A stretch of DNA of 64,000 nucleotides, taken from positions 1 through 64,000 of the forward strand of contig DATLUO010000068.1 in the NCBI GenBank assembly GCA_035533075.1. The letters are read 5' to 3'. The DNA comes from Pirellulales bacterium. Lineage in GTDB: Bacteria > Planctomycetota > Planctomycetia > Pirellulales > JAICIG01. The notes below the pieces were generated by a model that had not been told where the DNA came from, did not search any database, and saw only the letters and a list, made by a program, of their open reading frames with translations. How positions within the stretch are numbered: the stretch's first letter is position 1; each line of letters begins with the position of its first letter. Position numbers and translations under genes: made by a program. Shown here piece after piece: positions 1 to 64,000 of this stretch.

Positions 1-23
1 CGGGACGAGCGCCGGCGCATCAT

Positions 24-51
24 CGTTAGGCATCAGGCGTCACGCGTCAGG
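24..51 (-). repeat. Heptamer array, CCTGAYG type
   Basis: Read on the minus strand this is four consecutive 7-bp units: CCTGACG, CGTGACG, CCTGATG and CCTAACG. The same units recur at 13532-13552 and inside the composite palindrome at 53965-54110. No coding function is apparent. Confidence 0.7.
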
Positions 52-73
52 AAAAAGTCAATTCAAGTGTTTC

Positions 74-136
74 TGAACCCTGAACCCTGAACCCTGAACC
101 CTGAACCCTGAACCCTGAACCCTGAACCCTGAACCC
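74..136. repeat. Nine perfect tandem copies of TGAACCC
   Basis: Nine uninterrupted copies of the heptamer TGAACCC fill this stretch. The complementary unit (GGTTCAG) occurs four times at 28661-28688. The array is intergenic, upstream of prpB. Any apparent peptides through it are artefacts of the repeat. Confidence 0.95.
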
Positions 137-142
137 TTTGAC

Positions 143-182
143 GGTGGGCCGGCGCTCGCAAGCTCGCCGGCCCCACCTTACG
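143..182. repeat. Dispersed hairpin repeat (GGTGGGCCGGCG family)
   Basis: A 40-bp unit that folds on itself: GGTGGGCCGGCG pairs with CGCCGGCCCCACC around a GCTCGCAAGCT-type centre. Closely related copies lie at 25817-25855, 25935-25973, 51022-51061, 51074-51112, 53965-54003 and 54072-54110, with a partial copy at 1144-1166. It resembles a REP-type intergenic element. Confidence 0.8.
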
Positions 183-244
183 TGCGAACCGGCTCCTGCG
201 TATGATTCTCTCAGCCGGGTATCTCGAACCACATTGACAATCGC

Positions 245-1129
245 ATGGCCATACCTTCACCGGGCAGTAAACTACGCGAAGCGGTCGCCGACGCCACTCT
301 TCCCGTGCCGGGGGCATTTAACCCCCTGGTCGCGAGAATGATTGAAGATATGGGTTTCGAGGCCGCATACCTGTCGGGCGCGGCGTTCTCGGCCGGCGAG
401 CTGGCCCTGCCCGACATCGGCCTGTTTACCCTCTCGGAGTTGGCCGAGCAAGCCCGCCGCACGACCCGCAATCTCGGCATACCGCTGATCGTGGATGCCG
501 ACACCGGCTTTGGCGAAGCGATCAACGTGGAACGCACGGTGATCGAGCTGGAGGCGGCCGGCGCGGCGGCTATCCAGCTCGAAGACCAGCGGCTTCCGAA
601 ACGCTGCGGGCACCTTTCCGGCAAGAGCCTGGTGTCGATCGAAGAAATGTGCGCCAAGCTTCGGGCGGCCGCTTCCGCGCGGCGCGACCCCGACCTGGTG
701 ATCGTCGCCCGCACCGATGCCCGTGGCGTCGAAGATTTCTCGTCGGCGCTGGTCCGCGCGCGGCGCTATCTCGAAGCGGGCGCCGACTGGATTTTTCCGG
801 AAGCGTTGGCCGACGAAGAAGAGTTCACGACTTTCGCTCGCGAGATCGACGCTCCGCTGGTGGCGAACATGACGGAGTTCGGCAAAAGCCCATTATTCAC
901 CCTCGATCAACTGGCCGAAATGGGATACTCGGCCGTGCTTTATCCGGTGACGCTGATGCGCGTGGCGATGAAGGCGGTGGAGGCCGCGTTGGCGATGCTC
1001 GCCTCCGAGGGTACGCAGCGCGACCTGCTCGATCTGATGCAGACGCGTCAAGACCTTTACGACCTGCTGCGCTACCACGACTACGAAGCCCGCGACCGGG
1101 CCTTCTTCGGCAACGCGCCGCCGCCGTAG
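245..1129 (+). CDS. prpB: Methylisocitrate lyase (PEP mutase / isocitrate lyase superfamily)
   Basis: This 294-residue protein should cleave 2-methylisocitrate to pyruvate and succinate, the last step of the methylcitrate cycle for propionyl-CoA. The superfamily metal-binding segment VDADTGFG lies at residues 83-90 and E113 follows. The catalytic signature KRCGH is at 119-123, with C121 as the expected catalytic cysteine. The C-terminal MQTRQDLYDLLRYHDYE stretch matches PrpB rather than carboxyphosphonate mutases. The residue after KRCGH is Leu where enterobacterial PrpB has Arg. No prpC or prpD lies beside it; an aconitase gene is 6 kb downstream. A related oxaloacetate decarboxylase-type activity is the main alternative. 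Confidence 0.85.
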   Translation: MAIPSPGSKLREAVADATLPVPGAFNPLVARMIEDMGFEAAYLSGAAFSAGELALPDIGLFTLSELAEQARRTTRNLGIPLIVDADTGFGEAINVERTVIELEAAGAAAIQLEDQRLPKRCGHLSGKSLVSIEEMCAKLRAAASARRDPDLVIVARTDARGVEDFSSALVRARRYLEAGADWIFPEALADEEEFTTFAREIDAPLVANMTEFGKSPLFTLDQLAEMGYSAVLYPVTLMRVAMKAVEAALAMLASEGTQRDLLDLMQTRQDLYDLLRYHDYEARDRAFFGNAPPP

Positions 1130-1143
1130 GGCGTGTACAAGGC

Positions 1144-1166
1144 CGTAGGGTGGGACCAGCGAGCTT
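1144..1166. repeat. Partial copy of the GTAGGGTGGGACCAGCGAG repeat
   Basis: About 23 bp downstream of prpB match the 5' half of the dispersed hairpin repeat seen complete at 25817-25855. The second half is missing. The rest of 1130-1271 shows nothing recognisable. Confidence 0.7.
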
Positions 1167-1271
1167 TCCGTTAGCACGGCGTTAAATCTTGGTAAGCCGT
1201 TTGACAGGCGGCGAAACCACGGTCTACTGGCATCCTGCGCGTCATCCCCACGGCCGAGCAGTGAAAGCGAC

Positions 1272-1706
1272 GTGGCTGACCCCATCGAGGCGCTCGACCG
1301 TTTCCAATTGCGGGCTCACGCGCGGTTGTTGCGGGCGGCAGTCGTGCTGTTCGGCAAGAAGCCGTCCGGCAACTATCCGCAATGCCAGTTGCGGCTGGCT
1401 CGTTTCAAGGGAATCGACAAGACCGAGTTTCTTGATAATCGGCAGGTTCAGGGCCATGCCTTCGGGTTGCTCGACGAGGCGATGCACTTCATCCTCCGCA
1501 ACATTCCGATTGCGGGGCGGATCGAGTCAGCAAAGCTGGAAAGGACTGACACGCTGTCTGAAAGCGATGGCTTGTTGGGTCCGAGGCTGAAGTTCTATTT
1601 GTGGCAGTTGGCTCAAACGCATGCCGTAACAATCGAGGCAGCAAAAAGAGCCTTTATGCCTGGGAAGGAGGGTGGAACGGAGGACGAGAGGGAAGAGAAA
1701 GAATAA
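1272..1706 (+). pseudogene. Fragment of an AlbA_2 / RecG-like (COG2865) ATP-binding protein
   Basis: The first ~90 residues read like the middle of COG2865-type putative transcriptional regulators: the AVVLFGKKPSGNYPQCQLR segment, then RLARFKGIDKTEFLDN and a LLDEAMHFILRNI helix. The family's N-terminal AlbA_2 DNA-binding domain is absent. The sequence leaves the family after IAGRIE, before the ATPase-like C-terminal domain. The only available start is GTG at 1272, inside the homologous region. I read it as a truncated remnant with an unrelated tail of ~50 residues. Family assignment is from recalled sequence patterns, not a search. Confidence 0.5.
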
Positions 1707-1738
1707 CGCTGCTTAGACGGCGGTATTTGTTCGCTGAC

Positions 1739-2740
1739 ATGAAAGTGCCCAAAGACGACGACAAACCCTTGACGCCCGCCCAGGCCCGGCAAAAGGTCCA
1801 GTACGGCCTCGAAGACCACTTGTCCGGCAAAAACCCAGAAACGATCTTGTTCCGCCTCAAGCCGACCAAGAAGGCCGACGAAATGTACCCGTTGAAACTG
1901 ACCCAACAGCAACGAGACAGCTTGATCCACCGCACTCGGCTCAAGAACAAGCTCAAGGAGAGACTCAAGGAAGCAGGAGAAGGCACGCAGGTCGTCAGCA
2001 TCACCCGGAAAGAACTCGATCACCTAGACGACGAGATACCGTCCGCCGCCGTTTATGCCCCCGGCCCGCATAAGAAGCGGCTTATGGCAGTAATGCGCAA
2101 GGTCGCTGAACTCATCGCCTCTGACCGGCCGAAATTGGCCGGTGAGGAAGCGCCGAAGACCCGCAAGACGGCCCCGAAGAAGGGCGACGTGATCTATCAG
2201 TTCAAGATCAGTCTTCTCGAAATCAAGCCGGCGATCTGGCGGCGGATTCAAATCCACGATTGCACACTGCCCGACCTGCACGAGTACATCCAAGCCGCCT
2301 TCGGCTGGTGGAATTACCATCTGCACCAGTTCGAGATCGCCGGCACGACCTACATGGAGCCGGACCCGGATGGCGACGACTGGGGAATGGAATTCGAGGA
2401 CGAGCGGGGCATCCTCATCAGCAAGCTGCTGCCTCAGTCGGGCGAGCGCACTCGCTGGCTTTATGAATACGACTTCGGCGATGGCTGGCGGCACGAGGTT
2501 CTGTTCGAGGGCTTCCCGACGGCCGACCCCAAGGCAAAATATCCGGTGTGCCTTGAAGGCGCACGGGCGTGCCCACCCGAAGATTGCGGCGGCCCTTGGG
2601 GCTACGTCGATTATCTGGAAGCCATTTCTAACCCCAAGCACAAAGAGCACAAGGACATGCTTCGGTGGCGTGGTCCGTTCGATCCCGAAGCCTTTGATGC
2701 AAAGAAGGCGACGAGGGAAATGAGGAAGGTGAAAGTGTGA
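1739..2740 (+). CDS. Plasmid pRiA4b ORF-3 family protein
   Basis: The C-terminal ~190 residues carry the pRiA4b ORF-3 (PF07929) pattern: VIYQFKISLLEIKPAIWRRI, then LHEYIQAAFGWWNYHLHQF, a WLYEYDFGDGWRHEV core and a cysteine-containing CPPEDCGG stretch ending in WRGPFDPEAFD. The first ~140 residues are charged and unassigned. I start it at the ATG of MKVPKDDDKP because the 46 residues upstream look like read-through from the preceding fragment. The family is common on plasmids and in accessory islands and its function is not known. It sits one base from the next gene, so the two are probably co-translated. Confidence 0.8.
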   Translation: MKVPKDDDKPLTPAQARQKVQYGLEDHLSGKNPETILFRLKPTKKADEMYPLKLTQQQRDSLIHRTRLKNKLKERLKEAGEGTQVVSITRKELDHLDDEIPSAAVYAPGPHKKRLMAVMRKVAELIASDRPKLAGEEAPKTRKTAPKKGDVIYQFKISLLEIKPAIWRRIQIHDCTLPDLHEYIQAAFGWWNYHLHQFEIAGTTYMEPDPDGDDWGMEFEDERGILISKLLPQSGERTRWLYEYDFGDGWRHEVLFEGFPTADPKAKYPVCLEGARACPPEDCGGPWGYVDYLEAISNPKHKEHKDMLRWRGPFDPEAFDAKKATREMRKVKV

Positions 2741-3258
2741 TGAAAGAGCCTGACAAGATGTCGGAGATGCTCAAGGAAATGGCGGAGCGTTTGCTTCGTG
2801 AACCCGACGGCGTTCCATCGTCGGAGGCTTTCAACGTCGCACTCATGTTCGCCAACATCGCTTGGAATGAAACTGTCGGCCTGGATAACGCTCGACAGGG
2901 TTACCGCTCGGCTTGGGAACAGATCGAGGCGGAGAACCCCGCACTGTGGAACCAGTTGAAGTCGAACGACGTGGACGCCATGATCGACGAACTCATTCGC
3001 TTCAAGCAAGAACATTACCCGAATGACAAACGACGAATTCTCGCCTGCGGCACCACGCCTGAAAGCAAGGTTCGTGTGGAATGGATGGTTCCCGCCACTC
3101 CGGGAGTCAGTTCAAAGTGGGAGATGCAGCTCTTCGGGCTGGTGAGAATGGGAGAACGAGAGCAAGCAATCAAATTCGTGCAGAAGACGGTGGGCGTGTC
3201 TCGCAAAGATGCGGCGAAGAAGGTTGCGTCGGTCGCTGCCCAGTTACGGATGTTGTAA
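2740..3258 (+). CDS. Hypothetical protein, coupled to the pRiA4b ORF-3 gene
   Basis: A 172-residue soluble, mostly helical protein with no signal peptide or membrane segment. The ATG shares one base with the upstream stop (TGATG), indicating translational coupling; a GTG one codon earlier is also possible. The second half contains a VRVEWMVP strand and ends with a basic helix (SRKDAAKKVASVAAQL). I do not recognise the family. Its place between a pRiA4b ORF-3 gene and two more accessory genes suggests it belongs to that module. Confidence 0.65.
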   Translation: MKEPDKMSEMLKEMAERLLREPDGVPSSEAFNVALMFANIAWNETVGLDNARQGYRSAWEQIEAENPALWNQLKSNDVDAMIDELIRFKQEHYPNDKRRILACGTTPESKVRVEWMVPATPGVSSKWEMQLFGLVRMGEREQAIKFVQKTVGVSRKDAAKKVASVAAQLRML

Positions 3259-3280
3259 ACCCAAGGAAAGGACTAGAACC

Positions 3281-4060
3281 GTGCCAAAAAAGACGAGCCG
3301 AGCATCGAAGCGACCAGCCTCGCTTTCATGGGAGTTTGACCCAGACATCCCCACGCACGACTTCTTTGAAGGCGGTTCCCTGGATGACTTGGGGAACCTC
3401 GAAGAAGCCGTCGATAGTTTCGTCTGGTGGTTGGAAGAGGGCTGTTTTCTGACGTGGGAGGCGGTCATCTGTGAAGAGCAAGACATCCCCCTCACGCCCA
3501 GGCAGAAGAAGAGATTGGGCGGTCTGCTGAACTTCAATGATGTCGGAGACGGTGCAATCCTTTACATTGACGAAATCCCCCGGCCTAGTGAACCCTGGTA
3601 CGTCATCTTCAAGAAAATCGTGCCGCACTTGCTGATTGAGCCGTATCGCACTTTTGATTGTCACGAGCAAGTGAACTGCGAGGGCTGGAACCGGATCGCT
3701 ACCGGCCTCCTAGAGCATGGGCAGGGGCTTTCCTTGCCACCAAGCGTGGAATCTTGGGAGGCGTTAGTCCCGGTGGAGTTGCGCCATAAACTCTGGCTGC
3801 AACGGTGCTTCAACAGCCTTGATGGTTTGGGACAGGATGCGAGCCTGACCCTGAAAGACCCTGAAGAGCATTACCGAATGAACTGGTTCTTCCAAAGTCT
3901 GCGAGAATGCAAGGCTACGGTCGCCTACTTCCACCTAACCCTTGAATCGCTCCTCAACCGGCTCGTGCTTCCCCCAGAGGAGCAGGCGGTCTTCGTGAAA
4001 ATGATGCAGGATAAGCTCGGCCTGGGTTCGCCCCAGGAGCAGATCGCCAGTCACCTTTAG
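3281..4060 (+). CDS. Hypothetical protein of the accessory cluster
   Basis: The GTG start at 3281 is preceded by AAGGAAAGG, a better ribosome site than any earlier codon; a longer reading would overlap the preceding gene. The 259-residue product is soluble and acidic, with a tryptophan-rich N-terminal third (VDSFVWWLEEGCFLTWEAV). It has a DVGDGAILYIDEIPRP strand region and a helical C-terminus. I do not recognise the family. It starts 22 bp after the previous gene and probably shares its transcript. Confidence 0.65.
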   Translation: MPKKTSRASKRPASLSWEFDPDIPTHDFFEGGSLDDLGNLEEAVDSFVWWLEEGCFLTWEAVICEEQDIPLTPRQKKRLGGLLNFNDVGDGAILYIDEIPRPSEPWYVIFKKIVPHLLIEPYRTFDCHEQVNCEGWNRIATGLLEHGQGLSLPPSVESWEALVPVELRHKLWLQRCFNSLDGLGQDASLTLKDPEEHYRMNWFFQSLRECKATVAYFHLTLESLLNRLVLPPEEQAVFVKMMQDKLGLGSPQEQIASHL

Positions 4061-4137
4061 CCTTGAAGTGGGCAATCATCCCGATTATTCGAGCAATGCA
4101 GTCGCCAATAGCAAAGCAGAAAAAAGCTGGTGCAGGA

Positions 4138-4639
4138 ATGTCTGACAAGGTTCAGCCTGTCTTCGAGCAGATCACTGGGCTGGTCGATGCGTTCTGCCGT
4201 GAGCATCTGAATGACGAATATGCCGAGCTATGCCGCAAGCTGACAGAGAAGCTCGCCCGGAAGCGACCTTCGCCATTGGTGAGCGGCAAGCCGACCACTT
4301 GGGCCTGCGGCATTGTGCGGCACGATTGGATGGGTGAACTTCCTCGACGACAACAGCAAAGATCCGCACATGAAGCTGACCGCCATCGACAAGGCATTCG
4401 GCGTCGGCGAAAGCACCGGCCAAGGCAAGTCGAAGGAGATTCGCACGATGCTAAGAATAAGGCCGATGGACCACCATTGGACGCCGCCGAGTCGGATGGA
4501 CGACAACATCATGGTTTGGATGCTGAACGTCAACGGGTTGGTGATGGACATTCGCCGTTGCCCCAGTTGGCCGATTATTTTAGCAATACTTTTGTCCGTG
4601 CGGCGAAGCAGCCCGCTGGCGTTCGTCGAGCTGCGGTGA
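4138..4639 (+). pseudogene. DUF6398 domain protein, frameshifted
   Basis: From the ATG of MSDKVQPVFEQI the protein reads as a DUF6398 domain (CREHLNDEYAELCRKLTEKL, RKRPSPL, TWACGIV). Near 4312-4322 the homology jumps to the next frame and continues as GWVNFLDDNSKDPHMKLTAI, FGVGESTGQGKSKEIR, a WTPPSRMDDN segment and WMLNVNGLVMDIR. One extra base (or two missing) would restore the frame. In the original frame the reading continues as a basic, low-complexity tail to 4773. Either the gene is dead or the base call is wrong. Confidence 0.65.
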
Positions 4640-4656
4640 GAAGTCGAAAAGATCCT

Positions 4657-5028
4657 GTCCAAGCCAACGGCGCGGTAGAACACAGGGAGCCACGTGCGCG
4701 GATGCCCGCAACCGATCCAACCCAAGCCAGTCGCGAGATAGAACACAAGAATGTTTCGGTTCCGAGCGGATGACGCTGGAAGCCCGCGCCGGAAACATAC
4801 CACCGCGGAACTACGAGATGATGGAATCCTTCGGGTTTTTCCCGTTAGTGCAAATTTGCACGAACGGGGCGGAACGGCATCCATCACGGCGGAGCGTGAT
4901 ACGCCGGGACGCGAAGCATGCCAAGCCAGTCGCGCGGTAGAACGGCAGCAAGACAGAAAGATTATCAGACAGAAAAAATGAGCGACGAAACCCCCAATCC
5001 AAAATCGAAAATCGACAATCCAAAATTG
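4657..5028. repeat. Mosaic repeat island I
   Basis: No gene is supported between 4640 and 5321. The stretch holds modules that recur elsewhere. Three copies of a CCAAGCCAGTCGCGCGGTAG-like unit lie at 4657-4686, 4721-4749 and 4921-4945. A 55-bp unit (4811-4865) contains the palindrome GTGCAAATTTGCAC and is about 90% identical, inverted, to 28965-29019. A hairpin ATCACG-GCGGAG-CGTGAT is at 4883-4900. A GACAGAAA...GACAGAAAAA unit is at 4952-4984. A heptamer run of ATCCAAA-type units occupies 4997-5028. Confidence 0.8.
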
Positions 5029-5321
5029 AAGCCCCGCCCCCCAGATTTATCGTTGCGGCGCCAAAATGAGCCGCCCGAGAATATCGGCGCAAAGCCCAGC
5101 GGGCCAAGGGCTCGCGGGCAGGGCAAACCGGACACGTGCGTTGTTTTTGACAAGGTTAAATATTTTATGACAAGGGTAATTCGAGGCCACCCAACCGCAC
5201 GTCGATGCGGAACCGGTCGCCTGGAGCGACCACCGCATCCAATCCTGGGACGCCCTCACCCGTCCCTCCCGGTGGCAGGCGGCGCGCAGCGCCGGCTCAG
5301 GTCTTTGACAATTTGGTAGAC

Positions 5322-6791
5322 TCACATCACCGCGAAGTAATTCTCCACCGCGAAGTCAAAGTTCTCGGCCGACATCACCGGCGTCTGCCCCTGGAAGTCG
5401 CAGAGATTCTTGATCTGCAACAGGAGGTCGCGCGGCTGGCAACAGCGGAAGGGGCGGTTGGCGTAGTGCGCGCGGACCAGGTGGTCGACCGCCTCTTCAA
5501 CGTAGACGAAGCCCATTTTCGGCGCAATGATGCGGAAAAGCTGCCGGAATTCTTCCTCCGTCGGATCGAGCACGTCGATCTTGTACGGAATCCGCCGCAA
5601 GAAGGCGTCGTCGACCAGGTCCTTCGGTTCGAGGTTGGTCGAAAAAATGACGAGCTGGTCGAACGGCACTTCGATCTTTTTGCCGTTCGGTAGGTTCAAA
5701 TAGTCGTACCGCTTTTCCAAGGGCACAATCCAGCGGTTCAACAGTTCGTCGGTGGTCATCCGCTGACGGCCGAAGTCGTCGATCACCAGCGTGCCGCAGT
5801 TGCTTTTCATTTGCAGCGGCGACTCGCAGATGTTCGTGGCCGAATTCACCGTCACCTCCAGCGACGACATGGTGAGTTCGCCGCCCACGACGATCGTCGG
5901 CCGCTTGATGCGGACCCAACGCTTGTCGATCTGCCGGTTGTCGATCAGCCCGTCGGCTTTCTCCAGCGGCATCTCTTCGTGGTTGCTGGGATCGAACAGC
6001 CGCAGGATTTCGCCCTCGACGCCCACGGCGCGGGGAATCCAGATGCAGTTGCCGAAGGCCCGTGTGATTCGCTCGGCGATGCTCGTCTTGCCGTTGCCCG
6101 CTGCCCCGTAGAGAAACATGCCCCGGCCCGAGTTGATGGCCGGGCCGAGCCGGGCCATCATGCGTTTGTTCAGCAGCAAGTCGGCAAACGCCCGGTCGAG
6201 ATCGGCCTGCGTGGGCCGCAGCCGGGTGAGCGATTGCGCCCGAACGCTGGCGGCGTAATCTTCCAGGGCGACCGGCGCGGAACCGAAGTAGGTGGAGTGG
6301 TCGGTGTAACGTCGGGCACGCTCGCGGCCGATTTCCGTGAGTTGGTACACATAGTCGTTCATCGGCGCCGTATCGCGATAAACGAGGAGTTGGTCGTTCT
6401 TGAGCTGGTGAAGATGGTCATCGACCAGCTTGAACGGCAGCCTGACCTGCGTCGCGGTCTCGCGTCCGCTGGCGGTGCCGTTGGCCAGCAGGAACTTCAT
6501 CACCAGGGCTTCGAGCAGGCCCTCGCTGACACGGGCTTCGCGCAGCGAGGCGGGCTCCAACGGCAGGAATTCGCCCGACGCCGGATCCGTCGTTTGGCTC
6601 GTTGCAGGCGATACAAGCTGCTTCACCCGGCCCAGGAGATCGTCGAGCTTCTTGTCGGCGGGCCGGTCGGCCTTGGGTGGCACGGTCGGCTTTTGCGGCT
6701 GTGTGGCCGCCAGAGCGGCCCAGGCATCGCCGGCGGATGAATCTTTGCCGATCAGGCTTTCCAGAAGGCTTTCGGGAGACGTTTCCGCCAT
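5322..6791 (-). CDS. AAA-type ATPase with N-terminal winged-helix-like region
   Basis: A 489-residue cytoplasmic ATPase. Walker A is GAAGNGKTS (229-237), Walker B is LVIDDFG (335-341), and a sensor-1-like IFSTN lies at 382-386, followed by [10 protein letters not shown] (398-407) with likely arginine-finger residues. Residues 85-160 look like a small helical domain ([15 protein letters not shown] to [16 protein letters not shown]). The first ~80 residues are low-complexity and Pro/Ala-rich. The domain resembles ATPases found near planctomycete pilus or secretion genes, but no such genes are adjacent here. It is transcribed divergently from the aconitase gene. Confidence 0.75.
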
Positions 6792-6979
6792 AAAACCAGA
6801 GATCCTGCCGGTCGCGAGGTGGTCGCTTGCAGCTTAAATGTAGGTTTCGCAAGGGTGGCGTCAAATGACGTAGCCGAAGACTCGCTGGTTCGAGCAGAGT
6901 GATGGAACGTGAAAGGCCCCCAGACAAGGCGGCGCTTTTGAGGTAAACTGCCGTCCATAAACATAGACCGCATCGACGG

Positions 6980-7039
6980 GGAGGATGGCCTTCCTAGGCC
7001 GTCACCGCTCGACGTGACGGGCAAGGAAGCCCATCCTCC
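6980..7039. promoter_or_regulatory. Long hairpin in the aconitase 5' region
   Basis: Twenty-six-base arms (6980-7005 and 7014-7039) match at 23 positions around an 8-base loop. The downstream arm ends 38 bp before the acnA start. It lies between divergent genes with no T-run, so it is not a terminator of either. It may be a dispersed repeat or a leader structure. Confidence 0.6.
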
Positions 7040-7077
7040 GACTAAACGCCGCCATCGCAAATGTCACGGAGCTTGCT

Positions 7078-10035
7078 ATGAACGATACCACCAAACGCGA
7101 TGCCTTCGGTGTGCGCGATACCTTTGAATCAGGCCGCGGCCGGGTCGGCATCTATCGGCTCTCGAAGCTGGAACAGGCCGGGCTGTGTCGCGTGGCCGAA
7201 TTGCCGTTCTCCATCCGTGTGCTGCTGGAATCGGTCCTCCGCAACTGCGATGGCTATGAGGTCACCGAGCGGCACGTCAAAGACCTGGCGGGCTGGCGGG
7301 CCAGCGCGGTCCCGGAAATCGAGATTCCCTTCAAGCCGGCCCGCGTGGTGTTGCAAGATTTCACGGGTGTGCCCGCCGTGGTCGATCTGGCGGCCATGCG
7401 CAGTGCCATCCAGCGGCTGGGCGGCGATCCGAAGAAGATCAACCCGCTCATCCCCGTGGATTTGGTAATCGACCACTCCGTGCAAGTCGATTACTTCGCC
7501 GACGGGCAGGCGCTCGATCGCAACGTCGACCTGGAATTCGAGCGCAACCGCGAGCGGTACGAGTTTCTGCGCTGGGGGCAGAAGGCGTTCGACAACTTTC
7601 GCGTGGTGCCCCCGGCCGTGGGCATCGTACACCAGGTGAACCTCGAATATCTGGCCAAGGGCGTCTTTGTGCGCGAGGATGATCGTGGTCCCGTCGCCTT
7701 GCCCGACACGCTCGTCGGCACCGACAGCCATACCACCATGATCAACGGCCTGGGCGTCGTCGGCTGGGGCGTGGGCGGCATCGAGGCCGAGGCCGTCATG
7801 CTCGGCCAGCCGCTGTTCATGCTCATGCCCGAAGTGGTCGGCTTTGAACTGACGGGCGAGCTGCGGCCCGGCGCGACGGCTACCGACCTGGTGCTCACCG
7901 TGACGCAGATGCTGCGCAAGCACGGCGTGGTGGGCAAGTTCGTCGAGTTTTTTGGGCCGGGCGTGTCGAACATGCAGTTGGCCGACCGGGCGACCATCGG
8001 CAATATGGCGCCGGAGTATGGCGCCACGATCGGCTTCTTCCCGATCGACCACGAGACGCTCAATTATCTGCGCCGCACGGGCCGCACGGACGACGAAGTG
8101 CAGTTGGTCGAGCGTTATGCGAAGGAACAGGGCCTGTTCCGCACCGACGACACGCCGGCCCCGCCGTTCAGCTCCAAGCTGTCGCTCGAACTGGGCACGG
8201 TCGAACCCTCGCTGGCTGGGCCCAAGCGGCCGCACGATCGCGTGCCGTTGGCGGGCATGAAGCGGTCGTTCGAGAAAGCCTTGCGGGCGCCGGTGAGCGA
8301 GCGCGGCTTTGCACTCGACGAAGCGGCGGTGAAACGCAAAGGGAAGATCGAGACAAACGGGCATAGCATGGAGATCGGCCACGGCGCGGTCGTGATCGCG
8401 GCCATCACGAGCTGCACGAACACGAGCAATCCCAACGTCATGCTGGGGGCGGGACTGCTGGCACGCAAGGCCGTGGCCAAGGGGCTGAAGGTCAAGCCCT
8501 ACGTGAAGACGAGTCTGGCCCCCGGTTCGCGCGTGGTGAGCGATTATCTGGACAAAGCGGGCGTGACCGCCGATTTGCAGGCGCTCGGCTTTTATACCGT
8601 CGGCTACGGCTGCACGACTTGCATCGGCAACAGCGGCCCCTTGCCCGATCCTGTAGCCAAAGCGGTGACCGGCGGCTCGTTGGTGGTTTCCGCGGTTCTG
8701 TCGGGTAACCGCAACTTCGAGGGCCGCATTCACCCGCTGGTGAAGGCCAACTATTTGGCCAGCCCGCCGCTGGTCGTGGCCTACGCCCTGGCCGGCACGA
8801 CGGACATCGACCTGCTCAACGAGCCGCTCGGCACCGGCAACGACGGCCAGCCGGTTTTTCTGGGCGACATCTGGCCCTCGCGCGAAGAAGTGACGCAGGC
8901 GGTGAACGAGACGGTGCTGCCCGAAATGTTCCGCCGACGCTACGCGAATGTGTTTGACGCCAACGAACGCTGGAACGAGATCCCGGTCAGCGGGGGCGAT
9001 CTTTACGATTGGGACGAGGCGAGCACGTATATTCAGGAGCCGCCGTTTCTCATCGACTTGCCGCCGCAGCCCGGACCGATTCAGCCGATCACCGGGGCAC
9101 GGGTGCTGGCGGTGCTGGGCGACTCGATCACGACCGACCATATCTCGCCGGCCGGGTCGATTGCGGCCACGAGTCCGGCGGGGCTTTATCTGCAAGAGCA
9201 TGGTGTGGAGCCACGCGACTTCAACAGCTATGGCGCTCGCCGCGGCAACGATCGCGTGATGACCCGCGGCACGTTCGCCAACATTCGCATCCGCAACCAG
9301 CTTGCACCGGGCACCGAGGGCGGCGTAACGCGGCACCTGCCCGACGGCCAGCCGATGACGATCTACGACGCCTCGATCAAGTACAAAGCCGAGCGCGTGC
9401 CGTTGGTCATTCTGGCCGGAGCGGAATACGGCAGCGGCAGCAGTCGCGATTGGGCCGCCAAGGGCACGCTGCTGTTGGGCGTGCGGGCGGTGATCGCGGT
9501 CAGCTACGAACGCATCCACCGGAGCAATCTGGTAGGCATGGGCATTTTGCCGTTGCAGTTTTTGCCGGGCCAGACCTGGCAATCGCTCGGCCTGACGGGC
9601 GAAGAGCTATACGACATTTTCGGCCTCGATGACAATGTGCAGCCCCGCGGCAAGCTGAAGGTGCGGGCAAAGGCCGCCGACGGTTCTGTGAAGGAGTTCG
9701 AGGCGATCGTGCGGATCGATTCGCCGGTGGAGCGTGACTACTACCGCCACGGCGGAATCTTGCCGACGGTACTCAGAAAGTTGTTGGGCAGCGCCAAACC
9801 GACCGCTTCCCAAACCGTTGGCGCTGCCATTGACCCAAACAGGTCGTATAGTCGGCAAGAAGTCGCCGCTATTCTTGGGAGGAGCGAGGCCAAAGTGCAA
9901 CAACTCTGGGATGCCTGGGATGCCCAAAGCGGACCACGAATCAACTATACCGAACAGACCGGCCGGGGGCCAGCGCGCGTGAGCACTGGGAATCACATTC
10001 AGCAGTATTTGAATGCGTATGGCAATACGCCGTAA
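7078..10035 (+). CDS. acnA: Aconitate hydratase A with a C-terminal extension
   Basis: This enzyme interconverts citrate and isocitrate in the TCA cycle and could serve the methylcitrate cycle with PrpB. The three Fe-S cluster cysteines are visible: C446 in [11 protein letters not shown], and C512 and C515 in [12 protein letters not shown], the spacing of bacterial AcnA. The swivel-domain motifs [13 protein letters not shown] and [17 protein letters not shown] are present. The normal end, [12 protein letters not shown], falls at about residue 903. A further 82 residues follow that are not aconitase and include a helix-turn-helix-like [20 protein letters not shown]. An 11-bp perfect inverted repeat (9787-9797 / 9818-9828) sits exactly at that junction. 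Confidence 0.95.
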
Positions 10036-10060
10036 GTGAAATTGGGCATCCAGACCGACG

Positions 10061-10670
10061 ATGCCCCTCCTGATCGACATGCCGCCAATTTATAAACCGG
10101 CCCCACCGTGGAACCCGCCGCGAAGCCGCTATATTCACCTGTATCACGGATGGTACGAGTGACGACGCAGCAAACATAGTCGCTTCCGGGATCGATTTGT
10201 TCCGGTGCCGCCCCGACAGTGACTTCGGTCGTGGTTTTTACACAACGTCGAGCAAGCAACAGGCTCGTGACTGGGCCTGGGCACGGCTCTACGATCCGTC
10301 GTCCAGGTTCAAACGAAATACCATGCCTGTGGTTCTTCAGTTCCGAGTCGATCGACATGATTTGGCAGAATTAACGTCGATTAGCTTTGTTGTCGGAGCG
10401 AGGCGGAAAATCGCATTCTGGAGCCTTGTCCAACGCTGCCGGCAGAGTACCGCTGCAGTCATTAATGACCACCGCGGGCCGGTTGCTCTCAAAGACGGAA
10501 CCCGGTGGTACGATATGGTTTGTGGACCGGTCGCAGCATTCTGGCGGCAGAGGGCGGCGATGCATGATGCCGACCAGTTCAGTTTCCACACCCCGCGCGG
10601 TGTCCGATTGCTTCAGCAGTTAATCGGCAGAGGATCGAGCAATTTTTTTAAGTCCGAAACGGTTGAGTGA
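10061..10670 (+). pseudogene. DUF3990 (ADP-ribosyltransferase-like) toxin gene, frameshifted
   Basis: From ATG 10061 the first frame gives a proline-rich start and then YIHLYHG, the usual beginning of the DUF3990 / ART-like fold. It stops at once. In the next frame, from about 10152, the family continues as TSDDAANIVASGIDLFRCRP and DFGRGFYTTSSKQQARDWA, running to 10670. A single extra base near 10150 explains this. The gene starts 25 bp after the acnA stop and its end overlaps the next gene by four bases, so it is part of a compact operon. Base composition drops visibly here, which fits acquisition. A sequencing error would make it an intact gene. Confidence 0.65.
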
Positions 10671-11008
10671 CAATGAATTCTGCATCAAGGAAGGAAATGG
10701 CAGCGACTTTTTGGGAGGACGTTGCATGCCTTTTGACCAAGGAGTACGGCCATCCCTCGAAGGTTGCGAGACAGGGAGTTAAAGACTACCGCAAAGAAAT
10801 TATGCGCCGAAACGTCGCCGAAGACGTGGTTTACAATCAGGGCGAAGAGCGAACTGCAAAAGTGGTCGACGTGGTGATCCAAAAGGGGTTGCCCAAGTTC
10901 GTGCAGGCGAAGGCCGTAGCCGCCGGATTAAGTAAAGGTCGAAAAGGGGGCCACGCCAAGCCGGCGGGGAACGGTCGCCAAGTTGCGAAAAAGGGACGAA
11001 GATCATGA
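10667..11008 (+). CDS. Small helical protein coupled to the DUF3990 gene
   Basis: The GTG start overlaps the preceding stop as GTGA; an ATG at 10673 is the alternative. The 113-residue product has a helical N-terminal two thirds (FWEDVACLLTKEY, VARQGVKDYRKEIMRRN). Its tail is very basic and Gly/Lys/Arg-rich (SKGRKGGHAKPAGNGRQVAK). No family is recognised. Position and coupling make it a candidate antitoxin or partner of the toxin-like gene; that role is inference only. Confidence 0.6.
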   Translation: MTMNSASRKEMAATFWEDVACLLTKEYGHPSKVARQGVKDYRKEIMRRNVAEDVVYNQGEERTAKVVDVVIQKGLPKFVQAKAVAAGLSKGRKGGHAKPAGNGRQVAKKGRRS

Positions 11009-11115
11009 AGCGCGCGCGGAATGTCCGCGCTCGAAACGGAGCTTACTTTTCGGTGCCGCGCTTCACGGTCCGCGGAATTGGAGAATACGGCGGCGCCCGA
11101 ACCTATGAGCCGCGA

Positions 11116-11610
11116 TCAGCGTCGTCCGCCAACGGTTTCCTGAGCGACGATTTCCAGGTTATCGCGATAGTAGTCGATCGCTTCTGTTGGATTGAGGTTG
11201 AAGATGGTCCGACCCTCGGTTTCCCAGCGGACGCCGCGCAGGCGAAACTCGGCGGTCGCCGCGCGAAGGCTGCCGACCGCTTCAACGTGCTCCATGCCGC
11301 CGCCCTCGACGGCCTCGAAGCCGATCGTCACCGCCACGAAGGCGCACAATTCCCCGCTGCGGCGATCGCGGGCGTAGGAAACGTCGTCTTCGAAATCGCA
11401 AGACGACCAACGCAGGCCGCGGGGCTTGCCGCTGGCGGCCGCAAGCTGAAAGAACTTGGCCTCCAGCCGCTCGCGGCAACGATGGAACTCGCGTCGAGCG
11501 CGTTCATAGCGAGACGCCCGCAACGCCGAGCGGACTGGACCGTAGGCGATCGCGGCGAGGATGCCCACCACCGCGCACGCACCGGCCGCAATGGCAATCC
11601 ATTCGATCAT
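11116..11610 (-). CDS. Hypothetical membrane-anchored protein
   Basis: Starting at the methionine of MIEWIAIAAGACAVVGILAA, the 164-residue protein has one N-terminal membrane helix. A basic helix follows (SALRASRYERARREFHRCRE) and then a soluble region rich in strands. Eight residues of alternative upstream start exist (11634). I do not recognise the family. It is separated by about 60 bp from the next minus-strand gene. Confidence 0.6.
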   Translation of the reverse strand: MIEWIAIAAGACAVVGILAAIAYGPVRSALRASRYERARREFHRCRERLEAKFFQLAAASGKPRGLRWSSCDFEDDVSYARDRRSGELCAFVAVTIGFEAVEGGGMEHVEAVGSLRAATAEFRLRGVRWETEGRTIFNLNPTEAIDYYRDNLEIVAQETVGGRR

Positions 11611-11671
11611 GGCCGCAGACTCCTGAGCAAGCACGAGATGACCGGCCGCGCTCGTTCGGCGGTCGACACCC

Positions 11672-12304
11672 TTATTCTAAAGCTTCGCCGCCACTTCCGG
11701 CAAGCAAGTGGTGTTCGGACATCGTAAAGCTGCGCACCGACTGCCCGACATCGGTCGAAACGGTCACGGTGTGGGCGGCGGGCAGGTCGAACCCACCGAC
11801 CGTCGTCCAGCGGTCGTCGATCGCTTCACTGCGCAGCAGCCGGCCGCCGGCGTCGTCCCAGTAATGAACGGTGTAGCTCCGCGGCAGAAAGTGGCCGTCG
11901 GCCGTCCGCTGGTTGTCGAGCACGGTGATAGTCATGTTCTGCCGCCCCAGGGCACGATTCACGACGCTGATCTGGCGGTCTTTCACGCGATAGCTCGACG
12001 CGAAGTCGCCGCCGTCGAACAGCAGCAACCTGCCCAGCGGGTGCTGCACGTCATCGTCGCCGAACCAAAGCCGCAGCCGCTCGCCGGGCGTCGTTTGCCG
12101 CCACAGCGTCGTGTGGGCCACTTTGTCGATGAATCGCGGATCGCCGGCCGTCGCATGTTCGCTGAAATAGACCTCGGCCGCACGCCCGCCCTCCGCCGGC
12201 GGCGTGATGCGGATGAACAAGAAATGTGCTTGGGCGGGTTGCGCTCTCGCCGCCAGTAAAAGAATCAACAGACCACCGAAAAGCCAGCGGGCGAGGTTCA
12301 GCAT
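11672..12304 (-). CDS. Secreted protein, DUF4198/DUF3386-like, short form
   Basis: A clear signal peptide (LARWLFGGLLILLLAARAQPAQA) precedes HFLFIRITPP, the beginning typical of DUF4198-like secreted beta proteins. The end (RWTTVGGFDLPAAHTVTVST, VRSFTMSEH) resembles DUF3386. At 210 residues it seems shorter than relatives I recall with both parts, so an internal deletion is possible. Likely periplasmic or surface-associated; function unknown. Confidence 0.6.
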   Translation of the reverse strand: MLNLARWLFGGLLILLLAARAQPAQAHFLFIRITPPAEGGRAAEVYFSEHATAGDPRFIDKVAHTTLWRQTTPGERLRLWFGDDDVQHPLGRLLLFDGGDFASSYRVKDRQISVVNRALGRQNMTITVLDNQRTADGHFLPRSYTVHYWDDAGGRLLRSEAIDDRWTTVGGFDLPAAHTVTVSTDVGQSVRSFTMSEHHLLAGSGGEALE

Positions 12305-12392
12305 GCAAGCATTCCTTTTCTCTGAGGACGGTTTACCGCCGCATTGGGCCCAAGTCGCGCTCAGCCCAGCATTTGGCGTCAGAACCGTCCCA

Positions 12393-12665
12393 CTACGGCC
12401 GTGAATGGCTGGGCGGGCGAATGCCCAGAATCTCGTTCATTTCATCGAGCAATGCTCTCTTTGCCAGCAAATCGAGACTCGTCAGATCCCGGTCCCCAAA
12501 CCGATCGCGCAAGTCGGGGTGCAACGCCAGAATCCGGACGATGTGCTTGTCAAGATCGCAGTCGAGGACCAATCCGCGCAGGCGGTCGACGTCGGGCCTA
12601 AGCCGATCGGCGGGAAGATCGACACCGCCGGTCACTGGAACAAAGTCATCGTGAAATGTAGGCAT
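12393..12665 (-). CDS. Hypothetical 90-residue protein coupled to a GNAT gene
   Basis: The ATG shares one base with the stop of the upstream acetyltransferase gene (TGATG at 12663-12667), so the two are co-translated. The product (MPTFHDDFVPVTGGVDL onward) is acidic and Leu/Asp/Arg-rich with no membrane segment. It is not recognised. Confidence 0.55.
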   Translation of the reverse strand: MPTFHDDFVPVTGGVDLPADRLRPDVDRLRGLVLDCDLDKHIVRILALHPDLRDRFGDRDLTSLDLLAKRALLDEMNEILGIRPPSHSRP

Positions 12666-13264
12666 CAGAGCAATCCTTCCTGCGTGAGCCACGCTTGGGC
12701 CGATTCAGCGGGCAGTTCATATTCAATCATACCATCGTCGCGTTCCCGCGTCGCGATGAAGCCGCGGTTTTCATAGAACGCACGAGTCCGTTCGCTTGGA
12801 AGCGACATCAAGTTCACGCGTCCGTTCAAGCCGAGCCAGTAGCTATGGCAGACGGTGCGCAGCAAGAGCCCTTTTCCGACCCCTGCGAAGCGGGGCGACG
12901 GAACAAGCCAGGGGCGATTTCTTGGTGCAGCGGCGAGCCGGTCGACGTACACCGTTCCGAACTCGGGCGACAAGAACGATCGCGCGTCAATGCGATAACT
13001 GATTGCCCCTTGGATGTCGCCGTCATCGGTTTGCGCCCCGATGAAGTCCCAGACCAGCGAGTTTCGGTGCTCGCCAACAAGCTTTCGCCAGACCCAATGG
13101 TGGTCGCCCTCTTGCGCACGTTTAGATTTCGAGACGCCCTCGAGCTGCCACCATTGTGCGTCAATTCTGTTTGCAGCCAATGTTCGCGTTAGCTCGACGA
13201 GCGCGGCACTCACCTCGATTCCGTGCCAATGATCGAGGAGCCGAATCTCGGACGGCATGTTCAT
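12665..13264 (-). CDS. GNAT-fold N-acetyltransferase-like protein
   Basis: A 199-residue protein whose second half follows the GNAT plan: a YVDRLAAAPRNRP strand, a loop with FAGVGKGLLLRTVCHSYWL corresponding to the acetyl-CoA motif, and a terminal RTRAFYENRGF helix-strand. The Gly-rich acetyl-CoA loop is weaker than the usual RxxGxG/A. The substrate is unknown. It overlaps the next gene by one base. Confidence 0.65.
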   Translation of the reverse strand: MNMPSEIRLLDHWHGIEVSAALVELTRTLAANRIDAQWWQLEGVSKSKRAQEGDHHWVWRKLVGEHRNSLVWDFIGAQTDDGDIQGAISYRIDARSFLSPEFGTVYVDRLAAAPRNRPWLVPSPRFAGVGKGLLLRTVCHSYWLGLNGRVNLMSLPSERTRAFYENRGFIATRERDDGMIEYELPAESAQAWLTQEGLL

Positions 13265-13573
13265 GGCTGGTCTAAGTTAGGTGACCTGATCGTAGTGGGA
13301 CGACGGCGGCATGTCCAAAAAGAGGACGTCGCAGGGAGAGGCTGAAGAACGCCAAATTGTACCCAAGTTGCCTTGCATTCGGCAGGCGTTGCCTTTTGAC
13401 AACACGCGGTGGACTTCCGGCAACTCTCGTCGGCGAGCTTAAGGATACCAAGTGGAAGTAACCTGCTTCGCCGCCGCTGGTTACATGCGATGGCACTCGC
13501 GCGGCATTCGCCTTGCGGTACGAGTCCAGCACCTGATGCCTGACGCCTAACATAACATCGCCTTTCCCACTCC
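13265..13573. other. Intergenic stretch with a CCTGAYG heptamer run
   Basis: No gene is supported here. Three heptamers (CCTGATG, CCTGACG, CCTAACA) lie at 13532-13552, ending 21 bp before the next start codon. The rest shows nothing recognisable. Confidence 0.6.
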
Positions 13574-14686
13574 ATGCTCCACGTCACAGAAATCAACGAT
13601 CCGGCAGAACTCGCGGGCTGCCGCGTCCTTTGGAAGTCGCTGTTGGCCAAAACACCGGGTGCGACGTTCTTTCAATCGCTCGACTGGCTGGAGCCTTATT
13701 GGCGGCATTTCGGGCACGACCAGAAGCTGCGCGTGCTCGTGGTCCGCGCCGGCGACGAGACCCTCGGCATCGTGCCGTTGGTCGTCCGCACCGAGAAAGC
13801 CAAACTGGGCAGGGCGCGGGTGCTCACCTATCCGCTCGATCACTGGGGCACTTTCTATGGCCCGATCGGAGCCCAGCCCGCGGCCACCTTGATCGCCGCC
13901 TTGCAATACCTCCGTACGCGGCCGCGAGATTGGGATTTGCTCTCGCTGCGCTGGGTGCATCGCGACGGCGGCGATCGGGGACGGACGCTACGGGCCATGC
14001 GGTTCGTCGGTTGGACCCCGCTGGAAGAGCCTGGCGAACAGGTTCCCGTCATCGACATGAGCGGTCCGTGGGACGACTATTGGTCGACGCGCGACGGCCA
14101 TTGGCGCGGCAACGTGGCCCGCAGCCAACGCAGGCTGTCCGAACAGGGCGAGATCGACTATGTCCGTTATCGACCGGCGGGCATCGCCTACGGCGACGCC
14201 GACCCGCGCTGGGATCTGTTTGAGCAGTGCCTGCGGGTGGCACGCCAGAGTTGGCAAGCGGGCGTGCGCCATGGCACGACGCTCTCGCACGACTCGCTGG
14301 CTGCGTACCTGCGCGATGCCCACCTGGCGGCCGCACGTGCCGGCGGCCTCGATCTGAATCTCTTGACGGTGGGCGGCCGCCCGGCGGCGTTCGCCTATAA
14401 CTTTCACCATCACGGTCATCTGTTTGGCCTGCGGATGGGTTACGATGCCGCGGTCAGTCGTCACGGGTGCGGCACGGTGCTTTTGCGGCGGATGGTCGAA
14501 GACAGCTTCCGCCGCGGCGACCACACCTTCGACCTTGGTCCCGCCTCGCTCGATTGCAAAAGGCACTGGCAGACGTCGGTCGAAACGAGCTATCGCTACA
14601 CGCATTTCGCGTCCCGCGCCCCCCGCGTTCAAGCGCTGCGGTTGAAACGCCATGTTCAACGCCGCTTGGCGGCCCACATTGGATAA
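13574..14686 (+). CDS. CelD/BcsL-type acetyltransferase (FemAB-like GNAT)
   Basis: A 370-residue cytoplasmic protein of the CelD/BcsL acetyltransferase class. It has an N-terminal TFFQSLDWLEPYWRHFG segment and the central WRGNVARSQRRLSEQGEIDY typical of these enzymes. The C-terminal GNAT-like fold includes GGRPAAFAYNFHHHGHLFGL, GCGTVLLRRMVEDSF and DLGPASLDCKRHW. Members are usually tied to exopolysaccharide or cell-surface acylation, but no polysaccharide cluster is adjacent. The acceptor cannot be predicted. Confidence 0.8.
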   Translation: MLHVTEINDPAELAGCRVLWKSLLAKTPGATFFQSLDWLEPYWRHFGHDQKLRVLVVRAGDETLGIVPLVVRTEKAKLGRARVLTYPLDHWGTFYGPIGAQPAATLIAALQYLRTRPRDWDLLSLRWVHRDGGDRGRTLRAMRFVGWTPLEEPGEQVPVIDMSGPWDDYWSTRDGHWRGNVARSQRRLSEQGEIDYVRYRPAGIAYGDADPRWDLFEQCLRVARQSWQAGVRHGTTLSHDSLAAYLRDAHLAAARAGGLDLNLLTVGGRPAAFAYNFHHHGHLFGLRMGYDAAVSRHGCGTVLLRRMVEDSFRRGDHTFDLGPASLDCKRHWQTSVETSYRYTHFASRAPRVQALRLKRHVQRRLAAHIG

Positions 14687-14710
14687 AGGCGTATTGTCAC
14701 TCGCACGAAC

Positions 14711-15163
14711 TTATGTCGTCGATCGGCCCACGGGCGAAGCCAGGTCGGCAAAAAGCTCAAGCTGCAAGTCGCGCAGCCGCGGCGCCGCACTCCGCCAGCG
14801 GTCGCCGCAAGCCGCGGGGTCGAAACGTTGCGGCTCAAGAAAGAGCAGGGCTGGCTCGCTCAGGTGGTGATGGCGGGCCAGCCGCAGCAAGAACCACCAA
14901 TCGAGCCAGCTCAGCCGGTGAGCTCGGCACAACTCGCGAAACAGCGCCTGCGAGCTGTTGTTGTTCGATTGGCTTTCCGATTTGACGAACACGCGGGCCA
15001 CCCCCCAGACGCTGACAAAAAACAGGCAGAAGATCATCAACGCGGTCGCCAGGCCGCTGGTGTCGAAATCGGTCTGCCGATGGTGCATGCCGCGCATCAC
15101 GTTGCGGATGGCATGCTGATCGGCGAACAAGACCGGGTACAGCCGCCCGACGAGGTTATCCAT
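14711..15163 (-). CDS. Hypothetical single-helix membrane protein
   Basis: A 150-residue protein with one strong membrane helix (ATALMIFCLFFVSVWGVARVF) after a ~35-residue N-terminal part. A soluble Leu/Trp/Arg-rich domain follows (HRLSWLDWWFLLRLARHH). Its start lies 8 bp inside the end of the HEAT-repeat gene, implying translational coupling and a shared function. The family is not recognised. Confidence 0.65.
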   Translation of the reverse strand: MDNLVGRLYPVLFADQHAIRNVMRGMHHRQTDFDTSGLATALMIFCLFFVSVWGVARVFVKSESQSNNNSSQALFRELCRAHRLSWLDWWFLLRLARHHHLSEPALLFLEPQRFDPAACGDRWRSAAPRLRDLQLELFADLASPVGRSTT

Positions 15164-16853
15164 GTGCCTGCTCCAGTTGTTCGACCGGGACGGCTGGTTC
15201 GTTGTCCGCGGCTTCGATGGAATCCGCCAAGAGTGCCATCTCCGGCCGCCGGCGATAAAGCTTCTCCAGACTGTCGGTGGCTGCCTCGCGCACCGTCAAG
15301 CTCGTGTCGCGCTCGGCCGTGCGCAGGGCCAGGCAAGCGTTGGCCGAGTCGCACTGCCCCAGTGCCCGTGCGGCTTCGAGCCGGACCAGATGATCCTCGT
15401 CCTCGATGCGGGCGATGACGGCCGCTTCGAGTTGTTTGACCACCTGCATCGCTTCGGCCACTTGCAGCGCCCGAATGCGTCGGCGGCGCGAAAGGGCCTG
15501 CATTTCTTCAATGAGCTGAGGCACGGCGTCGGGATCGACTTTGCGGACCAGCATGCCGGTGCTGCGGCGGACTTGGTCTTCGAGCATGTCGAAGGCGGCA
15601 AGATAGCGTGCGAAGCTGAACTCCGACAGGCTCTGCCGGGCGGCCTGCCGCACCGACGGCTCGGAACTCTCGGCCAGTTCGACCAGGAGTGAAACCGCGC
15701 CCGGAATGCCTCGCTCGCGCAATTGGCTGAGCACGGCCGACTGCACCTGCGGATCATCGTCGGCCAGGGCCTTGAGGGCCACATTGTTGGCCTCGCTGCC
15801 GTGAAATTGGGCCAGCGCCGCGACGGCTGCCCGGCGTCCGCCCACGGTGCCGGCCGCCATCAAGTGGGCGATGATGTCGAAGGCTTCCAGCCGGTTCATG
15901 CCGGAGGCCATCACCAGTTCGACCACGCTGTGCTGTGCGGCATCGTCGAGCTCGTCGAGCAGGGCCTCGTTCGGCCTCAGCCAGGCAAAATGCTCGATGC
16001 GGGCCAGGTTGCGTTTGGCCGTCGCCGACGGCTCGCTGCCGATCTTGCGGAGCAGGGCTTTGACGAACGGAGCGTCGCGGCGATGAGCGATGGCGGTGAG
16101 CGCGGCCGAGGGCGCCTGCGGATCGTCGATCGAGCTCAGCAGCAGCCGCAGCACGCCCGGACGCGTGCCGTGCGTGAGGGTCTCGATCACCGGACGATAA
16201 CTGGCGTGCAGCGGATCGAACAGAAGCTGCTTCAGGGTGGCGTTGTCGCGTTCGCAGAGCATCAAGAACGCCTCGACCGGCTCGTTGCGGCGGTGACGCG
16301 CGTAGCGCATGACCGAGGCTTCCAGGGTGCTGACCAAATGCCCGCGGAGCGTCCGCGGGTCTTGTCGCGGACGAAAATTATGGGTGCCGGCCAGGTCGTC
16401 GTAGAACAGCTCGGCCAGTTTCAGGGCCGTTTCAGCCGCCAAGGGAGCGTTCGGGTTCGATTCATTCTCCAGCACGTTGATGAGTGCGGGCATCAAGTCA
16501 TATTCGTGGAACCAGAGGATGGCCTGGCAACTGTTGGCGCAGCTTTGGCCGTCGCTGGAAACGAGTGCGTCTCGCAGCGCGTGCGACATGGTGCCGCGAT
16601 ATTCGTGCAGGATTTCCCGCCAGTGCGGGTCGAGCGCGTGCAGGCGGCGCAGCAACTGTTGATGGCCGGCCAGGCTGTGGCGCTTCAGCAGCGTCCGCAG
16701 GGCCGCTTCGCTCACGTGGCGATCGGGCGATTCAAGCGCGTGCAAAAGCAGGCCCGTCGCCGCCTCGTTTTCGGTGCGGGCAAGCAGGTCAAATGTAATC
16801 GAAAGTCCTTCGTGGGGCGGCACCGCCGTTGCTCCTGGCGCGTAATAAGTCAC
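15156..16853 (-). CDS. HEAT-repeat protein
   Basis: A 565-residue all-helical protein made of ~30-residue repeats of the HEAT / PBS-lyase type, clearest in GGRRAAVAALAQFHGSEA, EPSVRQAARQSLSEF, HLVRLEAARALGQCDSANA and SLTVREAATDSLEKL. No catalytic motif or signal peptide is seen, so it probably acts as a cytoplasmic scaffold. It is followed, with overlap, by a small membrane protein that may anchor it. Confidence 0.8.
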   Translation of the reverse strand: MTYYAPGATAVPPHEGLSITFDLLARTENEAATGLLLHALESPDRHVSEAALRTLLKRHSLAGHQQLLRRLHALDPHWREILHEYRGTMSHALRDALVSSDGQSCANSCQAILWFHEYDLMPALINVLENESNPNAPLAAETALKLAELFYDDLAGTHNFRPRQDPRTLRGHLVSTLEASVMRYARHRRNEPVEAFLMLCERDNATLKQLLFDPLHASYRPVIETLTHGTRPGVLRLLLSSIDDPQAPSAALTAIAHRRDAPFVKALLRKIGSEPSATAKRNLARIEHFAWLRPNEALLDELDDAAQHSVVELVMASGMNRLEAFDIIAHLMAAGTVGGRRAAVAALAQFHGSEANNVALKALADDDPQVQSAVLSQLRERGIPGAVSLLVELAESSEPSVRQAARQSLSEFSFARYLAAFDMLEDQVRRSTGMLVRKVDPDAVPQLIEEMQALSRRRRIRALQVAEAMQVVKQLEAAVIARIEDEDHLVRLEAARALGQCDSANACLALRTAERDTSLTVREAATDSLEKLYRRRPEMALLADSIEAADNEPAVPVEQLEQAHG

Positions 16854-17120
16854 GCAACTCTAGGTTTTTATCGCTGCCCGGCGATAGACGCGGCGCGAGG
16901 CGCCAAACGGTTACTTGATTTAGCCCGTGTTTCCGTTCAAATTGGAACTAACGGCTCTCGACGCTGCTGAGACCGCCGGAACCGTAGCCCGCTTGCTCCG
17001 CACGCGGAACCGGGGGCCTAGAACTGCTACAATCGTCACGCACGGCCGCGCTGGTTGTTGTCCTGCCCGGTTCCGCGCGTGCCCCTGACCCCGCCTTTTC
17101 GACTTGCCGAGAAACCTCAT

Positions 17121-17387
17121 ATGTCTTCCACCACCGCCGCACCGGAGATCCTCAATCGGGAGTTTTTGGAGATGCGGGCCAAAATCCTGGAGTTGGCTGC
17201 CTCGCTCGATCGCATCGACCGGGCCGACGGTTCCGTCGCCGCCGATCCTCGTATCGAGCGGATCGAGCAGGGACTAGCCGTGCTCGCCGAATCCGGAGCG
17301 GGCCGGGCGGAAAAGGTGCAGATGATTTTCTCGCTCGCCTATCAGGAAGGCTGGCAAAGGGATTTCGGGATGGAAAAGGGACCGTGA
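17121..17387 (+). CDS. Hypothetical 88-residue protein
   Basis: The ATG at 17121 gives a small, charged, helical protein (EFLEMRAKILELAASLDRID, then RIERIEQGLAVLAESG). It lacks a signal peptide. Upstream in-frame codons from 17055 look like leader DNA. Its stop codon falls in the left flanking direct repeat of the MITE-like element at 17378-17501, so the present C-terminus may have been set by that insertion. Confidence 0.6.
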   Translation: MSSTTAAPEILNREFLEMRAKILELAASLDRIDRADGSVAADPRIERIEQGLAVLAESGAGRAEKVQMIFSLAYQEGWQRDFGMEKGP

Positions 17388-17501
17388 TGAATGGCATCAA
17401 ATTAAGGAATTTGAGCCACAATAGGTTGTGCTAGCAGCCATCTGCTTGCACAACATATTGTATGCGGTTCGGCTTAATTTGATGCCATTCGGGACTGTGA
17501 T
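17378..17501. mobile_element. MITE-like element with 18-bp inverted ends and flanking direct repeats
   Basis: Perfect 18-bp inverted repeats (17389-17406 GAATGGCATCAAATTAAG, and 17473-17490) enclose 66 bp that contain a further GTTGTGC/GCACAAC hairpin. Immediately outside lie direct repeats GGGACCGTGAT (17378-17388) and GGGACTGTGAT (17491-17501), identical at 10 of 11 positions, as expected of a target-site duplication. There is no transposase. Confidence 0.6.
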
Positions 17502-17538
17502 CTGTTTACGCCCGATAAGACGGCATAAGGAGGACGAA

Positions 17539-17964
17539 ATGGCTAGTATCGAAGACGGTCCCCACTACGAGATTCACTCTATGGAACTTGCCAAGTGGCT
17601 CGACGAGAAGGCGGCTGAAACCTGGTGGAACGTAGATGGTGATCCCCTGTTGACGGGCAGAATGCCGTTCCCTGCGCCCGCCGACGAGCTTGCTGCTGAG
17701 CTCCGGAAGATCGACCGTTTTCTGATAGCCGAGGCATCACCTGCTGACAGCGAGGCAAGAGGGCAATTGATTCGTGCCGATGAGGTAGAGCCACGATTAA
17801 TACGCTCCGTCGGCGACTTGTATCGCTCGAAGTTGCCGCCCGATTTATCCAATGACAAATACCTTAGCTTGCGGTGGAAAGGCGCGAATCACGAATGGTT
17901 GCTTGTCGAAGACAGCCTAACCGCCGAGCAGTTTCGCGAAGAGACCGTACCGAAGGCAAACTAG
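17539..17964 (+). CDS. Hypothetical protein, partner of the HEPN gene
   Basis: The ATG follows a strong AAGGAGGA ribosome site at 17527-17534, which decides the start. The 141-residue protein is acidic and soluble (MELAKWLDEKAAETWWNVDG; LRKIDRFLIAEASPADSEAR). No known family is recognised. It ends 9 bp before a HEPN-domain gene with its own AGGAG site, so the two form an operon and could be antitoxin and toxin. Confidence 0.65.
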   Translation: MASIEDGPHYEIHSMELAKWLDEKAAETWWNVDGDPLLTGRMPFPAPADELAAELRKIDRFLIAEASPADSEARGQLIRADEVEPRLIRSVGDLYRSKLPPDLSNDKYLSLRWKGANHEWLLVEDSLTAEQFREETVPKAN

Positions 17965-17973
17965 GAGCAGTCC

Positions 17974-18846
17974 ATGCCGCGACTACCCATCGATCTCGCC
18001 CGAAAGATTAAAGACGTCTTGCAACACGTTCAGCCGCTTCCGGACGAGGCGAAAGCGCCGATTCTGCACTACTGGCGGACGGGTGCGGATACCTGGGTTT
18101 CTCTGGCATATCTTGAGCGAGCGGTGCGCGACGGTGAGCGACGACCGTCCGTGGGCTCCCGCCACCTCGGGCGACTGTACGGAATGGTCCTCGTTAATCT
18201 GGCGTCAACCTTTGAGCGTTTTCTTAAAGAGATCGCGGCAGAATGCGTCGATGTTCTCGCCGACTTCATCGTCGATGACCGCTTTAACGTTTTTGCGATT
18301 CAGGGAAGCGCCATCGCATCGCATTTTGGTGCGGCAACGCTCGGCAAATCTCTTTGCGAATCTTCGACGTGGCTCGACTGCGAAGAGATCAACAAGCGAT
18401 TCCGGAGGCTGCTCTCCGATCCATTCCAGATAGGCGGCAAGTCGTTCGATCTTTTTCCCAAGCAGAGCCAGCAACCTGCGGAGCATCAGTGGCGGTTCGA
18501 GCCGATGAACTTGATTTGGCAGATACGTCACACAGCAGTGCATAACGTCGGTGTCATCACGAATTCCGATGCCGTCAAGATGCGGCTGTGGACGAAGGAA
18601 AACGTAGACGCCCCGCAAATTCTGGCGCCGACGCGCCGCGACCTTAACCATTTGAAGCGGTTCTTGGACGACACGGCAAACGTCTGTAATGCGCGGATCG
18701 GCGAGCGCTTGGCCGAACTGCTAACGGCAGTCTACACGCCCACGGATTCGTTCGCCACGCCCCAACAACTGGCTGACCGTGTGGCGGCCGTGTTTCGATT
18801 GCCCATGCAGATCGCTGGGGCAAAAGGCATCGTTCCCAGCGACTAA
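17974..18846 (+). CDS. HEPN-domain protein, probable ribonuclease-type toxin
   Basis: A 290-residue helical protein containing RHTAVHN at residues 185-191, which fits the HEPN Rx4-6H signature (R185, H190). It sits at the start of a helix after EPMNLIWQI, as in RiboL-PSP/MAE-like HEPN proteins. Such proteins are commonly RNases in toxin-antitoxin, abortive-infection and CRISPR-associated systems. The start is preceded by AGGAG. The upstream 141-residue gene is the natural candidate partner. A non-catalytic HEPN role is possible, because only the R-H pair is visible. Confidence 0.65.
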
Positions 18847-18865
18847 TCCACGACGAGGGAAATAC

Positions 18866-19699
18866 ATGTCATATTACATCGATCCCCACATCCACATGGT
18901 TTCGCGCGTCACCGACGACTATGAAACCCTGGCCAAGATGGGCTGCCTGGCCGTGAGCGAACCGGCTTTCTGGGCCGGCTTCGATCGCGGCAGCGTCGAC
19001 GGCTTTCGCGATTACTTCCACCAGCTCACCGAGTTCGAGCCGAAACGGGCTGGCTGGTACGGCATCCAACATTACACCTGGCTCTGCATCAACGCCAAAG
19101 AGGCCGAGAACGTCAGCCTCTCGCGGCAAGTGATCGCCATGATCCCCGAATTCCTCGACCGGCCCGGCGTGCTCGGCATCGGCGAGATTGGCCTGAACAA
19201 GAACACCCGCAACGAGTCGATCGTCTTTCTGGAGCACCTCGATCTGGCGGCCAAGACGAACGAGCAAATCCTGATACACACGCCGCACCTGGAAGACAAA
19301 TACAAAGGAACGCGGATGATCCTCGACATGCTCTGCGGCGACCGCCGCATCGACCGCGGCCGCGTGCTGGTCGATCACGTCGAAGAGCATACCATCCGTC
19401 CCGTGCTGGAGGCGGGCTTCTGGGCCGGCATGACGCTCTATCCCGTGAGCAAGTGTACGCCGCAGCGCGCGGTCGACATGGTCGAGATGTACGGCCCCGA
19501 GCGGTTGCTGGTGAATTCTGCCGGCGACTGGGGACCGTCGAAGCCGACGGCCGTGCCCGACTTCATCCTGGCGATGCGGCTGCGCGGCCATCCCCAGTCG
19601 CTGATCCGCCGCGTCGTGTATGAAAACCCCATTAAGTTTTTCAGTCAGAGCCGCGGGTTTCGTTTCACCCCGCCGGACGCTCCGGCGGCCCGTAGCTGA
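18866..19699 (+). CDS. TatD-family metal-dependent hydrolase (EboB-like)
   Basis: The ATG at 18866 begins [11 protein letters not shown], whose H8 and H10 are the expected first metal ligands. Further TIM-barrel hydrolase features are [14 protein letters not shown] (metal-site Glu), [25 protein letters not shown] and [12 protein letters not shown] (terminal Asp). The sequence resembles the TatD-like hydrolase of ebo clusters more than DNase TatD. The rest of an ebo cluster is absent here. The substrate is unknown. Confidence 0.8.
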
Positions 19700-19714
19700 C
19701 TTCGTGAGAAGTCA

Positions 19715-19740
19715 GGCGGTGGCTGGGGCAGAGCTTGGCC
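19715..19740. repeat. Copy of the GGCTGGGGCAGAGCTTGGCC repeat
   Basis: The 21 bases at 19720-19740 are identical to 59081-59101, an arm of the large cruciform element at 59035-59263. The wider 26 bases match the other arm with two differences. The remainder of 19700-19852 contains no gene. Confidence 0.75.
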
Positions 19741-19852
19741 GTAATTGCCCGGACCCGCGATGCGGCCAAGCAGAATACTCACGTATGCTGCGGCAACGTG
19801 GCGCGGTAAACTATATGAGGCACCGAACAAGCATCTCAGGTGAGAGGTGAAA

Positions 19853-20098
19853 ATGATCAAACCGTTGCATGGAATTGTCCGCGGAAAGACGATCGAGCTG
19901 ACTGATGAGCTTGGGGTGGCAGATGGTCAGGAAGTTGTAGTGCAGGTGAAAGTTGTCGCGCCGACGAAGAAATGGGGCGAGGGCATTCTTCGCAGTGCGG
20001 GCGCTATGGCGCCCTATTGGACGGAGGAGGATGACCGAATCCTCGATGAGATATACCAAGACCGAACGCGAAGCAGCCGGCGAGAGATTCCCGAATGA
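19853..20098 (+). CDS. VapB-type antitoxin (DUF104/AbrB-like)
   Basis: An 81-residue protein starting MIKPLHGIVRGKTIELTDEL, a short beta domain of the DUF104/swapped-hairpin kind found in antitoxins, followed by an acidic toxin-binding tail. The ATG is preceded by GAGAGGTGA. The last four bases overlap the start of the PIN-domain gene (ATGA), the classic vapBC arrangement. Confidence 0.75.
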   Translation: MIKPLHGIVRGKTIELTDELGVADGQEVVVQVKVVAPTKKWGEGILRSAGAMAPYWTEEDDRILDEIYQDRTRSSRREIPE

Positions 20099-20497
20099 GT
20101 TTCCTGCTGGACACCAATATTTGTTCGGCCCACTTTCGTCGGCCGGCGGGTCTTGCGCATCGTTTCATGCAGTATTCTGGTCGGCTATTCGTCCCGACGA
20201 TTGTTCTGGGCGAGCTTTTCGCCTGGGCTTATCGGCGGGACGATCCAAAGCCGCTGCTGAAAGTTCATCAACGGCGACTTACTCCTGGATGTCGCGGTCC
20301 TCGATTTCGATTCCTCATGTGCTGAAGAATACGGGAGGAGGCGAGGACAATTGCTGCGCCAGGGCATGCCGGTCGGCGAACCAGACGTGATGATCGCCGC
20401 AGTCGCACTGGTCCACGGCCTGACCCTTGTGACCCACAACACGGTGGACTTCCAGCACATCCCCGGCCTGCGTTTGGATGACTGGCTCGCACCGTGA
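20095..20497 (+). pseudogene. VapC-type PIN-domain toxin, frameshifted
   Basis: The first frame gives MSFLLDTNICSAHF with D6, and VPTIVLGELFAWAYR with the second acidic residue. Near 20258 the family moves to the next frame: [16 protein letters not shown], then [20 protein letters not shown] and [18 protein letters not shown], ending at 20497. All PIN-domain acidic positions are present across the two frames, so one extra base inactivates an otherwise complete toxin. The antitoxin is intact. Confidence 0.8.
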
Positions 20498-20680
20498 GGG
20501 CCGGATTGGCTCCTCAATTGCAGATCATCGAGAATCACGGCTTGCCATGTCGACGTTGGCACTTGATCGTCTCCTACAGTACTTGGGCGTTTGATGGCGC
20601 GACGTGTGGGCTATAAAATGCCAGCCAGGCGCTCGCACCGCGAGGGCGCTCAACGCTCCGCCTCAAATCAAGGATTTACG

Positions 20681-21712
20681 TTGTCTACCGCTCCGAAACA
20701 GAGAAGCCTCGGCGATGTTCTGCAGGAATTCAGCCACCACCGCCGCCTGATGCAGGAGGAATTGCAAAAGGTCATCGTCGGACAGGACGACGTCATCGAG
20801 CAGCTCTTCGCCGCCATTTTCACTCGTGGCCACTGCCTGTTGGAAGGCGTGCCGGGGCTGGCCAAGACCCTCATGGTCAGCACCCTGGCCCGCATCCTCG
20901 ACGTCAATTTCAAACGCATCCAGTTCACGCCCGACCTGATGCCTTCCGACATCACCGGCACGAACGTGCTGGAAGAAGACGAGCATGGCAAGCGGAGCTT
21001 CCGGTTCGTCGAGGGACCGGTGTTCACCAACATTCTCTTGGCCGACGAAATCAACCGCACGCCTCCCAAAACGCAGGCCGCCTTGTTGCAGGCCATGCAG
21101 GAGCGGGAAGTGTCCGTCGGCCAGCAGACGTTCAATCTGCCCGATCCCTTCTTCACCATTGCCACGCAAAACCCGATCGAGCAGGAGGGCACGTATCCGC
21201 TGCCGGAGGCCCAGTTGGACCGCTTCATGTTCAACATCAAGGTGAACTATCCCAGCCTGGCCGACGAAGAGCGGATTTTGGCTTCGACGACGCGGGGCGA
21301 GCGGCCGGAGGTGCGCAAGGTGCTATCCGGCCGGGCGATCTTGAACCTGCAAAAACTGGTCGGTTCGGTGGCCGTGAGCGAATATATCATCAAATACGTG
21401 GCCCGGCTGGTGCGCTCGACGCGGCCCCGGAACGACGATCCGCCCGCGCCGGCCTTCGTACGCGAGTTGGTCGATTGGGGCGCGGGGCCGCGTGCCGGGC
21501 AGTTCCTGATTCACGGCGGCAAGGCCTTGGCGGCGATGGAGGGGCGGTTCTCCGTGGCCATCGACGACATCAAGAAGGTGGCCATTCCGGTGCTCCGCCA
21601 CCGCATCAGCACCAACTTTCAGGCCCAGGCCGAGGGGATGACCAACGACGGCATCGTCGAGCGGCTGTTGGCCGAGTTGCCGACGCCGGAAATTCCGAAG
21701 TTCGAAAAGTAG
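20681..21712 (+). CDS. MoxR-family AAA+ ATPase
   Basis: A MoxR ATPase, a chaperone-like class that often activates VWA-domain proteins. Counting from the TTG at 20681 (343 residues), Walker A GVPGLAKT is at 56-63 and Walker B LLADE at 119-123. Sensor ATQNPIEQEGTYPLPEAQLD and arginine RFMF follow. I prefer this TTG because AAGGA precedes it and the 30 residues upstream (from TTG 20591 or ATG 20594) are unlike the family. The usual DUF58 gene does not follow, but a VWA membrane protein is encoded 4 kb away on the other strand. Confidence 0.85.
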   Translation: MSTAPKQRSLGDVLQEFSHHRRLMQEELQKVIVGQDDVIEQLFAAIFTRGHCLLEGVPGLAKTLMVSTLARILDVNFKRIQFTPDLMPSDITGTNVLEEDEHGKRSFRFVEGPVFTNILLADEINRTPPKTQAALLQAMQEREVSVGQQTFNLPDPFFTIATQNPIEQEGTYPLPEAQLDRFMFNIKVNYPSLADEERILASTTRGERPEVRKVLSGRAILNLQKLVGSVAVSEYIIKYVARLVRSTRPRNDDPPAPAFVRELVDWGAGPRAGQFLIHGGKALAAMEGRFSVAIDDIKKVAIPVLRHRISTNFQAQAEGMTNDGIVERLLAELPTPEIPKFEK

Positions 21713-21800
21713 GTGTGCATCGCCGCTGGCTGGCGTTGTGCCGCCGATAATGTACGGCAAATTGCGGTTACCTGTGGTGAATCAGAAAAGGGCGTTGACG

Positions 21801-23000
21801 ATGAAAAAGCTTCAGACCGCGGGTCTGTCGGTCTTATTTCATATTCTTTCGATTGGCGGCCTTGCCGCAGCGGAGCCGACACCCGCAACGGCGTGGGCGT
21901 TTGAAGATACGGATGAACATCCGGGACTGAGCGACCCTTTGGTGTCCGGGGAACTGGTCGTCGTCGGAAGTGACTCAGGCGTGTTACACGCCTTCAATTC
22001 GGCGAGCGGTCAAGAGGTATGGCAGTACCAACATGCAGCCCGCATTTATGAGCGACCGGAGTGCGACGAACGGCATATTTATGCATTCGCGCAGTTCGAC
22101 GGCGTCGTCGCGCTGAAGCGCGACGATGGAAAAGTCGCTTGGAATAAGCCATCGAGCTTGGGGTATGGCGCTCTCGCCGTCTGCCCGGAGCGTAGGCTGC
22201 TTATCTTAGGCGGATTCGACGGCATGATCGAGGCGTACGATGCGGTCACATTCGATCAGAAATGGAAGGTTGATGTTCTCAGCGATGCACCCCAGGATCC
22301 GCCGGGCGCCGACGGCAAACGGGCGCGGTTCGAAGGGAAACCCGCGAGGCCCACCGCCGCAATGTGCGACGACAAACTCGTTTTCGTTAGTCTATTCGAC
22401 CAGTCGCGAGTCGTTGGGTTGGATCTCATTACCGGAGCGAAGCGATTTGATTATCAGGCCGGCGGGTGGGTGTTTCATGCGGCATTCCGTGACGGCGATC
22501 GCGTGTACATCGGCAGTCAAGACAAGTCGTTGCACTGCGTCGCCCGCAATTCGAGCAAGCTCCTTTGGAAGTTTGAAACGATAAGCCGCATCGAATCGAG
22601 CGCCGCCGCCAAGGACGGACGCGTCTACTTCGGCTCATGTGATGGCGGCTTTTATTGCGTCAACCGTCTAACGGGCACACTGCTTTGGAAGTTCGACGTT
22701 GAAACCGACCATGAACGCACCACGGCCATCTATTCGGATCCGTTGATCCTCGGCGATGCGGTCTGCTTTGCGGCGGGGGAGGGACAGGTCTACGTTCTGG
22801 ACCTGGCAAGCGGAAAGCTGCGTTGGAAGTATCGGCCTCTCAGGGGCGCAGAACTTTTCAGTTCTCCGGCTACCGACGGGACACGAATTTTCATAACAAC
22901 GCGTCCTCGGCTCAATAACATGGGCCAAGCGACAAGCGGCAAGGCGGCCCTGGTTTCGATAGATCCGTACTTCAAAGTGATTGATCCCTTCGCTCCTTGA
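21801..23000 (+). CDS. Secreted PQQ-like beta-propeller repeat protein
   Basis: The ATG at 21801 begins a signal peptide (MKKLQTAGLSVLFHILSIGGLAAAE). The 399-residue product then repeats a blade of the form SGELVVVGSDSGVLHAFN / GQEVWQY, seen again as DRVYIGSQDKSLHCV, GRVYFGSCDGGFYCV and AVCFAAGEGQVYVLD / KLRWKY. This is the PQQ-like (PF13360-type) propeller without enzyme signatures. It probably binds a ligand or scaffolds a periplasmic complex. Confidence 0.8.
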   Translation: MKKLQTAGLSVLFHILSIGGLAAAEPTPATAWAFEDTDEHPGLSDPLVSGELVVVGSDSGVLHAFNSASGQEVWQYQHAARIYERPECDERHIYAFAQFDGVVALKRDDGKVAWNKPSSLGYGALAVCPERRLLILGGFDGMIEAYDAVTFDQKWKVDVLSDAPQDPPGADGKRARFEGKPARPTAAMCDDKLVFVSLFDQSRVVGLDLITGAKRFDYQAGGWVFHAAFRDGDRVYIGSQDKSLHCVARNSSKLLWKFETISRIESSAAAKDGRVYFGSCDGGFYCVNRLTGTLLWKFDVETDHERTTAIYSDPLILGDAVCFAAGEGQVYVLDLASGKLRWKYRPLRGAELFSSPATDGTRIFITTRPRLNNMGQATSGKAALVSIDPYFKVIDPFAP

Positions 23001-23020
23001 CGGCCGGACACGGCCATGCA

Positions 23021-24634
23021 TCACTCCTCATGGAGCAAGGCCGGCTTGATGGTCCAGGCCTGTCGCTTGGCCAACTCCATCATGGCCGGGGCACGAAAGC
23101 CGGGTGGAAAAATCACCCAGCCCCAAAGTTGCGGCCCGTCGTCGGCCACGTACCGCTCCGCCGCCAGGTGGGCAGGCTTCAACACGACCGACTCGGGCGG
23201 AACCCCGCCGCCAGCCAAATCAGCGGCCGCGCCCGCCAACGCAACCAGGTAGCTCTCCGGCGGCGCTGACTTGCTGCCCAGCCAAACGGCGTTCGGTACT
23301 CGATTGTGCCATTCGACGTAGTCGGCCATGTCTTTGGCCGTCCGCGAGAACTGCGACCAATCGACGGTCAAGTCGCCGCTCAGCGTCGGCGTCGGCCCGG
23401 TGGGGCCGAGCGGCGAGGTTTTCAAACGTAGCGTCGCCTGGCCCGGACCGCCGCTCTCGGCCACAAATTGATTCAGCAGCGCGAAAACTTCGCTCGCCGC
23501 CAGCGTGAAGCCATCGTGCCGCTGAAACGAGACCTCGCGGGAAACACGCTGGGCGATGGTCTTGATGTCGCGGGGGCCAAATTCGCGGTCGCGCGCCTGG
23601 TCGCGGTAAAGCCGCGCCGCTTCGGAAGCGGTGATGAACCGCACGTCGTTGAAGCCGCGAAGGTAGCGGATGTAGCCCTCGAAGTTGCGCCAGGCGAGGG
23701 CCGACTCCGCGGGGCTTTTCCGCGGCGGCAGCTTCCACTCGTCGCGCGGCGGATTGGCGCCCTGGCGGAAGTTGACGCCGTCCCAGAACTCTTTGTGAAC
23801 GAATTCGCAAGGATGATAGTAGATGCTCACCACGCCGCCACCTTGCTCGCGCAAGGCCGCTCGGGCGTTTTGAAAGCGGTCTTCCGCCGCGCGCAGGTCG
23901 CTTTCGGCGTTCAGCCCGGTGCGCAAGGTGTGGGCCAGCCGGTAGAGCGTAAGCACGCCGCAGTAGTAGTGCGGCTTGTCGTCGAGGCCGACGTGCCCTC
24001 CGGCGTCGAGATAGACCGGCATCTGCCAACGCCGCATGCCGCCGAACGACTGCGGCGCCCAGGAGCTGCCCGGCTGACCGTAGCAGCTTGGCGCCTGTCC
24101 GAAAATCCGCTCGACGTCCGCCCGGCCTGGTCCCTCGCGACGGTCGAACTCCGCGACGCCCTCGTCCCAACCCAGCACCGAGAGATACATGGCCGGGCTG
24201 GGCTGGACGCTGTGCCAGTTGGAGTGATAGCCGATCTCGTGCTTCTTCAGCGCGTCGATCACATCGTAGCGCTGGCGAAGCTTCAGCGTGCGGGCCTTTT
24301 CGCCCACCACCTTGAACGTGGCCCGGATGTCTTGCTCGCTGAGAAATCGTGCCAGCCGCAGGGCCGCGTCGTCGCTGGCCGGCAGAAGGTAGTCTTCCGT
24401 GTCGAACCAGAGCACGACATAGACGCCCGCCGGCTCCTTCGCCGCGGCCGGGCAAGCGATCAGGGCCAAAAGCGCGAGAATGACCGCCCACGTAGGGAAG
24501 GGCCGGCGAACGGATCGCGATTTTGGATTTTCGATTTTGGATTTTGGATTCCCGTCAATCCAAAATCCAAAATCCAAAATCCAAAATCGTCGGAAGCTCT
24601 CTCGCCCCAGTCTATCGGGTTCTCTGGACTGCAT
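23021..24634 (-). CDS. Polysaccharide deacetylase-like protein (start uncertain)
   Basis: The mature protein has NodB-type features: VVLWFDTEDYLLP (D78, D81 by this numbering), ATFKVVGEKA and EIGYHSNWHS (H137, H141), giving the metal-binding Asp-His-His. A signal peptide lies at about 43-65 (RRPFPTWAVILALLALIACP). The 40 residues before it are encoded largely by the inverted heptamer repeat at 24519-24588 (FWILDFGFWI, then PKSKIENPKS). No ATG or GTG exists between that repeat and the signal peptide. ATG 24634 is preceded by GGGAG. The enzyme probably acts on an extracellular glycan. Confidence 0.75.
   Translation of the reverse strand: MQSREPDRLGRESFRRFWILDFGFWIDGNPKSKIENPKSRSVRRPFPTWAVILALLALIACPAAAKEPAGVYVVLWFDTEDYLLPASDDAALRLARFLSEQDIRATFKVVGEKARTLKLRQRYDVIDALKKHEIGYHSNWHSVQPSPAMYLSVLGWDEGVAEFDRREGPGRADVERIFGQAPSCYGQPGSSWAPQSFGGMRRWQMPVYLDAGGHVGLDDKPHYYCGVLTLYRLAHTLRTGLNAESDLRAAEDRFQNARAALREQGGGVVSIYYHPCEFVHKEFWDGVNFRQGANPPRDEWKLPPRKSPAESALAWRNFEGYIRYLRGFNDVRFITASEAARLYRDQARDREFGPRDIKTIAQRVSREVSFQRHDGFTLAASEVFALLNQFVAESGGPGQATLRLKTSPLGPTGPTPTLSGDLTVDWSQFSRTAKDMADYVEWHNRVPNAVWLGSKSAPPESYLVALAGAAADLAGGGVPPESVVLKPAHLAAERYVADDGPQLWGWVIFPPGFRAPAMMELAKRQAWTIKPALLHEE
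24519..24588. repeat. Inverted heptamer (ATCCAAA) hairpin
   Basis: Two 32-base arms (24519-24550 and 24557-24588), each built of ATCCAAA-type heptamers in opposite orientation, pair at 31 of 32 positions around a 6-base loop. A near copy sits at 25857-25926. It overlaps the predicted 5' end of the deacetylase gene. Confidence 0.95.
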
Positions 24635-24652
24635 CCTACATTTCTCCCTCTG

Positions 24653-25798
24653 TCATTCGCCCGGCCGCACTTCGACCCGCTTCTGGCCCGGCTCGATCGG
24701 ATCGCCGGGAATCTCGATCTCCGGCTGGCCGCGAAGGTGTTTGTCGAAGAACAAGCGAATGCGGCGGTCGAGCTCGGCACTGCGAAAACCGCCGTGCTTG
24801 CCGCCCTGAACCTTGATGAGCATCGCATCCACGCCTTCCTCCTTCAACGCGCCGAGGAATCGCTCCGACTGATCGAACGGCACCAGCGGATCGTCGGTGC
24901 CGTGAATCAGCAAAAACGGCGGGTCGTCCGACGACACGTAGGTGATGGGCGACGCGCTGCGAGCGGCGTCTTTGCGGTCCTGGACCGGGCCGCCGATCAG
25001 CCGCGATTCGGGCGAATCGGGCGCGTCGTGCTCGATGTCGCTGGGAAATTCGCTCATGGCCAACAATTCCGTCGGTCCATATTCATCGACCACGCACGCC
25101 ACGCGGCTGTTCTGGGCAGTGGTGCCGCCGAGCGTGCCTTCCAAACGATCGACGCCCCCGCTGACGCCGAGCATGGCGGCCAGGTGCCCGCCGGCCGAGC
25201 CGCCGATCACGCCGATCCGCTTTGGATCGAGGTTGTACTTGTTGGCATTCGCCCGCAGCCATCGCAGGGCGGCCTTGCAATCGTGGATCTGGGCCGGCCA
25301 GATCGCCTCGTTCGTCAGCCGGTAGTCGATGGTCACGCCGGCATACTTGCCACTGGCCACCGAGGGGCGCAGAAACGCAATTCCGTCGCGCTTGCCGCCG
25401 TCGCGCCAGGCGCCGCCGTGGATATACACAATGACGGGCAACGGCTCTTCGCTGGCAGGCTCCTTGGGCAGCAGCAGGTCGAGCTTCTGGTGGGCGTTGT
25501 CGGTGCCGGCGTAGGCCAGGTTGAACTCGCCACGAACGCTGGGCGGCAAGCGGGGCGCGTCGCCGGGCGCGGTGGCCCGGCGAAAGGTCGCGTCTTCTTC
25601 GGGCGAAATCGCACCGTCACCGTTGGCATCAATCTGATCGAACAGCCGGGCAATCTGCCGGGGGAACTCGTCGCGCGTGATCTTGCCGTCGCCATTGCGG
25701 TCGAGCTGCTTGAAAGCGCTCGGCGAGGGTTGCGCAAGAACCGGCGCGGCCCAGCAAAGACACAGGAATACGAGGCAGAGGATGTTAGTACGGAACAT
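24653..25798 (-). CDS. Secreted alpha/beta hydrolase with two EF-hands
   Basis: From ATG 25798 the 381-residue protein starts with a signal peptide (NILCLVFLCLCWAAPVLAQ). Two calcium-binding EF-hand loops follow, DRNGDGKITRDE (33-44) and DANGDGAISPEE (57-68). The hydrolase domain shows the oxyanion motif HGGAW (127-131), nucleophile elbow GGSAGG (199-204, Ser201), HGTDDPLVP with the acid, and GGKHGGF with the His. This is the BD-FAE/esterase-lipase class common in planctomycetes. An ester of a sugar or lipid is the likely substrate. Confidence 0.85.
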   Translation of the reverse strand: MFRTNILCLVFLCLCWAAPVLAQPSPSAFKQLDRNGDGKITRDEFPRQIARLFDQIDANGDGAISPEEDATFRRATAPGDAPRLPPSVRGEFNLAYAGTDNAHQKLDLLLPKEPASEEPLPVIVYIHGGAWRDGGKRDGIAFLRPSVASGKYAGVTIDYRLTNEAIWPAQIHDCKAALRWLRANANKYNLDPKRIGVIGGSAGGHLAAMLGVSGGVDRLEGTLGGTTAQNSRVACVVDEYGPTELLAMSEFPSDIEHDAPDSPESRLIGGPVQDRKDAARSASPITYVSSDDPPFLLIHGTDDPLVPFDQSERFLGALKEEGVDAMLIKVQGGKHGGFRSAELDRRIRLFFDKHLRGQPEIEIPGDPIEPGQKRVEVRPGE

Positions 25799-25816
25799 TC
25801 GGCACCCATAAACGGC

Positions 25817-25973
25817 GTAGGGTGGGACCAGCGAGCTTGCAAGCGCCGGCCCACGCGATTTTGGATTTTGGATTTTGGATTTTCGATTATGGTCAATCCA
25901 AAATCCAAAATCCAAAATCCAAAATTACGACGATGGTGGGCCGGCGCTCGCAAGCTCGCTGGTCCCACCCTAC
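25817..25973. repeat. Composite palindrome: hairpin-repeat arms around inverted heptamers
   Basis: The outer arms are two copies of the GTAGGGTGGGACCAGCGAGC repeat in opposite orientation (25817-25855 and 25935-25973). The inner arms are ATCCAAA-heptamer arrays of 32 bases each (25857-25888 and 25895-25926; 30 of 32 paired, 6-base loop). The whole 157 bp can fold into one long hairpin. Its right end supplies the TAG stop codon of the VWA gene. Confidence 0.95.
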
Positions 25974-28252
25974 ACAAGGCCCCACTTTTTTCTTAGAAAC
26001 CACTCTAACACCAACAAGCCGACAAAGCACAAAAAAAACTTCCAGTTGTCCCACAGCGTGTCCTTGGTCTGGGTTTCGATCTCCAACTCTTTCGTGCCCG
26101 CCTTGATCTCGTCCAGCAACCGCGGAAGCTGTTCGGGAGCCACGGTCTTGCCCGACGTCATGGCCGCCAGGCTTTCCAGAGAGCCTACGTCGGCCGCGGG
26201 ATTGTTGAGCTCCAGGTCCTGTTCGAACACGAGAAACCGGGCTTTGGCCGTGCCGATCGGTTGTTGCTCGCGGGCCGCTTCCACCACCAGAGTGTAATCG
26301 CCCACGGCTTGCGTTTCGAGCAACGTGCCCGAAAAGTGGCCTTTCGCCTCGCCATCCCGCCGCAGCCGCACGTTGATTTTTCGACCGTCGGGCGTCAACA
26401 CGTGGGCGTTGAACTGGGCGTCGGTGACCGGCTCGCCCTCGGCGGTTTCGGCGCCGACGGAAAAGTCGACCCGCGAGCCGGGCATGAAGCGCCGCTGGGC
26501 CAGCTTGATCTGCACGGCGCCTTCGGTCGTTTCGTCTTTGTGGGACAGCCACAGGATGACCTGCCGCCAAAACCGCTTGTGCTCGCTCTCGTGCCCCTGC
26601 ATCCACCACCGCCAGGTGCTGTCGCCGGCGAAGGCCAACACGCGGCCATTGCCATAATCGCCGGCCACCAAGAGAGGTTGCCCGCCTTGCGACTCAGCCA
26701 GCACGTTGGCCGTCGGCTTGAGTCCGCTGAAGCGGTTGGCCCCCGTCAGCGGCGGCAACCGGCTCCAGGCGCCCGCGTTGTCGCTCGACGAAAGCTGCAT
26801 CACGTACTGCCGCAGTCCCTGCTTCGCGGGCACCATCCGCAGCGGTCCCGGCAGGTGCAAGTCTTCGCGGACTTTTTCGCCGAAGTTCTGCCGTTCCAGC
26901 CGGTCGAACTCGATCGGCAACACATCGACCAGCGGCGTATTGCCGTAGCCGCCGGGTCCGAAGCTGTGCAGCCCGCCCAGCATCATGAAGCCCGCTCCGC
27001 GTTCGATGGCCTTGGTCAACGAATCGAGGTCTTCCGGCTTGAACACCTGCGAATCGAGGTCGCCGATGAGATAGACATCGTAGTTGCCGGCCACGAGCTT
27101 TTCGGCGAGATCGGCGGGCCGCGTTTGCGGTTTGTCGCCCCGAATCATGAGCGTCTCGACGTGGATGTCGGGCGACGTGTCGAGCGACCAGCGCAAGAAC
27201 TTCTGCTCGGCGGACCAATTCCCCTCGAGATACAGCACGTTCAGCCCACCGCTGCGCACGGTGACGAACGTGCTGATTTCGTTGTTCGTCGTCAGCAGCT
27301 CGCCGGGTTGCGGCGGCGCCTTGATCGTGACTTTGATCTCGCCGGGCACTTCCGGCACGTATTGCTGCTCAACCGTGATCCGCTCGCCGTCTTGTCGGGC
27401 CGTGATTTGCTTGGTGGCCACGACCTCCATTTTGCCGGGCGAGGTTTCCACCAACAATTGCACCGGCACGACCTGGTTCTCCAGGCCGTCCAAACGCACC
27501 GACGCGGACGCGAGTAGCGGGTTTTTGACGAACACGCCGCTGGGCACCGACAGCTCGTCGAGGGCCACGTCGCGCGTTTGACCGGGTCCGCGCCCCTGGC
27601 CGAACGGAACGGCATAAAGTCGATAACCGAGATCGGCCATCCGCCGCACGGGGATTTGCGGCGGCAGATCGCGCGGCGCGTAGGCCCGCTGGGCGCCGTC
27701 GCTCAGCAGGATGACGCCGGCCAGACGTTTGCCGGCCTGGGCCTTGAGCACCTGGTCCATCGACGAGCCGATGGCCGTTTGCACTCCGTCGGGCACGCCG
27801 CCCAGATCGAGCTTGCCCGGCTCATAATCGACCGCCCGTGCCTGTTCGTCGAACTCGTATACCCGGACTTCCAAATCCTTTGCCAGCTCGTCGAAGGCCG
27901 GCAGCGACTCTTTCAACGCGGCCTGGGCGGCGTCCCAGCGGCTTTTTTTGCCGACCATGTCGGTGACCAGCATGCTTCGCGAGTGGTCGAGCAGAACCAG
28001 CAGCGTGGCGGCCTGCTTGGTGATTTTGGTCCAGACGAGCGTCGGCCGCAGCATGGCGAAGATCACCAGCAGAATCACCAGCAGCCGCAGCAAGGCCAGC
28101 ACCGCGCGTCGGCGGCGGTTCGTCCGATCGCGGGCCGGGCCGAAAAACAACAGCGCCAGGAGCACGACGGCCAGCGGCACGACGAGCCACCATCCGAGGA
28201 TGGGAGCGATGGAAAGCCGCACGATATTGGTAGGAAGCGTCATCAGTTCCAT
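25970..28252 (-). CDS. VWA-domain membrane protein (planctomycete MoxR-associated type)
   Basis: From ATG 28252 the protein has 760 residues. Two membrane helices lie near the N-terminus (GWWLVVPLAVVLLALLFFG; LLRLLVILLVIFAML). A von Willebrand A domain follows with the MIDAS motif DHSRS (89-93) and a VILLSDGAQRA strand. The middle is a glutamine-amidotransferase-like fold with NVLYLEGNWSAEQKFLR and RGAGFMMLGGLHSFGPGGY. A C-terminal helix (FFLCFVGLLVLEWFL) ends it. Such proteins are usually encoded with MoxR and DUF58 proteins. Here MoxR is 4 kb away on the opposite strand. The stop codon lies inside a dispersed repeat. Confidence 0.8.
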   Translation of the reverse strand: MELMTLPTNIVRLSIAPILGWWLVVPLAVVLLALLFFGPARDRTNRRRRAVLALLRLLVILLVIFAMLRPTLVWTKITKQAATLLVLLDHSRSMLVTDMVGKKSRWDAAQAALKESLPAFDELAKDLEVRVYEFDEQARAVDYEPGKLDLGGVPDGVQTAIGSSMDQVLKAQAGKRLAGVILLSDGAQRAYAPRDLPPQIPVRRMADLGYRLYAVPFGQGRGPGQTRDVALDELSVPSGVFVKNPLLASASVRLDGLENQVVPVQLLVETSPGKMEVVATKQITARQDGERITVEQQYVPEVPGEIKVTIKAPPQPGELLTTNNEISTFVTVRSGGLNVLYLEGNWSAEQKFLRWSLDTSPDIHVETLMIRGDKPQTRPADLAEKLVAGNYDVYLIGDLDSQVFKPEDLDSLTKAIERGAGFMMLGGLHSFGPGGYGNTPLVDVLPIEFDRLERQNFGEKVREDLHLPGPLRMVPAKQGLRQYVMQLSSSDNAGAWSRLPPLTGANRFSGLKPTANVLAESQGGQPLLVAGDYGNGRVLAFAGDSTWRWWMQGHESEHKRFWRQVILWLSHKDETTEGAVQIKLAQRRFMPGSRVDFSVGAETAEGEPVTDAQFNAHVLTPDGRKINVRLRRDGEAKGHFSGTLLETQAVGDYTLVVEAAREQQPIGTAKARFLVFEQDLELNNPAADVGSLESLAAMTSGKTVAPEQLPRLLDEIKAGTKELEIETQTKDTLWDNWKFFLCFVGLLVLEWFLRKKWGLV

Positions 28253-28287
28253 TTTGCTGACCGACCGCGCTTTGTGGTAGTAGTGAT

Positions 28288-28642
28288 TCACTCGATGATT
28301 TTATTGCCGAACAGAAGTCGGTCGATTTCGGCCAGCCGGAACTCGCGCCGCTTGCCGATGCTCTCGTTGACCAGCCGCATCAGGGCCTCGGCTTCGATGA
28401 ACACGACGCCGCGAATGGGCGTGCCGGTCATGAACCGGGCGAGCTTGTCGAGATCGTCGTGCCGGAAGCCGCGGCCGATGACGGCGAAATAGACGCGTTC
28501 GATACCCGATGCGGCCAATTCACGTGTGTGGGTCGTGGCGCAGGATGTGTTGTTCGTAGATTCCGCAATCGCGCTGGCTGGGCGGCCGTTCGTCCGCCGT
28601 CGTCCGGTTGGCAGGTGTCTGCGCCTTTTCTCGCTTGGGCAT
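28288..28642 (-). pseudogene. Disrupted small gene of unknown family
   Basis: From ATG 28642 (MPKREKAQTPANRTTADERP) the frame closes at PHT just after CGIYEQHILRHD. In another frame the protein continues as RELAASGIERVYFAVIGRGF, DDLDKLARFMTGTPIRGVVF and a helical end (EALMRLVNESIGKR, then EIDRLLFGNKIIE). The second part looks like a conserved alpha/beta tail and may resemble the end of restriction-endonuclease-like proteins, but I cannot assign it. The junction near 28520 suggests a frameshift. The end abuts the VWA gene. Confidence 0.4.
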
Positions 28643-28660
28643 GGTGTTGGGTTCTCCGAG

Positions 28661-28688
28661 GTTCAGGGTTCAGGGTTCAGGGTTCAGG
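28661..28688. repeat. Four copies of GTTCAGG (TGAACCC family, inverted)
   Basis: Four tandem GTTCAGG units are the reverse complement of the nine-copy array at 74-136. Confidence 0.9.
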
Positions 28689-28812
28689 GGGCCGGTTTGC
28701 TTGTGAAAAACAAGAATCAAGCGCGCCGTCTGGGCCATCTAAGTTGTTCGAGGCCCGTGGTTTGCGGCGATTCGAGGAAGCATCGACGCTGACTTGTACA
28801 AGCGCGGAACCA

Positions 28813-28955
28813 TCTGGCGGCTCTGTAGGGAACGCCCTCCGTGGCGTTCCGAGGTCTGGCGGCTCTGTAGGGACCGCCCTCCGTGGCGTTCCGAGGTCGT
28901 GCGGGTTGGCGCCGACCGCGCTGCGCGGAACGCCACAGAGGGCGTTCCCCACAGA
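28813..28955. repeat. 42-bp tandem pair plus inverted partial copy
   Basis: Two adjacent 42-bp units (28813-28854, 28855-28896) both contain TGGCGGCTCTGTAGGG and CGCCCTCCGTGGCGTTCCG and differ at about one base. An inverted partial copy (GCGGAACGCCACAGAGGGCG and beyond) lies at 28924-28955. No gene is supported. Confidence 0.85.
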
Positions 28956-28964
28956 GCGCTCCTC

Positions 28965-29426
28965 GTTCGTGCAAATTTGCACAAGCGAGAAAAACCCGAG
29001 GGATTTCATCATCTCGTAGCTCTGAAGAGGGGATGAGCGATGAGGCATGAGGGATGGCCAAAATAAAGTCGCGAGTTGGGCGTTGAGGGGCGTTCCGCGG
29101 TGGTCCGGTCCTGCCTTCTTGCACTTTACTCGCCGACTGGCTTGGGCACGTATCGTAGGCATCACGCTCCGCCGTGACGGAACCTTTCGGCCGCGGATGC
29201 TGACAGAAGAACTACCTGGCAGAAAAATGGGGAACGCGGCCGTCGAGCGAGGCGCCATTGGCTCATTTTTCTGTCAGGTGGTTTTTCTGTCATCCGTCTC
29301 TTTGAGCGCGGTTCATCCCTGCTGGCTCATCACTCATCTTGCACGGCCATTGGCTTGCATGGCTCTCGCGATGCGCTCGTCCACCGCTTGGCTGATTCCG
29401 GTCCCTCGTCTCTCATCCCTCATCTT
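28965..29426. repeat. Mosaic repeat island II
   Basis: This gene-free stretch carries inverted counterparts of modules in island I. The 55-bp GTGCAAATTTGCAC unit is at 28965-29019. Heptamers GGATGAG, CGATGAG and GCATGAG are at 29031-29051. A CCAAGCCAGTCG-like unit is near 29126-29145 (complement). The ATCACGCTCCGCCGTGAC hairpin is at 29161-29178. A GACAGAA...CAGAAAAATG unit appears in both orientations (29202-29231 and 29261-29291). CCCTC-type heptamers lie at 29401-29421. A diverged 55-bp unit follows at about 29509-29566. The remaining bases to 29689 show nothing else. Confidence 0.75.
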
Positions 29427-29689
29427 TATCCACGATTGCCTAATATATATGCACAAAAATAGCCGCATGCGTACAGATTAGGCAGTCGCGCGGATTGCCC
29501 TCCAAATAGGTACGAAATGCTAAAAAACGCCGTGTTTGACCGGCTATTGCAAATTTGCAAAAGCCGTGCGCCGAGGTGCCGCGCTGGACCGCCGCGCGGT
29601 TCGGCTGCTCAATTCTTAGGCACGCCAGCATGGCCGTAAAAGAGGGAAAAAACCCGGATAAAACGGATGGGCGTATTCTCGATGGCCGA

Positions 29690-32600
29690 CTATTTCTTCG
29701 CCAGCGGACCGGGCCGCCGCACGTGCAGCGTGACGGGCTGCGAGGCCTGACCGCCGGCGTTGTTGGCCAACGCATAGAACTTGCGATCGATGTCGGGCAC
29801 CCAGCGGGCACAGGTCAGAAAGATTTGCCGCTCATCCTGGCCTTCGGGAATCAAAACGCCGTTCAGCCCGATGTTGTCGACAATCACACCGTGCGGCAAA
29901 TTGTCGACGTCGAACTGCACGCGGTCTTTGAAGCCGTTGCGATCCACCTTCAGTGTGGCCGTGATGGTTGTGCCCGGTGCAATCGTCAGGTCGGCCGGCT
30001 CCAGCCGCACGATCAAGTTTGGTTTGTCGGCCAGCTTCACCTGCCCGAGGCCGTTCACCTCTTTGGTCACCGTTTGTCCGGCGATCTGGGCTTTGGCTTT
30101 GATCTTCACCTGCTGCCAGGCTTCGGGCGGCGGCTGCGCGGCGTCGGCCGTGGCGTTGAGCACCGCACGGGCTTCCACGTGACCGGCCTGAATCACGACC
30201 GGCGTGGAGATGGCGAATCCGGCGGGCAGCCCGGCCACTTCGATCGTAACGTCGTCGTCAAAGCCGTCGTGGCGATCGACCGAAAACGACAGCCGGCGGC
30301 CGCTGCCGCGGGCCACGGTCGGGTTGACGTCGGCCAGGCGGACCTCGAAATCGGGCTTCGGCCCGCGCACTGTCAGCCGATAGACAAAACGGTCGCCGCT
30401 GAAACCGCGCACGTCGCTGACACGCACCAGGTACGCCCCGTCGGCCGGCACCGTACACGTCAGTCGCGAGTCGCGGCCGAGCTTCCGCTCCATATCGTCG
30501 TCGTTCGCATAGTAAAGAGGAAAGACCGGCAGGCCGTTAGGCACAAGCTTGTCGCCGGGCGGGTGCGGCTCGACCGTGTAGCAAGAGTCGCCCAGAGCGT
30601 GGCTCGTCGGGCTGGTGTCGAAATAATTCCGCCGCCGGCCTCCGAGTTGATAGAAGGCGAGTTCCGAGTCGGGGCCTTGCGGCATGCGGAACACGCGACA
30701 GACTTCGCCCTGCACATACATGAACTCGTTCATCTCCATCTCCTCCCAGTTCTTTGGCCGCAAGCCGCCGCTGTTGGAATCGATGCCGCGGAACTCCAGG
30801 TAGCTGTCTCGCACCGCTTGCAGCAACAGCCGCAAGACCGGCATACCCTTGGCATCCAGCACGTCCAATCGCGTGTCGATCGGCGAGCCGCGCCGTTCGC
30901 CCTCCGTCTCGATTATCCAAGTCTGGCCGGCCTTGGCCTCGAAGCGAAACAGATCGACGTCGCCCGCCGAGGCGATGCGGCCGTTGACGCTGCCCGGCAC
31001 GGCGATGGGCGTCGCCTTGTCGGCCGCGTCGTTCGGCTCGGCCTCCACCAATTCCGACGCGGCACTGGCCAGCACGTTCAGCGGCCGGCCGACGCGGAAG
31101 CGATTCGTATCGATCGGCACGGGCCGGTCGCCGGGCGGTCCGGCAGGCAGCTTGAGGCGCGTGCCCGGCGGCACGTTGTAACCGACCAGCTCGACTTCGG
31201 CCTCTTGATTCGCAGGCACGCTGACTGGATAGCAGGCGGTGACGTAGGGCAGTTCGCCGACCGAGAGGCGATAAAAATGCTTGTCGGAGCCGGTCAACGC
31301 CAGGTCGCTGATGCGGACGGTGTAGCGGCCGTCGGCCGGAACCGTGTAGGCCACGAGCGGATCTTGCCGCCCGTCGAAATCGTTGTTGCCGGCCACGACT
31401 TCGCCCGCCGGATCGAGCAGCGTGAGCACGCCGTCGAGGGCCGAGCCGAGGCTCTTGGCCGCCAGTTCGCAAACGATCGTTTGCCCGGCCTTGGCCTCGA
31501 AGGCGACATGATCGACGTCGCCGCGGGCGGCGAGCGTTCCCCAGATTCCCGCCGGCAAGGCGACGACCGCGGCGTTCTTGGGCGAGTTGTTCTCTTCGGT
31601 TTCGGCCACCTGCGGCAGATCGTCGACCTCGATCGGCATGCTGCCGCTCTTGCCGCCCTCGGTTACGATGCCGACCTGATAGGAGCCTCGCGGCAAATCG
31701 GCGGCCGGCGTGATCTCGACCCACGTTTCGTCGGCCCGCTCGGTTTCAGCCGATACGACCTTGCCTTGCAGCTTCGGGTGGTTGAATTCGATGCGAAGTG
31801 TGCCGGCAAGACCATTCGTGGGGCGGGCTTCTGGCCCGTCATGGACCGGATCTTTGACGGCCTGGGAAGGCCGCCCCACGAGATATTTGCCGGTGAGCTT
31901 CACGCGGGTGGTTGTGCCTCGCTGCACGCCGCGCGGCCAAAGCGCGGCCAGTTCGGGCTTGGGCGGCGGAATCATCTGGCCGTTGGTGTCGTCATAAAAA
32001 GCGAAGGAGCCGTCGAGGCGGCCCACGAGCAGCGTCTTGTTGTCGGCGGTCAGTGCCAACGCGGCCGGCCAGTCGGGCTGGGCGACGAGCGAGAGCCGCT
32101 CGATGACCTGGTCCGCATTCCAGACCCGCACCGTGCGGTCCTCCGCCGAGCTGGCCAGCGTTTTGCCGTCGCGCGACCAAGCCAGTTCGATGATCGCCCC
32201 TTCGTGCGCGAAGCGCGTGATGGCCAGCGGGTTGGTTCCTTCCTTTGCCGAGTCGCTCAGATTCCAGACGCGAATGCGGTTATCGACGCCGCCGGCCGCC
32301 ACGCGCCGCCCGTCGGGACTGAAGACAACGGCGTATTGCTCCTTGAGCGGTTGGCCGAAGGTGTCGAGCCGGTTGCCGCTGGCCACGTCCCACAGCTTGA
32401 CCGTGCGGTCGGCGCTGGCGCTGGCCAAGAGCTTGCCGTTGGGACTGAAAGCCAGATCGAACACGGCGCCGTTGTGCCCGGTGATGGTGCGGACTTCTTG
32501 CCCGGTGGCGGCGTCCCAGAGTTTGATGTCCTGGTCGTAGCCGCCAGTGGCGATCAGCTTGCCGTCGGCACTGATCGCGGCCGCATAGAGCGAATCGCGA

Positions 32601-33337
32601 TGGCCGACGATGGTCCGCACGAGAGCGCCGTCGGCGACGTTCCACAGCTTCAACTCTCCGAACAGGCCCGGCTCGCCGGCGGCGCTAATGAGTTTCGCGC
32701 CGTCGGACGAAAAGGCGACGTCGGCCACGCTGCCGCGATGGCCGGCGAGCGTGCGAAGCGTGGCTCGGCTGGCCGTGTCGACCAGCCGCACTTCGCGGTA
32801 GCCGGCCAGGGCAGCCAGCTTGCCGTCGGGACTGACCGCCGCGGCGTTGATCACCTTGCGGGCCGGCGCGAGCAAATCGACTTTGGGTGTGACCAGCATC
32901 GTGGGGTCGGGCGGCTGGCCGTTGGGATTTTTCGCCCCCGCGTCGACCCATGCCCGGACCAAGGCGATCTCTTCCGCTTTCGGCCGCTCGTTGTCTTCCG
33001 GCGGCATGACGGGTTCGATCTTCCCTTCGAGCATGAGCACCAGCCGGCTTTGATCGCTCTTGCCCGGCAGCAGCACCGCGCCGCCTTCACCGCCTTTGAG
33101 CAGCGTCTCGTAGCTTTCCAACACCAGCTTGCCTTCGGCATCTTTGGCGTTATGGCAGCCAAGGCAGTATTGCTTGAAGATCGGCGCGATGTGCTGGTTG
33201 TAGTCGGGCGGGGCGGCGGCGCCGACGGCTCGGATGAAGGCAAAAAGAGCGCAGGCGAACTTCAGTCCAAAGTCTAAAGTCCAACGACCAAAATCCAATA
33301 AGCGCTTGGAAGCAATCACAATATCCTCGCTAGACAT
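29690..33337 (-). CDS. Cytochrome-domain (PSCyt1) WD40-repeat secreted protein
   Basis: A 1215-residue planctomycete-type exported protein. After a signal peptide (FACALFAFIRAVGAAA, about 27-42) comes a PSCyt1 domain with the haem motif CLGCH (58-62). Seven or so WD40 blades follow, each with a GHxxxVxxVAFSPDG / DxTVKLWD pattern, from about residue 155 to 450. The second half has pre-peptidase-type beta domains (GDVDHVAFEAKAGQTIVCE and GDVDLFRFEAKAGQTWIIE are clear pairs). These proteins are usually encoded with DUF1549/1553 and DUF1501 proteins, as here. Residues 13-25 are encoded by variant heptamers (33265-33299), so the true start may be later. Confidence 0.85.
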   Translation of the reverse strand: MSSEDIVIASKRLLDFGRWTLDFGLKFACALFAFIRAVGAAAPPDYNQHIAPIFKQYCLGCHNAKDAEGKLVLESYETLLKGGEGGAVLLPGKSDQSRLVLMLEGKIEPVMPPEDNERPKAEEIALVRAWVDAGAKNPNGQPPDPTMLVTPKVDLLAPARKVINAAAVSPDGKLAALAGYREVRLVDTASRATLRTLAGHRGSVADVAFSSDGAKLISAAGEPGLFGELKLWNVADGALVRTIVGHRDSLYAAAISADGKLIATGGYDQDIKLWDAATGQEVRTITGHNGAVFDLAFSPNGKLLASASADRTVKLWDVASGNRLDTFGQPLKEQYAVVFSPDGRRVAAGGVDNRIRVWNLSDSAKEGTNPLAITRFAHEGAIIELAWSRDGKTLASSAEDRTVRVWNADQVIERLSLVAQPDWPAALALTADNKTLLVGRLDGSFAFYDDTNGQMIPPPKPELAALWPRGVQRGTTTRVKLTGKYLVGRPSQAVKDPVHDGPEARPTNGLAGTLRIEFNHPKLQGKVVSAETERADETWVEITPAADLPRGSYQVGIVTEGGKSGSMPIEVDDLPQVAETEENNSPKNAAVVALPAGIWGTLAARGDVDHVAFEAKAGQTIVCELAAKSLGSALDGVLTLLDPAGEVVAGNNDFDGRQDPLVAYTVPADGRYTVRISDLALTGSDKHFYRLSVGELPYVTACYPVSVPANQEAEVELVGYNVPPGTRLKLPAGPPGDRPVPIDTNRFRVGRPLNVLASAASELVEAEPNDAADKATPIAVPGSVNGRIASAGDVDLFRFEAKAGQTWIIETEGERRGSPIDTRLDVLDAKGMPVLRLLLQAVRDSYLEFRGIDSNSGGLRPKNWEEMEMNEFMYVQGEVCRVFRMPQGPDSELAFYQLGGRRRNYFDTSPTSHALGDSCYTVEPHPPGDKLVPNGLPVFPLYYANDDDMERKLGRDSRLTCTVPADGAYLVRVSDVRGFSGDRFVYRLTVRGPKPDFEVRLADVNPTVARGSGRRLSFSVDRHDGFDDDVTIEVAGLPAGFAISTPVVIQAGHVEARAVLNATADAAQPPPEAWQQVKIKAKAQIAGQTVTKEVNGLGQVKLADKPNLIVRLEPADLTIAPGTTITATLKVDRNGFKDRVQFDVDNLPHGVIVDNIGLNGVLIPEGQDERQIFLTCARWVPDIDRKFYALANNAGGQASQPVTLHVRRPGPLAKK

Positions 33338-33379
33338 CTACGTTTTCCGAATATCTGCATAACGCGCCCGGACCCACCA

Positions 33380-33604
33380 TTACGTGCCCTCAGCTCGAAA
33401 GAAGCGATCGCTATCCGGAGGCAAATGCTTCCAGCGCGGATGAGATTGCATTGAATCTGCCACCGAGCGCCGAATTCTTCCTCCGAGACAGATCCCCGGC
33501 GAATTACCCGCGCTCGCGTAGGCCCGCCAGCAAGGCAGTCCTTCCGTTTGTGAGACGAACGAACGCAACTTGCTGATATCGATAGCGGAGTGTGCGGACG
33601 TCAC
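33380..33604 (-). CDS. Small protein, third gene of a toxin/immunity-like cassette
   Basis: A GTG start overlaps the previous stop (GTGA at 33601-33604), giving a 74-residue product. It contains DISKLRSFVSQTEGLPCW and GICLGGRIRR and is not recognised. The coupling argues that it is expressed with the two genes upstream. It may be a second immunity-type protein; that is inference. Confidence 0.5.
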   Translation of the reverse strand: MTSAHSAIDISKLRSFVSQTEGLPCWRAYASAGNSPGICLGGRIRRSVADSMQSHPRWKHLPPDSDRFFRAEGT

Positions 33605-34143
33605 CGTTGCGTCTCCTCCGCCCAGGAGGCCGCAAGATGGGCCACAGCCATGAACCCGTGCGGCGGCGACTTGTGGCCCACGAATACTCTTACGTCGCCC
33701 GGAACCGTGGCGCGATCGTCATACACGCCGAAGTCGCCGCCGGGCCTTGCTTGCGCGACCAGTTCTTTGACTTGTTTCCCTAAGACGCTTGATGGTTCAA
33801 CGAGTTGCAGGCCGGCAAGCCGGTGTTCGACGTCACCGTTGCAGACGAAAATCTGCGGGACGAGATGTTTACCGCCATCATCGCTAATCACCGTGATTGC
33901 GGCGAACCGCGCGATCCGGTCGCCTTGCATGGCGGAGGCTACCCGATCCAGATAGCCAAGCGCCAATTCAATCAACAGCAGATTCTCGTCACCGTATCGC
34001 TTCAAGAAGTCAACCTGCCGATAGCGCGAATAGAGAGGCGTCTCATCGAAATACGCAGGATCCGCGAAAGCTGAGAGGTCGTCCAGGAGGTGCTGCTCGC
34101 GCAGTACCGATTCAAATTGCGTTCTCATCGGCGACGAAATCAT
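33601..34143 (-). CDS. Candidate immunity protein
   Basis: The ATG at 34143 overlaps the stop of the toxin-like gene by four bases (ATGA), which decides the start over earlier codons. The 180-residue product is soluble, with an N-terminal helical part (TQFESVLREQHLLDDLSAF) and a mixed alpha/beta remainder (FAAITVISDDGGKHLVPQIF). No family is recognised. Immunity function is inferred from its place after a toxin-tip-like gene. Confidence 0.55.
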   Translation of the reverse strand: MISSPMRTQFESVLREQHLLDDLSAFADPAYFDETPLYSRYRQVDFLKRYGDENLLLIELALGYLDRVASAMQGDRIARFAAITVISDDGGKHLVPQIFVCNGDVEHRLAGLQLVEPSSVLGKQVKELVAQARPGGDFGVYDDRATVPGDVRVFVGHKSPPHGFMAVAHLAASWAEETQR

Positions 34144-34358
34144 ACCTTCCAACCTGCTGCTCGTAGGAACTCTCTCTGTTTCTTCGTCAGGCCGTTTTTG
34201 TGCTTCCAAGTTCCATCTTGATTGACTGCCGGACTGCCTTTACCTGGACCCAGGTGAGCGTGCCACTGCTCGCCCGTGATCTTCGGGCGGTCGATCCGGT
34301 CGATGCCTCTTGGCCCTTGTCCTCTGCGAACTATCTCGGCGGCCTCCTTGGGTGTCAT
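34140..34358 (-). CDS. Orphan polymorphic-toxin-like C-terminal domain
   Basis: A 72-residue protein reading like the tip domain of an RHS/polymorphic toxin. It has a linker PKEAAEIVRRGQGPRGIDRI, then QWHAHLGPG, a conserved ALN/AVN-DGTWKH box and a terminal KKQREFLRAAGW helix. The His-rich QWHAH and WKH segments suggest a small nuclease. It has no delivery domain or signal peptide. It begins one base after the DUF1553 stop (TAGGATG) and overlaps its likely immunity gene. Family assignment is by recalled pattern. Confidence 0.55.
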   Translation of the reverse strand: MTPKEAAEIVRRGQGPRGIDRIDRPKITGEQWHAHLGPGKGSPAVNQDGTWKHKNGLTKKQREFLRAAGWKV

Positions 34359-34359
34359 C

Positions 34360-36813
34360 CTAATGGTTGAACAAAAACTCTCGGCTGCTCAACACGCTCC
34401 AGTAAAGGTCTTCCACGACCTGCCGCTTGTCCTGGCCCGGTTCGGCCAACACGCCGAGCACTCGCGACTTCTCGTCGTCGGTCGGCGGCCGCGATAGGGC
34501 GCTGAGATAAAGCTCCTCGATCAACTTGTCGTCCGCCGTGTTGGCGGCCAAAAGCTGCTCGATGCGATTGCCTTTTGCCTGCAGCTTGTCGTTCAGCGAG
34601 TTGCCGTTGGAGATGTGCAACACCTGCACCATCGTCGGCTCGGACGTCCGTTCGCACTCGCATGTGATCACCCGCTCGGGACGTCCGAACGTCCGCAGGA
34701 AATACGAGTTGACGTTCGCGTCGGGCAATTGCATCGCCCGCCAACCGAGCGGATAGTCGCCGAACTGCGTCGGCGCGCCGGTCACCTGCGACATGGCGTC
34801 GAGCAACACCTCGGCCATCAACCGCCGCGGGTAATAGCGAGAGTAAAAGCGGCCATCGGCTTTGTTCTCGGCCAGCGGTTGGCTGCTGCGCTGATAAGTC
34901 TTCGATTGCAGCACCGCCCGCATCAGCGATTTCAGGTCGAAATGATGGTCGACCAGGAACTTCGCCGCCGCGTTCAACAGTTCTTCGTTGCTGGCCGGAT
35001 TCGTGAGCCGCATATCGTCGACCATCTCCACCAGGCCGACGCCGAAAAAGTTCGCCCATACGCGATTGGCGATCGCCCGGCTGAAGTACGGATTGTCGGG
35101 CGAAGTCAGCCAGCGGGCCAGGTGCTGCCGCCGGTCGTCGGGCGAGTCGATGGCCAGCGGCTCCCCGTCGAGCGGAGTCGGCGGCTGCGGTTTGCCGGTG
35201 AGCGGTTGGAGCAGGTCGCCGTCGGTCGCGGCGAAAACGATCGTGTTGCCTTCGCCGGGCGAGGCCTTGAGCTTCACGCGGGCATAAAGGTTCGCCATCG
35301 CGTAATACTGGTTGTTCGTCCATTTCTCCAGCGGATGGTTGTGGCAGCGGGCACAATTCACCGACATGCCCAGGAAGGCCACCGTCGTCGTCTCGGTCAC
35401 GTCCGGAGCGTCCTGGTGCAACACGAAGAAGTTCGTGGCCCCGTTCTCCAGCGTGCTTCCCTTGGCGGTCACCACCTGCCGGGCGAACTCGTCCCACGGA
35501 GTATTCGCCTCGACCTGATTGCGAATCCAGGTGTAGTACGCCCACATCGCCGGCGGACGGAGCTTTTCGCTATTGACCAGCAACAGGTCCGACCATTTGT
35601 AGGCCCAGTAATCGATGAACTCCGGCCGCTGCAAGAGCGACTCGATAAGCTTGTCGCGCTTGTCAGCCGACGCGTCGTTCGAAAAGGCCCGACTTTCCTC
35701 GGCGGTGGGCAGCACGCCGATGGTATCGAGATAGGCCCGCCGCAAAAACTCGCGATCGCCGGCGGGCGGCGAAGGTGGAATACTGAGACTGGCCAGTTTC
35801 GCCAGCACCAACTCGTCGATGAAATTGCGCCGCTCGGCTTTGGCAAACACTTCGGCCGCAACGGGCGTGGGATAGGGCGAGCTGATCGTGGCGGTGACGA
35901 CGCGGCTCAGATACCAGGCGGTGATCGCCCCCTCGCCGTAGCCCATGACCTTGACCTGACCGAGTTCGCCGACCTGGGCCACCGACTCGTTGGTCGACGT
36001 GAACTTCGCCCAGCGGGTGACGTCTTCCGTGTGACCGTCGTTGAAGTGCGCCAGCACGACAAGCTGTTGCTTCATCTCGGGCTTCAGCACCGAGGAGGCG
36101 GGCAAGATTTCCAATCGCACGAGCCGCGGATCGTCAGGCGTGGGCGGCGGCGTGCCGGCGGCGATCCAATCGGCCAGCACGCGATATTCCAGCGAATTGA
36201 CGCGGAACCGCAGGCCGCCTTTGTGCGGCACGGCGCCGGTCGGCTTGGTGAGGATCAGGCTGCGGCCCGGATCGCTGGGCACGATGCGTCGGCCGCGCGC
36301 CTGGCGCGTGATCGTGTTGAAGTCGCCTTCGGGGTCATAGCCACGCAACGAGAGTTTGAAGCCGTTCTTGCCCGCCTGTGCTCCATGGCACGCTCCCGAG
36401 CTACAGCCAGCCTTGGCCAACACGCTTTCGACATGGTTGCGAAAGCTCCAACGGAACGGCTTTTCCATATCGCTGACGGTCACCGCGGCCGTCGCCGACC
36501 GCTCGCCGACTTTGGCGGTGATCGTCGCTTGCCCGTTTCCCATCGGCCGGGCCACGCCGTCGTCGATCGTCACAACCTGCGGATTGCTCGACTCGAACGT
36601 CACACCATCGGCAACTTGCCCGACGAACTGGCCGCCACGAGATTCCTCGACCAGCAGCGCTTGATACGCCTGCGAGCCGGAGAGCTTGACGTTGCCCGGC
36701 AGCAACACCAGCGCCTCGTCCGCGCGTAGGGTGGGCACCGCCCACCAAGAACTGACAATCAATGCGGACATTACCGCCAGTGCTTGGAACGGAACGTTGC
36801 TTAAGATGGGCAT
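34360..36813 (-). CDS. PSCyt / DUF1549 / DUF1553 secreted protein
   Basis: From ATG 36813 the 817-residue protein starts with a signal peptide (FQALAVMSALIVSSWWAVPTLRA). A bacterial Ig-like (Big_2) domain follows (VTFESSNPQVVTIDD ... GQATITAKVG). Next come a cytochrome-like segment with CSSGACHG and a second Big_2-like stretch. The DUF1549 domain carries the haem-type motif CARCHNHPLEKW, and the DUF1553 domain reaches the C-terminus (YYPRRLMAEVLLDAMSQVTG). The set is a planctomycete hallmark of unknown role, probably in surface electron transfer or glycan use. It lies between the DUF1501 and WD40 genes. Confidence 0.9.
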   Translation of the reverse strand: MPILSNVPFQALAVMSALIVSSWWAVPTLRADEALVLLPGNVKLSGSQAYQALLVEESRGGQFVGQVADGVTFESSNPQVVTIDDGVARPMGNGQATITAKVGERSATAAVTVSDMEKPFRWSFRNHVESVLAKAGCSSGACHGAQAGKNGFKLSLRGYDPEGDFNTITRQARGRRIVPSDPGRSLILTKPTGAVPHKGGLRFRVNSLEYRVLADWIAAGTPPPTPDDPRLVRLEILPASSVLKPEMKQQLVVLAHFNDGHTEDVTRWAKFTSTNESVAQVGELGQVKVMGYGEGAITAWYLSRVVTATISSPYPTPVAAEVFAKAERRNFIDELVLAKLASLSIPPSPPAGDREFLRRAYLDTIGVLPTAEESRAFSNDASADKRDKLIESLLQRPEFIDYWAYKWSDLLLVNSEKLRPPAMWAYYTWIRNQVEANTPWDEFARQVVTAKGSTLENGATNFFVLHQDAPDVTETTTVAFLGMSVNCARCHNHPLEKWTNNQYYAMANLYARVKLKASPGEGNTIVFAATDGDLLQPLTGKPQPPTPLDGEPLAIDSPDDRRQHLARWLTSPDNPYFSRAIANRVWANFFGVGLVEMVDDMRLTNPASNEELLNAAAKFLVDHHFDLKSLMRAVLQSKTYQRSSQPLAENKADGRFYSRYYPRRLMAEVLLDAMSQVTGAPTQFGDYPLGWRAMQLPDANVNSYFLRTFGRPERVITCECERTSEPTMVQVLHISNGNSLNDKLQAKGNRIEQLLAANTADDKLIEELYLSALSRPPTDDEKSRVLGVLAEPGQDKRQVVEDLYWSVLSSREFLFNH

Positions 36814-36835
36814 TGTGTCGATTCTCGCCCCTGGT

Positions 36836-37147
36836 TCACGAAACCACTGTGCCGTTCTCCTCATGAAGTTCCCTCAACTGTTCCCAAAACGAAACCTCGG
36901 ACTTGATCTCTTGCTCGTGCTTCGACCGTCTCGGGTACTTGTCGCCGTGACAGATCCAACACTGCGGATTGCCGCAGTCATAAGCGTCCGTTTTGCGAAA
37001 ACGGCCAACCTGTTCGTCGCATTCACATTCAACAACGTAAGCCGACACCCCGACGCGGTTGCGGTATTGGTTGCTTTCGACGTGGATGCGACGATGCTTC
37101 TTCCATTCACGATAAGCGACCTTGCGGTCTTCGTGCCAACGCTTCAT
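36836..37147 (-). CDS. Small cysteine-rich (zinc-ribbon-like) protein
   Basis: The ATG at 37147 is preceded by GGAGG at a 5-base spacing, which decides the start. The 103-residue protein has a basic N-terminus (KRWHEDRKVAYREWKKHRR), a VECECDEQVG pair of cysteines, and CGNPQCWICHGDKYPRR, a cysteine cluster that could bind zinc. Similar CGNPxCxxC proteins are frequent in phage and accessory DNA. It ends 22 bp before the DUF1549 gene start. Confidence 0.6.
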   Translation of the reverse strand: MKRWHEDRKVAYREWKKHRRIHVESNQYRNRVGVSAYVVECECDEQVGRFRKTDAYDCGNPQCWICHGDKYPRRSKHEQEIKSEVSFWEQLRELHEENGTVVS

Positions 37148-37284
37148 CAGGACCTCCGTAATGAACAAAGGGCAACAGCCTGATGAAGCCGGTGTGGATA
37201 GAAAGTGTCATGTTCTCCTCCATTATTTAGCTTTGCGTCTCATGGCCTTTGGCGAGAAGCATCTTGGCAAACTGGACCTTAAGG

Positions 37285-37977
37285 TCATTGAACTGGCCCC
37301 TTGGCTGTGGTTCGCGCAGCGAATACTGATGACGCAGAACTTTCGACACGGCACACCTCGCCGCAGTCCATCCGCAAGTGCATACCGTGCCGCTGCGCTA
37401 GAGGCGACGTAAGGTGATAGAACGCGAACGGGTTGAAATTTGGCTCAGGGTCTGAAGCCCGATCGTGGCGTTGCAATGCAGCTAAATCCTCGTTCAGCCT
37501 CTTCTTCCATTCGTCCGCCGTCAGAGCGGTTTGCCGCTCCCACGCCGCACGGATCGCGTTGACGTCCCACGCCGGGTGCCGGTGAATGGGAATGATCCAG
37601 CCTTCGAGCACCACCGGCTCGCCGAAGTAATAGTTCCAGGCGACCTCGATGGCCGAGTCAAGCGAATCAGTGGGATGCCGCACAGCGTAGGGGTTGATGC
37701 CACCAAAGATTGCCGGTGGATCGTTGCGAAACTGCCATTGCCCATCAACGTTCTCGACAAAGCTTGGATCGGCGATCAAGACGTCCTCTCCCTGGCGCCC
37801 ATCGCATGGGTAGCAAATGACGTTGATTTGCTGCCCGTTGACGGAAATGCTTTCCGCCTTCGTGTCGTTCGAAAGGTGCCCCAGGAAGAGCAGTGTTTCC
37901 TGCAAAACCAGAGCAAACATTCCGACGTCGCGGAACATTTTTTCGGCGTCTTCAAGCGTCGAGACTGCGGTTGCCAT
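37285..37977 (-). CDS. Candidate immunity or partner protein of the papain-like domain
   Basis: A 230-residue soluble protein starting 12 bp after the peptidase-like gene. It has a helical N-terminus (MATAVSTLEDAEKMFRDVGM) and an alpha/beta centre (ISVNGQQINVICYPCDG; GWIIPIHRHPAWDVNAIRA). No family is recognised. Tight spacing after a toxin-like domain suggests an immunity role; this is inference. Confidence 0.5.
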   Translation of the reverse strand: MATAVSTLEDAEKMFRDVGMFALVLQETLLFLGHLSNDTKAESISVNGQQINVICYPCDGRQGEDVLIADPSFVENVDGQWQFRNDPPAIFGGINPYAVRHPTDSLDSAIEVAWNYYFGEPVVLEGWIIPIHRHPAWDVNAIRAAWERQTALTADEWKKRLNEDLAALQRHDRASDPEPNFNPFAFYHLTSPLAQRHGMHLRMDCGEVCRVESSASSVFAARTTAKGPVQ

Positions 37978-37989
37978 TTTTGTTATGCC

Positions 37990-38490
37990 CTATTTTGCCA
38001 AGGTCACGATCGCGCCAACCCTCATGACGGCGGAACCGGCCGCCTCAGCAAACTCTTCCCAAGGCGGCACGTGCCGCGTTCCCGTGGCTGGGTCGCGCAG
38101 CGACACAACGAACTCTCCGCTGCCACGTATTCGCTGAAAAACTTTGTCCACCACGACCGCATGCCCTAGGCCGTCCGCATCCAAAAAAACGGGTACAATT
38201 GCCGGGTGCCGCGGACCCACCTCGTCAACCATCGCCATCAAAAACGCCTGCTCGGCGAACTGGGGCACCGGATTGGTCAAACCATTAGCGTAGGTCTCCC
38301 TCACTGAAAAACCTAGCCGAATCGCCGCACCGATGGTCATCGACGCGTCGTCGAGAGTCATCTTAATCCGTCCAATAGTAAGGCCTTTGCTTGCGACGCT
38401 CAACTCGCTCAAGGCGGAACTCAGCATCTCGGCGGCCTTTCCCTCAATTCTAACATTCTTGGCCCGCAGCACCATTTCGGCGCATGCCAC
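37990..38490 (-). CDS. Papain/C39-like cysteine peptidase domain, start unclear
   Basis: The frame is open from the DUF1501 stop at 38572. Read from there it carries NSCGVACAEMVLRA with a catalytic-type Cys, GHAVVVDKV with the His, and VVSLRDPATG with the Asp, the order of papain/C39-like peptidases including papain-fold toxins. The only normal start is GTG 38490, which lies after the first cysteine and would remove it. No ATG, GTG or TTG is seen between 38490 and 38571. So this is either an orphan toxin tip, a CTG-started gene, or a reading that depends on the DUF1501 stop. Confidence 0.5.
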   Translation of the reverse strand: MACAEMVLRAKNVRIEGKAAEMLSSALSELSVASKGLTIGRIKMTLDDASMTIGAAIRLGFSVRETYANGLTNPVPQFAEQAFLMAMVDEVGPRHPAIVPVFLDADGLGHAVVVDKVFQRIRGSGEFVVSLRDPATGTRHVPPWEEFAEAAGSAVMRVGAIVTLAK

Positions 38491-38571
38491 CCCACAACTG
38501 TTTCCGGTGGGCTGCTTGCTTGACCGTGGATGGCGAACGGGCCAGCGCGCCAGAAAAGACTTGGGCCGTCG

Positions 38572-39948
38572 TTAGAACAACTCCTTGATTTCATGCTTGC
38601 CGAAATCGACCAGCGGGAAGGGCCGCGACTGCGGGCCGGGAAGCTTGGTTTCCAGGTCGAGACCGAGGCTGCGATAGATCGTGGCGACGATCTCGGCCGG
38701 CTCGACGGGCCGCTCGGCCGGCACGCCGCCGATCGGATCGCTGCGGCCCACCACCCGCCCGCCTTGCACGCCGCCGCCCGCGAAATAGCAGGTCCAAACC
38801 TGCGGCCAGTGGTCGCGGCCGCCCGCTGGGTTCACGCGCGGCGTGCGGCCGAACTCCGCCAGATTGCAAACCAGCGTATTGCCCAGCATGCCGCGCGCCG
38901 TCAGGTCTTCCAGCAAGGCGGAGTATGCCTGGTCGTACATCGGGGCCACGATGTCGCGCATGCCTTCGATCGACGTGAAGGGCTTCGAGCCGTGAATGTC
39001 CCAGGTGATTTCGTCGAACACCGTGATGAACGTGTTGACGGTCACGAACCGCACGCCGGCCTCGATCAGCCGCCGAGCCAACAGGCAGCTTTGACCGAAC
39101 CGCGTCATGCCGTAACGCTCGCGCACCTGTGGCGGCTCCTTCGAGAGATCGAAGGCCTCACGGGCCTGCGTGCTGGTCATCAAGCGGAAGGCCGCCTGAA
39201 AATTGCTGTCGAGAAGCTGGGCGCTGTCGCTGGCTTCGAAGTTTTTGACCTGATCGTCGACGATGCTCCGCAAGCGGCGGCGGCGATCGAGCCGGGCCTC
39301 GCCGATCTGTGCCGGCGGCAGCAGGTCGGGCACCTTGAAGTTCGGCTGCGAAGGATCGGCCATCAGGGCGAACGGGTCGTGCGCCTTGCCCAGAAAGCCG
39401 GCGTCTTGCCCGTGCGGCATGTTGCCACCGGTGCGGCCCATCGGTTCGGGCAAAATCACATGCGCCGGCAGGTCGCTTTTGCGTCCGCGGAGATAGCTGA
39501 GCACGCAACCGGCGTGCGGCGTGTTGATGCCGCCGGTAAACAGCCGGCCGGTCTGCATCATCTGGTGGCCGGTGTCGTGAACGGCGGCGGCGGTGTGGAA
39601 GCAGCTTCGCACCAGCGAGAACTTGTCGGCATGCTGGGCCATCCGCGGAAAGATTTCCGTGATCTCGATGGCCGGCGCGTTGGTCTTGATCGGTTTGAAG
39701 GGACCGCGAATTTCGGCCGGTGCGTCGGGCTTCGGATCCCAGGTGTCGATCTGGCTCGGAGCGCCGAGGTTGAAGATCATGATTACCGAGCGGTCGTCGT
39801 GGCCCGGCGCCACCTTGCCCTGGGCCTCGGCGGCCACCAGGTCGGCCAGCGACAGTCCGAGGGCGCCCAGCGTGCCCGCTTGCAGAAAGTCGCGGCGCGT
39901 CAGGCCGTCGCAGGTCTGTGTGGATCCCTTGCCGGTGAGTTGGAGCAT
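38572..39948 (-). CDS. DUF1501 protein, Tat-exported
   Basis: A 458-residue DUF1501 (sulfatase-fold-like) protein. The N-terminus has a twin-arginine type signal (TRRDFLQAGTLGALGLSLAD, RR at 18-19). Family features include VIMIFNLGAPSQIDTWDPKP, EIFPRMAQHADKFSLVRS, NTLVCNLAEFGRTPRVN and GRDHWPQVWTCYFAGGGVQG. The usual partners, a DUF1549/1553 protein and a WD40 protein, lie downstream on the same strand but are separated by an insert of small genes. Confidence 0.9.
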   Translation of the reverse strand: MLQLTGKGSTQTCDGLTRRDFLQAGTLGALGLSLADLVAAEAQGKVAPGHDDRSVIMIFNLGAPSQIDTWDPKPDAPAEIRGPFKPIKTNAPAIEITEIFPRMAQHADKFSLVRSCFHTAAAVHDTGHQMMQTGRLFTGGINTPHAGCVLSYLRGRKSDLPAHVILPEPMGRTGGNMPHGQDAGFLGKAHDPFALMADPSQPNFKVPDLLPPAQIGEARLDRRRRLRSIVDDQVKNFEASDSAQLLDSNFQAAFRLMTSTQAREAFDLSKEPPQVRERYGMTRFGQSCLLARRLIEAGVRFVTVNTFITVFDEITWDIHGSKPFTSIEGMRDIVAPMYDQAYSALLEDLTARGMLGNTLVCNLAEFGRTPRVNPAGGRDHWPQVWTCYFAGGGVQGGRVVGRSDPIGGVPAERPVEPAEIVATIYRSLGLDLETKLPGPQSRPFPLVDFGKHEIKELF

Positions 39949-39997
39949 GCGGTGAACCTCCGTTTTTTGGCCGGTCGCCGGTGCCGGGCGACCTCAG

Positions 39998-40050
39998 AGA
40001 TTGATGCTAGCAGCGGCGGGACGTAAGATCAACGGTGCGGGAGGGTTGCG
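39998..40050. repeat. Left copy of a ~51-bp direct repeat
   Basis: AGATTGATGCTAGCAGCGGC and following bases recur at 40922-40972, with 48 of the first 51 bases identical and in the same orientation. It lies 50 bp upstream of the DUF1501 start. Confidence 0.9.
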
Positions 40051-40061
40051 AGTTTGGTGGG

Positions 40062-40197
40062 GTAAAGCTTCGCCGAACTCGGTACGCGGACCCCGTACAC
40101 CAACCCGAAGCGCCAGCGAGGAACGTGAAAAGGCGGCAAAACCTCGCTTGCGCTTCGGGTTAGTGTGAAAATGGGAACGGGTTCGGCGAAGCTTTAC
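40062..40197. repeat. Nested inverted repeat (CCCGAAGCG family)
   Basis: Outer arms are a perfect 17-bp inverted pair (GTAAAGCTTCGCCGAAC at 40062-40078; complement at 40181-40197). Inner arms, AACCCGAAGCGCCAGCGAGG at 40102-40121 and its complement at 40142-40161, differ at one base. The element can form a long cruciform. No coding function is seen. Confidence 0.9.
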
Positions 40198-40232
40198 TTG
40201 GTGGGGGGGCGCGGTTTTCAGAGAGACGGTCC

Positions 40233-40481
40233 ATGGTCCGACTAACGATTGATCTGCCCGAAGGGGCACTTGCCGGCTTGGGCAAAGAGCCAACGGCCTT
40301 TGCGGCGGAGATGCGCCTGACGGCGGCGGTGAAATGGTACGAGATTCGATTGATTTCTCAAGGTCGTGCTGCCGAAATCGCCGGCCTCTCGCGTCGCGAG
40401 TTCCTGGACCAGCTCGCGCGGTTTAATGTCTCGCCATTTCAGTATGGAGCCGAGGAAATCGTCGCGGAGTCGCGCGGGTGA
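40233..40481 (+). CDS. UPF0175 family antitoxin-like protein
   Basis: An 82-residue UPF0175 protein (MVRLTIDLPEGALAGL; EMRLTAAVKWYEIRLISQGR; AAEIAGLSRREFLDQLARFN, a helix-turn-helix-like segment). The family normally precedes a DUF3368 PIN-domain toxin. The first residues of one follow immediately, overlapping the stop as GTGA. Confidence 0.85.
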   Translation: MVRLTIDLPEGALAGLGKEPTAFAAEMRLTAAVKWYEIRLISQGRAAEIAGLSRREFLDQLARFNVSPFQYGAEEIVAESRG

Positions 40482-40558
40482 GCGAGATCTGGATTGTCAA
40501 TGCATCGCCGTTGATCGTGTTGGCCGCGGCAACTGGGCGTCGACCAGGAACCTCATGA
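40478..40558 (+). pseudogene. 5' remnant of a DUF3368 PIN-domain toxin
   Basis: From GTG 40478 only the first ~16 residues remain (VSEIWIVNASPLIVLA), a typical DUF3368/PIN start. The reading then enters the antisense of another toxin gene and stops at 40558. The coding remnant ends near 40524, where it meets the DUF5615 remnant. Confidence 0.75.
40497..40556 (-). pseudogene. 5' remnant of a DUF5615 PIN-like toxin
   Basis: The ATG at 40556 overlaps the DUF433 stop (ATGA). MRFLVDAQLPR is the standard DUF5615 beginning. After these 11 residues (to about 40524) the frame continues antisense to the DUF3368 remnant and stops at 40497. The remainder of the toxin is gone. Confidence 0.75.
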
Positions 40559-40786
40559 GTCGACGCGCTGCAACCGCTTGGTTTGCGCGAGCCTGGCCGC
40601 AAAGGCCAGAACCGCAAGGAGATCGTCGCGCTCAAGATCGGGGTAATCGCTCAGCAGTTCCTCGAACGTCATCCCAGAGCTAAGCAGCTCCAAGAGCATT
40701 TCGACCGCATATCGCAGTCCGCGGACGCACGGCTTGCCATGGCAAACGGCCGGATCGAGCGTGATTCGTGAGAGCAACGTATTCAT
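40553..40786 (-). CDS. DUF433 family antitoxin-like protein
   Basis: From the ATG at 40786 the 77-residue product (MNTLLSRITLDPAVCHGKPC; VEMLLELLSSGMTFEELLSD; YPDLERDDLLAVLAFAA) is a complete DUF433 protein. It normally precedes a DUF5615 toxin (VapBC45-like). Longer readings to 40921 lack family similarity. Confidence 0.85.
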   Translation of the reverse strand: MNTLLSRITLDPAVCHGKPCVRGLRYAVEMLLELLSSGMTFEELLSDYPDLERDDLLAVLAFAARLAQTKRLQRVDS

Positions 40787-40921
40787 GGCGATTTCCCATT
40801 CAGTCGAGCTAAGGTTATTCGATCCGGCGATCGCCGCGCCGAGCAGCGGTCCTCCGCCGAGGCGACTTACAGCCTGCGATGTACCTCGAAAAAACGGGGC
40901 AGCGCGCGGGTATAGCCACAA

Positions 40922-40972
40922 AGATTGATGCTAGCGGCGGCGGGACGTAAGATCAACGGTGAGGGAGAGTTG
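40922..40972. repeat. Right copy of the ~51-bp direct repeat
   Basis: Matches 39998-40050 at 48 of 51 bases, same orientation. Together they bracket the collapsed toxin-antitoxin region. It lies 29 bp upstream of the next gene start. Confidence 0.9.
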
Positions 40973-41000
40973 GGGGCGCTTCAATAGGAATGAGGCGGAT

Positions 41001-41498
41001 ATGTCTGTCGCTGCTCAACCCAATCCTAACTCCTCGTCCAAAACAGGCCTGCTGTCGCCGGGCGCAGGGCTGCTATCGATCGCCCTTGGCTGGTCGCTGG
41101 TAGTCGCCTTCGTGGGCGGACTGGCGTGCGGCTGGTGCATCAGCCATTTCGGCGAATTCGGCGCCCTGTCGCTGGCCGCCTGCGGCGCTCTGGCCGGCTA
41201 CGTGTCGCACAAGATCACGCGGGGGCCAAGCAAAATCGCCGGCGTCAGCCAGGTGATCGGCACCTGCCTGGCATTCTTCATCGCCGAGACATGCTGGCTA
41301 CACTGGAACACACGCAACGGCGAGCCAGACTGGTGGGCGGCGATCGGCGTTTGGCCGCTCTTTATTCGCGAATATCAACTGTCGGCCTTGATCGCTTCCG
41401 CCTGCACCGCTTATGGCGCTTGGTGCGCCTATGGTTACGCGACCAGCCTAGACTCTCGGCCAACACAACCCACGGCATCCACCACCCCATTGCCATGA
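41001..41498 (+). CDS. Multi-helix membrane protein preceding DUF1501
   Basis: From ATG 41001 the 165-residue protein has about four membrane helices (GLLSIALGWSLVVAFVGGLA; FGALSLAACGALAGYVS; VIGTCLAFFIAETCWL; LSALIASACTAYGAWCAYGY). The final stop overlaps the start of the DUF1501 gene (ATGA), so the two are coupled. The family is not recognised. Confidence 0.65.
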   Translation: MSVAAQPNPNSSSKTGLLSPGAGLLSIALGWSLVVAFVGGLACGWCISHFGEFGALSLAACGALAGYVSHKITRGPSKIAGVSQVIGTCLAFFIAETCWLHWNTRNGEPDWWAAIGVWPLFIREYQLSALIASACTAYGAWCAYGYATSLDSRPTQPTASTTPLP

Positions 41499-42928
41499 CC
41501 ACTCGCCGGCAGATCCTGCGCTGGGGCTCTCTCGGGCTCGTCGGCCTCAATCTGGTCGAACTGCTGCGCGCCAGCGCCCCCGGCGCCGCAAATCGGCGGC
41601 CGGCAAAATCGTGCATCCTGTTCTTTTTGGAAGGCGGTCCGGCGCATCAAGACCTGTGGGATATGAAGCCCAACGCCCCGGCCGAGGTGCGCGGCGAGTT
41701 CGAACCGATCGCCACCTCTGTGCCCGGCATCCACGTGTGCGAACATCTGCCGTTGCTCTCGCAGCAGATGCACCATGTTGCGCTGGTGCGCTCGGTGCAT
41801 CACGCGGTGGTCGATCATAACGCCGGCAGCTACTACGCCCTCACAGGCCGCTCGCCCGTCAAAGGCGGTCAGCTCATCATTCGCGACGAGCCCGACAACT
41901 TTCCGCCATTCGGAGCGGTGCTGTCGCGGCTACTGCCGGTCGAGCGGCGGCTGCCGGCATTCGTCCATCTGCCGGAGATCATGTCGAACAACGGCTACGA
42001 CCTGCCGGGACAACGGGCCGGCTTTCTCGGCGCCGCCTTTGATCCCCTGGTGACCGGCGACGCCAGCGTGTCGGGCTTTCAGGTTCCCGGTCTCGGACTG
42101 CCCGCCGAAGTGCCCATCGAACGGCTCGATGGCCGGCACCGCTTGCTGAGATTGTTGGATGAACGGCTGGGCCGGCTGGCTGACGACGCGCCGCTCGACG
42201 ATATGGACACCCATTATCGCCAAGCCTTCCAGCTTTTGACTTCGTCGGAGGCCCGCCGGGCATTCGACCTGTCGGGCGAGTCCGACTCGCTCCGCCGCCG
42301 TTACGGTTTGCCCGACCGGACCGATCGTTCGCGCGAAGCCCGGCAGTTTGGCGGCCTGCCGCACCTGGGGCAGTGCCTGCTGCTGGCCCGCCGCCTGGTC
42401 GAAGCCGGCGTGCGGCTGGTAACGGTGGGCACCGGCCGGCGGTTCGATCAATCGTGGGACACCCACCGGCAGCACTTTCCGCTCTTGAAGCGGTCGCTGT
42501 TGCCGTATTTCGATCGGGCCTTCTCGGCGTTGCTGGAAGATCTTGACGCACGCGGCCTGCTGGCCGAGACGCTGGTCGTGGCGATGGGTGAATTCGGCCG
42601 CACGCCGAAACTCGGCCAGATCACCAGCGGCGCGGGGGCCGACGCCGCCGGCCGCGACCATTGGCCGCACTGCTACACGGTGCTGTTTGCCGGCGGGGGC
42701 GTCCGCGGCGGCACTGTCTATGGTCAATCCGATCGCTGGGCTGCCTATCCTGCCCATGACCCGGTGACTCCCGACGACGTCGCCGCCACCCTTTATCGCG
42801 CCATGGGAATCGACGCCGAAACGCGGATCGTCGACCCGTTGGGCCGGCCGCAGTCGATCGCCCTCGGGCAACCGATCAACGAAATTTTCGCGTCTCAGCC
42901 CCCAACCGCTCGAAAAGCACCCAAATGA
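41495..42928 (+). CDS. DUF1501 protein, Tat-exported (second copy)
   Basis: A 477-residue DUF1501 protein. The N-terminal MTTRRQILRWGSLGLVGLNL carries an RR pair and hydrophobic stretch. Family motifs include CILFFLEGGPAHQDLWDMKP, LPLLSQQMHHVALVRSVHH, TLVVAMGEFGRTPKLG and GRDHWPHCYTVLFAGGGVRG. The start codon overlaps the stop of the membrane protein. Here there is no DUF1549/1553 partner, unlike the first DUF1501 gene. Confidence 0.9.
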   Translation: MTTRRQILRWGSLGLVGLNLVELLRASAPGAANRRPAKSCILFFLEGGPAHQDLWDMKPNAPAEVRGEFEPIATSVPGIHVCEHLPLLSQQMHHVALVRSVHHAVVDHNAGSYYALTGRSPVKGGQLIIRDEPDNFPPFGAVLSRLLPVERRLPAFVHLPEIMSNNGYDLPGQRAGFLGAAFDPLVTGDASVSGFQVPGLGLPAEVPIERLDGRHRLLRLLDERLGRLADDAPLDDMDTHYRQAFQLLTSSEARRAFDLSGESDSLRRRYGLPDRTDRSREARQFGGLPHLGQCLLLARRLVEAGVRLVTVGTGRRFDQSWDTHRQHFPLLKRSLLPYFDRAFSALLEDLDARGLLAETLVVAMGEFGRTPKLGQITSGAGADAAGRDHWPHCYTVLFAGGGVRGGTVYGQSDRWAAYPAHDPVTPDDVAATLYRAMGIDAETRIVDPLGRPQSIALGQPINEIFASQPPTARKAPK

Positions 42929-43016
42929 GCGCCACCGCCAGGACGGCGGCTACGATATGGTTCGTGCCCAGTGGATCGTGAGCCAACCAACGCTGAAAGA
43001 AATGGAAAAAATTCAC
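42876..43016 (-). CDS. Possible 46-residue membrane protein
   Basis: A GTG start at 43016 with GGAAGGGG upstream opens VNFFHFFQRWLAHDPLGTNH followed by a membrane helix (IVAAVLAVALIWVLFERL) and a charged end. It overlaps the 3' end of the DUF1501 gene on the other strand by 53 bp. The clean helix and ribosome site support it; no homology is known to me. Confidence 0.45.
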   Translation of the reverse strand: MNFFHFFQRWLAHDPLGTNHIVAAVLAVALIWVLFERLGAETRKFR

Positions 43017-43140
43017 GGGCTTACCCCTTCCTACCACAAGCCTATCAGCGCGCCGGCGGCGATGACGCTAAACGAGCGGCAGGGGAGCGAGATCGGCCGC
43101 CGAAGGGGGCCGACTTTAGCAATTGGCGGCAAAATGCGGC

Positions 43141-43353
43141 CTAGTCCCGCTCAAAAAAGGCCACTTTCACGCGTCCCTGGTAGGAACGCCGCAACGAGAT
43201 CATGTTCGTGCGAATGACCGGGGAGGGCACGCCCGCCCCGCGGTCGATCTGCCATTTCTTGTCGGTCAGGTCGGCGGCCGGCGAAGCGGTGGGCGGAATC
43301 TTGGTTTCGGTGGGAACCAACTCTTGAGTTGTCGTTTCCAGTGGGCGTTGCAT
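43141..43353 (-). CDS. Possible 70-residue protein
   Basis: MQRPLETTTQELVPTETKIP is low-complexity, but the second half (KKWQIDRGAGVPSPVIRTNM, SLRRSYQGRVKVAFFERD) looks like a folded beta segment. It has no clear family. The surrounding 43017-43140 and 43354-43516 hold nothing else recognisable. Confidence 0.4.
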   Translation of the reverse strand: MQRPLETTTQELVPTETKIPPTASPAADLTDKKWQIDRGAGVPSPVIRTNMISLRRSYQGRVKVAFFERD

Positions 43354-43516
43354 CTTGATACAGGAAAGCGGGAGAATCGAGGGTCGCGGGAGTCGCTGCT
43401 CGCGTACAGATTATTTCGGCAGAAGACGCGCCCCGAGGTGAAGCGCGCCAGCCCAATTCACCTACTTTTCGAAAAATTAAGCCAGCCACTAGCCACGCTC
43501 TACGCGCCGCGGCACA

Positions 43517-44830
43517 ATGGCCCTCATGCGCACCGAGCAGCAATTTGAGACCGCGCGGCAGTACCTGGCGGGCGGAGTGTCGGCGTCGATCCGGGTCAAT
43601 CGGGCATTGGGACGGCCGATGTATTTCGACCGGGCCGAGGGGTGCCGACTGTGGGACCTCGACGGCCGCGACTACCTCGATTTATGCACCAGCCACGGCG
43701 CCACGCTCCTGGGCCACGGCGACCCGCAGGTCAGGGCCGCCGTCGATGCCGTCTTGGCGCGCGGAGCGGCGTGCTCCTATGAAAACGAGTTGCACGCCGA
43801 ACTGGCCCGCCTGATTTGTGAAACGGTGCCTTGCTGCCAGCGCGTGCGATTCACCGGTTCGGGCACCGAGGCCACGATGCACTGCATCCGGCTGGCGCGG
43901 GCTTTTACCGGCCGGCCCAAGCTGTTGAAGTTCGAAGGCAACTTTCACGGCTACCACGACCAGGTGATGTTCGCCCTGGGCACGCCCGCCGATCGGCTCG
44001 GCCCGGAAGAGGCGCCGACCGCGTTTCCCGCCTCAACGGGCATCACGCACGGCATCGAAGAACAACTCGTGCTCGCCCCTTACAACCGGCCGGAATTGCT
44101 GGAACGGATTATCCGGCGGCACGCCCACGAGTTGGCCGCCGTGATCTGCGAACCGGTGTGGTACAACGCGGGCTGCATCGTCCCCACAGCCGACTTTGTG
44201 GCCGCCCTGCGCGGTTTGACCCGCCAGCACGGCATTCTCTTGATTTTCGACGAGGTGCTCAGTTCGTTCCGCATGGCCGCGGGCGGGGCACAGGAATATC
44301 TGGGCGTGACGCCCGACCTGTGTACCTTGGGCAAGGCGGTGGGCGGCGGTTTTCCGCTCAGCGCCTTCGGCGGCCGCCGCGACATCATGGACCGGCTGAT
44401 GCCGCAAGGCGACTGCCAGCACAGCGGCACCTACAGCGGGCATCCCGTGCCGGTGGCCGCCGGCCTGGCTGCGCTGGCCCGCTACCGCGAAGCCGGCTTT
44501 TACGTTCACATCCACGCCCTCGGCAAACGGCTCATGGACGGCTTAAACGAACTCTTCGCGCGGCATGGCGTGCCGGGACGCGTGTATGGCCTGGGAGCAC
44601 GGTTCGGCATTTATTTCGGCATCGAGCAGCCCCAAACCTACCGCGACTTGCTCGCACATCGACGCGACCTAATGCTGGCTTTCGTCAGGGCGGCGATCGA
44701 GGAAGGCGTGTACTTTCACGACTATGGCGGCGCGCCCTGCCATCACGGCTTTTGCGCCGCGATGACGCTGGACGACGTCGATGAAGCCTTACGGAGGTTA
44801 GGTCAAGCAATTGCCAAGATGCAAACGTAA
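43517..44830 (+). CDS. Glutamate-1-semialdehyde aminomutase-like, class III aminotransferase
   Basis: A 437-residue PLP enzyme of the GSAM/class III fold. It has the phosphate-binding FTGSGTEATMHCIRLAR and the helix region EGNFHGYHDQVMFALG. LLIFDEVLSSFR carries the ring-binding Asp. K273 in LGKAVGGGFPLSAFG is the expected Schiff-base lysine. A start at 43526 is also possible. Because the next gene is an M81 peptidase-type hydrolase rather than a haem gene, a catabolic or secondary-metabolite aminotransferase is more likely than hemL. Confidence 0.8.
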   Translation: MALMRTEQQFETARQYLAGGVSASIRVNRALGRPMYFDRAEGCRLWDLDGRDYLDLCTSHGATLLGHGDPQVRAAVDAVLARGAACSYENELHAELARLICETVPCCQRVRFTGSGTEATMHCIRLARAFTGRPKLLKFEGNFHGYHDQVMFALGTPADRLGPEEAPTAFPASTGITHGIEEQLVLAPYNRPELLERIIRRHAHELAAVICEPVWYNAGCIVPTADFVAALRGLTRQHGILLIFDEVLSSFRMAAGGAQEYLGVTPDLCTLGKAVGGGFPLSAFGGRRDIMDRLMPQGDCQHSGTYSGHPVPVAAGLAALARYREAGFYVHIHALGKRLMDGLNELFARHGVPGRVYGLGARFGIYFGIEQPQTYRDLLAHRRDLMLAFVRAAIEEGVYFHDYGGAPCHHGFCAAMTLDDVDEALRRLGQAIAKMQT

Positions 44831-44850
44831 TCCCTCATCTCTCATCCCTC
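44830..44850. repeat. ATCCCTC heptamers directly before a start codon
   Basis: ATCCCTC, ATCTCTC and ATCCCTC run without gap into the ATG of the M81 gene, occupying the position of the ribosome site. No Shine-Dalgarno is visible. Confidence 0.85.
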
Positions 44851-46386
44851 ATGCGAATCGCCGTCGGACAACTCTGGCAAGAGACCAACACCTTCAACCC
44901 GCTGCCGACGACGCGGGCCGACTTCGACCAGTTCGGCGTACTGCACGGCGACGCGCTCATCGAGCAGATGGCCGACACGAACGAGCTGGGCGGCTTCATC
45001 CAGTCGTTGCGGGCCTGGCCCGAGCGGCCGGAAATTGTGGGGCTGGTCCGTTTGCCCGCCTGGCCTGGCGGGGTCGTCACCGCGGAAACGTTCGATTGGA
45101 TCCTGTCGGAATTCACTTCGGCAGTTTGTCGGGCGATGCCGGTCGACGGCGTCCTGCTGGCCTTGCACGGAGCGATGGTGGCCGACCGACACCCGGATGT
45201 CGAGGGCGAAGTCCTGCAAGCGGTGAGGCAGCTCCTCGGCGCCGTCCCCTTGGTCGCCACGCTCGACCTGCACGCCAACGTAACGCGGAAGATGGTCGAC
45301 GCGGCGGACGCGCTGGTGCTGTTTCACACCGCGCCGCACATCGACGTGTTCGAAACCGGCCAGCGCGGGGCCCGGCTGCTGAGGCGAATCCTCATCGAGG
45401 GTGCCCGGCCCGTGACCGCCTTCCAGAAGCTGTCCATGGTCGTGCCGGCCGAACGGGCCAACACGCAGGATCCGGCCAGCGTCAGCTACGGCTTTCGCGA
45501 GCGGCTTCAGGCGCTGGAACGGACGCCCGGCATCTTGGCGGCCGGGCTGGCCACGGTGCAGCCTTGGCTCGACGTGCCCGAATTGGGCTCATCGGTTGTG
45601 GTGGTGGCCGACGCCACTCACGCCATCCCGCCGCGTGGCGGAATTTCACGCACTGAAAACATGACTTCTCACGAAGTCTGCGACACTCCAGGCGAGGTGG
45701 CCTGCCGAGACTTGGCCGAAGAACTCTGGCAGCGGCGGCGAGACTATTTGCCCGAGCTGGTGCCGGTCGAGCAGGCCGTGCGCGAGGCCCACGAAGCTGG
45801 CGACGGGCTGGTCGTATTGAGCGACAGTGCCGACGCCACGACGTCCGGCGCTCCGGGCGACAGCACGTGGGTGTTCAAGGAATTGTTGACGTACGACTGG
45901 CCCCACGGCGCTCTGGTTCCGCTCGTCGCGCCGGAGATTGTCGAGCGGGCAACCGCCCTGGGCGAAGGCGCCCCGCTGCGGGCCGCGATCGGCGGTGTGC
46001 GCGACGCGCGGTTCTCACAGCCGGTGGAAATCGACGCCCGAATCGAACGGCTGTTCCGGGCCGAGTTCGTTCTGTCGGGCCATCTCGCCAAGAATTTGCC
46101 GGTCGACATGGGGCCGTCTGCGGTCTTGCGGTGCGGCGACGTGTTGGTGTTCGTGACGTCGAAGAGCGGGCCGCACTTCGCGCCCGAATTCTTCCGTTCG
46201 GCCGGCTTCGACCCCTTCGCGGCCAGCGTGGTGGTGGCCAAAAGCCCCTGCGGCTTCCGGGCGGCCTACGCCGATCGGGCAAAGCGGATCATCGTGGTCC
46301 GCGCTCCCGGCTGCGCCCCGGCCGACTTCTGGAACTATCCTTATCGGAACATCCCCCGCCCGCTTTGGCCGTGGGATGACCTGTGA
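44851..46386 (+). CDS. M81-family metallopeptidase (MlrC/microcystinase C-like)
   Basis: A 511-residue MlrC-type protein. It begins MRIAVGQLWQETNTFNPLPT, with the conserved Gln-Glu-x-Asn-x-Phe motif. Further family segments are GVLLALHGAMVADRH, LVATLDLHANVTRKMVDA (metal-site Asp/His) and LVLFHTAPHIDVFETGQRGA. The C-terminal VLVFVTSKSGPHFAPEFFRS and IIVVRAPGCAPADFW complete it. The physiological substrate is unknown; members cleave small linear peptides or related amides. It starts 20 bp after the aminotransferase gene and is likely co-transcribed. The start codon abuts heptamer repeats. Confidence 0.85.
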   Translation: MRIAVGQLWQETNTFNPLPTTRADFDQFGVLHGDALIEQMADTNELGGFIQSLRAWPERPEIVGLVRLPAWPGGVVTAETFDWILSEFTSAVCRAMPVDGVLLALHGAMVADRHPDVEGEVLQAVRQLLGAVPLVATLDLHANVTRKMVDAADALVLFHTAPHIDVFETGQRGARLLRRILIEGARPVTAFQKLSMVVPAERANTQDPASVSYGFRERLQALERTPGILAAGLATVQPWLDVPELGSSVVVVADATHAIPPRGGISRTENMTSHEVCDTPGEVACRDLAEELWQRRRDYLPELVPVEQAVREAHEAGDGLVVLSDSADATTSGAPGDSTWVFKELLTYDWPHGALVPLVAPEIVERATALGEGAPLRAAIGGVRDARFSQPVEIDARIERLFRAEFVLSGHLAKNLPVDMGPSAVLRCGDVLVFVTSKSGPHFAPEFFRSAGFDPFAASVVVAKSPCGFRAAYADRAKRIIVVRAPGCAPADFWNYPYRNIPRPLWPWDDL

Positions 46387-46516
46387 CCTTCTGCTGCCGA
46401 GGGCGGCGGCCAAACACAGTTCGGCGATTTAGCGGTGTAAGAATGGCGCGTTGCCGGTAGACCACGTTGCGGCTACGCTAGCCAGAATGTCACCGTCCGT
46501 CTGCGGGAAGAGAACC

Positions 46517-49500
46517 ATGAAAGCCATTGCCGTTTTTTCTCTGGCGTTGTTCGTCGTCGTTGTCGGGGCGCCAGCATCGCCCGCGGCGGATGCCAATGAT
46601 CGTGGCAAGGCGCTATCGATCGGCAAGCAGCCCGATCATCCCTACGGCAGCCACATGTATCTGCACACGTGCCGCATGCTGGCCGAGTGTTTGCGGCTGA
46701 ATGGCCTTCAGGCCAGCGTCTCCGATGGCTGGCCGAAAAACGAGGACGACTTGCGCGACGTGAAAACGATCGTCGTTTACACCAGCCCCGCGGCCGAGCT
46801 GCTGCTCGATGGGCCGCAGCGCGAGCGGGTCGACCGCATGATGAAAGCGGGCGTCGGCCTGGTCACGATCCATTGGGCTTCGTCGGTCATGCAGCAAGAC
46901 TTCGACCGCCTGGGCGAGCGTTGGCTCAGTTATCTCGGCGGCACCTGGGTCAGCAACGTCGGCCTGAGCACCGATACGGCCGAGTTGAAGCAGCTCATGC
47001 CTGAGCACCCAATTTGCCGCGGCTGGTCCGGCTATGAGCTGCACGACGAGTATTACCTCAATCCGACGATCTCGAAGGCTGCCCGGCCGCTCTTGCAAGT
47101 GACGACCAAGGGGCAAGACGTGGTCGTGAGTTGGGCCTACGAGCGGCCGGACGGCGGGCGCGCGTATGGTACGACGCTCGGCCATTTTTACAGCAACTTC
47201 GAGCGCGAGCCGTTCCGCCGCGCCATCGTCAACGCGATTCTTTGGACCGCGAAGCGCGATGTGCCCGAAGCGGGCGCCCGCGTCGATATCAGCGACGACA
47301 TCCTCAAGCTGCCGCCGGAGAAGCCTCGCGCGCCGAGTCGACAAGATCCCGCTCGTGGGAATGGTTCCTCGCGGCGGACGTTAAAGTTTCCCGCCGATCG
47401 CGCAGTCGGAACCGTGTACTGGCGGATGCCGGATGGAAAACCGTTTCTTTACGCCAAGCATGACCAGGGGTGGAAGCCGATCGGCAAGACCCGCAGGACG
47501 GTGCGCGTGCCCGCCGAGGCGCAGGTGCGGCTCGACGTGGTAAAAGCCGCGTCGAGCGACTTGGCCTGGCTCGACGACCTGCAGCCCGATGACATCCAAC
47601 TGCTTAATCTGCGCGGCACCGACGTCAGCGACGAGCGACTGCGCCACGTCGCGCGGCTTACGGGCTTGCGCGCCCTCGAATTGGATGGGACCCCGATCAG
47701 CGATGCCGGTTTCAAAGGTTTCGAGCGGCTAACGAAGCTCGAAGAAATCGATCTGGGAGCATTTGGGGAAGGCCGAGAAGGCTCCGGCGCGGGCGACGGC
47801 GCCGTGCGCGTGCTGGCGAGGCTGCCCAAGCTGCGAAGGCTCGGTCTATGGTCGACGAAGGTGACCGGCTCGGGCCTGGCCGAGCTCGCCAACTGCCGCT
47901 CGCTGACCCATCTTGAGCTGAACGGCACGAAGGTCGGCGACGCGGGGCTGGCCGAGCTCGTCGCGTGTCAATCACTGATCCATTTGCGAGTCGAAGACAC
48001 CGAGATCAGCGACGCGGGGCTGGTCCACCTGGCGAAACTGCCGCAGTTGGAAATTTTGTGGTTAGGCGATAACGAGGGCGTCACCGACGAAGCTCTGAAA
48101 ACGGTCGGCCAGCTCGTGCATCTGACGACGCTCGACCTGATGAGCACGAAAATCACCGGCGCAGGGCTGGCGCGGCTCAAAGACCTCAAGAAGCTCAAAA
48201 GGCTGTTCCTCGACCACAACGATATCGGCGAGGCCGATCTCGCCCATCTCGAACCACTCGAAAGCCTCGAGGATCTGCGGCTCTACTACATCAAAGGCCG
48301 CATCACCGATGTCGGCGCGGAGCATCTCGCGCGGCTCAAGTCGCTGCGAGCGCTAAGCGGGTGGTTTCACTTCGGCGACAAGGGCGTCGCCCTGCTGGCC
48401 GCGCTACCACATTTGGAGCAGCTTTTGCTCAACGGCCACGTTACCGATGCCAGCGCCGGCGACATCGCGAAGATGAAGTCGCTCAAAAAGCTGTGGTTTC
48501 AAGGCTGTCCGATTACCGACGCCATGTTGCAGAGCATCGCCGGCTTGCCGAACCTTGAAGATCTTGTGCTCTTGCGGACGCGAGTCACCGGTGATGGCTT
48601 CAGGTATTTGCGCGATGCGTCGAAGCTTTCGACGCTGTCCGTCGAGGCCAACGATCAAAAACCCGCCAATCAGCCTCGGCCGCACCTGCGCGAGCTCGGC
48701 AAGCTGGCTCAAATCAACGATCTGAGGATCGAGGGCGGCTCGTTCGTCAGCGGCGATCTCAAAGACCTTGCCGGGCTGGTCAACCTCGAAAGGCTTGACG
48801 TTTCAATTCCTGTTGACGACGACGGGGCGTCATTACTGGCGGGACTCAAGCGCCTGAAGTGGCTGCAAGTCTCGGACGGCGCCATAACCGACGTGGGCCT
48901 CGAGCACTTGTCGCTCTTGCCGCACCTGGAATTCCTTGGAATTGAAGGCCGCTTTACCGACGAAGGACTAATGCACCTGGCACGCCTTGGTGAGTTGCAA
49001 AGATTATGGGTGGCCTCGGCCGACATCACCGATGCCGGACTGGAAGAGCTTGCGCGCAGACTGCCGAATTTGCGGTATGGCGCCGAGCGTCGCACCACGG
49101 CCAACGGAGGCGAGGAGGTCGTTTCGAGCGACAAAGACAAGATTCGTCGCGATGCCGAAGACCGCGCCGTCCTCGAAGCGATGGAAGACAAGCCGCCGCC
49201 GGCGCTCAGCGTAGAGGGCTGGTTGAATGCCGGCGAGAAGGGCCTCGATCTCAAGCAACTTGAGGGCAAAGTGGTGCTGGTCGACTTCTGGGGCACCTGG
49301 TGCGGCCCGTGCCGCGCTTTGACGCCCAAACTCAAGCAGTTGCACGCGAAATACGCCGACAAAGGCTTGTTGATTGTCGGTATCCACACGACGCGCTTCG
49401 CCGACACCTTGCCCGATTACGTCAAGCAAGAGTCGATCGTGTGGCCGATGGCCGCCGATGTCGATGACGCGACCGTCGAGGCGTGGAAGGTGCCGCACTA

Positions 49501-49618
49501 TCCCACCCTGTTCTTGATCGATCGTTCGGGCAAAGTACGTCTTGCCGGCCTCTGGCGCGGCGACCTTGAGCGGGCAATCGTGCAGCTCTTGGAGGAGCCC
49601 GTGCCTGCTCGCCGGTAG
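46517..49618 (+). CDS. ThuA-like / leucine-rich-repeat / thioredoxin fusion protein
   Basis: From ATG 46517 the 1033-residue protein starts with a signal peptide (MKAIAVFSLALFVVVVGAPASPA). Residues ~35-260 follow the ThuA/trehalose-utilisation type fold (HMYLHTCRMLAECLRLNGLQ, KTIVVYTSPAAELLL, GVGLVTIHWASS, AYGTTLGHFYSNFE). A long set of leucine-rich repeats comes next, with repeats such as LTHLELNGTKVGDAGLAEL and HLRVEDTEISDAGLVHLAKL. It ends with a TlpA-like thioredoxin domain, GKVVLVDFWGTWCGPCRAL, active site WCGPC at 928-932. It is presumably periplasmic; the thioredoxin part could reduce or isomerise disulfides. Confidence 0.85.
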   Translation: MKAIAVFSLALFVVVVGAPASPAADANDRGKALSIGKQPDHPYGSHMYLHTCRMLAECLRLNGLQASVSDGWPKNEDDLRDVKTIVVYTSPAAELLLDGPQRERVDRMMKAGVGLVTIHWASSVMQQDFDRLGERWLSYLGGTWVSNVGLSTDTAELKQLMPEHPICRGWSGYELHDEYYLNPTISKAARPLLQVTTKGQDVVVSWAYERPDGGRAYGTTLGHFYSNFEREPFRRAIVNAILWTAKRDVPEAGARVDISDDILKLPPEKPRAPSRQDPARGNGSSRRTLKFPADRAVGTVYWRMPDGKPFLYAKHDQGWKPIGKTRRTVRVPAEAQVRLDVVKAASSDLAWLDDLQPDDIQLLNLRGTDVSDERLRHVARLTGLRALELDGTPISDAGFKGFERLTKLEEIDLGAFGEGREGSGAGDGAVRVLARLPKLRRLGLWSTKVTGSGLAELANCRSLTHLELNGTKVGDAGLAELVACQSLIHLRVEDTEISDAGLVHLAKLPQLEILWLGDNEGVTDEALKTVGQLVHLTTLDLMSTKITGAGLARLKDLKKLKRLFLDHNDIGEADLAHLEPLESLEDLRLYYIKGRITDVGAEHLARLKSLRALSGWFHFGDKGVALLAALPHLEQLLLNGHVTDASAGDIAKMKSLKKLWFQGCPITDAMLQSIAGLPNLEDLVLLRTRVTGDGFRYLRDASKLSTLSVEANDQKPANQPRPHLRELGKLAQINDLRIEGGSFVSGDLKDLAGLVNLERLDVSIPVDDDGASLLAGLKRLKWLQVSDGAITDVGLEHLSLLPHLEFLGIEGRFTDEGLMHLARLGELQRLWVASADITDAGLEELARRLPNLRYGAERRTTANGGEEVVSSDKDKIRRDAEDRAVLEAMEDKPPPALSVEGWLNAGEKGLDLKQLEGKVVLVDFWGTWCGPCRALTPKLKQLHAKYADKGLLIVGIHTTRFADTLPDYVKQESIVWPMAADVDDATVEAWKVPHYPTLFLIDRSGKVRLAGLWRGDLERAIVQLLEEPVPARR

Positions 49619-49665
49619 CAGCCTGAGCCACTCAGTCGCGTTCGGCCCGCAGCATTCAACAAGCA

Positions 49666-50955
49666 TCAACGCTCTTCGCGCGTCTTGGGCGGCTCGGTGA
49701 TCAGTCGGGCGGAGCGGTTCCAGGTGAAATAGTTCCAGGCCCATTGAATGAGCACGAGCAGACGGTTCTGAAACTGCGCCAGGTAGAGCAGGTGAATGAA
49801 GAGCCAGGCCATCCAGGCAAAGAAGCCCGCCAAGTGGCAGCAGTAAAGATCGGCTACCGCCGCCGATCGACCGATCACGGCCATGTTCCCCCGATCGTGA
49901 TAATGGAACGGCGGCGATGGCTTTCCAGCCGTGCGACGAGCAAGCACCTTCGCCACATAGCGGCCTTGCTGCATGGCCACCGGCGCCACGCCCGGCAGCG
50001 GTTGGCCGCCTTGATGGGCGAAATGCGCCATGTCGCCGATGACGAAAATCTCCGGATGTCCGGCAAGCGTCAGATCGGGCTCGACGACCAGCCGTCCCAG
50101 TCGATCGGTCGCGGCGCCGGTCGCCGCAGCCAGTCGATCGGCCAGCGGCGTGGTGCGAACGCCCGCCGTCCAAAGAACGTTCCCCGTCGGAATCACTTCC
50201 GTCGCACCGCCGCGCTCGACCGAAACCTCCTGTGAACGAACGTCGGTGACGATCGCGCCCGTGTAAACGGTGACGCCCAGCGTTTCCAACGTGCTCTGAG
50301 TGCGGCTGGAAAGATCGTCGGGAAACGCTTCCAGCAAGCGATTGCGTCCTTCGACCAGCAGAATGCGGGCGTCGGCGGGGTTGATGGATCGAAAGTCATG
50401 CCGCAATGTGTATCGCGCCAACTCGGCCAGAGCGCCGGCCAGTTCGACGCCCGTCGCACCGCCGCCGACGATGACAAAAGTCAGCCAGCGCCGCCGCGCG
50501 GCCGGGTCGTTGCTGCGTTCGGCCATCTCGAAGGCAGTCAGGAGCCGAGCGCGAATCGTGGTGGCGTCTTCAATCGTTTTTAAGCCGGGCGCCAACGGCC
50601 GCCAGTCGTCGTGCCCGAAATAGTTGAACTTCATCCCGGCCGCCACGACGAGCGAGTCGTATTCGACGCGGCCATCGGCGAGGATGATTTGCCGCGCAGC
50701 GATGTCGAAATCGACGACCTCGGCCAGCAAGACCTGCGCATGCGGTCTACGCCGCAGCAGGCTCCGCAGCGGGACTGCCACGTTGGCGGGCGACAGTTCG
50801 CCGGTGGCCACCTGATAGAGCAGCGGTTGAAACAGATGAAAATTGCGGAGGTCGATCAACGTGACGCGCAGGGCCGCAGGCATGGCCTTCGCGGCGTACA
50901 GCCCGCCGAAGCCGCCGCCGACGATAACCACGCGGAGAGCAGAGTTATTGGTCAT
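49666..50955 (-). CDS. ndh: Type II NADH dehydrogenase (NDH-2)
   Basis: A 429-residue FAD-dependent NADH:quinone oxidoreductase. It has the FAD-binding VVIVGGGFGGLYAAK (GGGFGG 13-18) and HLFQPLLYQVATGELSPANV, typical of NDH-2. The NADH-binding FVIVGGGATGVELAGALAEL and the second FAD contact IFVIGDMAHF follow. A C-terminal hydrophobic stretch (FFAWMAWLFIHLLYLAQF) attaches it to the membrane. It is a single-gene, non-proton-pumping entry to the respiratory chain. Confidence 0.9.
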   Translation of the reverse strand: MTNNSALRVVIVGGGFGGLYAAKAMPAALRVTLIDLRNFHLFQPLLYQVATGELSPANVAVPLRSLLRRRPHAQVLLAEVVDFDIAARQIILADGRVEYDSLVVAAGMKFNYFGHDDWRPLAPGLKTIEDATTIRARLLTAFEMAERSNDPAARRRWLTFVIVGGGATGVELAGALAELARYTLRHDFRSINPADARILLVEGRNRLLEAFPDDLSSRTQSTLETLGVTVYTGAIVTDVRSQEVSVERGGATEVIPTGNVLWTAGVRTTPLADRLAAATGAATDRLGRLVVEPDLTLAGHPEIFVIGDMAHFAHQGGQPLPGVAPVAMQQGRYVAKVLARRTAGKPSPPFHYHDRGNMAVIGRSAAVADLYCCHLAGFFAWMAWLFIHLLYLAQFQNRLLVLIQWAWNYFTWNRSARLITEPPKTREER

Positions 50956-51021
50956 GCCATCGGCGCTTTAAAGATCGAGCGTTCCTGTAGGCTTTGTCGG
51001 AAAAGCCGCCGCGTCACGAAG

Positions 51022-51112
51022 GTAGGGTGGGACAAGCGAGTGGAACGAGCGTCAGTCCACCATCGCCCGCATTGGTGGGCCGGCGCTCGCAAGCTCGCTT
51101 GTCTTACCCTAC
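51022..51112. repeat. Inverted pair of dispersed hairpin repeats
   Basis: GTAGGGTGGGACAAGCGAG-type repeat at 51022-51061 (diverged in the middle) and its inverted partner at 51074-51112 are 12 bp apart. They form a palindrome in the intergenic region upstream of ndh. Confidence 0.85.
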
Positions 51113-51421
51113 ACGCAACGGATTCCGGGTCAATCCTGATGCGGGCCCATCTTCTCGTCACCGATGCAATAAAGGTATCACCAGCCAACACACAACGTCG
51201 CGGCGCGCGCTAGGAGACGGATTCCTCGACATCAGGGCAACGTTCTTCTCGGCTTCTTTTCGTGCAAACCACGGTCGTTCCTGCCCTGGTCGAAAGGCCC
51301 AGCCGAGCAACGACACTTTTGTCGCCGAATTCATGGGGCATCGATCAACCTGCTCGCGCGGTTGGGCGCGCCGGGGGAATGCCAGGCAACGAGGCCGGAC
51401 CTGCGCGGCGGCGAACCGGGG
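51113..51421. other. Intergenic stretch without recognisable genes
   Basis: Apart from the repeat pair just before it, no coding, RNA or repeat feature is supported here. Confidence 0.5.
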
Positions 51422-52525
51422 TCAACGCCTGCCGCCTGCCCGTGGCGGCCTGGCTAACTCGTCGCCGACAGGGCCTGCGACCTGCGACAGCGCGAGAAAT
51501 GGCCGCACGATTTCTTCGCCAAAGCGCCGCGAAAAGCCAGGGCTGGCGTGAGACAGCAAGTGATGGCTGTCCGAAAAATCGGCGTCGCGACACCACGTCG
51601 TGGCGTCGAAGACCGGCACGCGCTCCTCACGTTCAAAGCGGTCCAGATACGATTCGATTTGCTGGCGAGCTTCCGGCGTGTACCAGCTCCGAAACGCCTC
51701 GCCTTCGGGCATCAGATAAAATCCAAGGCGAATGCCGCGGCGCCGGGCCACCTCGACGAACTCGCGTAATGCCCGGTCGGCGGTGGCCGTGATGCGAAAG
51801 TCCCACAGGGCCGGGGCATATTGACGCCGGGCCTCTTCACGCCGCCGCTCGGTCGACTCCCTGTCCGTCTCGCAGACCAGCGGCAGCCAACCGCAGGCGT
51901 CGAGCTCGCGCCAGGCGCCGTCTTGTCGCAGGCGGGTGTCGAGCCAGCCGGGAGATAGCCAGTTCAAGAGCTGAAAGCGGTAGCAAAACGCCGGCGCCAG
52001 CCGCAAGCGCGCCCACTGCCGCAGCCATTTCCGCGGCTGCGAGAGATAGCCGCCGACCACCGCCAAATCGTGCCGATCGAGGCTGTCGGGCCGCATCCAC
52101 TGCTCTTCGCCCCATTCCCCCGGCTCCTGATGCAGCAGCAACGGATGTATCTCGGCCAAAATCCAGCGGGGCGAAATCCGCTGCTGGTGAATACGGTCGA
52201 GGAGTTGCAACTGTTGAATCGGTCCATAGCCGGTCAACGCCAGGTTGAACACGAGCGGCGCATCCGACGAGCCTCCCGTCAGAATATCCGCGGGACAAAT
52301 GCCACTGGCCGACCGCGAGCTGCCGAGGACCAAGAGCAAGGGTGCTCGGGGTCGCGCGGCCAACTGCTCCTTGAGGCGACTGAGCTTGGCACCAAACTCC
52401 GGGTCGCGGACCGCAGGACTAAACTCGATCGTCGCCGCCAGGATTGCTTGGACGGCGACGAGCGTCACGCCCGCCCAATACAAGGCGGCGCGGCTGCGCC
52501 GGGACGACAACTTCTTCGGGTCCAT
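51422..52525 (-). CDS. Membrane-anchored SGNH-like / DUF1574-like protein
   Basis: From ATG 52525 the 367-residue product has one N-terminal membrane helix (ALYWAGVTLVAVQAILAATI). A LLLVLGSSRSASGICP segment resembles the nucleophile block of SGNH-like hydrolases. Near the end DADFSDSHHLLSHASPGFS gives the Asp-x-x-His pair of that fold. This pattern is found in DUF1574-like and alginate/acyl-transfer accessory proteins. The catalytic assignment is tentative. Confidence 0.6.
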   Translation of the reverse strand: MDPKKLSSRRSRAALYWAGVTLVAVQAILAATIEFSPAVRDPEFGAKLSRLKEQLAARPRAPLLLVLGSSRSASGICPADILTGGSSDAPLVFNLALTGYGPIQQLQLLDRIHQQRISPRWILAEIHPLLLHQEPGEWGEEQWMRPDSLDRHDLAVVGGYLSQPRKWLRQWARLRLAPAFCYRFQLLNWLSPGWLDTRLRQDGAWRELDACGWLPLVCETDRESTERRREEARRQYAPALWDFRITATADRALREFVEVARRRGIRLGFYLMPEGEAFRSWYTPEARQQIESYLDRFEREERVPVFDATTWCRDADFSDSHHLLSHASPGFSRRFGEEIVRPFLALSQVAGPVGDELARPPRAGGRR

Positions 52526-52594
52526 CAATGCTCGATGCACTGGTCGCGTGAGCGGGAAGATCGGGCCAGAGTATCGAACGGCCCGCTCTCGGCG

Positions 52595-53257
52595 TCAACG
52601 CGAGTTCTCGGCCCTTGGTGGCCTGGTCCGCCGACTGGTGGTCTGTTGGGCCAGATGGCGCTCGGGCGCCCGGCGGACCGTGGCGACTTGCGCTTCGACC
52701 TTTTGGCTTGTCTCCGGCTTCTCGTTCTCGGCCAAAGTCGGCGGCAACGCGGGGGCCTGCGGGCCGGCGGAGCCGAGCAGCATGGCTTGGCCCACCGGTT
52801 CGGGAGGCGGGGCGTAGCGGCGTTGTCCGCGCAACTCGGGGTGGTGGCTGGCCTTGGCCGCCGTTAGATAAGGGTTGTAGCGAAACGGCCCGAAAAACAA
52901 CAGGTTGCCGCGACCCACCACGTTGAAACGCCAGTTCGCTCCCCAATAATATCCACGGGGATAGTAGGGGCATCGGCGCACGTAGGTCGAAGGCGGATAG
53001 TAGAAGCGATCCATCCAGCGGACGCGAAACGACTGGGGCGTGAGAACCCAGGAAAGTCCGGCCGGATAGGGAGTATAGGGTGCGCTTTCGGTCACTTTGG
53101 CGGGAGTGCCCGACGGCGCGGTGGCGGCGTCAGCCGACGGCGCGGCAACGGTCTCATTGCTTATCTCATCAGCGGTTTGCGGTTCGTACTGTTCGGCGGC
53201 GCTGGTTCGCAGGGCCATCGTCACCAAAACGGCGCAGCAAAGAGCGGAGAGCTTCAT
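52595..53257 (-). CDS. Secreted Pro/Tyr-rich protein
   Basis: From ATG 53257 a signal peptide (MKLSALCCAVLVTMALRTSAA) leads into a 220-residue protein. It has an Ala/Pro/Thr-rich linker, an aromatic core (RVRWMDRFYYPPSTYVRRCP, YYPRGYYWGANWRFNVVGRG) and a charged C-terminal tail. Family unknown; probably a cell-surface or stalk component. Confidence 0.6.
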   Translation of the reverse strand: MKLSALCCAVLVTMALRTSAAEQYEPQTADEISNETVAAPSADAATAPSGTPAKVTESAPYTPYPAGLSWVLTPQSFRVRWMDRFYYPPSTYVRRCPYYPRGYYWGANWRFNVVGRGNLLFFGPFRYNPYLTAAKASHHPELRGQRRYAPPPEPVGQAMLLGSAGPQAPALPPTLAENEKPETSQKVEAQVATVRRAPERHLAQQTTSRRTRPPRAENSR

Positions 53258-53532
53258 CGTCGTCGGGGCCTCTGAAAAGAACAAGGTCGTACCTTGTATG
53301 GCAATCGGTCGAAAATGCCTGTGCATTGGGAGAAGTTGGTTGAACTGACAAACTTTGCCGGAACCGCCTGACCTGCCACAAGCAGGTGCTTCGTCGCCGG
53401 CCTCGCCGCCGTAGATCGGCGAGGAAACGGCCGTTTGACGCTGCGCATGGGGCGTCGTAAAATGAAACCCTGGCAGCCTGTAGGTTGCCGCTGCATTTCG
53501 GCATTGTTTGTCTTATTCGCGAGCGACGAAGC

Positions 53533-53958
53533 GTGATTGCTACGCCGCGGTTACTTGCTCTGAGGTTGTCTGTATCCGCTCGGCGAGCGGCGTGGCTCTG
53601 TTTTGCCGTGGCTTTGTGCTTGGCCGGGCCATCCCAGGTGGATGCGTCGTGCGGTGACTATGTCATGGTAGGCAGGCACGGCACGACCGTGGACGGACAC
53701 TTCGCCTCCCCGTCCGATTCGCATACGCCTTTAGCGCCTATGACCCGATGCCGAGGGCCGAACTGTCAGAGGCAGACCCCCGCGCCGACCGCTCCTTCGC
53801 GCGGTCTTGTCACGCTACGAACGATCGAGCGTGCCTGCGGGATCAGCACCTCTGACCGGCCAGCACTCGCAACGGCCTGGTTTATGGCCGATCGCACGCT
53901 CAAGCCGCTCGACGGTCATCATCTTCCCATCGAGCACCCTCCTCGGCCCCATGGCTAA
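53533..53958 (+). CDS. Small secreted protein with cysteine pairs
   Basis: From GTG 53533 the 141-residue product has a signal-like stretch (AAWLCFAVALCLAGPSQVDA) followed by SCGDYVMVGRHG and MTRCRGPNCQRQ, which contain conserved-looking cysteines. A TTG at 53485 is an alternative start. The role is unknown. The intergenic 53258-53532 holds no other feature. Confidence 0.55.
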   Translation: MIATPRLLALRLSVSARRAAWLCFAVALCLAGPSQVDASCGDYVMVGRHGTTVDGHFASPSDSHTPLAPMTRCRGPNCQRQTPAPTAPSRGLVTLRTIERACGISTSDRPALATAWFMADRTLKPLDGHHLPIEHPPRPHG

Positions 53959-53964
53959 AACATC

Positions 53965-54110
53965 GTAAGGTGGGACCAGCGGGCTTGCGAGCGCCGGCCC
54001 ACCGAGTTGAGGCCTCGGGTTTCAGGCGTCAGGACAAACTACTTGGTGCCTGGTGCCTGACGCAGAACGATGGTAGGCCGGAGCTCGCAAGCTCGCTTTT
54101 TCCACCCTAC
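53965..54110. repeat. Composite palindrome: hairpin-repeat arms around CCTGAYG heptamers
   Basis: Outer arms are opposite copies of the GTAGGGTGGGACCAGCG-type repeat (53965-54003 and 54072-54110). Between them CCTGACG-type units occur in both orientations (complement near 54022-54033; CCTGGTG and CCTGACG at 54049-54062). The architecture repeats that of 25817-25973 with a different heptamer inside. Confidence 0.85.
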
Positions 54111-54177
54111 GCCCGCGTGCAATCGTTCCTCCTCAGCTTTATACCAGCCTTCGGGGCCGCGCCAAACGGCGTCGTTG

Positions 54178-54220
54178 ATCCCTTATCCCTCATCCCTCAT
54201 CCCTCATCCCACTATCCCTC
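54178..54220. repeat. ATCCCTC heptamer array upstream of the cytochrome gene
   Basis: ATCCCTT, three ATCCCTC, ATCCCAC, a single T and a further ATCCCTC end 9 bp before the start codon, again where a ribosome site would be. Confidence 0.85.
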
Positions 54221-54229
54221 ATCGTTGCT

Positions 54230-57073
54230 ATGACCACCGCTTCAACCGCGCCGCCGGAACCACGGCCGGCGCCAAAAAAATATGTCCGCGCAGTCGGTCC
54301 GCGACTGCGCAAGCTGCTCTATCTGGTGTTCGCCTTGCTGGCGCTGCTCGGCGCCAACTCGGGCTACCTGGCCAGCATCACCGCCCTGGAAGCCCTCACC
54401 GGCCGCACGTATCAGAACTACTTCTATCAATACATGTTTCTGGGGCACCTCATTCTCGGCTTCGTTCTCATCGCCCCCTTCATCGCCTTCGGCTTGATCC
54501 ACATGCTCAATTCGTGGAGCCGCCGCAATCGCCGCGCGGTGCGCGTGGGCTACGCCTTGTTCGCCGTCTCGATTCTGGTGCTCGTCACCGGCGTGCTGCT
54601 GACCCGCGTCGCCGGCCTGTTCGAGCTGAAGCAGCCGCAAACGCGCTGGCTGGTTTACTGGCTGCACGTGGCCTGCCCGTTGGCCGCCGGCTGGCTCTAC
54701 TGGCTGCACCGCCTGGCCGGCCCGCGCATCAAGTGGAAAGTCGGCTTCGCCTACTCCGGCGTGGTGGGCGTGGTCGTGCTGGCCATGGTCGCGCTGCACG
54801 CCCAAGACCCGCGCAAGTGGAACGTGGCCGGACCCAAAGACGGCGAGAAATACTTCAAGCCCTCCGAGGCCATCACGGCCACGGGCAACTTCATCCCTGC
54901 CAAAACGCTGATGATGGACAATTACTGCCTGAAGTGCCATCAAGACGCCTTCCAGGGCTGGTTCCACAGCGCACACCACCTCAGCTCATTCAACAACCCG
55001 GCCTACCTGGCCAGCGTGCGCGAGACGCGCGAGGTGGCGCTGAAGCGCGACGGCAGCGTGCAAGCCTCGCGTTGGTGCGCGGGTTGCCACGATCCGGTTC
55101 CGTTCTTCAGCGGCGCTTTCGACGATCCGAAGTTCGACGTGGTGAAAGACCCCACCTCGCAGGCCGGCATCACCTGCACCGCCTGCCACGCTATCACCAA
55201 CGTCGACAGCACGATCGGCAATGCCGACTACACCATCGAGGAGCCGATCCATTACCCGTTCGCCTTCAGCGACAACGCCGTGCTGCAATACATCAACAAC
55301 CAGCTCATCAAGGCCAAGCCGTCGTTCCACAAGAAGACGTTCTTGAAAGATTTTCACAAGACGGCCGAGTTCTGCTCGACCTGCCACAAGGTGAACCTGC
55401 CGAAAGACGTGACGCACTACAAAGATTTTCTCCGCGGGCAGAACCATTACGATCCGTACCTGCTCAGCGGCGTGTCGGGGCATGGTGCGAAGAGCTTCTA
55501 TTATCCCGACAAGGCCAAGACCAACTGCTCCCAGTGCCACATGCCGCTGGAGAAGTCGAACGACTTCGGGGCGAAGCTGTTCGGCGACGCCACGGAGCTG
55601 AGCATCCACAGCCATTTCTTTCCGGCGGCCAACACGGCCCTGGCTTGGTTCAACAATGCCCCAGCGGCGATGGCCGCCGAGCGGAAGTTTTTGGAAGGCG
55701 TGATGCGGGTCGATATTTTCGGCGTGCGCGAAGGCGGCGGCATCGACGGCAAGCTGATCGCGCCCTTGCGGCCCAAGCTGCCCACGCTCAAACCGGGCCG
55801 GCGTTACCTGCTGGAAACGGTGATCCGCACGCTCAAGGTCGGGCATCTTTTTACCCAGGGCACGGTCGATTCCAACGAAGTCTGGGTCGATGTCGCGGTG
55901 ACCAGCGGCGACCGCGTGATCGGCCGCAACGGCGGCATCGGCGACGACGGCGAAGTCGATCCCTGGTCGCACTTCGTCAACGTGTTCATGCTCGACCGCG
56001 ACGGCAACCGCATCGACCGCCGCAACCCGCAAGACATCTTTGTGCCGCTTTACAACCACCAGATTCCGCCGGGCGCCGGGCAAGTGGTGCATTATGAGCT
56101 GCGGTTGCCCGACGACCTGACGCGGCCGGTGACGATCGAGATGAAGCTGCAATACCGCAAGTTCGACCAGCGGTACCTGGATTACATCACCAAGTCGGCC
56201 AAGCCGGGCGACAATCCGATTCGCGGCTACACGCCGGGCCAGCCGTTCCGCAACGATTTGCCGGTGACGACGCTGGCGGTCGATCGCGTGACGCTGCCGG
56301 TGGAAGGCGTCGAGGCGAAAACGCAGATCGTCGAGTCAAAGATCGACCCCTGGCAGCGCTGGAACGATTACGGCATCGGCCTATTGTTGGAAGGACAGGG
56401 CGGGGCCAAGGGCGAGCTGAAGCAGGCCGAAGAGGCGTTCAATCGCGTGGAGGAACTGGGCCGCTACGACGGGCCGCTCAACCTGGCCCGCGTGTACTTC
56501 ACCGAAGGGCGGCTCGACGAGGCCGTCGACGCCCTGAAACGGGCGGCCGAATTCACCAGTCCACCCGCACCGAGCTGGACCATGAACTGGCTGAGCGGGC
56601 AGATCAATCGCCAGCAAGGCCACTTGGTCGAGGCCGAAAGGAATTTTCGTAGCGTGTTGGAAGAGAAAACGCAGGAGATGATCGACCGCAATTTCGACTT
56701 CAGCCTCGACTATGAGGTGATCAACCTGCTGGGGCAAACGCTGTTCGACCTGGCCAAGCAATCGCACGGCCCCAAACGGCAGGCCCAGCGAGAGGCGTAT
56801 CTGCGGCAAGCGGTCGGAGAGTTCGAAAAGACGCTCACGCTCGACAGCGAGAACGTGGCCGCGCATTTCAACCTGCAGCACCTTTACGCCCAGCTCGGCG
56901 AGAAGCAAAAATCGGAAGAGCATCACAAGCTGCACCTGCGGTACAAGTCCGACGACAACGCCGGCGACCGGGCGATGGCGCTGGCCCGCCAAAAGTATCC
57001 GGCGGCCAATCACGCCGCCGAATCGGTGGTCGTGTATTCCTTGCACCACCCTACGGAGAACCCGAATGACTGA
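54230..57073 (+). CDS. Membrane-bound five-haem cytochrome c with TPR domain
   Basis: A 947-residue protein. Four membrane helices occupy residues ~30-190 (LRKLLYLVFALLALLGANSG; MFLGHLILGFVLIAPFIAFG; LFAVSILVLVTGVLL; VVGVVVLAMVALHA). Five CxxCH haem sites follow: CLKCH 233-237, CAGCH 283-287, CTACH 316-320, CSTCH 382-386 and CSQCH 433-437, with nearby His residues as axial ligands. The C-terminal ~250 residues are TPR-like helices (AEEAFNRVEELGRY; ARVYFTEGRLDEAVDALKRA). It resembles cytochrome c554-type electron carriers. It overlaps the next gene by 8 bp. Confidence 0.85.
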   Translation: MTTASTAPPEPRPAPKKYVRAVGPRLRKLLYLVFALLALLGANSGYLASITALEALTGRTYQNYFYQYMFLGHLILGFVLIAPFIAFGLIHMLNSWSRRNRRAVRVGYALFAVSILVLVTGVLLTRVAGLFELKQPQTRWLVYWLHVACPLAAGWLYWLHRLAGPRIKWKVGFAYSGVVGVVVLAMVALHAQDPRKWNVAGPKDGEKYFKPSEAITATGNFIPAKTLMMDNYCLKCHQDAFQGWFHSAHHLSSFNNPAYLASVRETREVALKRDGSVQASRWCAGCHDPVPFFSGAFDDPKFDVVKDPTSQAGITCTACHAITNVDSTIGNADYTIEEPIHYPFAFSDNAVLQYINNQLIKAKPSFHKKTFLKDFHKTAEFCSTCHKVNLPKDVTHYKDFLRGQNHYDPYLLSGVSGHGAKSFYYPDKAKTNCSQCHMPLEKSNDFGAKLFGDATELSIHSHFFPAANTALAWFNNAPAAMAAERKFLEGVMRVDIFGVREGGGIDGKLIAPLRPKLPTLKPGRRYLLETVIRTLKVGHLFTQGTVDSNEVWVDVAVTSGDRVIGRNGGIGDDGEVDPWSHFVNVFMLDRDGNRIDRRNPQDIFVPLYNHQIPPGAGQVVHYELRLPDDLTRPVTIEMKLQYRKFDQRYLDYITKSAKPGDNPIRGYTPGQPFRNDLPVTTLAVDRVTLPVEGVEAKTQIVESKIDPWQRWNDYGIGLLLEGQGGAKGELKQAEEAFNRVEELGRYDGPLNLARVYFTEGRLDEAVDALKRAAEFTSPPAPSWTMNWLSGQINRQQGHLVEAERNFRSVLEEKTQEMIDRNFDFSLDYEVINLLGQTLFDLAKQSHGPKRQAQREAYLRQAVGEFEKTLTLDSENVAAHFNLQHLYAQLGEKQKSEEHHKLHLRYKSDDNAGDRAMALARQKYPAANHAAESVVVYSLHHPTENPND

Positions 57074-58961
57074 CGAACGTAACGTGACTGGTCCGGACCT
57101 CGATCACGACGAGTTGGAACGCGACGACGCGGTTATCGGCCGCGCGTTCCGCTGGTCATTGGCAGTCATTGTGCTCGCCGTCGCGGCCGGAGCCGGCGCC
57201 TACTATTATTGGACGCGCAAGTCCGCGCCCCTCGCCGCGGCCGAAAAAGAGCTGGTCGTGGCCAATGTGCGCAAATCGGCCGCGGTCGCCATTCCGCAAG
57301 TCCATTTCACTGACGTCACCAGCGAGTCGGGCATCGCGTTCGTCCACGTCAACGGCGCCTATGGCGACAAGCTGCTGCCCGAAACGATGGGCGGCGGCTG
57401 CGCGTTCTTCGATTACGACAACGACGGCGACCCGGACTTGCTGCTGATCAACTCGACCTATTGGCCGGGGCATGAGCCGGCCGGTGCGGCCTCGCCCACT
57501 TCCGCCCTGTATCGGAACGACGGCCGCGGCCATTTCGACGACGTGACGGCCGAGTCGGGGCTGGGCGTGAGTCTTTACGGCATGGGCGTCGCCGTGGGCG
57601 ATTACGACAACGATGGCTGGGTCGATGTGTTCCTTTCCGCCGTCGGCCCAAACCGGCTGTTCCATAACGAGAAGGGGACGTTTCGCGAAGTCACCGGGCA
57701 GGCCGGCGTGGCCGGCGAAGGCGAATCGTGGAGCACGAGCTGCGGCTGGTTCGATTTCGACAACGACGGCGATCTCGACCTGTTCGTAGCCAACTACGTG
57801 CGGTGGAGCAAAGAGATCGACCTGGGGCTGAGCTGCACGCTCAAAGGCGAGGGCCGGGCTTACTGCCGCCCTGACGTGTTCGAGGGATCGTTCCCGTATC
57901 TCTATCGTAACGACGGCCAAGGCAAATTCAGCGACGTTTCGTCCGCCTCAGGCGTGCAGGTGACGAACAAAGACACGGGCGTGCCGCTGGCCAAATCGCT
58001 GGGAGTGGCCCCGGTCGATCTCGACGGCGACGGCTGGATCGACCTGGTGGTGGCCAACGACACGGTGCAGAACCTCCTGTTTCACAACCAGCGCAACGGC
58101 ACGTTTCGCGAACGGGGCGCGATCGCGGGCGTGGCCTTCGACCCCGACGGCAAAGCCCGCGGCGCGATGGGCATCGACTGCGCCTGTTTTCGCAACAGCC
58201 GCACGCTGGGCATCGCCATCGGCAATTTCTCGAACGAGCCGACGGCCCTCTACGTGACGCAGGGCGAGGTCGTGCCCAGCGAAATGCCGATGTTCATCGA
58301 CGAAGCGGTGGCCACCGGTCTGGGACCGCCCTCACGCTTGAACCTGAAGTTCGGGTTGTTCTTCTTCGATTACGATCTCGACCGCCGGCTCGACGTGCTT
58401 ACGGCCAACGGCCACCTGGAAGAAGACATTCAGAAAGTCCAGCAGAGCCAGCATTACGAGCAGCCGCCGCACATGTTCTGGAATTGCGGCAGCGAAGCCG
58501 ATTCGGAATTCATGCTCGTGCCAGAAGCCAACTGCGGCGACGATTTCTCCCGGCCGCTGGTGGGCCGCGGGGCGACGTATGCCGACATCGACGGCGACGG
58601 CGATTTGGACGTGTTGATCACGGCTATCAACAGCCAGCCTCGGCTGTTGCGCAACGACCAGTCGCTTTCGCATCACTGGCTGCGCATGAAGCTTCGCGGC
58701 ACGCGGGCCAACCACGACGCCATCGGCGCCTGGATCGAGGCCGAGGTGGCCGGCGAGACGCTCGTGCGGCCAGTGATGCCGACTCGCAGCTATCTCTCGC
58801 AGGTCGAGTTGCCCGTGACGATCGGCCTGGGCGCTGCGACGAAGGTCGAGCGTCTCACAGTCCGCTGGCCCGATGGCACGCGGCAGGAAGTGCGGGGCGC
58901 GGAAATTGATCGGTTGATCGAAGTCGAGCAGGATACCAGCGTGGCGCTGCGGACGAAATGA
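57066..58961 (+). CDS. FG-GAP/VCBS repeat protein with ASPIC/UnbV domain (CRTAC1-like)
   Basis: A 631-residue exported protein with one N-terminal membrane helix (WSLAVIVLAVAAGAGAYYYW). A beta-propeller of FG-GAP repeats follows, with calcium-type loops DYDNDGDPDLLLIN, DYDNDGWVDVFLS, DFDNDGDLDLFVAN, DLDGDGWIDLVVAN and DIDGDGDLDVLIT. The C-terminal ASPIC/UnbV domain (IGAWIEAEVAG, RSYLSQVELPVTIGLG, VRWPDGTRQEV) ends it. These often travel with multihaem cytochromes and TPR proteins in planctomycetes, exactly as here. The pair probably works together at the cell surface; the substrate is unknown. Confidence 0.85.
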   Translation: MTDERNVTGPDLDHDELERDDAVIGRAFRWSLAVIVLAVAAGAGAYYYWTRKSAPLAAAEKELVVANVRKSAAVAIPQVHFTDVTSESGIAFVHVNGAYGDKLLPETMGGGCAFFDYDNDGDPDLLLINSTYWPGHEPAGAASPTSALYRNDGRGHFDDVTAESGLGVSLYGMGVAVGDYDNDGWVDVFLSAVGPNRLFHNEKGTFREVTGQAGVAGEGESWSTSCGWFDFDNDGDLDLFVANYVRWSKEIDLGLSCTLKGEGRAYCRPDVFEGSFPYLYRNDGQGKFSDVSSASGVQVTNKDTGVPLAKSLGVAPVDLDGDGWIDLVVANDTVQNLLFHNQRNGTFRERGAIAGVAFDPDGKARGAMGIDCACFRNSRTLGIAIGNFSNEPTALYVTQGEVVPSEMPMFIDEAVATGLGPPSRLNLKFGLFFFDYDLDRRLDVLTANGHLEEDIQKVQQSQHYEQPPHMFWNCGSEADSEFMLVPEANCGDDFSRPLVGRGATYADIDGDGDLDVLITAINSQPRLLRNDQSLSHHWLRMKLRGTRANHDAIGAWIEAEVAGETLVRPVMPTRSYLSQVELPVTIGLGAATKVERLTVRWPDGTRQEVRGAEIDRLIEVEQDTSVALRTK

Positions 58962-59034
58962 TGCCGTGTGAGCAATTTCTCGAACCACAATGAACACAAA
59001 GGGCACCAAGCGATCTCTCGGCTGTCCGAGATAT

Positions 59035-59263
59035 ACTTCACGCGGCCGAGAATGAGACATTTTTCCGCGAGCAAAAGCGCTGGCTGGGGCAGAGCTTGGC
59101 CAGATAGCGGCTGGCGCCCATCAACGGCATGGCGGCCAAGCGATGCCCCGGTTGGACGCACCGGGGCATCGTCTGGCCGCCGAGATGAACGAAGTGCCAG
59201 CCTCCAACCTGGCCAGACTCTGCCCCAGCCACCGCCAATGTCTCATTCTCGGCCGCGTGAAGT
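59035..59263. repeat. 229-bp cruciform repeat element
   Basis: Perfect 27-bp terminal inverted repeats (59035-59061 and 59237-59263; ACTTCACGCGGCCGAGAATG and on) enclose a second inverted pair (59082-59102 / 59210-59230, GGCTGGGGCAGAG type). A 21-bp inner stem (59131-59151 / 59161-59181; two mismatches) has a 9-base loop. A partial copy is at 19715-19740. There is no open frame of note inside. It could be a MITE or a structured regulatory element. Confidence 0.85.
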
Positions 59264-59317
59264 GTAGTTGATGCGGTCCGGGCGGCCCTTGAGGAGGCTG
59301 ACACGGCAGACGCCGCA

Positions 59318-59833
59318 CTAAATCAGCGGTCCGCCCGATTGGATCTCGGCGCCGTTGGCGTGCAGGATGTCGATCGCCTGGTCATAGCGGTCGTCGGAGC
59401 GTACGGTCACCACGATGCGGCCGGCCTTGACGGCTTCTTCGTAGTGTTCGGCTTCGTGGCGGCTCATCCCGACCGCAATCAGCGCCCCGACAATCCCGCC
59501 GGCCGCGGCTCCCGCGATCGCGCCGGCGAACAAGGTGCTGAGAAAGCCTCCCAGAATCAGTTCGCCCAAAGCGGGCAGCAACTCCACCTCGATGCCGATG
59601 GCCCACAGGCCCCCTAATCCCGCGCCAGTCAGAATGCCTCCCAACGCGCCCTCGGAGACCTTTTCGTCGTGCTTCGAAGGTTCCGCGGGAATCTGCGTCA
59701 CCTCCACGCTGCGTGCTACCAGCCCGATTTGCTGTTCCATAAAACCCGCCTCGCGCAGTTCCTCGACCGCCTGCTGCGCCATGCGAACTTTGTCGAAAAC
59801 TCCGACGGCCATTTCATGTTGGACCGTGGCCAT
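59318..59833 (-). CDS. General stress protein 17M-like (DUF1269/YflT type)
   Basis: From ATG 59833 (AGGAG upstream) the 171-residue protein has an N-terminal alpha/beta part (EMAVGVFDKVRMAQQAVEEL), typical of heat-induced stress protein YflT. A Gly/Ala-rich hydrophobic centre (GGILTGAGLGGLWAIGI; GAIAGAAAGGIVGALI) and an RIVVTVRSDDRYDQAIDILH end follow. It probably associates with the membrane; function unknown. Confidence 0.75.
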   Translation of the reverse strand: MATVQHEMAVGVFDKVRMAQQAVEELREAGFMEQQIGLVARSVEVTQIPAEPSKHDEKVSEGALGGILTGAGLGGLWAIGIEVELLPALGELILGGFLSTLFAGAIAGAAAGGIVGALIAVGMSRHEAEHYEEAVKAGRIVVTVRSDDRYDQAIDILHANGAEIQSGGPLI

Positions 59834-60022
59834 GCCTGGGACTCCTGAAGTAAATGGAACGTGCGATGAACGGAGATTTGCCGCTCTCATTATACGCCTC
59901 GCGTTGGCCCCATAGAAGTAATTCGGCCGCGGATTTCACGGAAGCGGCGAAAAAATAACTTCGCCCGCATGAATGCAACCATGATGCCAACAGACAGCAA
60001 TTCCGGTAAAATAACGGGAACC

Positions 60023-60592
60023 ATGGACATTTCCGCGGCAAGTCAGCTTTTCAGCCGTACCGATCGGGAGCTTTGGGTCGTCACGTCCTTCGATGGCCGG
60101 CGGCGGGGCGGCCTGGTGGCGACGTTCGTCGGCAATGCTTCGCTGGTCGATTCGTTGCCCCGCGCACTGCTGGCCGTGGCGAAGCAACACCACACGTGGC
60201 GGTTGATCGAGGCCAGCGACGCTTTTGGCCTGCACCTCATTTCCGCCCGCCAGCTCGACTGGGTCTGGAACTTTGGCATCGGTTCGGGACGCGACCGTGA
60301 CAAGCTTGCGGGCTATGCGATTGACGACGGCGTGACGGGATCGCCGCTCTTAAGTGAAGCGCTGGGCTGGCTCGATTGCCGCGTTGAAGCCCGGCTCGAC
60401 GGCGGCGACCGCACCATTTATCTGGCCGAAGTCGTCGCGGCCCGCAACGACGGCAGCGAACCGCCGTTGACCGTGCGCGAGCTGCTCCGCATCGCCCCGG
60501 CCGATCGGCTCGCCCAGCTCAAGCAGTTGCGCGAGAGCGACAGCGCGATCGATGCCCAAGCCATCCTGGCCTGGCGAGCCAGCCACCGCTGA
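60023..60592 (+). CDS. Flavin-reductase-like FMN-binding protein
   Basis: From ATG 60023 the 189-residue protein follows the flavin reductase-like split barrel: RELWVVTSFDGRRRGGLVAT, VGNASLVDSLPRALLAVAKQ, FGLHLISARQLDWVWNFGIG and ALGWLDCRVEARLDGGDRTI. It likely binds FMN and could supply reduced flavin or reduce small substrates. A start at 59969 is less likely because 18 extra residues lack family character. The NUDIX gene follows after 12 bp. Confidence 0.7.
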   Translation: MDISAASQLFSRTDRELWVVTSFDGRRRGGLVATFVGNASLVDSLPRALLAVAKQHHTWRLIEASDAFGLHLISARQLDWVWNFGIGSGRDRDKLAGYAIDDGVTGSPLLSEALGWLDCRVEARLDGGDRTIYLAEVVAARNDGSEPPLTVRELLRIAPADRLAQLKQLRESDSAIDAQAILAWRASHR

Positions 60593-60604
60593 AACGGATG
60601 TTGT

Positions 60605-61009
60605 ATGGTTGAGTCCGCCGGCGCACTTTTATACCGATTGGGCAAGCACGGCTGGGAAGTGCTGCTCGTCCATCCATCCGGCAACTACAACCGCCGCGCG
60701 CCGTGGAGCATTCCCAAGGGCTTGCCGGAGCCGCAAGAAGAGCTCGAAGCCGCCGCGCGACGCGAAGTGATCGAAGAAACCGGTGTGACTTGCGGCGAGT
60801 TGGTCGCGATGGGCTCCATCGTGTACAAAAAAAGCCGCAAGCGGGTGCATTGCTTTGCCGGAGCGGCTCCGGACGGCGCCGCGCCGCGTTGCGCTTCGTG
60901 GGAAGTCGATTGTGCGGAGTTTGTGCCCTTCGAAGAGGCCCGACAGCGCATCCACCCTGACCAGCAAGAGTTCCTCGATCGGCTGGAAGCCATTCTGAAG
61001 CGTCGTTAG
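60605..61009 (+). CDS. NUDIX hydrolase
   Basis: A 134-residue hydrolase with a complete Nudix box: G39, E45, then R53-E54-V55-I56-E57-E58-T59-G60-V61. The N-terminal VESAGALLYRL and WSIPKGLPE resemble Ap4A-type/MutT-like members. It hydrolyses a nucleoside diphosphate linked to another moiety; the exact substrate is unknown. It is co-directional with the flavin reductase-like gene. Confidence 0.85.
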   Translation: MVESAGALLYRLGKHGWEVLLVHPSGNYNRRAPWSIPKGLPEPQEELEAAARREVIEETGVTCGELVAMGSIVYKKSRKRVHCFAGAAPDGAAPRCASWEVDCAEFVPFEEARQRIHPDQQEFLDRLEAILKRR

Positions 61010-61081
61010 TCCGCCTGCCCAGGCGGTCTGGTTGGCCGGTAAAAAATTTGACCGGTCTCGCGCCGCGCGGTATAGTTTTGT

Positions 61082-61220
61082 TGCTGAAGCGATATAGAGC
61101 ACTTGCCCAAGTACCAGCCGAGATGTCGATCGCGACTGGGGCGTCAGGGCGTGGCGAAGCCACAAAATCCGGTTCGCCGGAGCGCCGACATCTTTGTGCC
61201 TTCGCTTCAGCATTTTTTTT
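61082..61220 (+). terminator. Structured terminator-like element, possible small RNA
   Basis: Nested complementary blocks pair over ~130 nt: TGCTGAAGCGA (61082-61092) with its complement (61202-61212), GCAC with GTGC, and AGATGTCG (61121-61128) with CGACATCT (61187-61194). A CCGG/CCGG hairpin lies inside. Eight T residues follow immediately (61213-61220), as in an intrinsic terminator. It lies between the NUDIX gene and tRNA-Phe. Around it, 61010-61081 and 61221-61360 show nothing else. Confidence 0.6.
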
Positions 61221-61360
61221 GCGCCCTGTTTGATGCTCCCCGAGCAGCATGAACGTCCGCCCGCTTCGTCTGCCGCGGCCTCGGGGGCGTACTCTTGCTT
61301 GCCGTCTTTTTGTCGGTTACTTTGGGCAATGGTCGATAAGCCCTAGAAACCAGGGCACTT

Positions 61361-61433
<73 letters not shown>

Positions 61434-61442
61434 CTGATTCGG

Positions 61443-64000
61443 ATGAAAATCGCACGACTCGATCTCAAGGCTTTCGGGCCGTTCACGGAGGAGGCGCTCG
61501 ACCTGAGCGCCGGCCAGTGCGGTCTGCACCTCGTCTATGGCCCCAATGAGGCGGGTAAAAGCTCCGCGCTGCGCGCCCTGAAGCAGCTCCTGTACGGCAT
61601 CCCGCAGCGGACCACCGACGATTTCGTTCATCCCTACGGCAACCTGCGGATCGGCGGAGTGCTGGCCAACGGCGACGGCGGCCGGCTCGAAATCCTTCGC
61701 CGCAAGGCCGCCAAAAACGACCTCCGCGGGCCTGACGACAATACCGTCGTCGAATACGGCGCCCTGGGCAAGTACCTGGGTCGCCTCGACCGCGAAACCT
61801 TCGAGACCATGTTCGGCCTCGATCATGCCACGCTCGTCCGCGGCGGACGCGAAATCGTCGAAGGCAAAGGTAGCCTCAGCCAAGTGCTGTTCGCCGCCGG
61901 ATCGGGAATCGCCAACCTCAAGTGCGTGCAGGACCAGCTCGAAAAGGAAGCCGCCGACCTGTTCAGCCCCGCCGCCCGAGCGAAGAACCCGCGCATCAAC
62001 GCACAACTGACCGATTGGCAAGCCGCCCGAAAAGCCGTGACCGCCGCCCAACTGCCCAGCAGCGAATGGGAACGGCTTGATAAGGCCTGCCGCGAGACGC
62101 GCGAGCAATTGGCCAAGACCGAGCAGGAATGGGAACAGGCCCGCATCGAGCACGCCCGGCTGACGCGTCTCCATCAGGCGATTCCGCTCGCCGCCCGCTA
62201 TAGCGCCGCCACGGCCGAAATCGCCGAGCTGGGTCCCGTACAGATTCTGGCCGATGGCTTTGCCGAGCGACGCCGCGAAACCGCCACGCGGGTGGCCACC
62301 GCCTCCAGCGCCGCACGGTCCGCCGCCGAAGCGATCGCCGAGCTCGACGGACAAATCGAAAAGCTGGTCGTGCCCGAAGTTCTCCTGGCCCGCGGAGAGG
62401 CCATCGAGCAGCTTGCCAAAGACCTGGGGAGCTATCGCAAGGCGCAGCACGACGCGGGCGGGCTGGTGGCCGGCCGCGAGCAGGTCGAGTCGGACGCGCG
62501 CCGCTCGCTCAAGCAGTTGCGGCCCGACCTGACGTTGGCCGACGTCGAACGACTGCGCCTCACGCGGCAGCAACGCGTCGAGATTCAGAACCTTGGGAAC
62601 AAGCACGGAACGCTCACCACTCAGTGCCAGCAGGCGCGCGAGAACGTCGCCTCGCTCGGCCAGCGGCTGGCGGCCACCACCGACGAGTTGGCCGGGCTGC
62701 CGCCGCCACGCAACGCCGATCTGCTCAAAAGCGTGCTGCGTCGGGCGCAGAGCGAGAGCCGCATCGAAGAAGAGCGGGCTGAGGCGAGTGCCGAGCTGTC
62801 CAGGCTCGAAACTCAGGCAGCGGGGGCGCTGTCTCGACTCAACCTGTGGCGCGGAACGCTCGAAGTCTTGGAGACGCTGGCCGTGCCGTCCGTCGAGACG
62901 ATCGACGCCTACGAGACCCGACTGGCCGAAACGGACCGCCAGGTGACCGCCCTGGCTGAACAAACCGCGAAGCTCGAAGCCAGTCGCGATCAGTTCGATC
63001 GCCAGATGCGGCAGGTGACCGAACAGGGCGTTCCGCCCAGCGAAGCGGCCCTCGACGATGCCCGGCAACGCCGAGACGAAGGATGGCGTCTCGTCCGGCG
63101 TGCCTGGCTGGAAGGCAGCCTCGATTCGGCCGAGGCCGGTTTATTCGCGGGCCGCAACGTCGGGCCGGACGGTCTGGCCGATGCGTTCGACCAATCGCTC
63201 CGGCAGACCGACGAGATCGCCGATCGGCTGCGCCACGAGGCCGATCGCGTGGCCGCGCGGGCCACACTGGCGGCGCAGCGGCAGGCGTGCCTCGATGAGC
63301 TATCGAAGATCGCAACGGCGAAGGAGATGGCGGTTGAGGCGCGCGAGGCCGTGGCCGCCGAGTGGCAATCGCTTTGGCGGCCGTTGGGCATCGAGCCGCA
63401 GTCGCCCCGCGAAATGCGCGGCTGGCAGCGGCGGCAACAAAGTTTGCTCGAGCAGGCCGAGAAGATTCGCAAGCAGAAGACCGACGTCGACGCGTTCGAT
63501 TCGCGTACGGCCAAGTGCCGGCAGGAACTCGATCGAGCCCTGGCCGCGTTGAATGAGCCGACGGCGCAACCGGGCGAAACGCTGGCGGCCCAGCTCGAAC
63601 GCGGGCAGCTTCTGGCCGAGCAGATCGACGCGGCGGCCGCGCGCCATGCTCGCTTGACGGACGAAGCGGCGACGCTGGGACGGCAGCTCGAAGCCGAGCG
63701 CCCAAAAGCCGCCGCCGCCGAGCGCGAGCTGTCGGCCTGGACGGCACGCTGGTCTTCGGCCGTGGCGGCCTTGGGCTTGTCGGCCGACGCCACGCCGGCC
63801 CAGGCCAACGAGGTGCTGGCCCAGCTCGACGCGCTGTTTGATCAACTCACCGACGCGGACCGCTTTCGCCAGCGGATCGAGGGCATTGCCCGTGAGGCGG
63901 AGGAATTCGGGTGCCAGACCCGATCGTTGCTGGAAAGCCTCGGCAAAGCGGAATTGTTCGGTCGCATGAGTGCCGACCAGGCGGCCGACGCGGTGCTGGC
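61443..64000 (+). CDS. YhaN-like AAA/SMC-type ATPase, truncated by window end
   Basis: The ATG at 61443 opens a frame that stays open to the end of the window (852 codons). The start MKIARLDLKAFGPFTEEALD and Walker A GPNEAGKS (33-40) are of the Rad50/YhaN type (AAA_27). They are followed by TFETMFGLDHATL and SLSQVLFAAGSGIANLK, typical of YhaN. The long remainder is coiled coil with Ala/Glu/Arg/Gln-rich heptads. Walker B and signature motifs should lie beyond the window. YhaN normally pairs with a YhaO/SbcD-like nuclease, which is not upstream here. Probable role: DNA end processing or repair. Confidence 0.85.
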   Translation, partial: MKIARLDLKAFGPFTEEALDLSAGQCGLHLVYGPNEAGKSSALRALKQLLYGIPQRTTDDFVHPYGNLRIGGVLANGDGGRLEILRRKAAKNDLRGPDDNTVVEYGALGKYLGRLDRETFETMFGLDHATLVRGGREIVEGKGSLSQVLFAAGSGIANLKCVQDQLEKEAADLFSPAARAKNPRINAQLTDWQAARKAVTAAQLPSSEWERLDKACRETREQLAKTEQEWEQARIEHARLTRLHQAIPLAARYSAATAEIAELGPVQILADGFAERRRETATRVATASSAARSAAEAIAELDGQIEKLVVPEVLLARGEAIEQLAKDLGSYRKAQHDAGGLVAGREQVESDARRSLKQLRPDLTLADVERLRLTRQQRVEIQNLGNKHGTLTTQCQQARENVASLGQRLAATTDELAGLPPPRNADLLKSVLRRAQSESRIEEERAEASAELSRLETQAAGALSRLNLWRGTLEVLETLAVPSVETIDAYETRLAETDRQVTALAEQTAKLEASRDQFDRQMRQVTEQGVPPSEAALDDARQRRDEGWRLVRRAWLEGSLDSAEAGLFAGRNVGPDGLADAFDQSLRQTDEIADRLRHEADRVAARATLAAQRQACLDELSKIATAKEMAVEAREAVAAEWQSLWRPLGIEPQSPREMRGWQRRQQSLLEQAEKIRKQKTDVDAFDSRTAKCRQELDRALAALNEPTAQPGETLAAQLERGQLLAEQIDAAAARHARLTDEAATLGRQLEAERPKAAAAERELSAWTARWSSAVAALGLSADATPAQANEVLAQLDALFDQLTDADRFRQRIEGIAREAEEFGCQTRSLLESLGKAELFGRMSADQAADAVL

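Follow-up and report, generated by a model that had tools for sequence, protein, structure and literature searches.

Why do tandem repeats of unrelated sequence in a planctomycete genome share one period of exactly seven bases? The question is raised by contig C68 of a Pirellulales bacterium, from which the 64,000-nt stretch analyzed here (the window) is taken; the assembly of this genome (G000; 8.54 Mb) is fragmented into 296 contigs. A first-pass annotation of the window had described several families of heptamer arrays, likened them to cyanobacterial STRR sequences, and proposed a common generating or selecting mechanism.

Heptamer arrays of the window

Tandem Repeats Finder and direct reading of the window located seven-base arrays at nearly all of the places where the first-pass annotation had put them; five places are strong, and the rest are short or degenerate. 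Although several members are short or degenerate, the set as a whole is far beyond chance: six perfect runs of at least three copies occur at period 7 and none at periods 4 to 6 or 8 to 15, and Markov-2 shuffles of the window gave 0.0 period-7 runs of this kind. Below, + marks arrays that are G-rich on the plus strand, and - marks those that are C-rich on it.

The arrays had been treated as independent families, a view that has to be given up, as they are arms of convergent composites with filler between. A degenerate (GGCATCA/GGCGTCA)n arm (24-51, +) and a strong, perfect (CTGAACC)9.3 array (73-137, -), previously given as separate tracts at 24-51 and 74-136, form the left and right arms of a single composite around the core AAAAGTCAATTCAAGTGTTT (52-72). 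The right arm runs toward a PEP-mutase-like gene with a start near 245-338 (+), and a GTAG-type REP palindrome, GGTGGGCCGGCGCTCGCAAGCTCGCCGGCCCCACC, lies at 141-178 (+). The same order of arm, core, and CTGAACC array recurs in an identical arrangement at L051, L056, and L007, which makes four copies in sampled sequence, most with flanking REP palindromes. Two more of the strong places are convergent pairs. One, between two minus-strand genes, consists of a (GATTTTG)4.6 left arm (24519-24550, +) and an (AATCCAA)4.6 right arm (24557-24588, -) with a 6-nt spacer; the other, (GATTTTG)5.1 (25857-25892, +) and (AATCCAA)4.4 (25895-25925, -), is flanked by REP palindromes at 25820-25856 (-) and 25935-25973 (+), the right one inverted relative to the left. 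A degenerate GGGATGA array (80%; 29030-29056, +) and a degenerate TCCCTCA array (81%; 29402-29424, -) share one gap, again in the order + then -, and short convergent tracts, TTTCAGGCGTCAGG ... TGGTGCCTGGTGCCTGACGC, adjoin a REP palindrome at 54022-54062.

Other arrays lie near or at gene edges. A strong (GGTTCAG)4.3 array (28660-28689, +), the complement of the CTGAACC family, is 142 bp outside the gene at 28288-28518 (-), and a strong (ATCCCTC)6.4 array (87%; 54178-54223, -) stops 6 bp before the ATG of a gene at 54230 (+). The entire 20-bp gap between the stop of an aminotransferase gene (44830) and an M81/MlrC gene is occupied by (ATCCCTC)3.3 (87%; 44830-44852, -), and the ATG of the latter gene (44851) is inside the array. 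A degenerate AGTCCAA array (75%; 33264-33298, -) falls in the start region of a minus-strand WD40/PSCyt1 gene as called (29690-33337), and a degenerate AATCCAA array (78%; 4996-5030, -) may encode the N-terminal end of a small open reading frame (4918-5319, +). Three CCTGAYG units (13532-13552, -) lie upstream of a GNAT-domain gene at 13574 (+); the CCTGAYG tracts at 24-51, 13532-13552, and 54022-54062 are degenerate and have little meaning if taken alone. The window also contains a second palindromic repeat family, TCTGTAGGGAACGCCCTCCGTGGCGTTCC, at 28813-28960, with two 42-bp copies in tandem plus others; this family is found at many sample loci and within the filler of a kinase insert described below.

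Period preference across the genome

Our total sample was 1.04 Mb of stretches, about 12% of the one genome of this species. In 377 kb of arbitrary stretches, picked without reference to matches and scored for perfect tandem runs at 14 or more matched bases, 15 runs occurred at period 7, 1 at period 9, and 0 at periods 4, 5, 6, 8, 10, and 11, and a Markov-3 control contained 0 runs. A second arbitrary sample of 344 kb, scored at 11 or more matched bases, had 44 runs at period 7, 2 at period 6, and 1 each at periods 8 and 9, with 0 to 2 runs per period at 4 to 6 and 8 to 11. The preference for period 7 suspected from the window thus extends to stretches across the genome. Genome-wide, three copies of CTGAACC gave 497 overlapping matches (268 forward and 229 reverse; control, 1 and 0), and three copies of AATCCAA gave 144 (79 and 65; control, 0). 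The Markov controls rule out chance or composition as the source of the arrays, and a pervasive weak 7-periodicity of all intergenic DNA was not seen after array-bearing gaps were removed.

Among 158 sampled arrays there are 29 distinct units, and GGG/CCC is present in the units of 73 arrays and absent from those of 85. Copy numbers fall monotonically (78, 49, 17, and 7 arrays of 3, 4, 5, and 6 copies), with no four-copy peak in this sample. An assembly artifact is unlikely to produce the pattern, because it recurs in isolates and in other assemblies. In several assemblies, contigs start or end within heptamer arrays (C17:1-118 of this genome, L050:6119-6248, L091, and L098); short-read assemblies thus break at long arrays and give copy numbers that are too low, which suggests that long arrays are under-represented in the data.

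Strand polarity and placement at genes

Neighboring opposite-strand arrays within 250 bp of each other follow one order. Read on the plus strand, the G-rich array is on the left and the C-rich array on the right in 31 pairs from the 1.04-Mb sample, and the reverse order was found 0 times; 16 of these pairs share a unit and 15 combine different units. The corresponding ratios are 5:0 in a sister genus (G001; 931 kb), 1:0 in each of two further planctomycetes (G008 and G313), and 24:0 at 118 loci from other phyla, giving 62:0 for all cellular genomes sampled, from many phyla. The loci from other phyla were taken from among the matches listed for a degenerate G-rich pattern, with no selection on partners, and include Acidobacteriota, Chloroflexota, Bacteroidota, Verrucomicrobiota, and Pseudomonadota; four cyanobacterial loci (L137, L156, L173, and L176) have the identical polarity. 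Exceptions are 4 C-then-G cases against 21 G-then-C cases among IMG/VR loci, which include some redundancy, to which relaxed settings add a single C-then-G case from other phyla and a single +-+- region of G000. The rule is therefore near-absolute, not absolute. It persists when one or both units lack GGG (22/31 and 13/31 pairs) and includes units incapable of forming G-quadruplexes. Generic inverted repeats in array-free gaps were divided 57:40, without comparable bias, so that a general inverted-repeat bias is not seen as a cause of the polarity.

A second strand rule concerns placement relative to genes, which were called by a codon-usage gene finder written for this analysis, with approximate gene edges. 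The 5' side of the G strand adjoins a gene, and the 3' side faces the gap: a gene lies within 25 bp of the 5' side versus the 3' side in 62 versus 15 cases in G000 and 26 versus 4 in the sister genus. Median distances to the nearest gene are 34 bp versus 109 in G000 (Wilcoxon P = 6e-6) and 18 versus 148 in the sister genus (Wilcoxon P = 3e-5), and the G strand is nearer its 5' neighbor gene in 96/132 and 36/45 cases, respectively. This rule applies to gene starts and gene stops alike and is also found in other phyla, solitary arrays included. Transcription-coupled expansion is excluded, as tandem gene pairs hold both orientations in one transcript. The common generating or selecting mechanism proposed at the outset gains support here, since all unit families follow one strand polarity and placement; one polarity over many units and bacteria hints at a common repeat-adding process.

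Junctions of old and new DNA

The first-pass annotation placed all arrays between genes or at gene ends. This is correct for most of them, but at least 14 sample arrays lie in frame inside called genes and are translated there as NPKSKIQ or GSGFRVQ. The evidence on junctions comes from comparing about six cases, at the level of genes, with the one sister genus. A kinase-WD40 gene (L056:16571-19999) has three in-frame array inserts, of which the one inside the kinase domain reads GSGFRVQGSG-filler-IENPKSKIQN; in the orthologue from the sister genus, 65% identical over the kinase part, both array ends of this insert are kept and the filler is completely different. A second insert of the same gene, filler with an NPKSKIQ array at its right edge, is absent from the orthologue. 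Likewise, a 19-amino-acid insert in an AAA_25 gene (L061:11877), again filler and then an array at the right edge, is missing from the sister-genus homologue. The in-gene inserts follow the polarity rule although they lie in the middle of coding sequence. Elsewhere, a Cas1 gene (L063:1206-2468) has a (CTGAACC)3 array in frame within a C-terminal extension.

Six of 23 syntenic gene pairs have arrays in at least one genus. In one gap, the sister genus has 79 bp, filler plus five CTGAACC copies adjoining the gene, where the G000 genes abut; in another, the gene-adjacent array is common to both genera and the remainder is unrelated. Two gaps have different units at one gene edge, and in one of these both genera have + and - arms, with differing units and filler. 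As for the window's array pair at 25857-25925, the sister genus keeps the gene pair, and its gap is unrelated and without such arms. In all informative comparisons, the G strand exits old sequence and enters new. Judged from these alignments, arrays sit at the junction of old sequence and variable filler. A BLAST search with 10 fillers returned mainly array and REP-type matches and showed no source copies for them.

The arrays themselves change in whole units. Near-identical viral contigs with identical flanks have 5.4, 7.4, 8.3, 9.4, 10.4, 13.3, and 16.4 copies; such whole-heptamer changes are direct evidence of slippage.

A proposed heptamer-step extension of DNA ends and its rivals

The reading that we favor, tentatively and with slightly less than even confidence, is that the arrays are scars left by insertion or by the repair of DNA ends; 3' ends at breaks would be extended in heptamer steps and then joined. 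The period, the polarity, the placement at old/new junctions, the in-frame inserts, and the whole-unit copy changes at fixed flanks are all observed; from them we infer synthesis from the old 3' end, breaks as the trigger, and a responsible polymerase. A break would usually fall in intergenic DNA and sometimes at a loop-coding point within a gene. Synthesis that slips or uses the array as template would then lengthen the old DNA at its 3' end, in exact seven-base steps and as a G/T-rich strand. Filler of unrelated sequence, often with REP palindromes, would be added next, and the ends would be joined. Where both ends were extended, filler would come to lie between a G-rich array on its left and a C-rich array on its right, with the polarity that two telomeres have after fusion. 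Later, whole heptamers would be gained or lost through ordinary slippage, and filler would turn over faster than arrays. Given a constant step over varying unit sequences, the seven-base period would be set by polymerase geometry, with no fixed template.

Array ends are locked in phase, as expected if extension begins at preferred microhomologies. AACCCTG arrays of G000 begin on the G strand at AGGG or GGG in 41/50 cases, and AAAATCC arrays begin at GATTTT or ATTTT in 34/41; the latter finish at GGATT in 29/41 cases, and those of other phyla do so in 23/49. Against end extension stands the age of the units: if arrays grew solely at the inner 3' end, the outer units should be the older ones, but the outer and inner sides have equal degenerate continuation, and the predicted gradient of ageing outward is not seen. 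The fillers for which BLAST showed no source copies and the few polarity exceptions also count against it. As to joining, Ku is found in 2/18 array-bearing planctomycetes versus 38/294 overall. Ku is therefore not required, classical nonhomologous end joining is not the joiner, and Ku-dependent joining is unsupported.

Arrays could instead be selected boundary elements, for which a G-rich strand leaving every gene, and a C-rich strand entering, is useful as an RNA hairpin, a G-quadruplex, a Rho loading site, or some other insulator between transcription units. We regard this as possible but doubtful. The gene-edge placement and a strand rule independent of gene orientation fit it, as do the + / - architecture retained at one orthologous gap despite changed units and filler and the reported conservation in place of 83% of Xanthomonas repeats between two species (PMC4692102). 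The individual roles fare worse: 85/158 arrays have units without GGG, so the G-quadruplex is out as a general cause, and the four-copy peak is missing (78 arrays of 3 copies, 49 of 4, and 17 of 5). Rho loading is likewise out as a universal cause, since cyanobacteria, described as lacking Rho (PMC13289151), have the identical polarity; pairs of different units are incapable of a full hairpin; and mid-coding inserts obey the polarity where there is no gene boundary. Functional boundary models are thus weaker than end extension. G000 itself has two genes with Rho RNA-binding domains (C276:19814 and C42:10371; open frames of 516 and 439 amino acids).

Ordinary replication slippage in intergenic DNA, combined with purifying selection, is an unlikely, though not negligible, explanation of the whole pattern. 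Period 7 would be favored by polymerase contact length, which Mrazek and colleagues had suggested (cited in PMC4692102), and polarity would reflect one-sided instability 3' of the G strand, tolerated only away from genes. Slippage accords with the whole-unit copy changes at fixed flanks, the period-7 excess in many phyla, and the scarcity of arrays in genes, and with one-sided instability it covers the order of pairs as well as the gene-side rule; it leaves unexplained the filler that arrives with an array, the conserved composite blocks, and the identical units dispersed over many loci and over unrelated phyla. It is improbable that arrays are instead parts of REP/BIME-like or other nonautonomous elements moved by Y1 (RAYT-type) transposases. 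The genome has 12 Y1_Tnp (RAYT-like transposase) matches and 823 copies of the GTAG-type REP palindrome GTAGGGTGGGACCAGCGAGCTTGCGAGCGCCGGCCCACC (at most 2 mismatches; control, 0), often as inverted pairs about 44 bp apart; those in the window are at 141-178, 25820-25856, 25935-25973, and 54065-54100. A REP head lies within 60 bp of 12% of arrays versus 4% of random intergenic places, and one composite (array, core, array, mostly REP-flanked) occurs at 4 sample loci. Yet some 80% of arrays are more than 300 bp from any REP head, units and spacers differ freely from array to array, arrays of this type are found in many phyla, and Rehm et al. report no general link with mobile elements (PMC4692102). 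Least probable, in our view, is that a telomerase-like reverse transcriptase of bacteria, such as DRT10, adds the repeats from a template. DRT10 is described as making tandem-repeat cDNA by telomerase-like repeat addition (PMC12632851), and phase-locked ends would suit it; however, each such system is reported to have one unit, with a period that differs between systems (9 nt for Eco3DRT10; PMC12632851), and the 29 units of G000 that share one period are the reverse of this pattern.

End extension may have a wider form, which we hold with considerable doubt: many bacteria would possess an unrecognized break-healing activity that adds G/T-rich repeats of any unit to 3' ends in fixed seven-base steps, before filler joining. 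Such an activity would parallel telomere healing, either without a template or with the array as template. If this is true, heptamer break healing would be a major source of new intergenic DNA in these lineages and of new protein linkers (NPKSKIQ and GSGFRVQ).

Relation to known repeats

An excess of period 7 has been known since 2007, when a survey described it for most of the bacterial genomes covered (cited in PMC4692102 and PMC4679880); the head-to-tail heptamers over-represented here relative to neighboring periods are of this class. A polarity at junctions that does not depend on the unit and is common to many phyla confines the cause to a strand-specific process at the DNA level. With it, G-quadruplexes, Rho, and Ku can be put aside as general explanations, and the finding shows a route for the origin of intergenic DNA and in-frame protein inserts.

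The closest published relatives are the G-rich repeats GGGAATC and GGGGA(C/T)T described in Xanthomonas and Nostoc by Rehm et al. in 2015 (PMC4692102). Period-7 preference, convergent pairs, and the gene-side rule are published for the Xanthomonas GGGAATC repeats, and the gene-side rule, with few pairs, for those of Nostoc (PMC4692102). Like the arrays studied here, they are mostly intergenic, with 2 to 26 copies that vary in number between species, form convergent inverted pairs (70 to 75 cases in Xanthomonas), and have the G strand nearer the 5' neighbor gene whatever the gene orientation. Unlike ours, they have one G-quadruplex-forming unit type per species and a four-copy peak; here, 29 units occur in 158 arrays, half lack GGG, the peak is absent, and there are different-unit pairs, locked phases, and filler and in-gene junction evidence.

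The likeness to STRR heptanucleotide repeats, reported from filamentous cyanobacteria such as Calothrix PCC 7601 (cited in PMC4692102), was right in kind: several unrelated heptamer units per genome, intergenic in both, with a planctomycete as the host here, an origin that the PSCyt1 domain of a window protein supports. The period-7 excess is found in many phyla and is not special to cyanobacteria. The open-access literature yielded no strand-polarity analysis of STRRs; the cyanobacterial loci sampled here obey the polarity of the G000 arrays. The TAACTGA direct repeats of marine Beggiatoaceae, for which MacGregor proposed a role in translation (PMC4679880), are also heptamer arrays, mostly directly upstream of start codons, but differ in having a single unit, 2 to 6 copies, and one reported inverted case in 169 sets (PMC4679880). 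GTAG REP/BIME elements with RAYT (PMC3733652) resemble the arrays in being intergenic, in inverted pairs, abundant in G000, and interspersed with arrays, but they are a defined palindrome with a GTAG tag and are nontandem, and most heptamer arrays have no REP nearby. The arrays lack such a palindrome, and the REPs are a separate feature. Eukaryotic interstitial telomere repeats from break healing, and DRT10 or telomerase, share a way of working, not membership: in each, the G-rich strand faces the junction, the arrangement is head to head, and repeats are added stepwise, whereas the arrays here have no fixed template, with a sequence that varies and a period that is constant.

We found no description of planctomycete heptamer arrays in the open-access literature searched, the coverage of which is incomplete. 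New relative to that literature are the many units in one genome under one polarity, the mixed-unit pairs, the breadth across phyla, the phase locking, and the junction and filler evidence.

Two observations from other genomes stand beside these comparisons. The isolate Kordia jejudonensis has 74.6 copies of TTTTGGG in one array (L099:2112-2633), followed by several other heptamer families. Viral or prophage contigs L225, L220, L229, L254, L263, and L277 have a (GGATTTA)n array near position 640, directly after a short open reading frame resembling an integrase C terminus; the contigs diverge about 60 bp beyond the array, and the site is perhaps an attachment site.

Follow-up and report, generated by a model that had tools for sequence, protein, structure and literature searches.

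Rickettsia palindromic elements carry palindromic sequence in frame within protein-coding genes and also outside them. In ParB/parS partition systems a palindromic site can lie within the parB-like gene, as in Bacillus, where a parS is located inside spo0J, and neisserial intergenic mosaic elements and pneumococcal BOX elements form intergenic arrays of small repeated modules. The repeats described here, from a window of 64,000 nucleotides (the whole stretch of DNA that was analysed) belonging to a Pirellulales-like genome of 8.54 Mb in 296 contigs, resemble each of these systems in part. As in Rickettsia, palindromes occur in frame inside coding genes and elsewhere, but here they are concentrated at a single linker in a single gene family, and it is palindromy rather than sequence that is kept. 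A palindromic site within a parB-like gene is shared with the partition systems, but parS is one conserved sequence whereas the arms here vary freely and binding is putative. The arrays of small intergenic modules are comparable to the neisserial and BOX elements but consist of other modules, one of which appears to be a gene relic. Like MITEs, the main unit is short, non-coding and dispersed, and in G001, another genome of the same family, it is bounded by inverted repeats (AATCGNCGTAAGT...ACTTACGTCGATT) which are clear in several copies, whereas such TIR-like ends are only approximate in the source genome. REP/BIME sequences with RAYT/TnpA-REP (PMC3733652, PMC6006769) share the intergenic mosaics and the GTAG-tagged palindromes, one family of which flanks a Y1_Tnp gene here, but the main shared unit lacks the GTAG foot, has hypervariable arms and is apparently derived from a protein-coding gene.

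Intergenic mosaics are already known, and the unexpected result is the palindrome in ParB-like genes that was reached via the shared module. A palindrome found across many lineages in the linker-coding part of a partition-type gene, indifferent to reading frame and still covarying once the gene is dead, would indicate that DNA structure itself is being acted upon. Whether palindromes are maintained by hairpin template-switching or by protein binding could be tested on this natural record, which is also relevant to the binding sites of phage ParB-like proteins. No prior description of the palindrome was found in the open-access literature, subscription journals being outside the scope of the search.

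Two intergenic islands and their copies in the genome

An earlier note on this DNA had described two islands, island I at 4657-5028 and island II at 28813-29566, as sharing the same repeat modules in different order and orientation, and this observation is confirmed, all named modules occurring in both. The 55-bp GTGCAAATTTGCAC unit is inverted between the islands, 4808-4869 pairing with 28961-29022 over 62 nt at 89%. The ATCACGGCGGAGCGTGAT hairpin at 4883-4900, a GTAG-tagged REP-like palindrome with other copies also in G001, recurs inverted and with one change near 29160-29178, within the GTAG-tagged palindrome GTAGGCATCACGCTCCGCCGTGACGG at 29155-29180. The CCAAGCCA unit is present three times on the forward strand of island I (4659-4681, 4722-4744 and 4921-4943) and inverted in island II as the CCAAGCCAGTCGGCGAGTAAAGTGC unit at 29121-29145. 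The first two island I units, CCAAGCCAR...GATAGAAC/GGTAGAAC, enclose a hairpin (4659-4744) and match many loci of the genome with a best E of 1.6e-47, and the third, which also has genome matches, reads CCAAGCCAG...GGTAGAAC. GACAGAA...GACAGAAAAAATG at 4952-4983 on the forward strand is colinear in other copies and corresponds to an inverted pair of GACAGAA/CAGAAAAATG units at 29201-29292, which likewise has other copies, and the 13-mer ACCACCGCGGAAC at 4799-4811 is found inverted at 29092-29104. The heptamer arrays were also recovered (CCAAAATC and ATCCCTC), with CCAAAAT repeated at 4995-5027 in island I, and repeat detection locating GAACCCT at 28660-28689 and a heptamer-like ATCCCTC array at 29401-29436 in island II; heptamer arrays are frequent both in this genome and in relatives.

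Both islands are longer than had been proposed, island I covering 4575-5184 together with an end block to ~5325 and island II covering 28538-29672. The 3' third of a forward open frame with a DUF6398 domain (4063-4773; Pfam E 2.7e-19, residues 36-86) runs into island I, and repeated sequence starts at 4575, suggesting that the gene was truncated at the island junction at ~4560-4575. Colinear counterparts of the distal island I block (CCCCCCAGATTTA...TTTTTGACAAGG...GGTCTTTGACAA; 5028-5325, forward strand) lie at L032, L034, L036, L040, L041, L045 and L046. The 28538-28642 part of island II, on the reverse strand, is the 5' end of a small gene (MPKREKAQ...) that is itself repeated and adjoins other island II copies. 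A separate 181-bp repeated segment (28293-28473, 90% identity) adjoins island II; it also adjoins the island copies at L042 and L043, the L043 island being in the opposite orientation.

Both islands are patchworks of repeated DNA occurring throughout the genome. Pieces of island I match ~40 other places, and the similarity is far beyond chance, with genome-wide E-values of ~1e-70 to 1e-14 at dozens of loci. Thus, the sharing of modules held, but its restriction to two places did not, as dozens of related islands are present. The islands had further been interpreted as composites of small mobile or recombining parts, which is correct in that the parts are small and repeated genome-wide, and in that some are of a mobile type, REP families being of the kind moved by Y1/RAYT transposases, for which the genome contains 14 Y1_Tnp matches. 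Free reshuffling of the parts was not borne out, as larger colinear blocks recur. Island II is a ~1-kb block that is colinear at L042, L043, L047 and L050 with 79-95% identity and partly colinear with L048 and L049, and the island I type is colinear at about ten loci, indicating that most of the sharing results from whole blocks having been copied.

The genes flanking islands are diverse (GlnD, polyprenyl synthetase, sigma factor, amidohydrolase, Eco57I methylases and DUF7133 proteins), no common function was found among the neighbouring genes in the window, and placement and orientation relative to genes vary between copies. The islands are ordinary in kind, being mosaics in which REPs and short tandem repeats are mixed with gene relics, and the copies are probably without dedicated function.

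The shared module and ParB-like genes

In an alignment of copies of the shared unit, which is 55-62 bp long, a stem is followed by AAATTT, by the complement of the stem and then by AAACACGGCGTTTTT or similar. In the alignment of model R1, both sides of the stem changed in 82 cells compared with 28 after shuffling, and sliding the partner abolished the signal. R1 detects ~75 forward copies in the source genome and ~16 in G001, the sole other genome of the family that was searched, and over 296 genomes of the order strong matches occur only in these two, weak matches being mostly chance or coding. Only 4 of 392 genomes of the phylum contain the stem CCGGCAAATTTGCCGG, indicating that the palindrome is no widespread repeat of planctomycetes. 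No target-site duplications were seen by eye in the flanks of G001 copies.

The GTGCAAATTTGCAC unit is not a REP, and it is not a random repeat either. A 60-nt segment homologous to it lies in frame in intact ParB-like genes of the source genome and G001. R1, which was built without the intact ParB-like genes of the source genome, matches ParB-like open frames at L165 (contig C271), L167 (C107) and part of L168 (C257), together with a broken gene on C256, at 34-58 bits, and a G001 gene (C132) at 52.5 bits; E-values within ParB-like genes are 6e-11 to 9e-13 for three of four and 9e-6 for the fourth. On the coding strand the palindrome encodes T-x-x-(A/V)-N-L-x-x-P (P-V-G-V in C256) directly before LLNVSxRSV, and this palindrome-coded segment is predicted to form a disordered linker N-terminal to the helix-turn-helix. 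In an AlphaFold2 model of the G001 protein, built from eight sequences, residues 144-168, which cover most of the palindrome-coded stretch, are mostly at pLDDT <50 and lie between the N-terminal domain and the helix-turn-helix.

Assignment of the source gene to the ParB/RepB/Spo0J family follows from profile matches, TIGR00180 matching four of six members (best E 2.5e-6) and a PHROG ParB-like partition protein profile matching at 3e-10. PDB chains of Spo0J and Noc match the source proteins weakly (E 6e-5 to 1e-3), and the Pfam ParB model does not match them.

In the intergenic copies, ParB-like residues are interrupted by stops and frameshifts. They flank the palindrome on both sides in island translations, as at L034 (VAALLNVSARPVARASCVL, E 0.001), L148 (E 6e-4) and L037 (AARAKVLLKEQAA, E 3e-4). 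Within island I the shared module (4793-4869, forward strand, R1 69.5 bits) has the appearance of a decayed ParB-like linker on translation, reading TTAELRDDGILRVFPVSANLHERGG with the palindrome at 4841-4868, and a candidate ParB-like coding relic at 4571-4650 on the reverse strand, which represents the island I type in 5'-truncated form and aligns colinearly with other copies at 79-92%, reads QLDERQRAA...C*N, to be compared with HLNESQRAV. Within island II the inverted module (28961-29022, reverse strand, R1 69.8 bits) reads SELRDDEIPRVFLACANLHERGAL, and a second probable relic at 29465-29624 on the forward strand (R1 73.2 bits) contains a palindrome at 29541-29566 (IANLQKP) and, in a shifted frame, a decayed start of the helix-turn-helix, CTGCTCAATTCTTAGGCAC (LLNS*AR); the translated ParB-like match, spanning 29465-29620 with TGA and TAG, is weak (E 0.49). 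Combined, these results make it very likely that the module which drove the comparison of the two islands is a decayed piece of a ParB-like gene.

Linker palindromes in ParB-like genes and in non-coding copies

The occurrence of palindromes in ParB-like genes was surveyed at 34 relatives from a genome scan and 80 from a viral scan, 84 of 122 loci being parsed and 38 unparsed. As the genes were gathered by peptide patterns such as NLHRRHLN, they represent one part of the family and not a census. A palindrome, usually centred on AAATTT, is present at the linker in the majority of the ParB-like genes recovered, which come from viral contigs and several bacterial phyla, and occurs in all three reading frames with covarying arms and half sites of ~11 bp. 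Among 49 non-redundant genes the best linker palindrome has a mean score of 9.6, whereas the adjacent coding segments reach 3.9 and 4.4 and synonymous shuffles 4.6, and p<0.01 is reached individually in 29. When AAATTT alone serves as the anchor (34 non-redundant genes), positions 6-11 are each complementary in 29-32 genes versus 10-13 after shuffling, with AAATTT read as NL in 28, QIC in five and KF in one. Pairing beside AAATTT is 7.4/8 in the linker and 2.4/8 where AAATTT occurs at other positions of these loci. Fusion with a predicted DNA methyltransferase domain, recognised by a DPPW motif, is seen for many of the ParB-like domains that bear a palindrome (L227, L229-L237 and L244).

Distribution of the palindrome among relatives is patchy. 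No AAATTT linker palindrome was obtained for nine of ten plasmid or isolate-phage relatives, five of the nine being unparsed at the linker, and only S. medicae pMl3 has one. Plasmid relatives from Azotobacter (two) and Pseudomonas HS-18 and phage ppBeUSDA76-1 are without a linker palindrome, and in the unparsed pCAR1, two Stutzerimonas plasmids, P. amygdali p2 and phage AP1 the whole stretch lacks an AAATTT palindrome. This suggests that the ParB-like family in general needs no palindrome. Sites of the GCAAATTTGC pattern, which is blind to palindromes with G as the seventh arm base outside the core, were mapped in ten bacterial genomes; strong palindromy was reported in Brucella and Afipia for the in-gene copy alone, and in two Pleomorphomonas genomes that copy, with shorter arms, is the sole site reported. 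Other putative open frames also carry the palindrome (L364 and L374), although in-frame occurrences are mostly in ParB-like genes, and at L374, L378 and L339 several different AAATTT-centred palindromes are found per open frame or within ~250 bp. An Acidobacteria genome (JACQDI01) contains dispersed AAATTT palindromes with a similar stem at L395, L396, L398 and L399, of which at least L396 reads as a ParB-like relic, so that amplification like that observed in the window is also found in a second phylum.

Arm variation in the absence of coding capacity was followed in 26 non-coding copies which share a decayed helix-turn-helix 19-mer, copies identical over 60 bases being counted once and some neighbouring loci overlapping. 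Identity between copies is 91% in the 19-mer and 92% in the tail, but only 42% and 39% in the two arms. The five variable arm pairs are nevertheless complementary at 83%, compared with 42% when re-dealt and a maximum of 62% in 2000 re-deals, and fifteen copies with an identical 19-mer have twelve arm combinations. Thus, the arms vary faster than their surroundings, but they vary together. As a stop is shared by the copies, it is more likely that covariation continued after decay than that many paralogues with unlike arms decayed alike. We infer that a DNA-level process keeps the palindrome independently of the protein.

Explanations of the mosaics and their paired arms

We consider it probable that the dozens of intergenic mosaics consist of ParB-like gene fragments, REP palindromes and heptamer arrays in which the palindrome is kept at the DNA level. 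A ParB-like gene would decay, and transposition or recombination would place copies of its fragments, in blocks together with neighbouring REPs, at new intergenic positions, the palindrome being kept or rewritten as DNA. Descent would thereby run from gene to relic rather than from element into gene. Of the possible causes of arm covariation, self-templating ranks as the most likely, although with less than even weight, the palindrome extruding a hairpin whose arms would template each other in replication, and we advance it tentatively; selection for a symmetric protein site would be a close second, and an independent mobile palindrome is given about the same weight as the protein site. The wider proposal, that palindromes of ~22-28 bp in ParB-like coding sequence across phyla and phages, in any frame, have arms rewritten fast and together even in dead copies, through DNA-level self-templating or as a structure-selected element, is a serious possibility to which we give somewhat less than even weight.

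Alternatively, the palindrome may be an independent short mobile sequence, akin to a Rickettsia palindromic element or a REP, which enters ParB-like linkers in frame and also other sites, the islands being ordinary landing places. The occurrence of exact 22-mers in viral contigs beyond the ParB-like genes, the presence of two or three unlike palindromes in a single gene (L374, L378), the patchy distribution among relatives and the inverted repeats bounding the G001 unit are consistent with such movement. This alternative is nonetheless unlikely, since many copies in the source genome keep ParB-like flanks on both sides, the Brucella and Afipia in-gene copies stand alone as strong GCAAATTTGC palindromes, and simple transposition fails to explain arms that are wholly unlike between copies.

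The palindrome may instead be a cis site for the encoded ParB-like protein, a putative autoregulatory or parS-like site with its own specificity per copy such that the arms diverge together. The perfect dyad, including its centre, is more in keeping with a symmetric duplex site than with an RNA loop, and the ~11-bp half sites, the placement beside the helix-turn-helix and its sometimes being the only such site of the genome would fit binding by the protein. However, the arms still covary in non-coding copies which share the decayed helix-turn-helix, different palindromes occur within one linker, and several family members are without a palindrome, the plasmid relatives in particular lowering the parS-like reading, so that a cis site appears doubtful as the general explanation.

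As a further alternative, the islands could be REP/BIME-type mosaics and nothing else, with an incidental ParB-like resemblance. The literature on REPs and RAYTs (PMC3733652, PMC6006769) fits the GTAG-tagged REPs that flank a Y1_Tnp gene here. The GTAG foot tag is present in GTAGGGAACGCC...GGCGTTCC at 28813-28957 and in GTAGGCATCACG...CGTGA at 29155-29180, and is absent at the foot of the AAATTT palindrome. The former family, GTAGGGAACGCC-CTCCG-TGGCGTTCC, with two direct copies and one inverted in island II, surrounds the Y1_Tnp gene in L152 with five copies, three on one side and two inverted on the other, and other REP families adjoin Y1_Tnp loci L142, L150 and L154. In contrast to the REPs with a cognate gene, a dedicated RAYT for the AAATTT palindrome was not found, R1 matching at only one of the 14 Y1_Tnp loci. 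The R1 matches in ParB-like open frames, the ParB-like residues on both sides and the same linker position in unrelated organisms make an explanation by REPs alone very improbable. No RAYT gene was found adjoining the ATCACGGCGGAGCGTGAT palindrome, and the ATCACG REP family was not found beside Y1_Tnp among the 14 loci examined.

Structured regulatory RNAs or promoters of neighbouring genes, suggested by the covarying hairpins and by promoter-like TTGACA stretches in the distal block, are equally improbable, as Rfam matched only a tRNA, position and orientation relative to genes are inconsistent, and the centre of the palindrome is self-complementary, which an RNA loop does not need.

An integron attC reading of the GCGTCTAAC/GTTAGACGC motifs was dropped, no paired attC being seen. 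The window contains further repeats. The GTAGGGTGGGACCAGCG...CGCCGGCCCACC REP family occurs at 142-182, 25810-25976, 51022-51115 and 53958-54115, with copies flanking the Y1_Tnp match in L154, and another repeated stretch at 40061-40197, unrelated to the islands, has partners at six loci.
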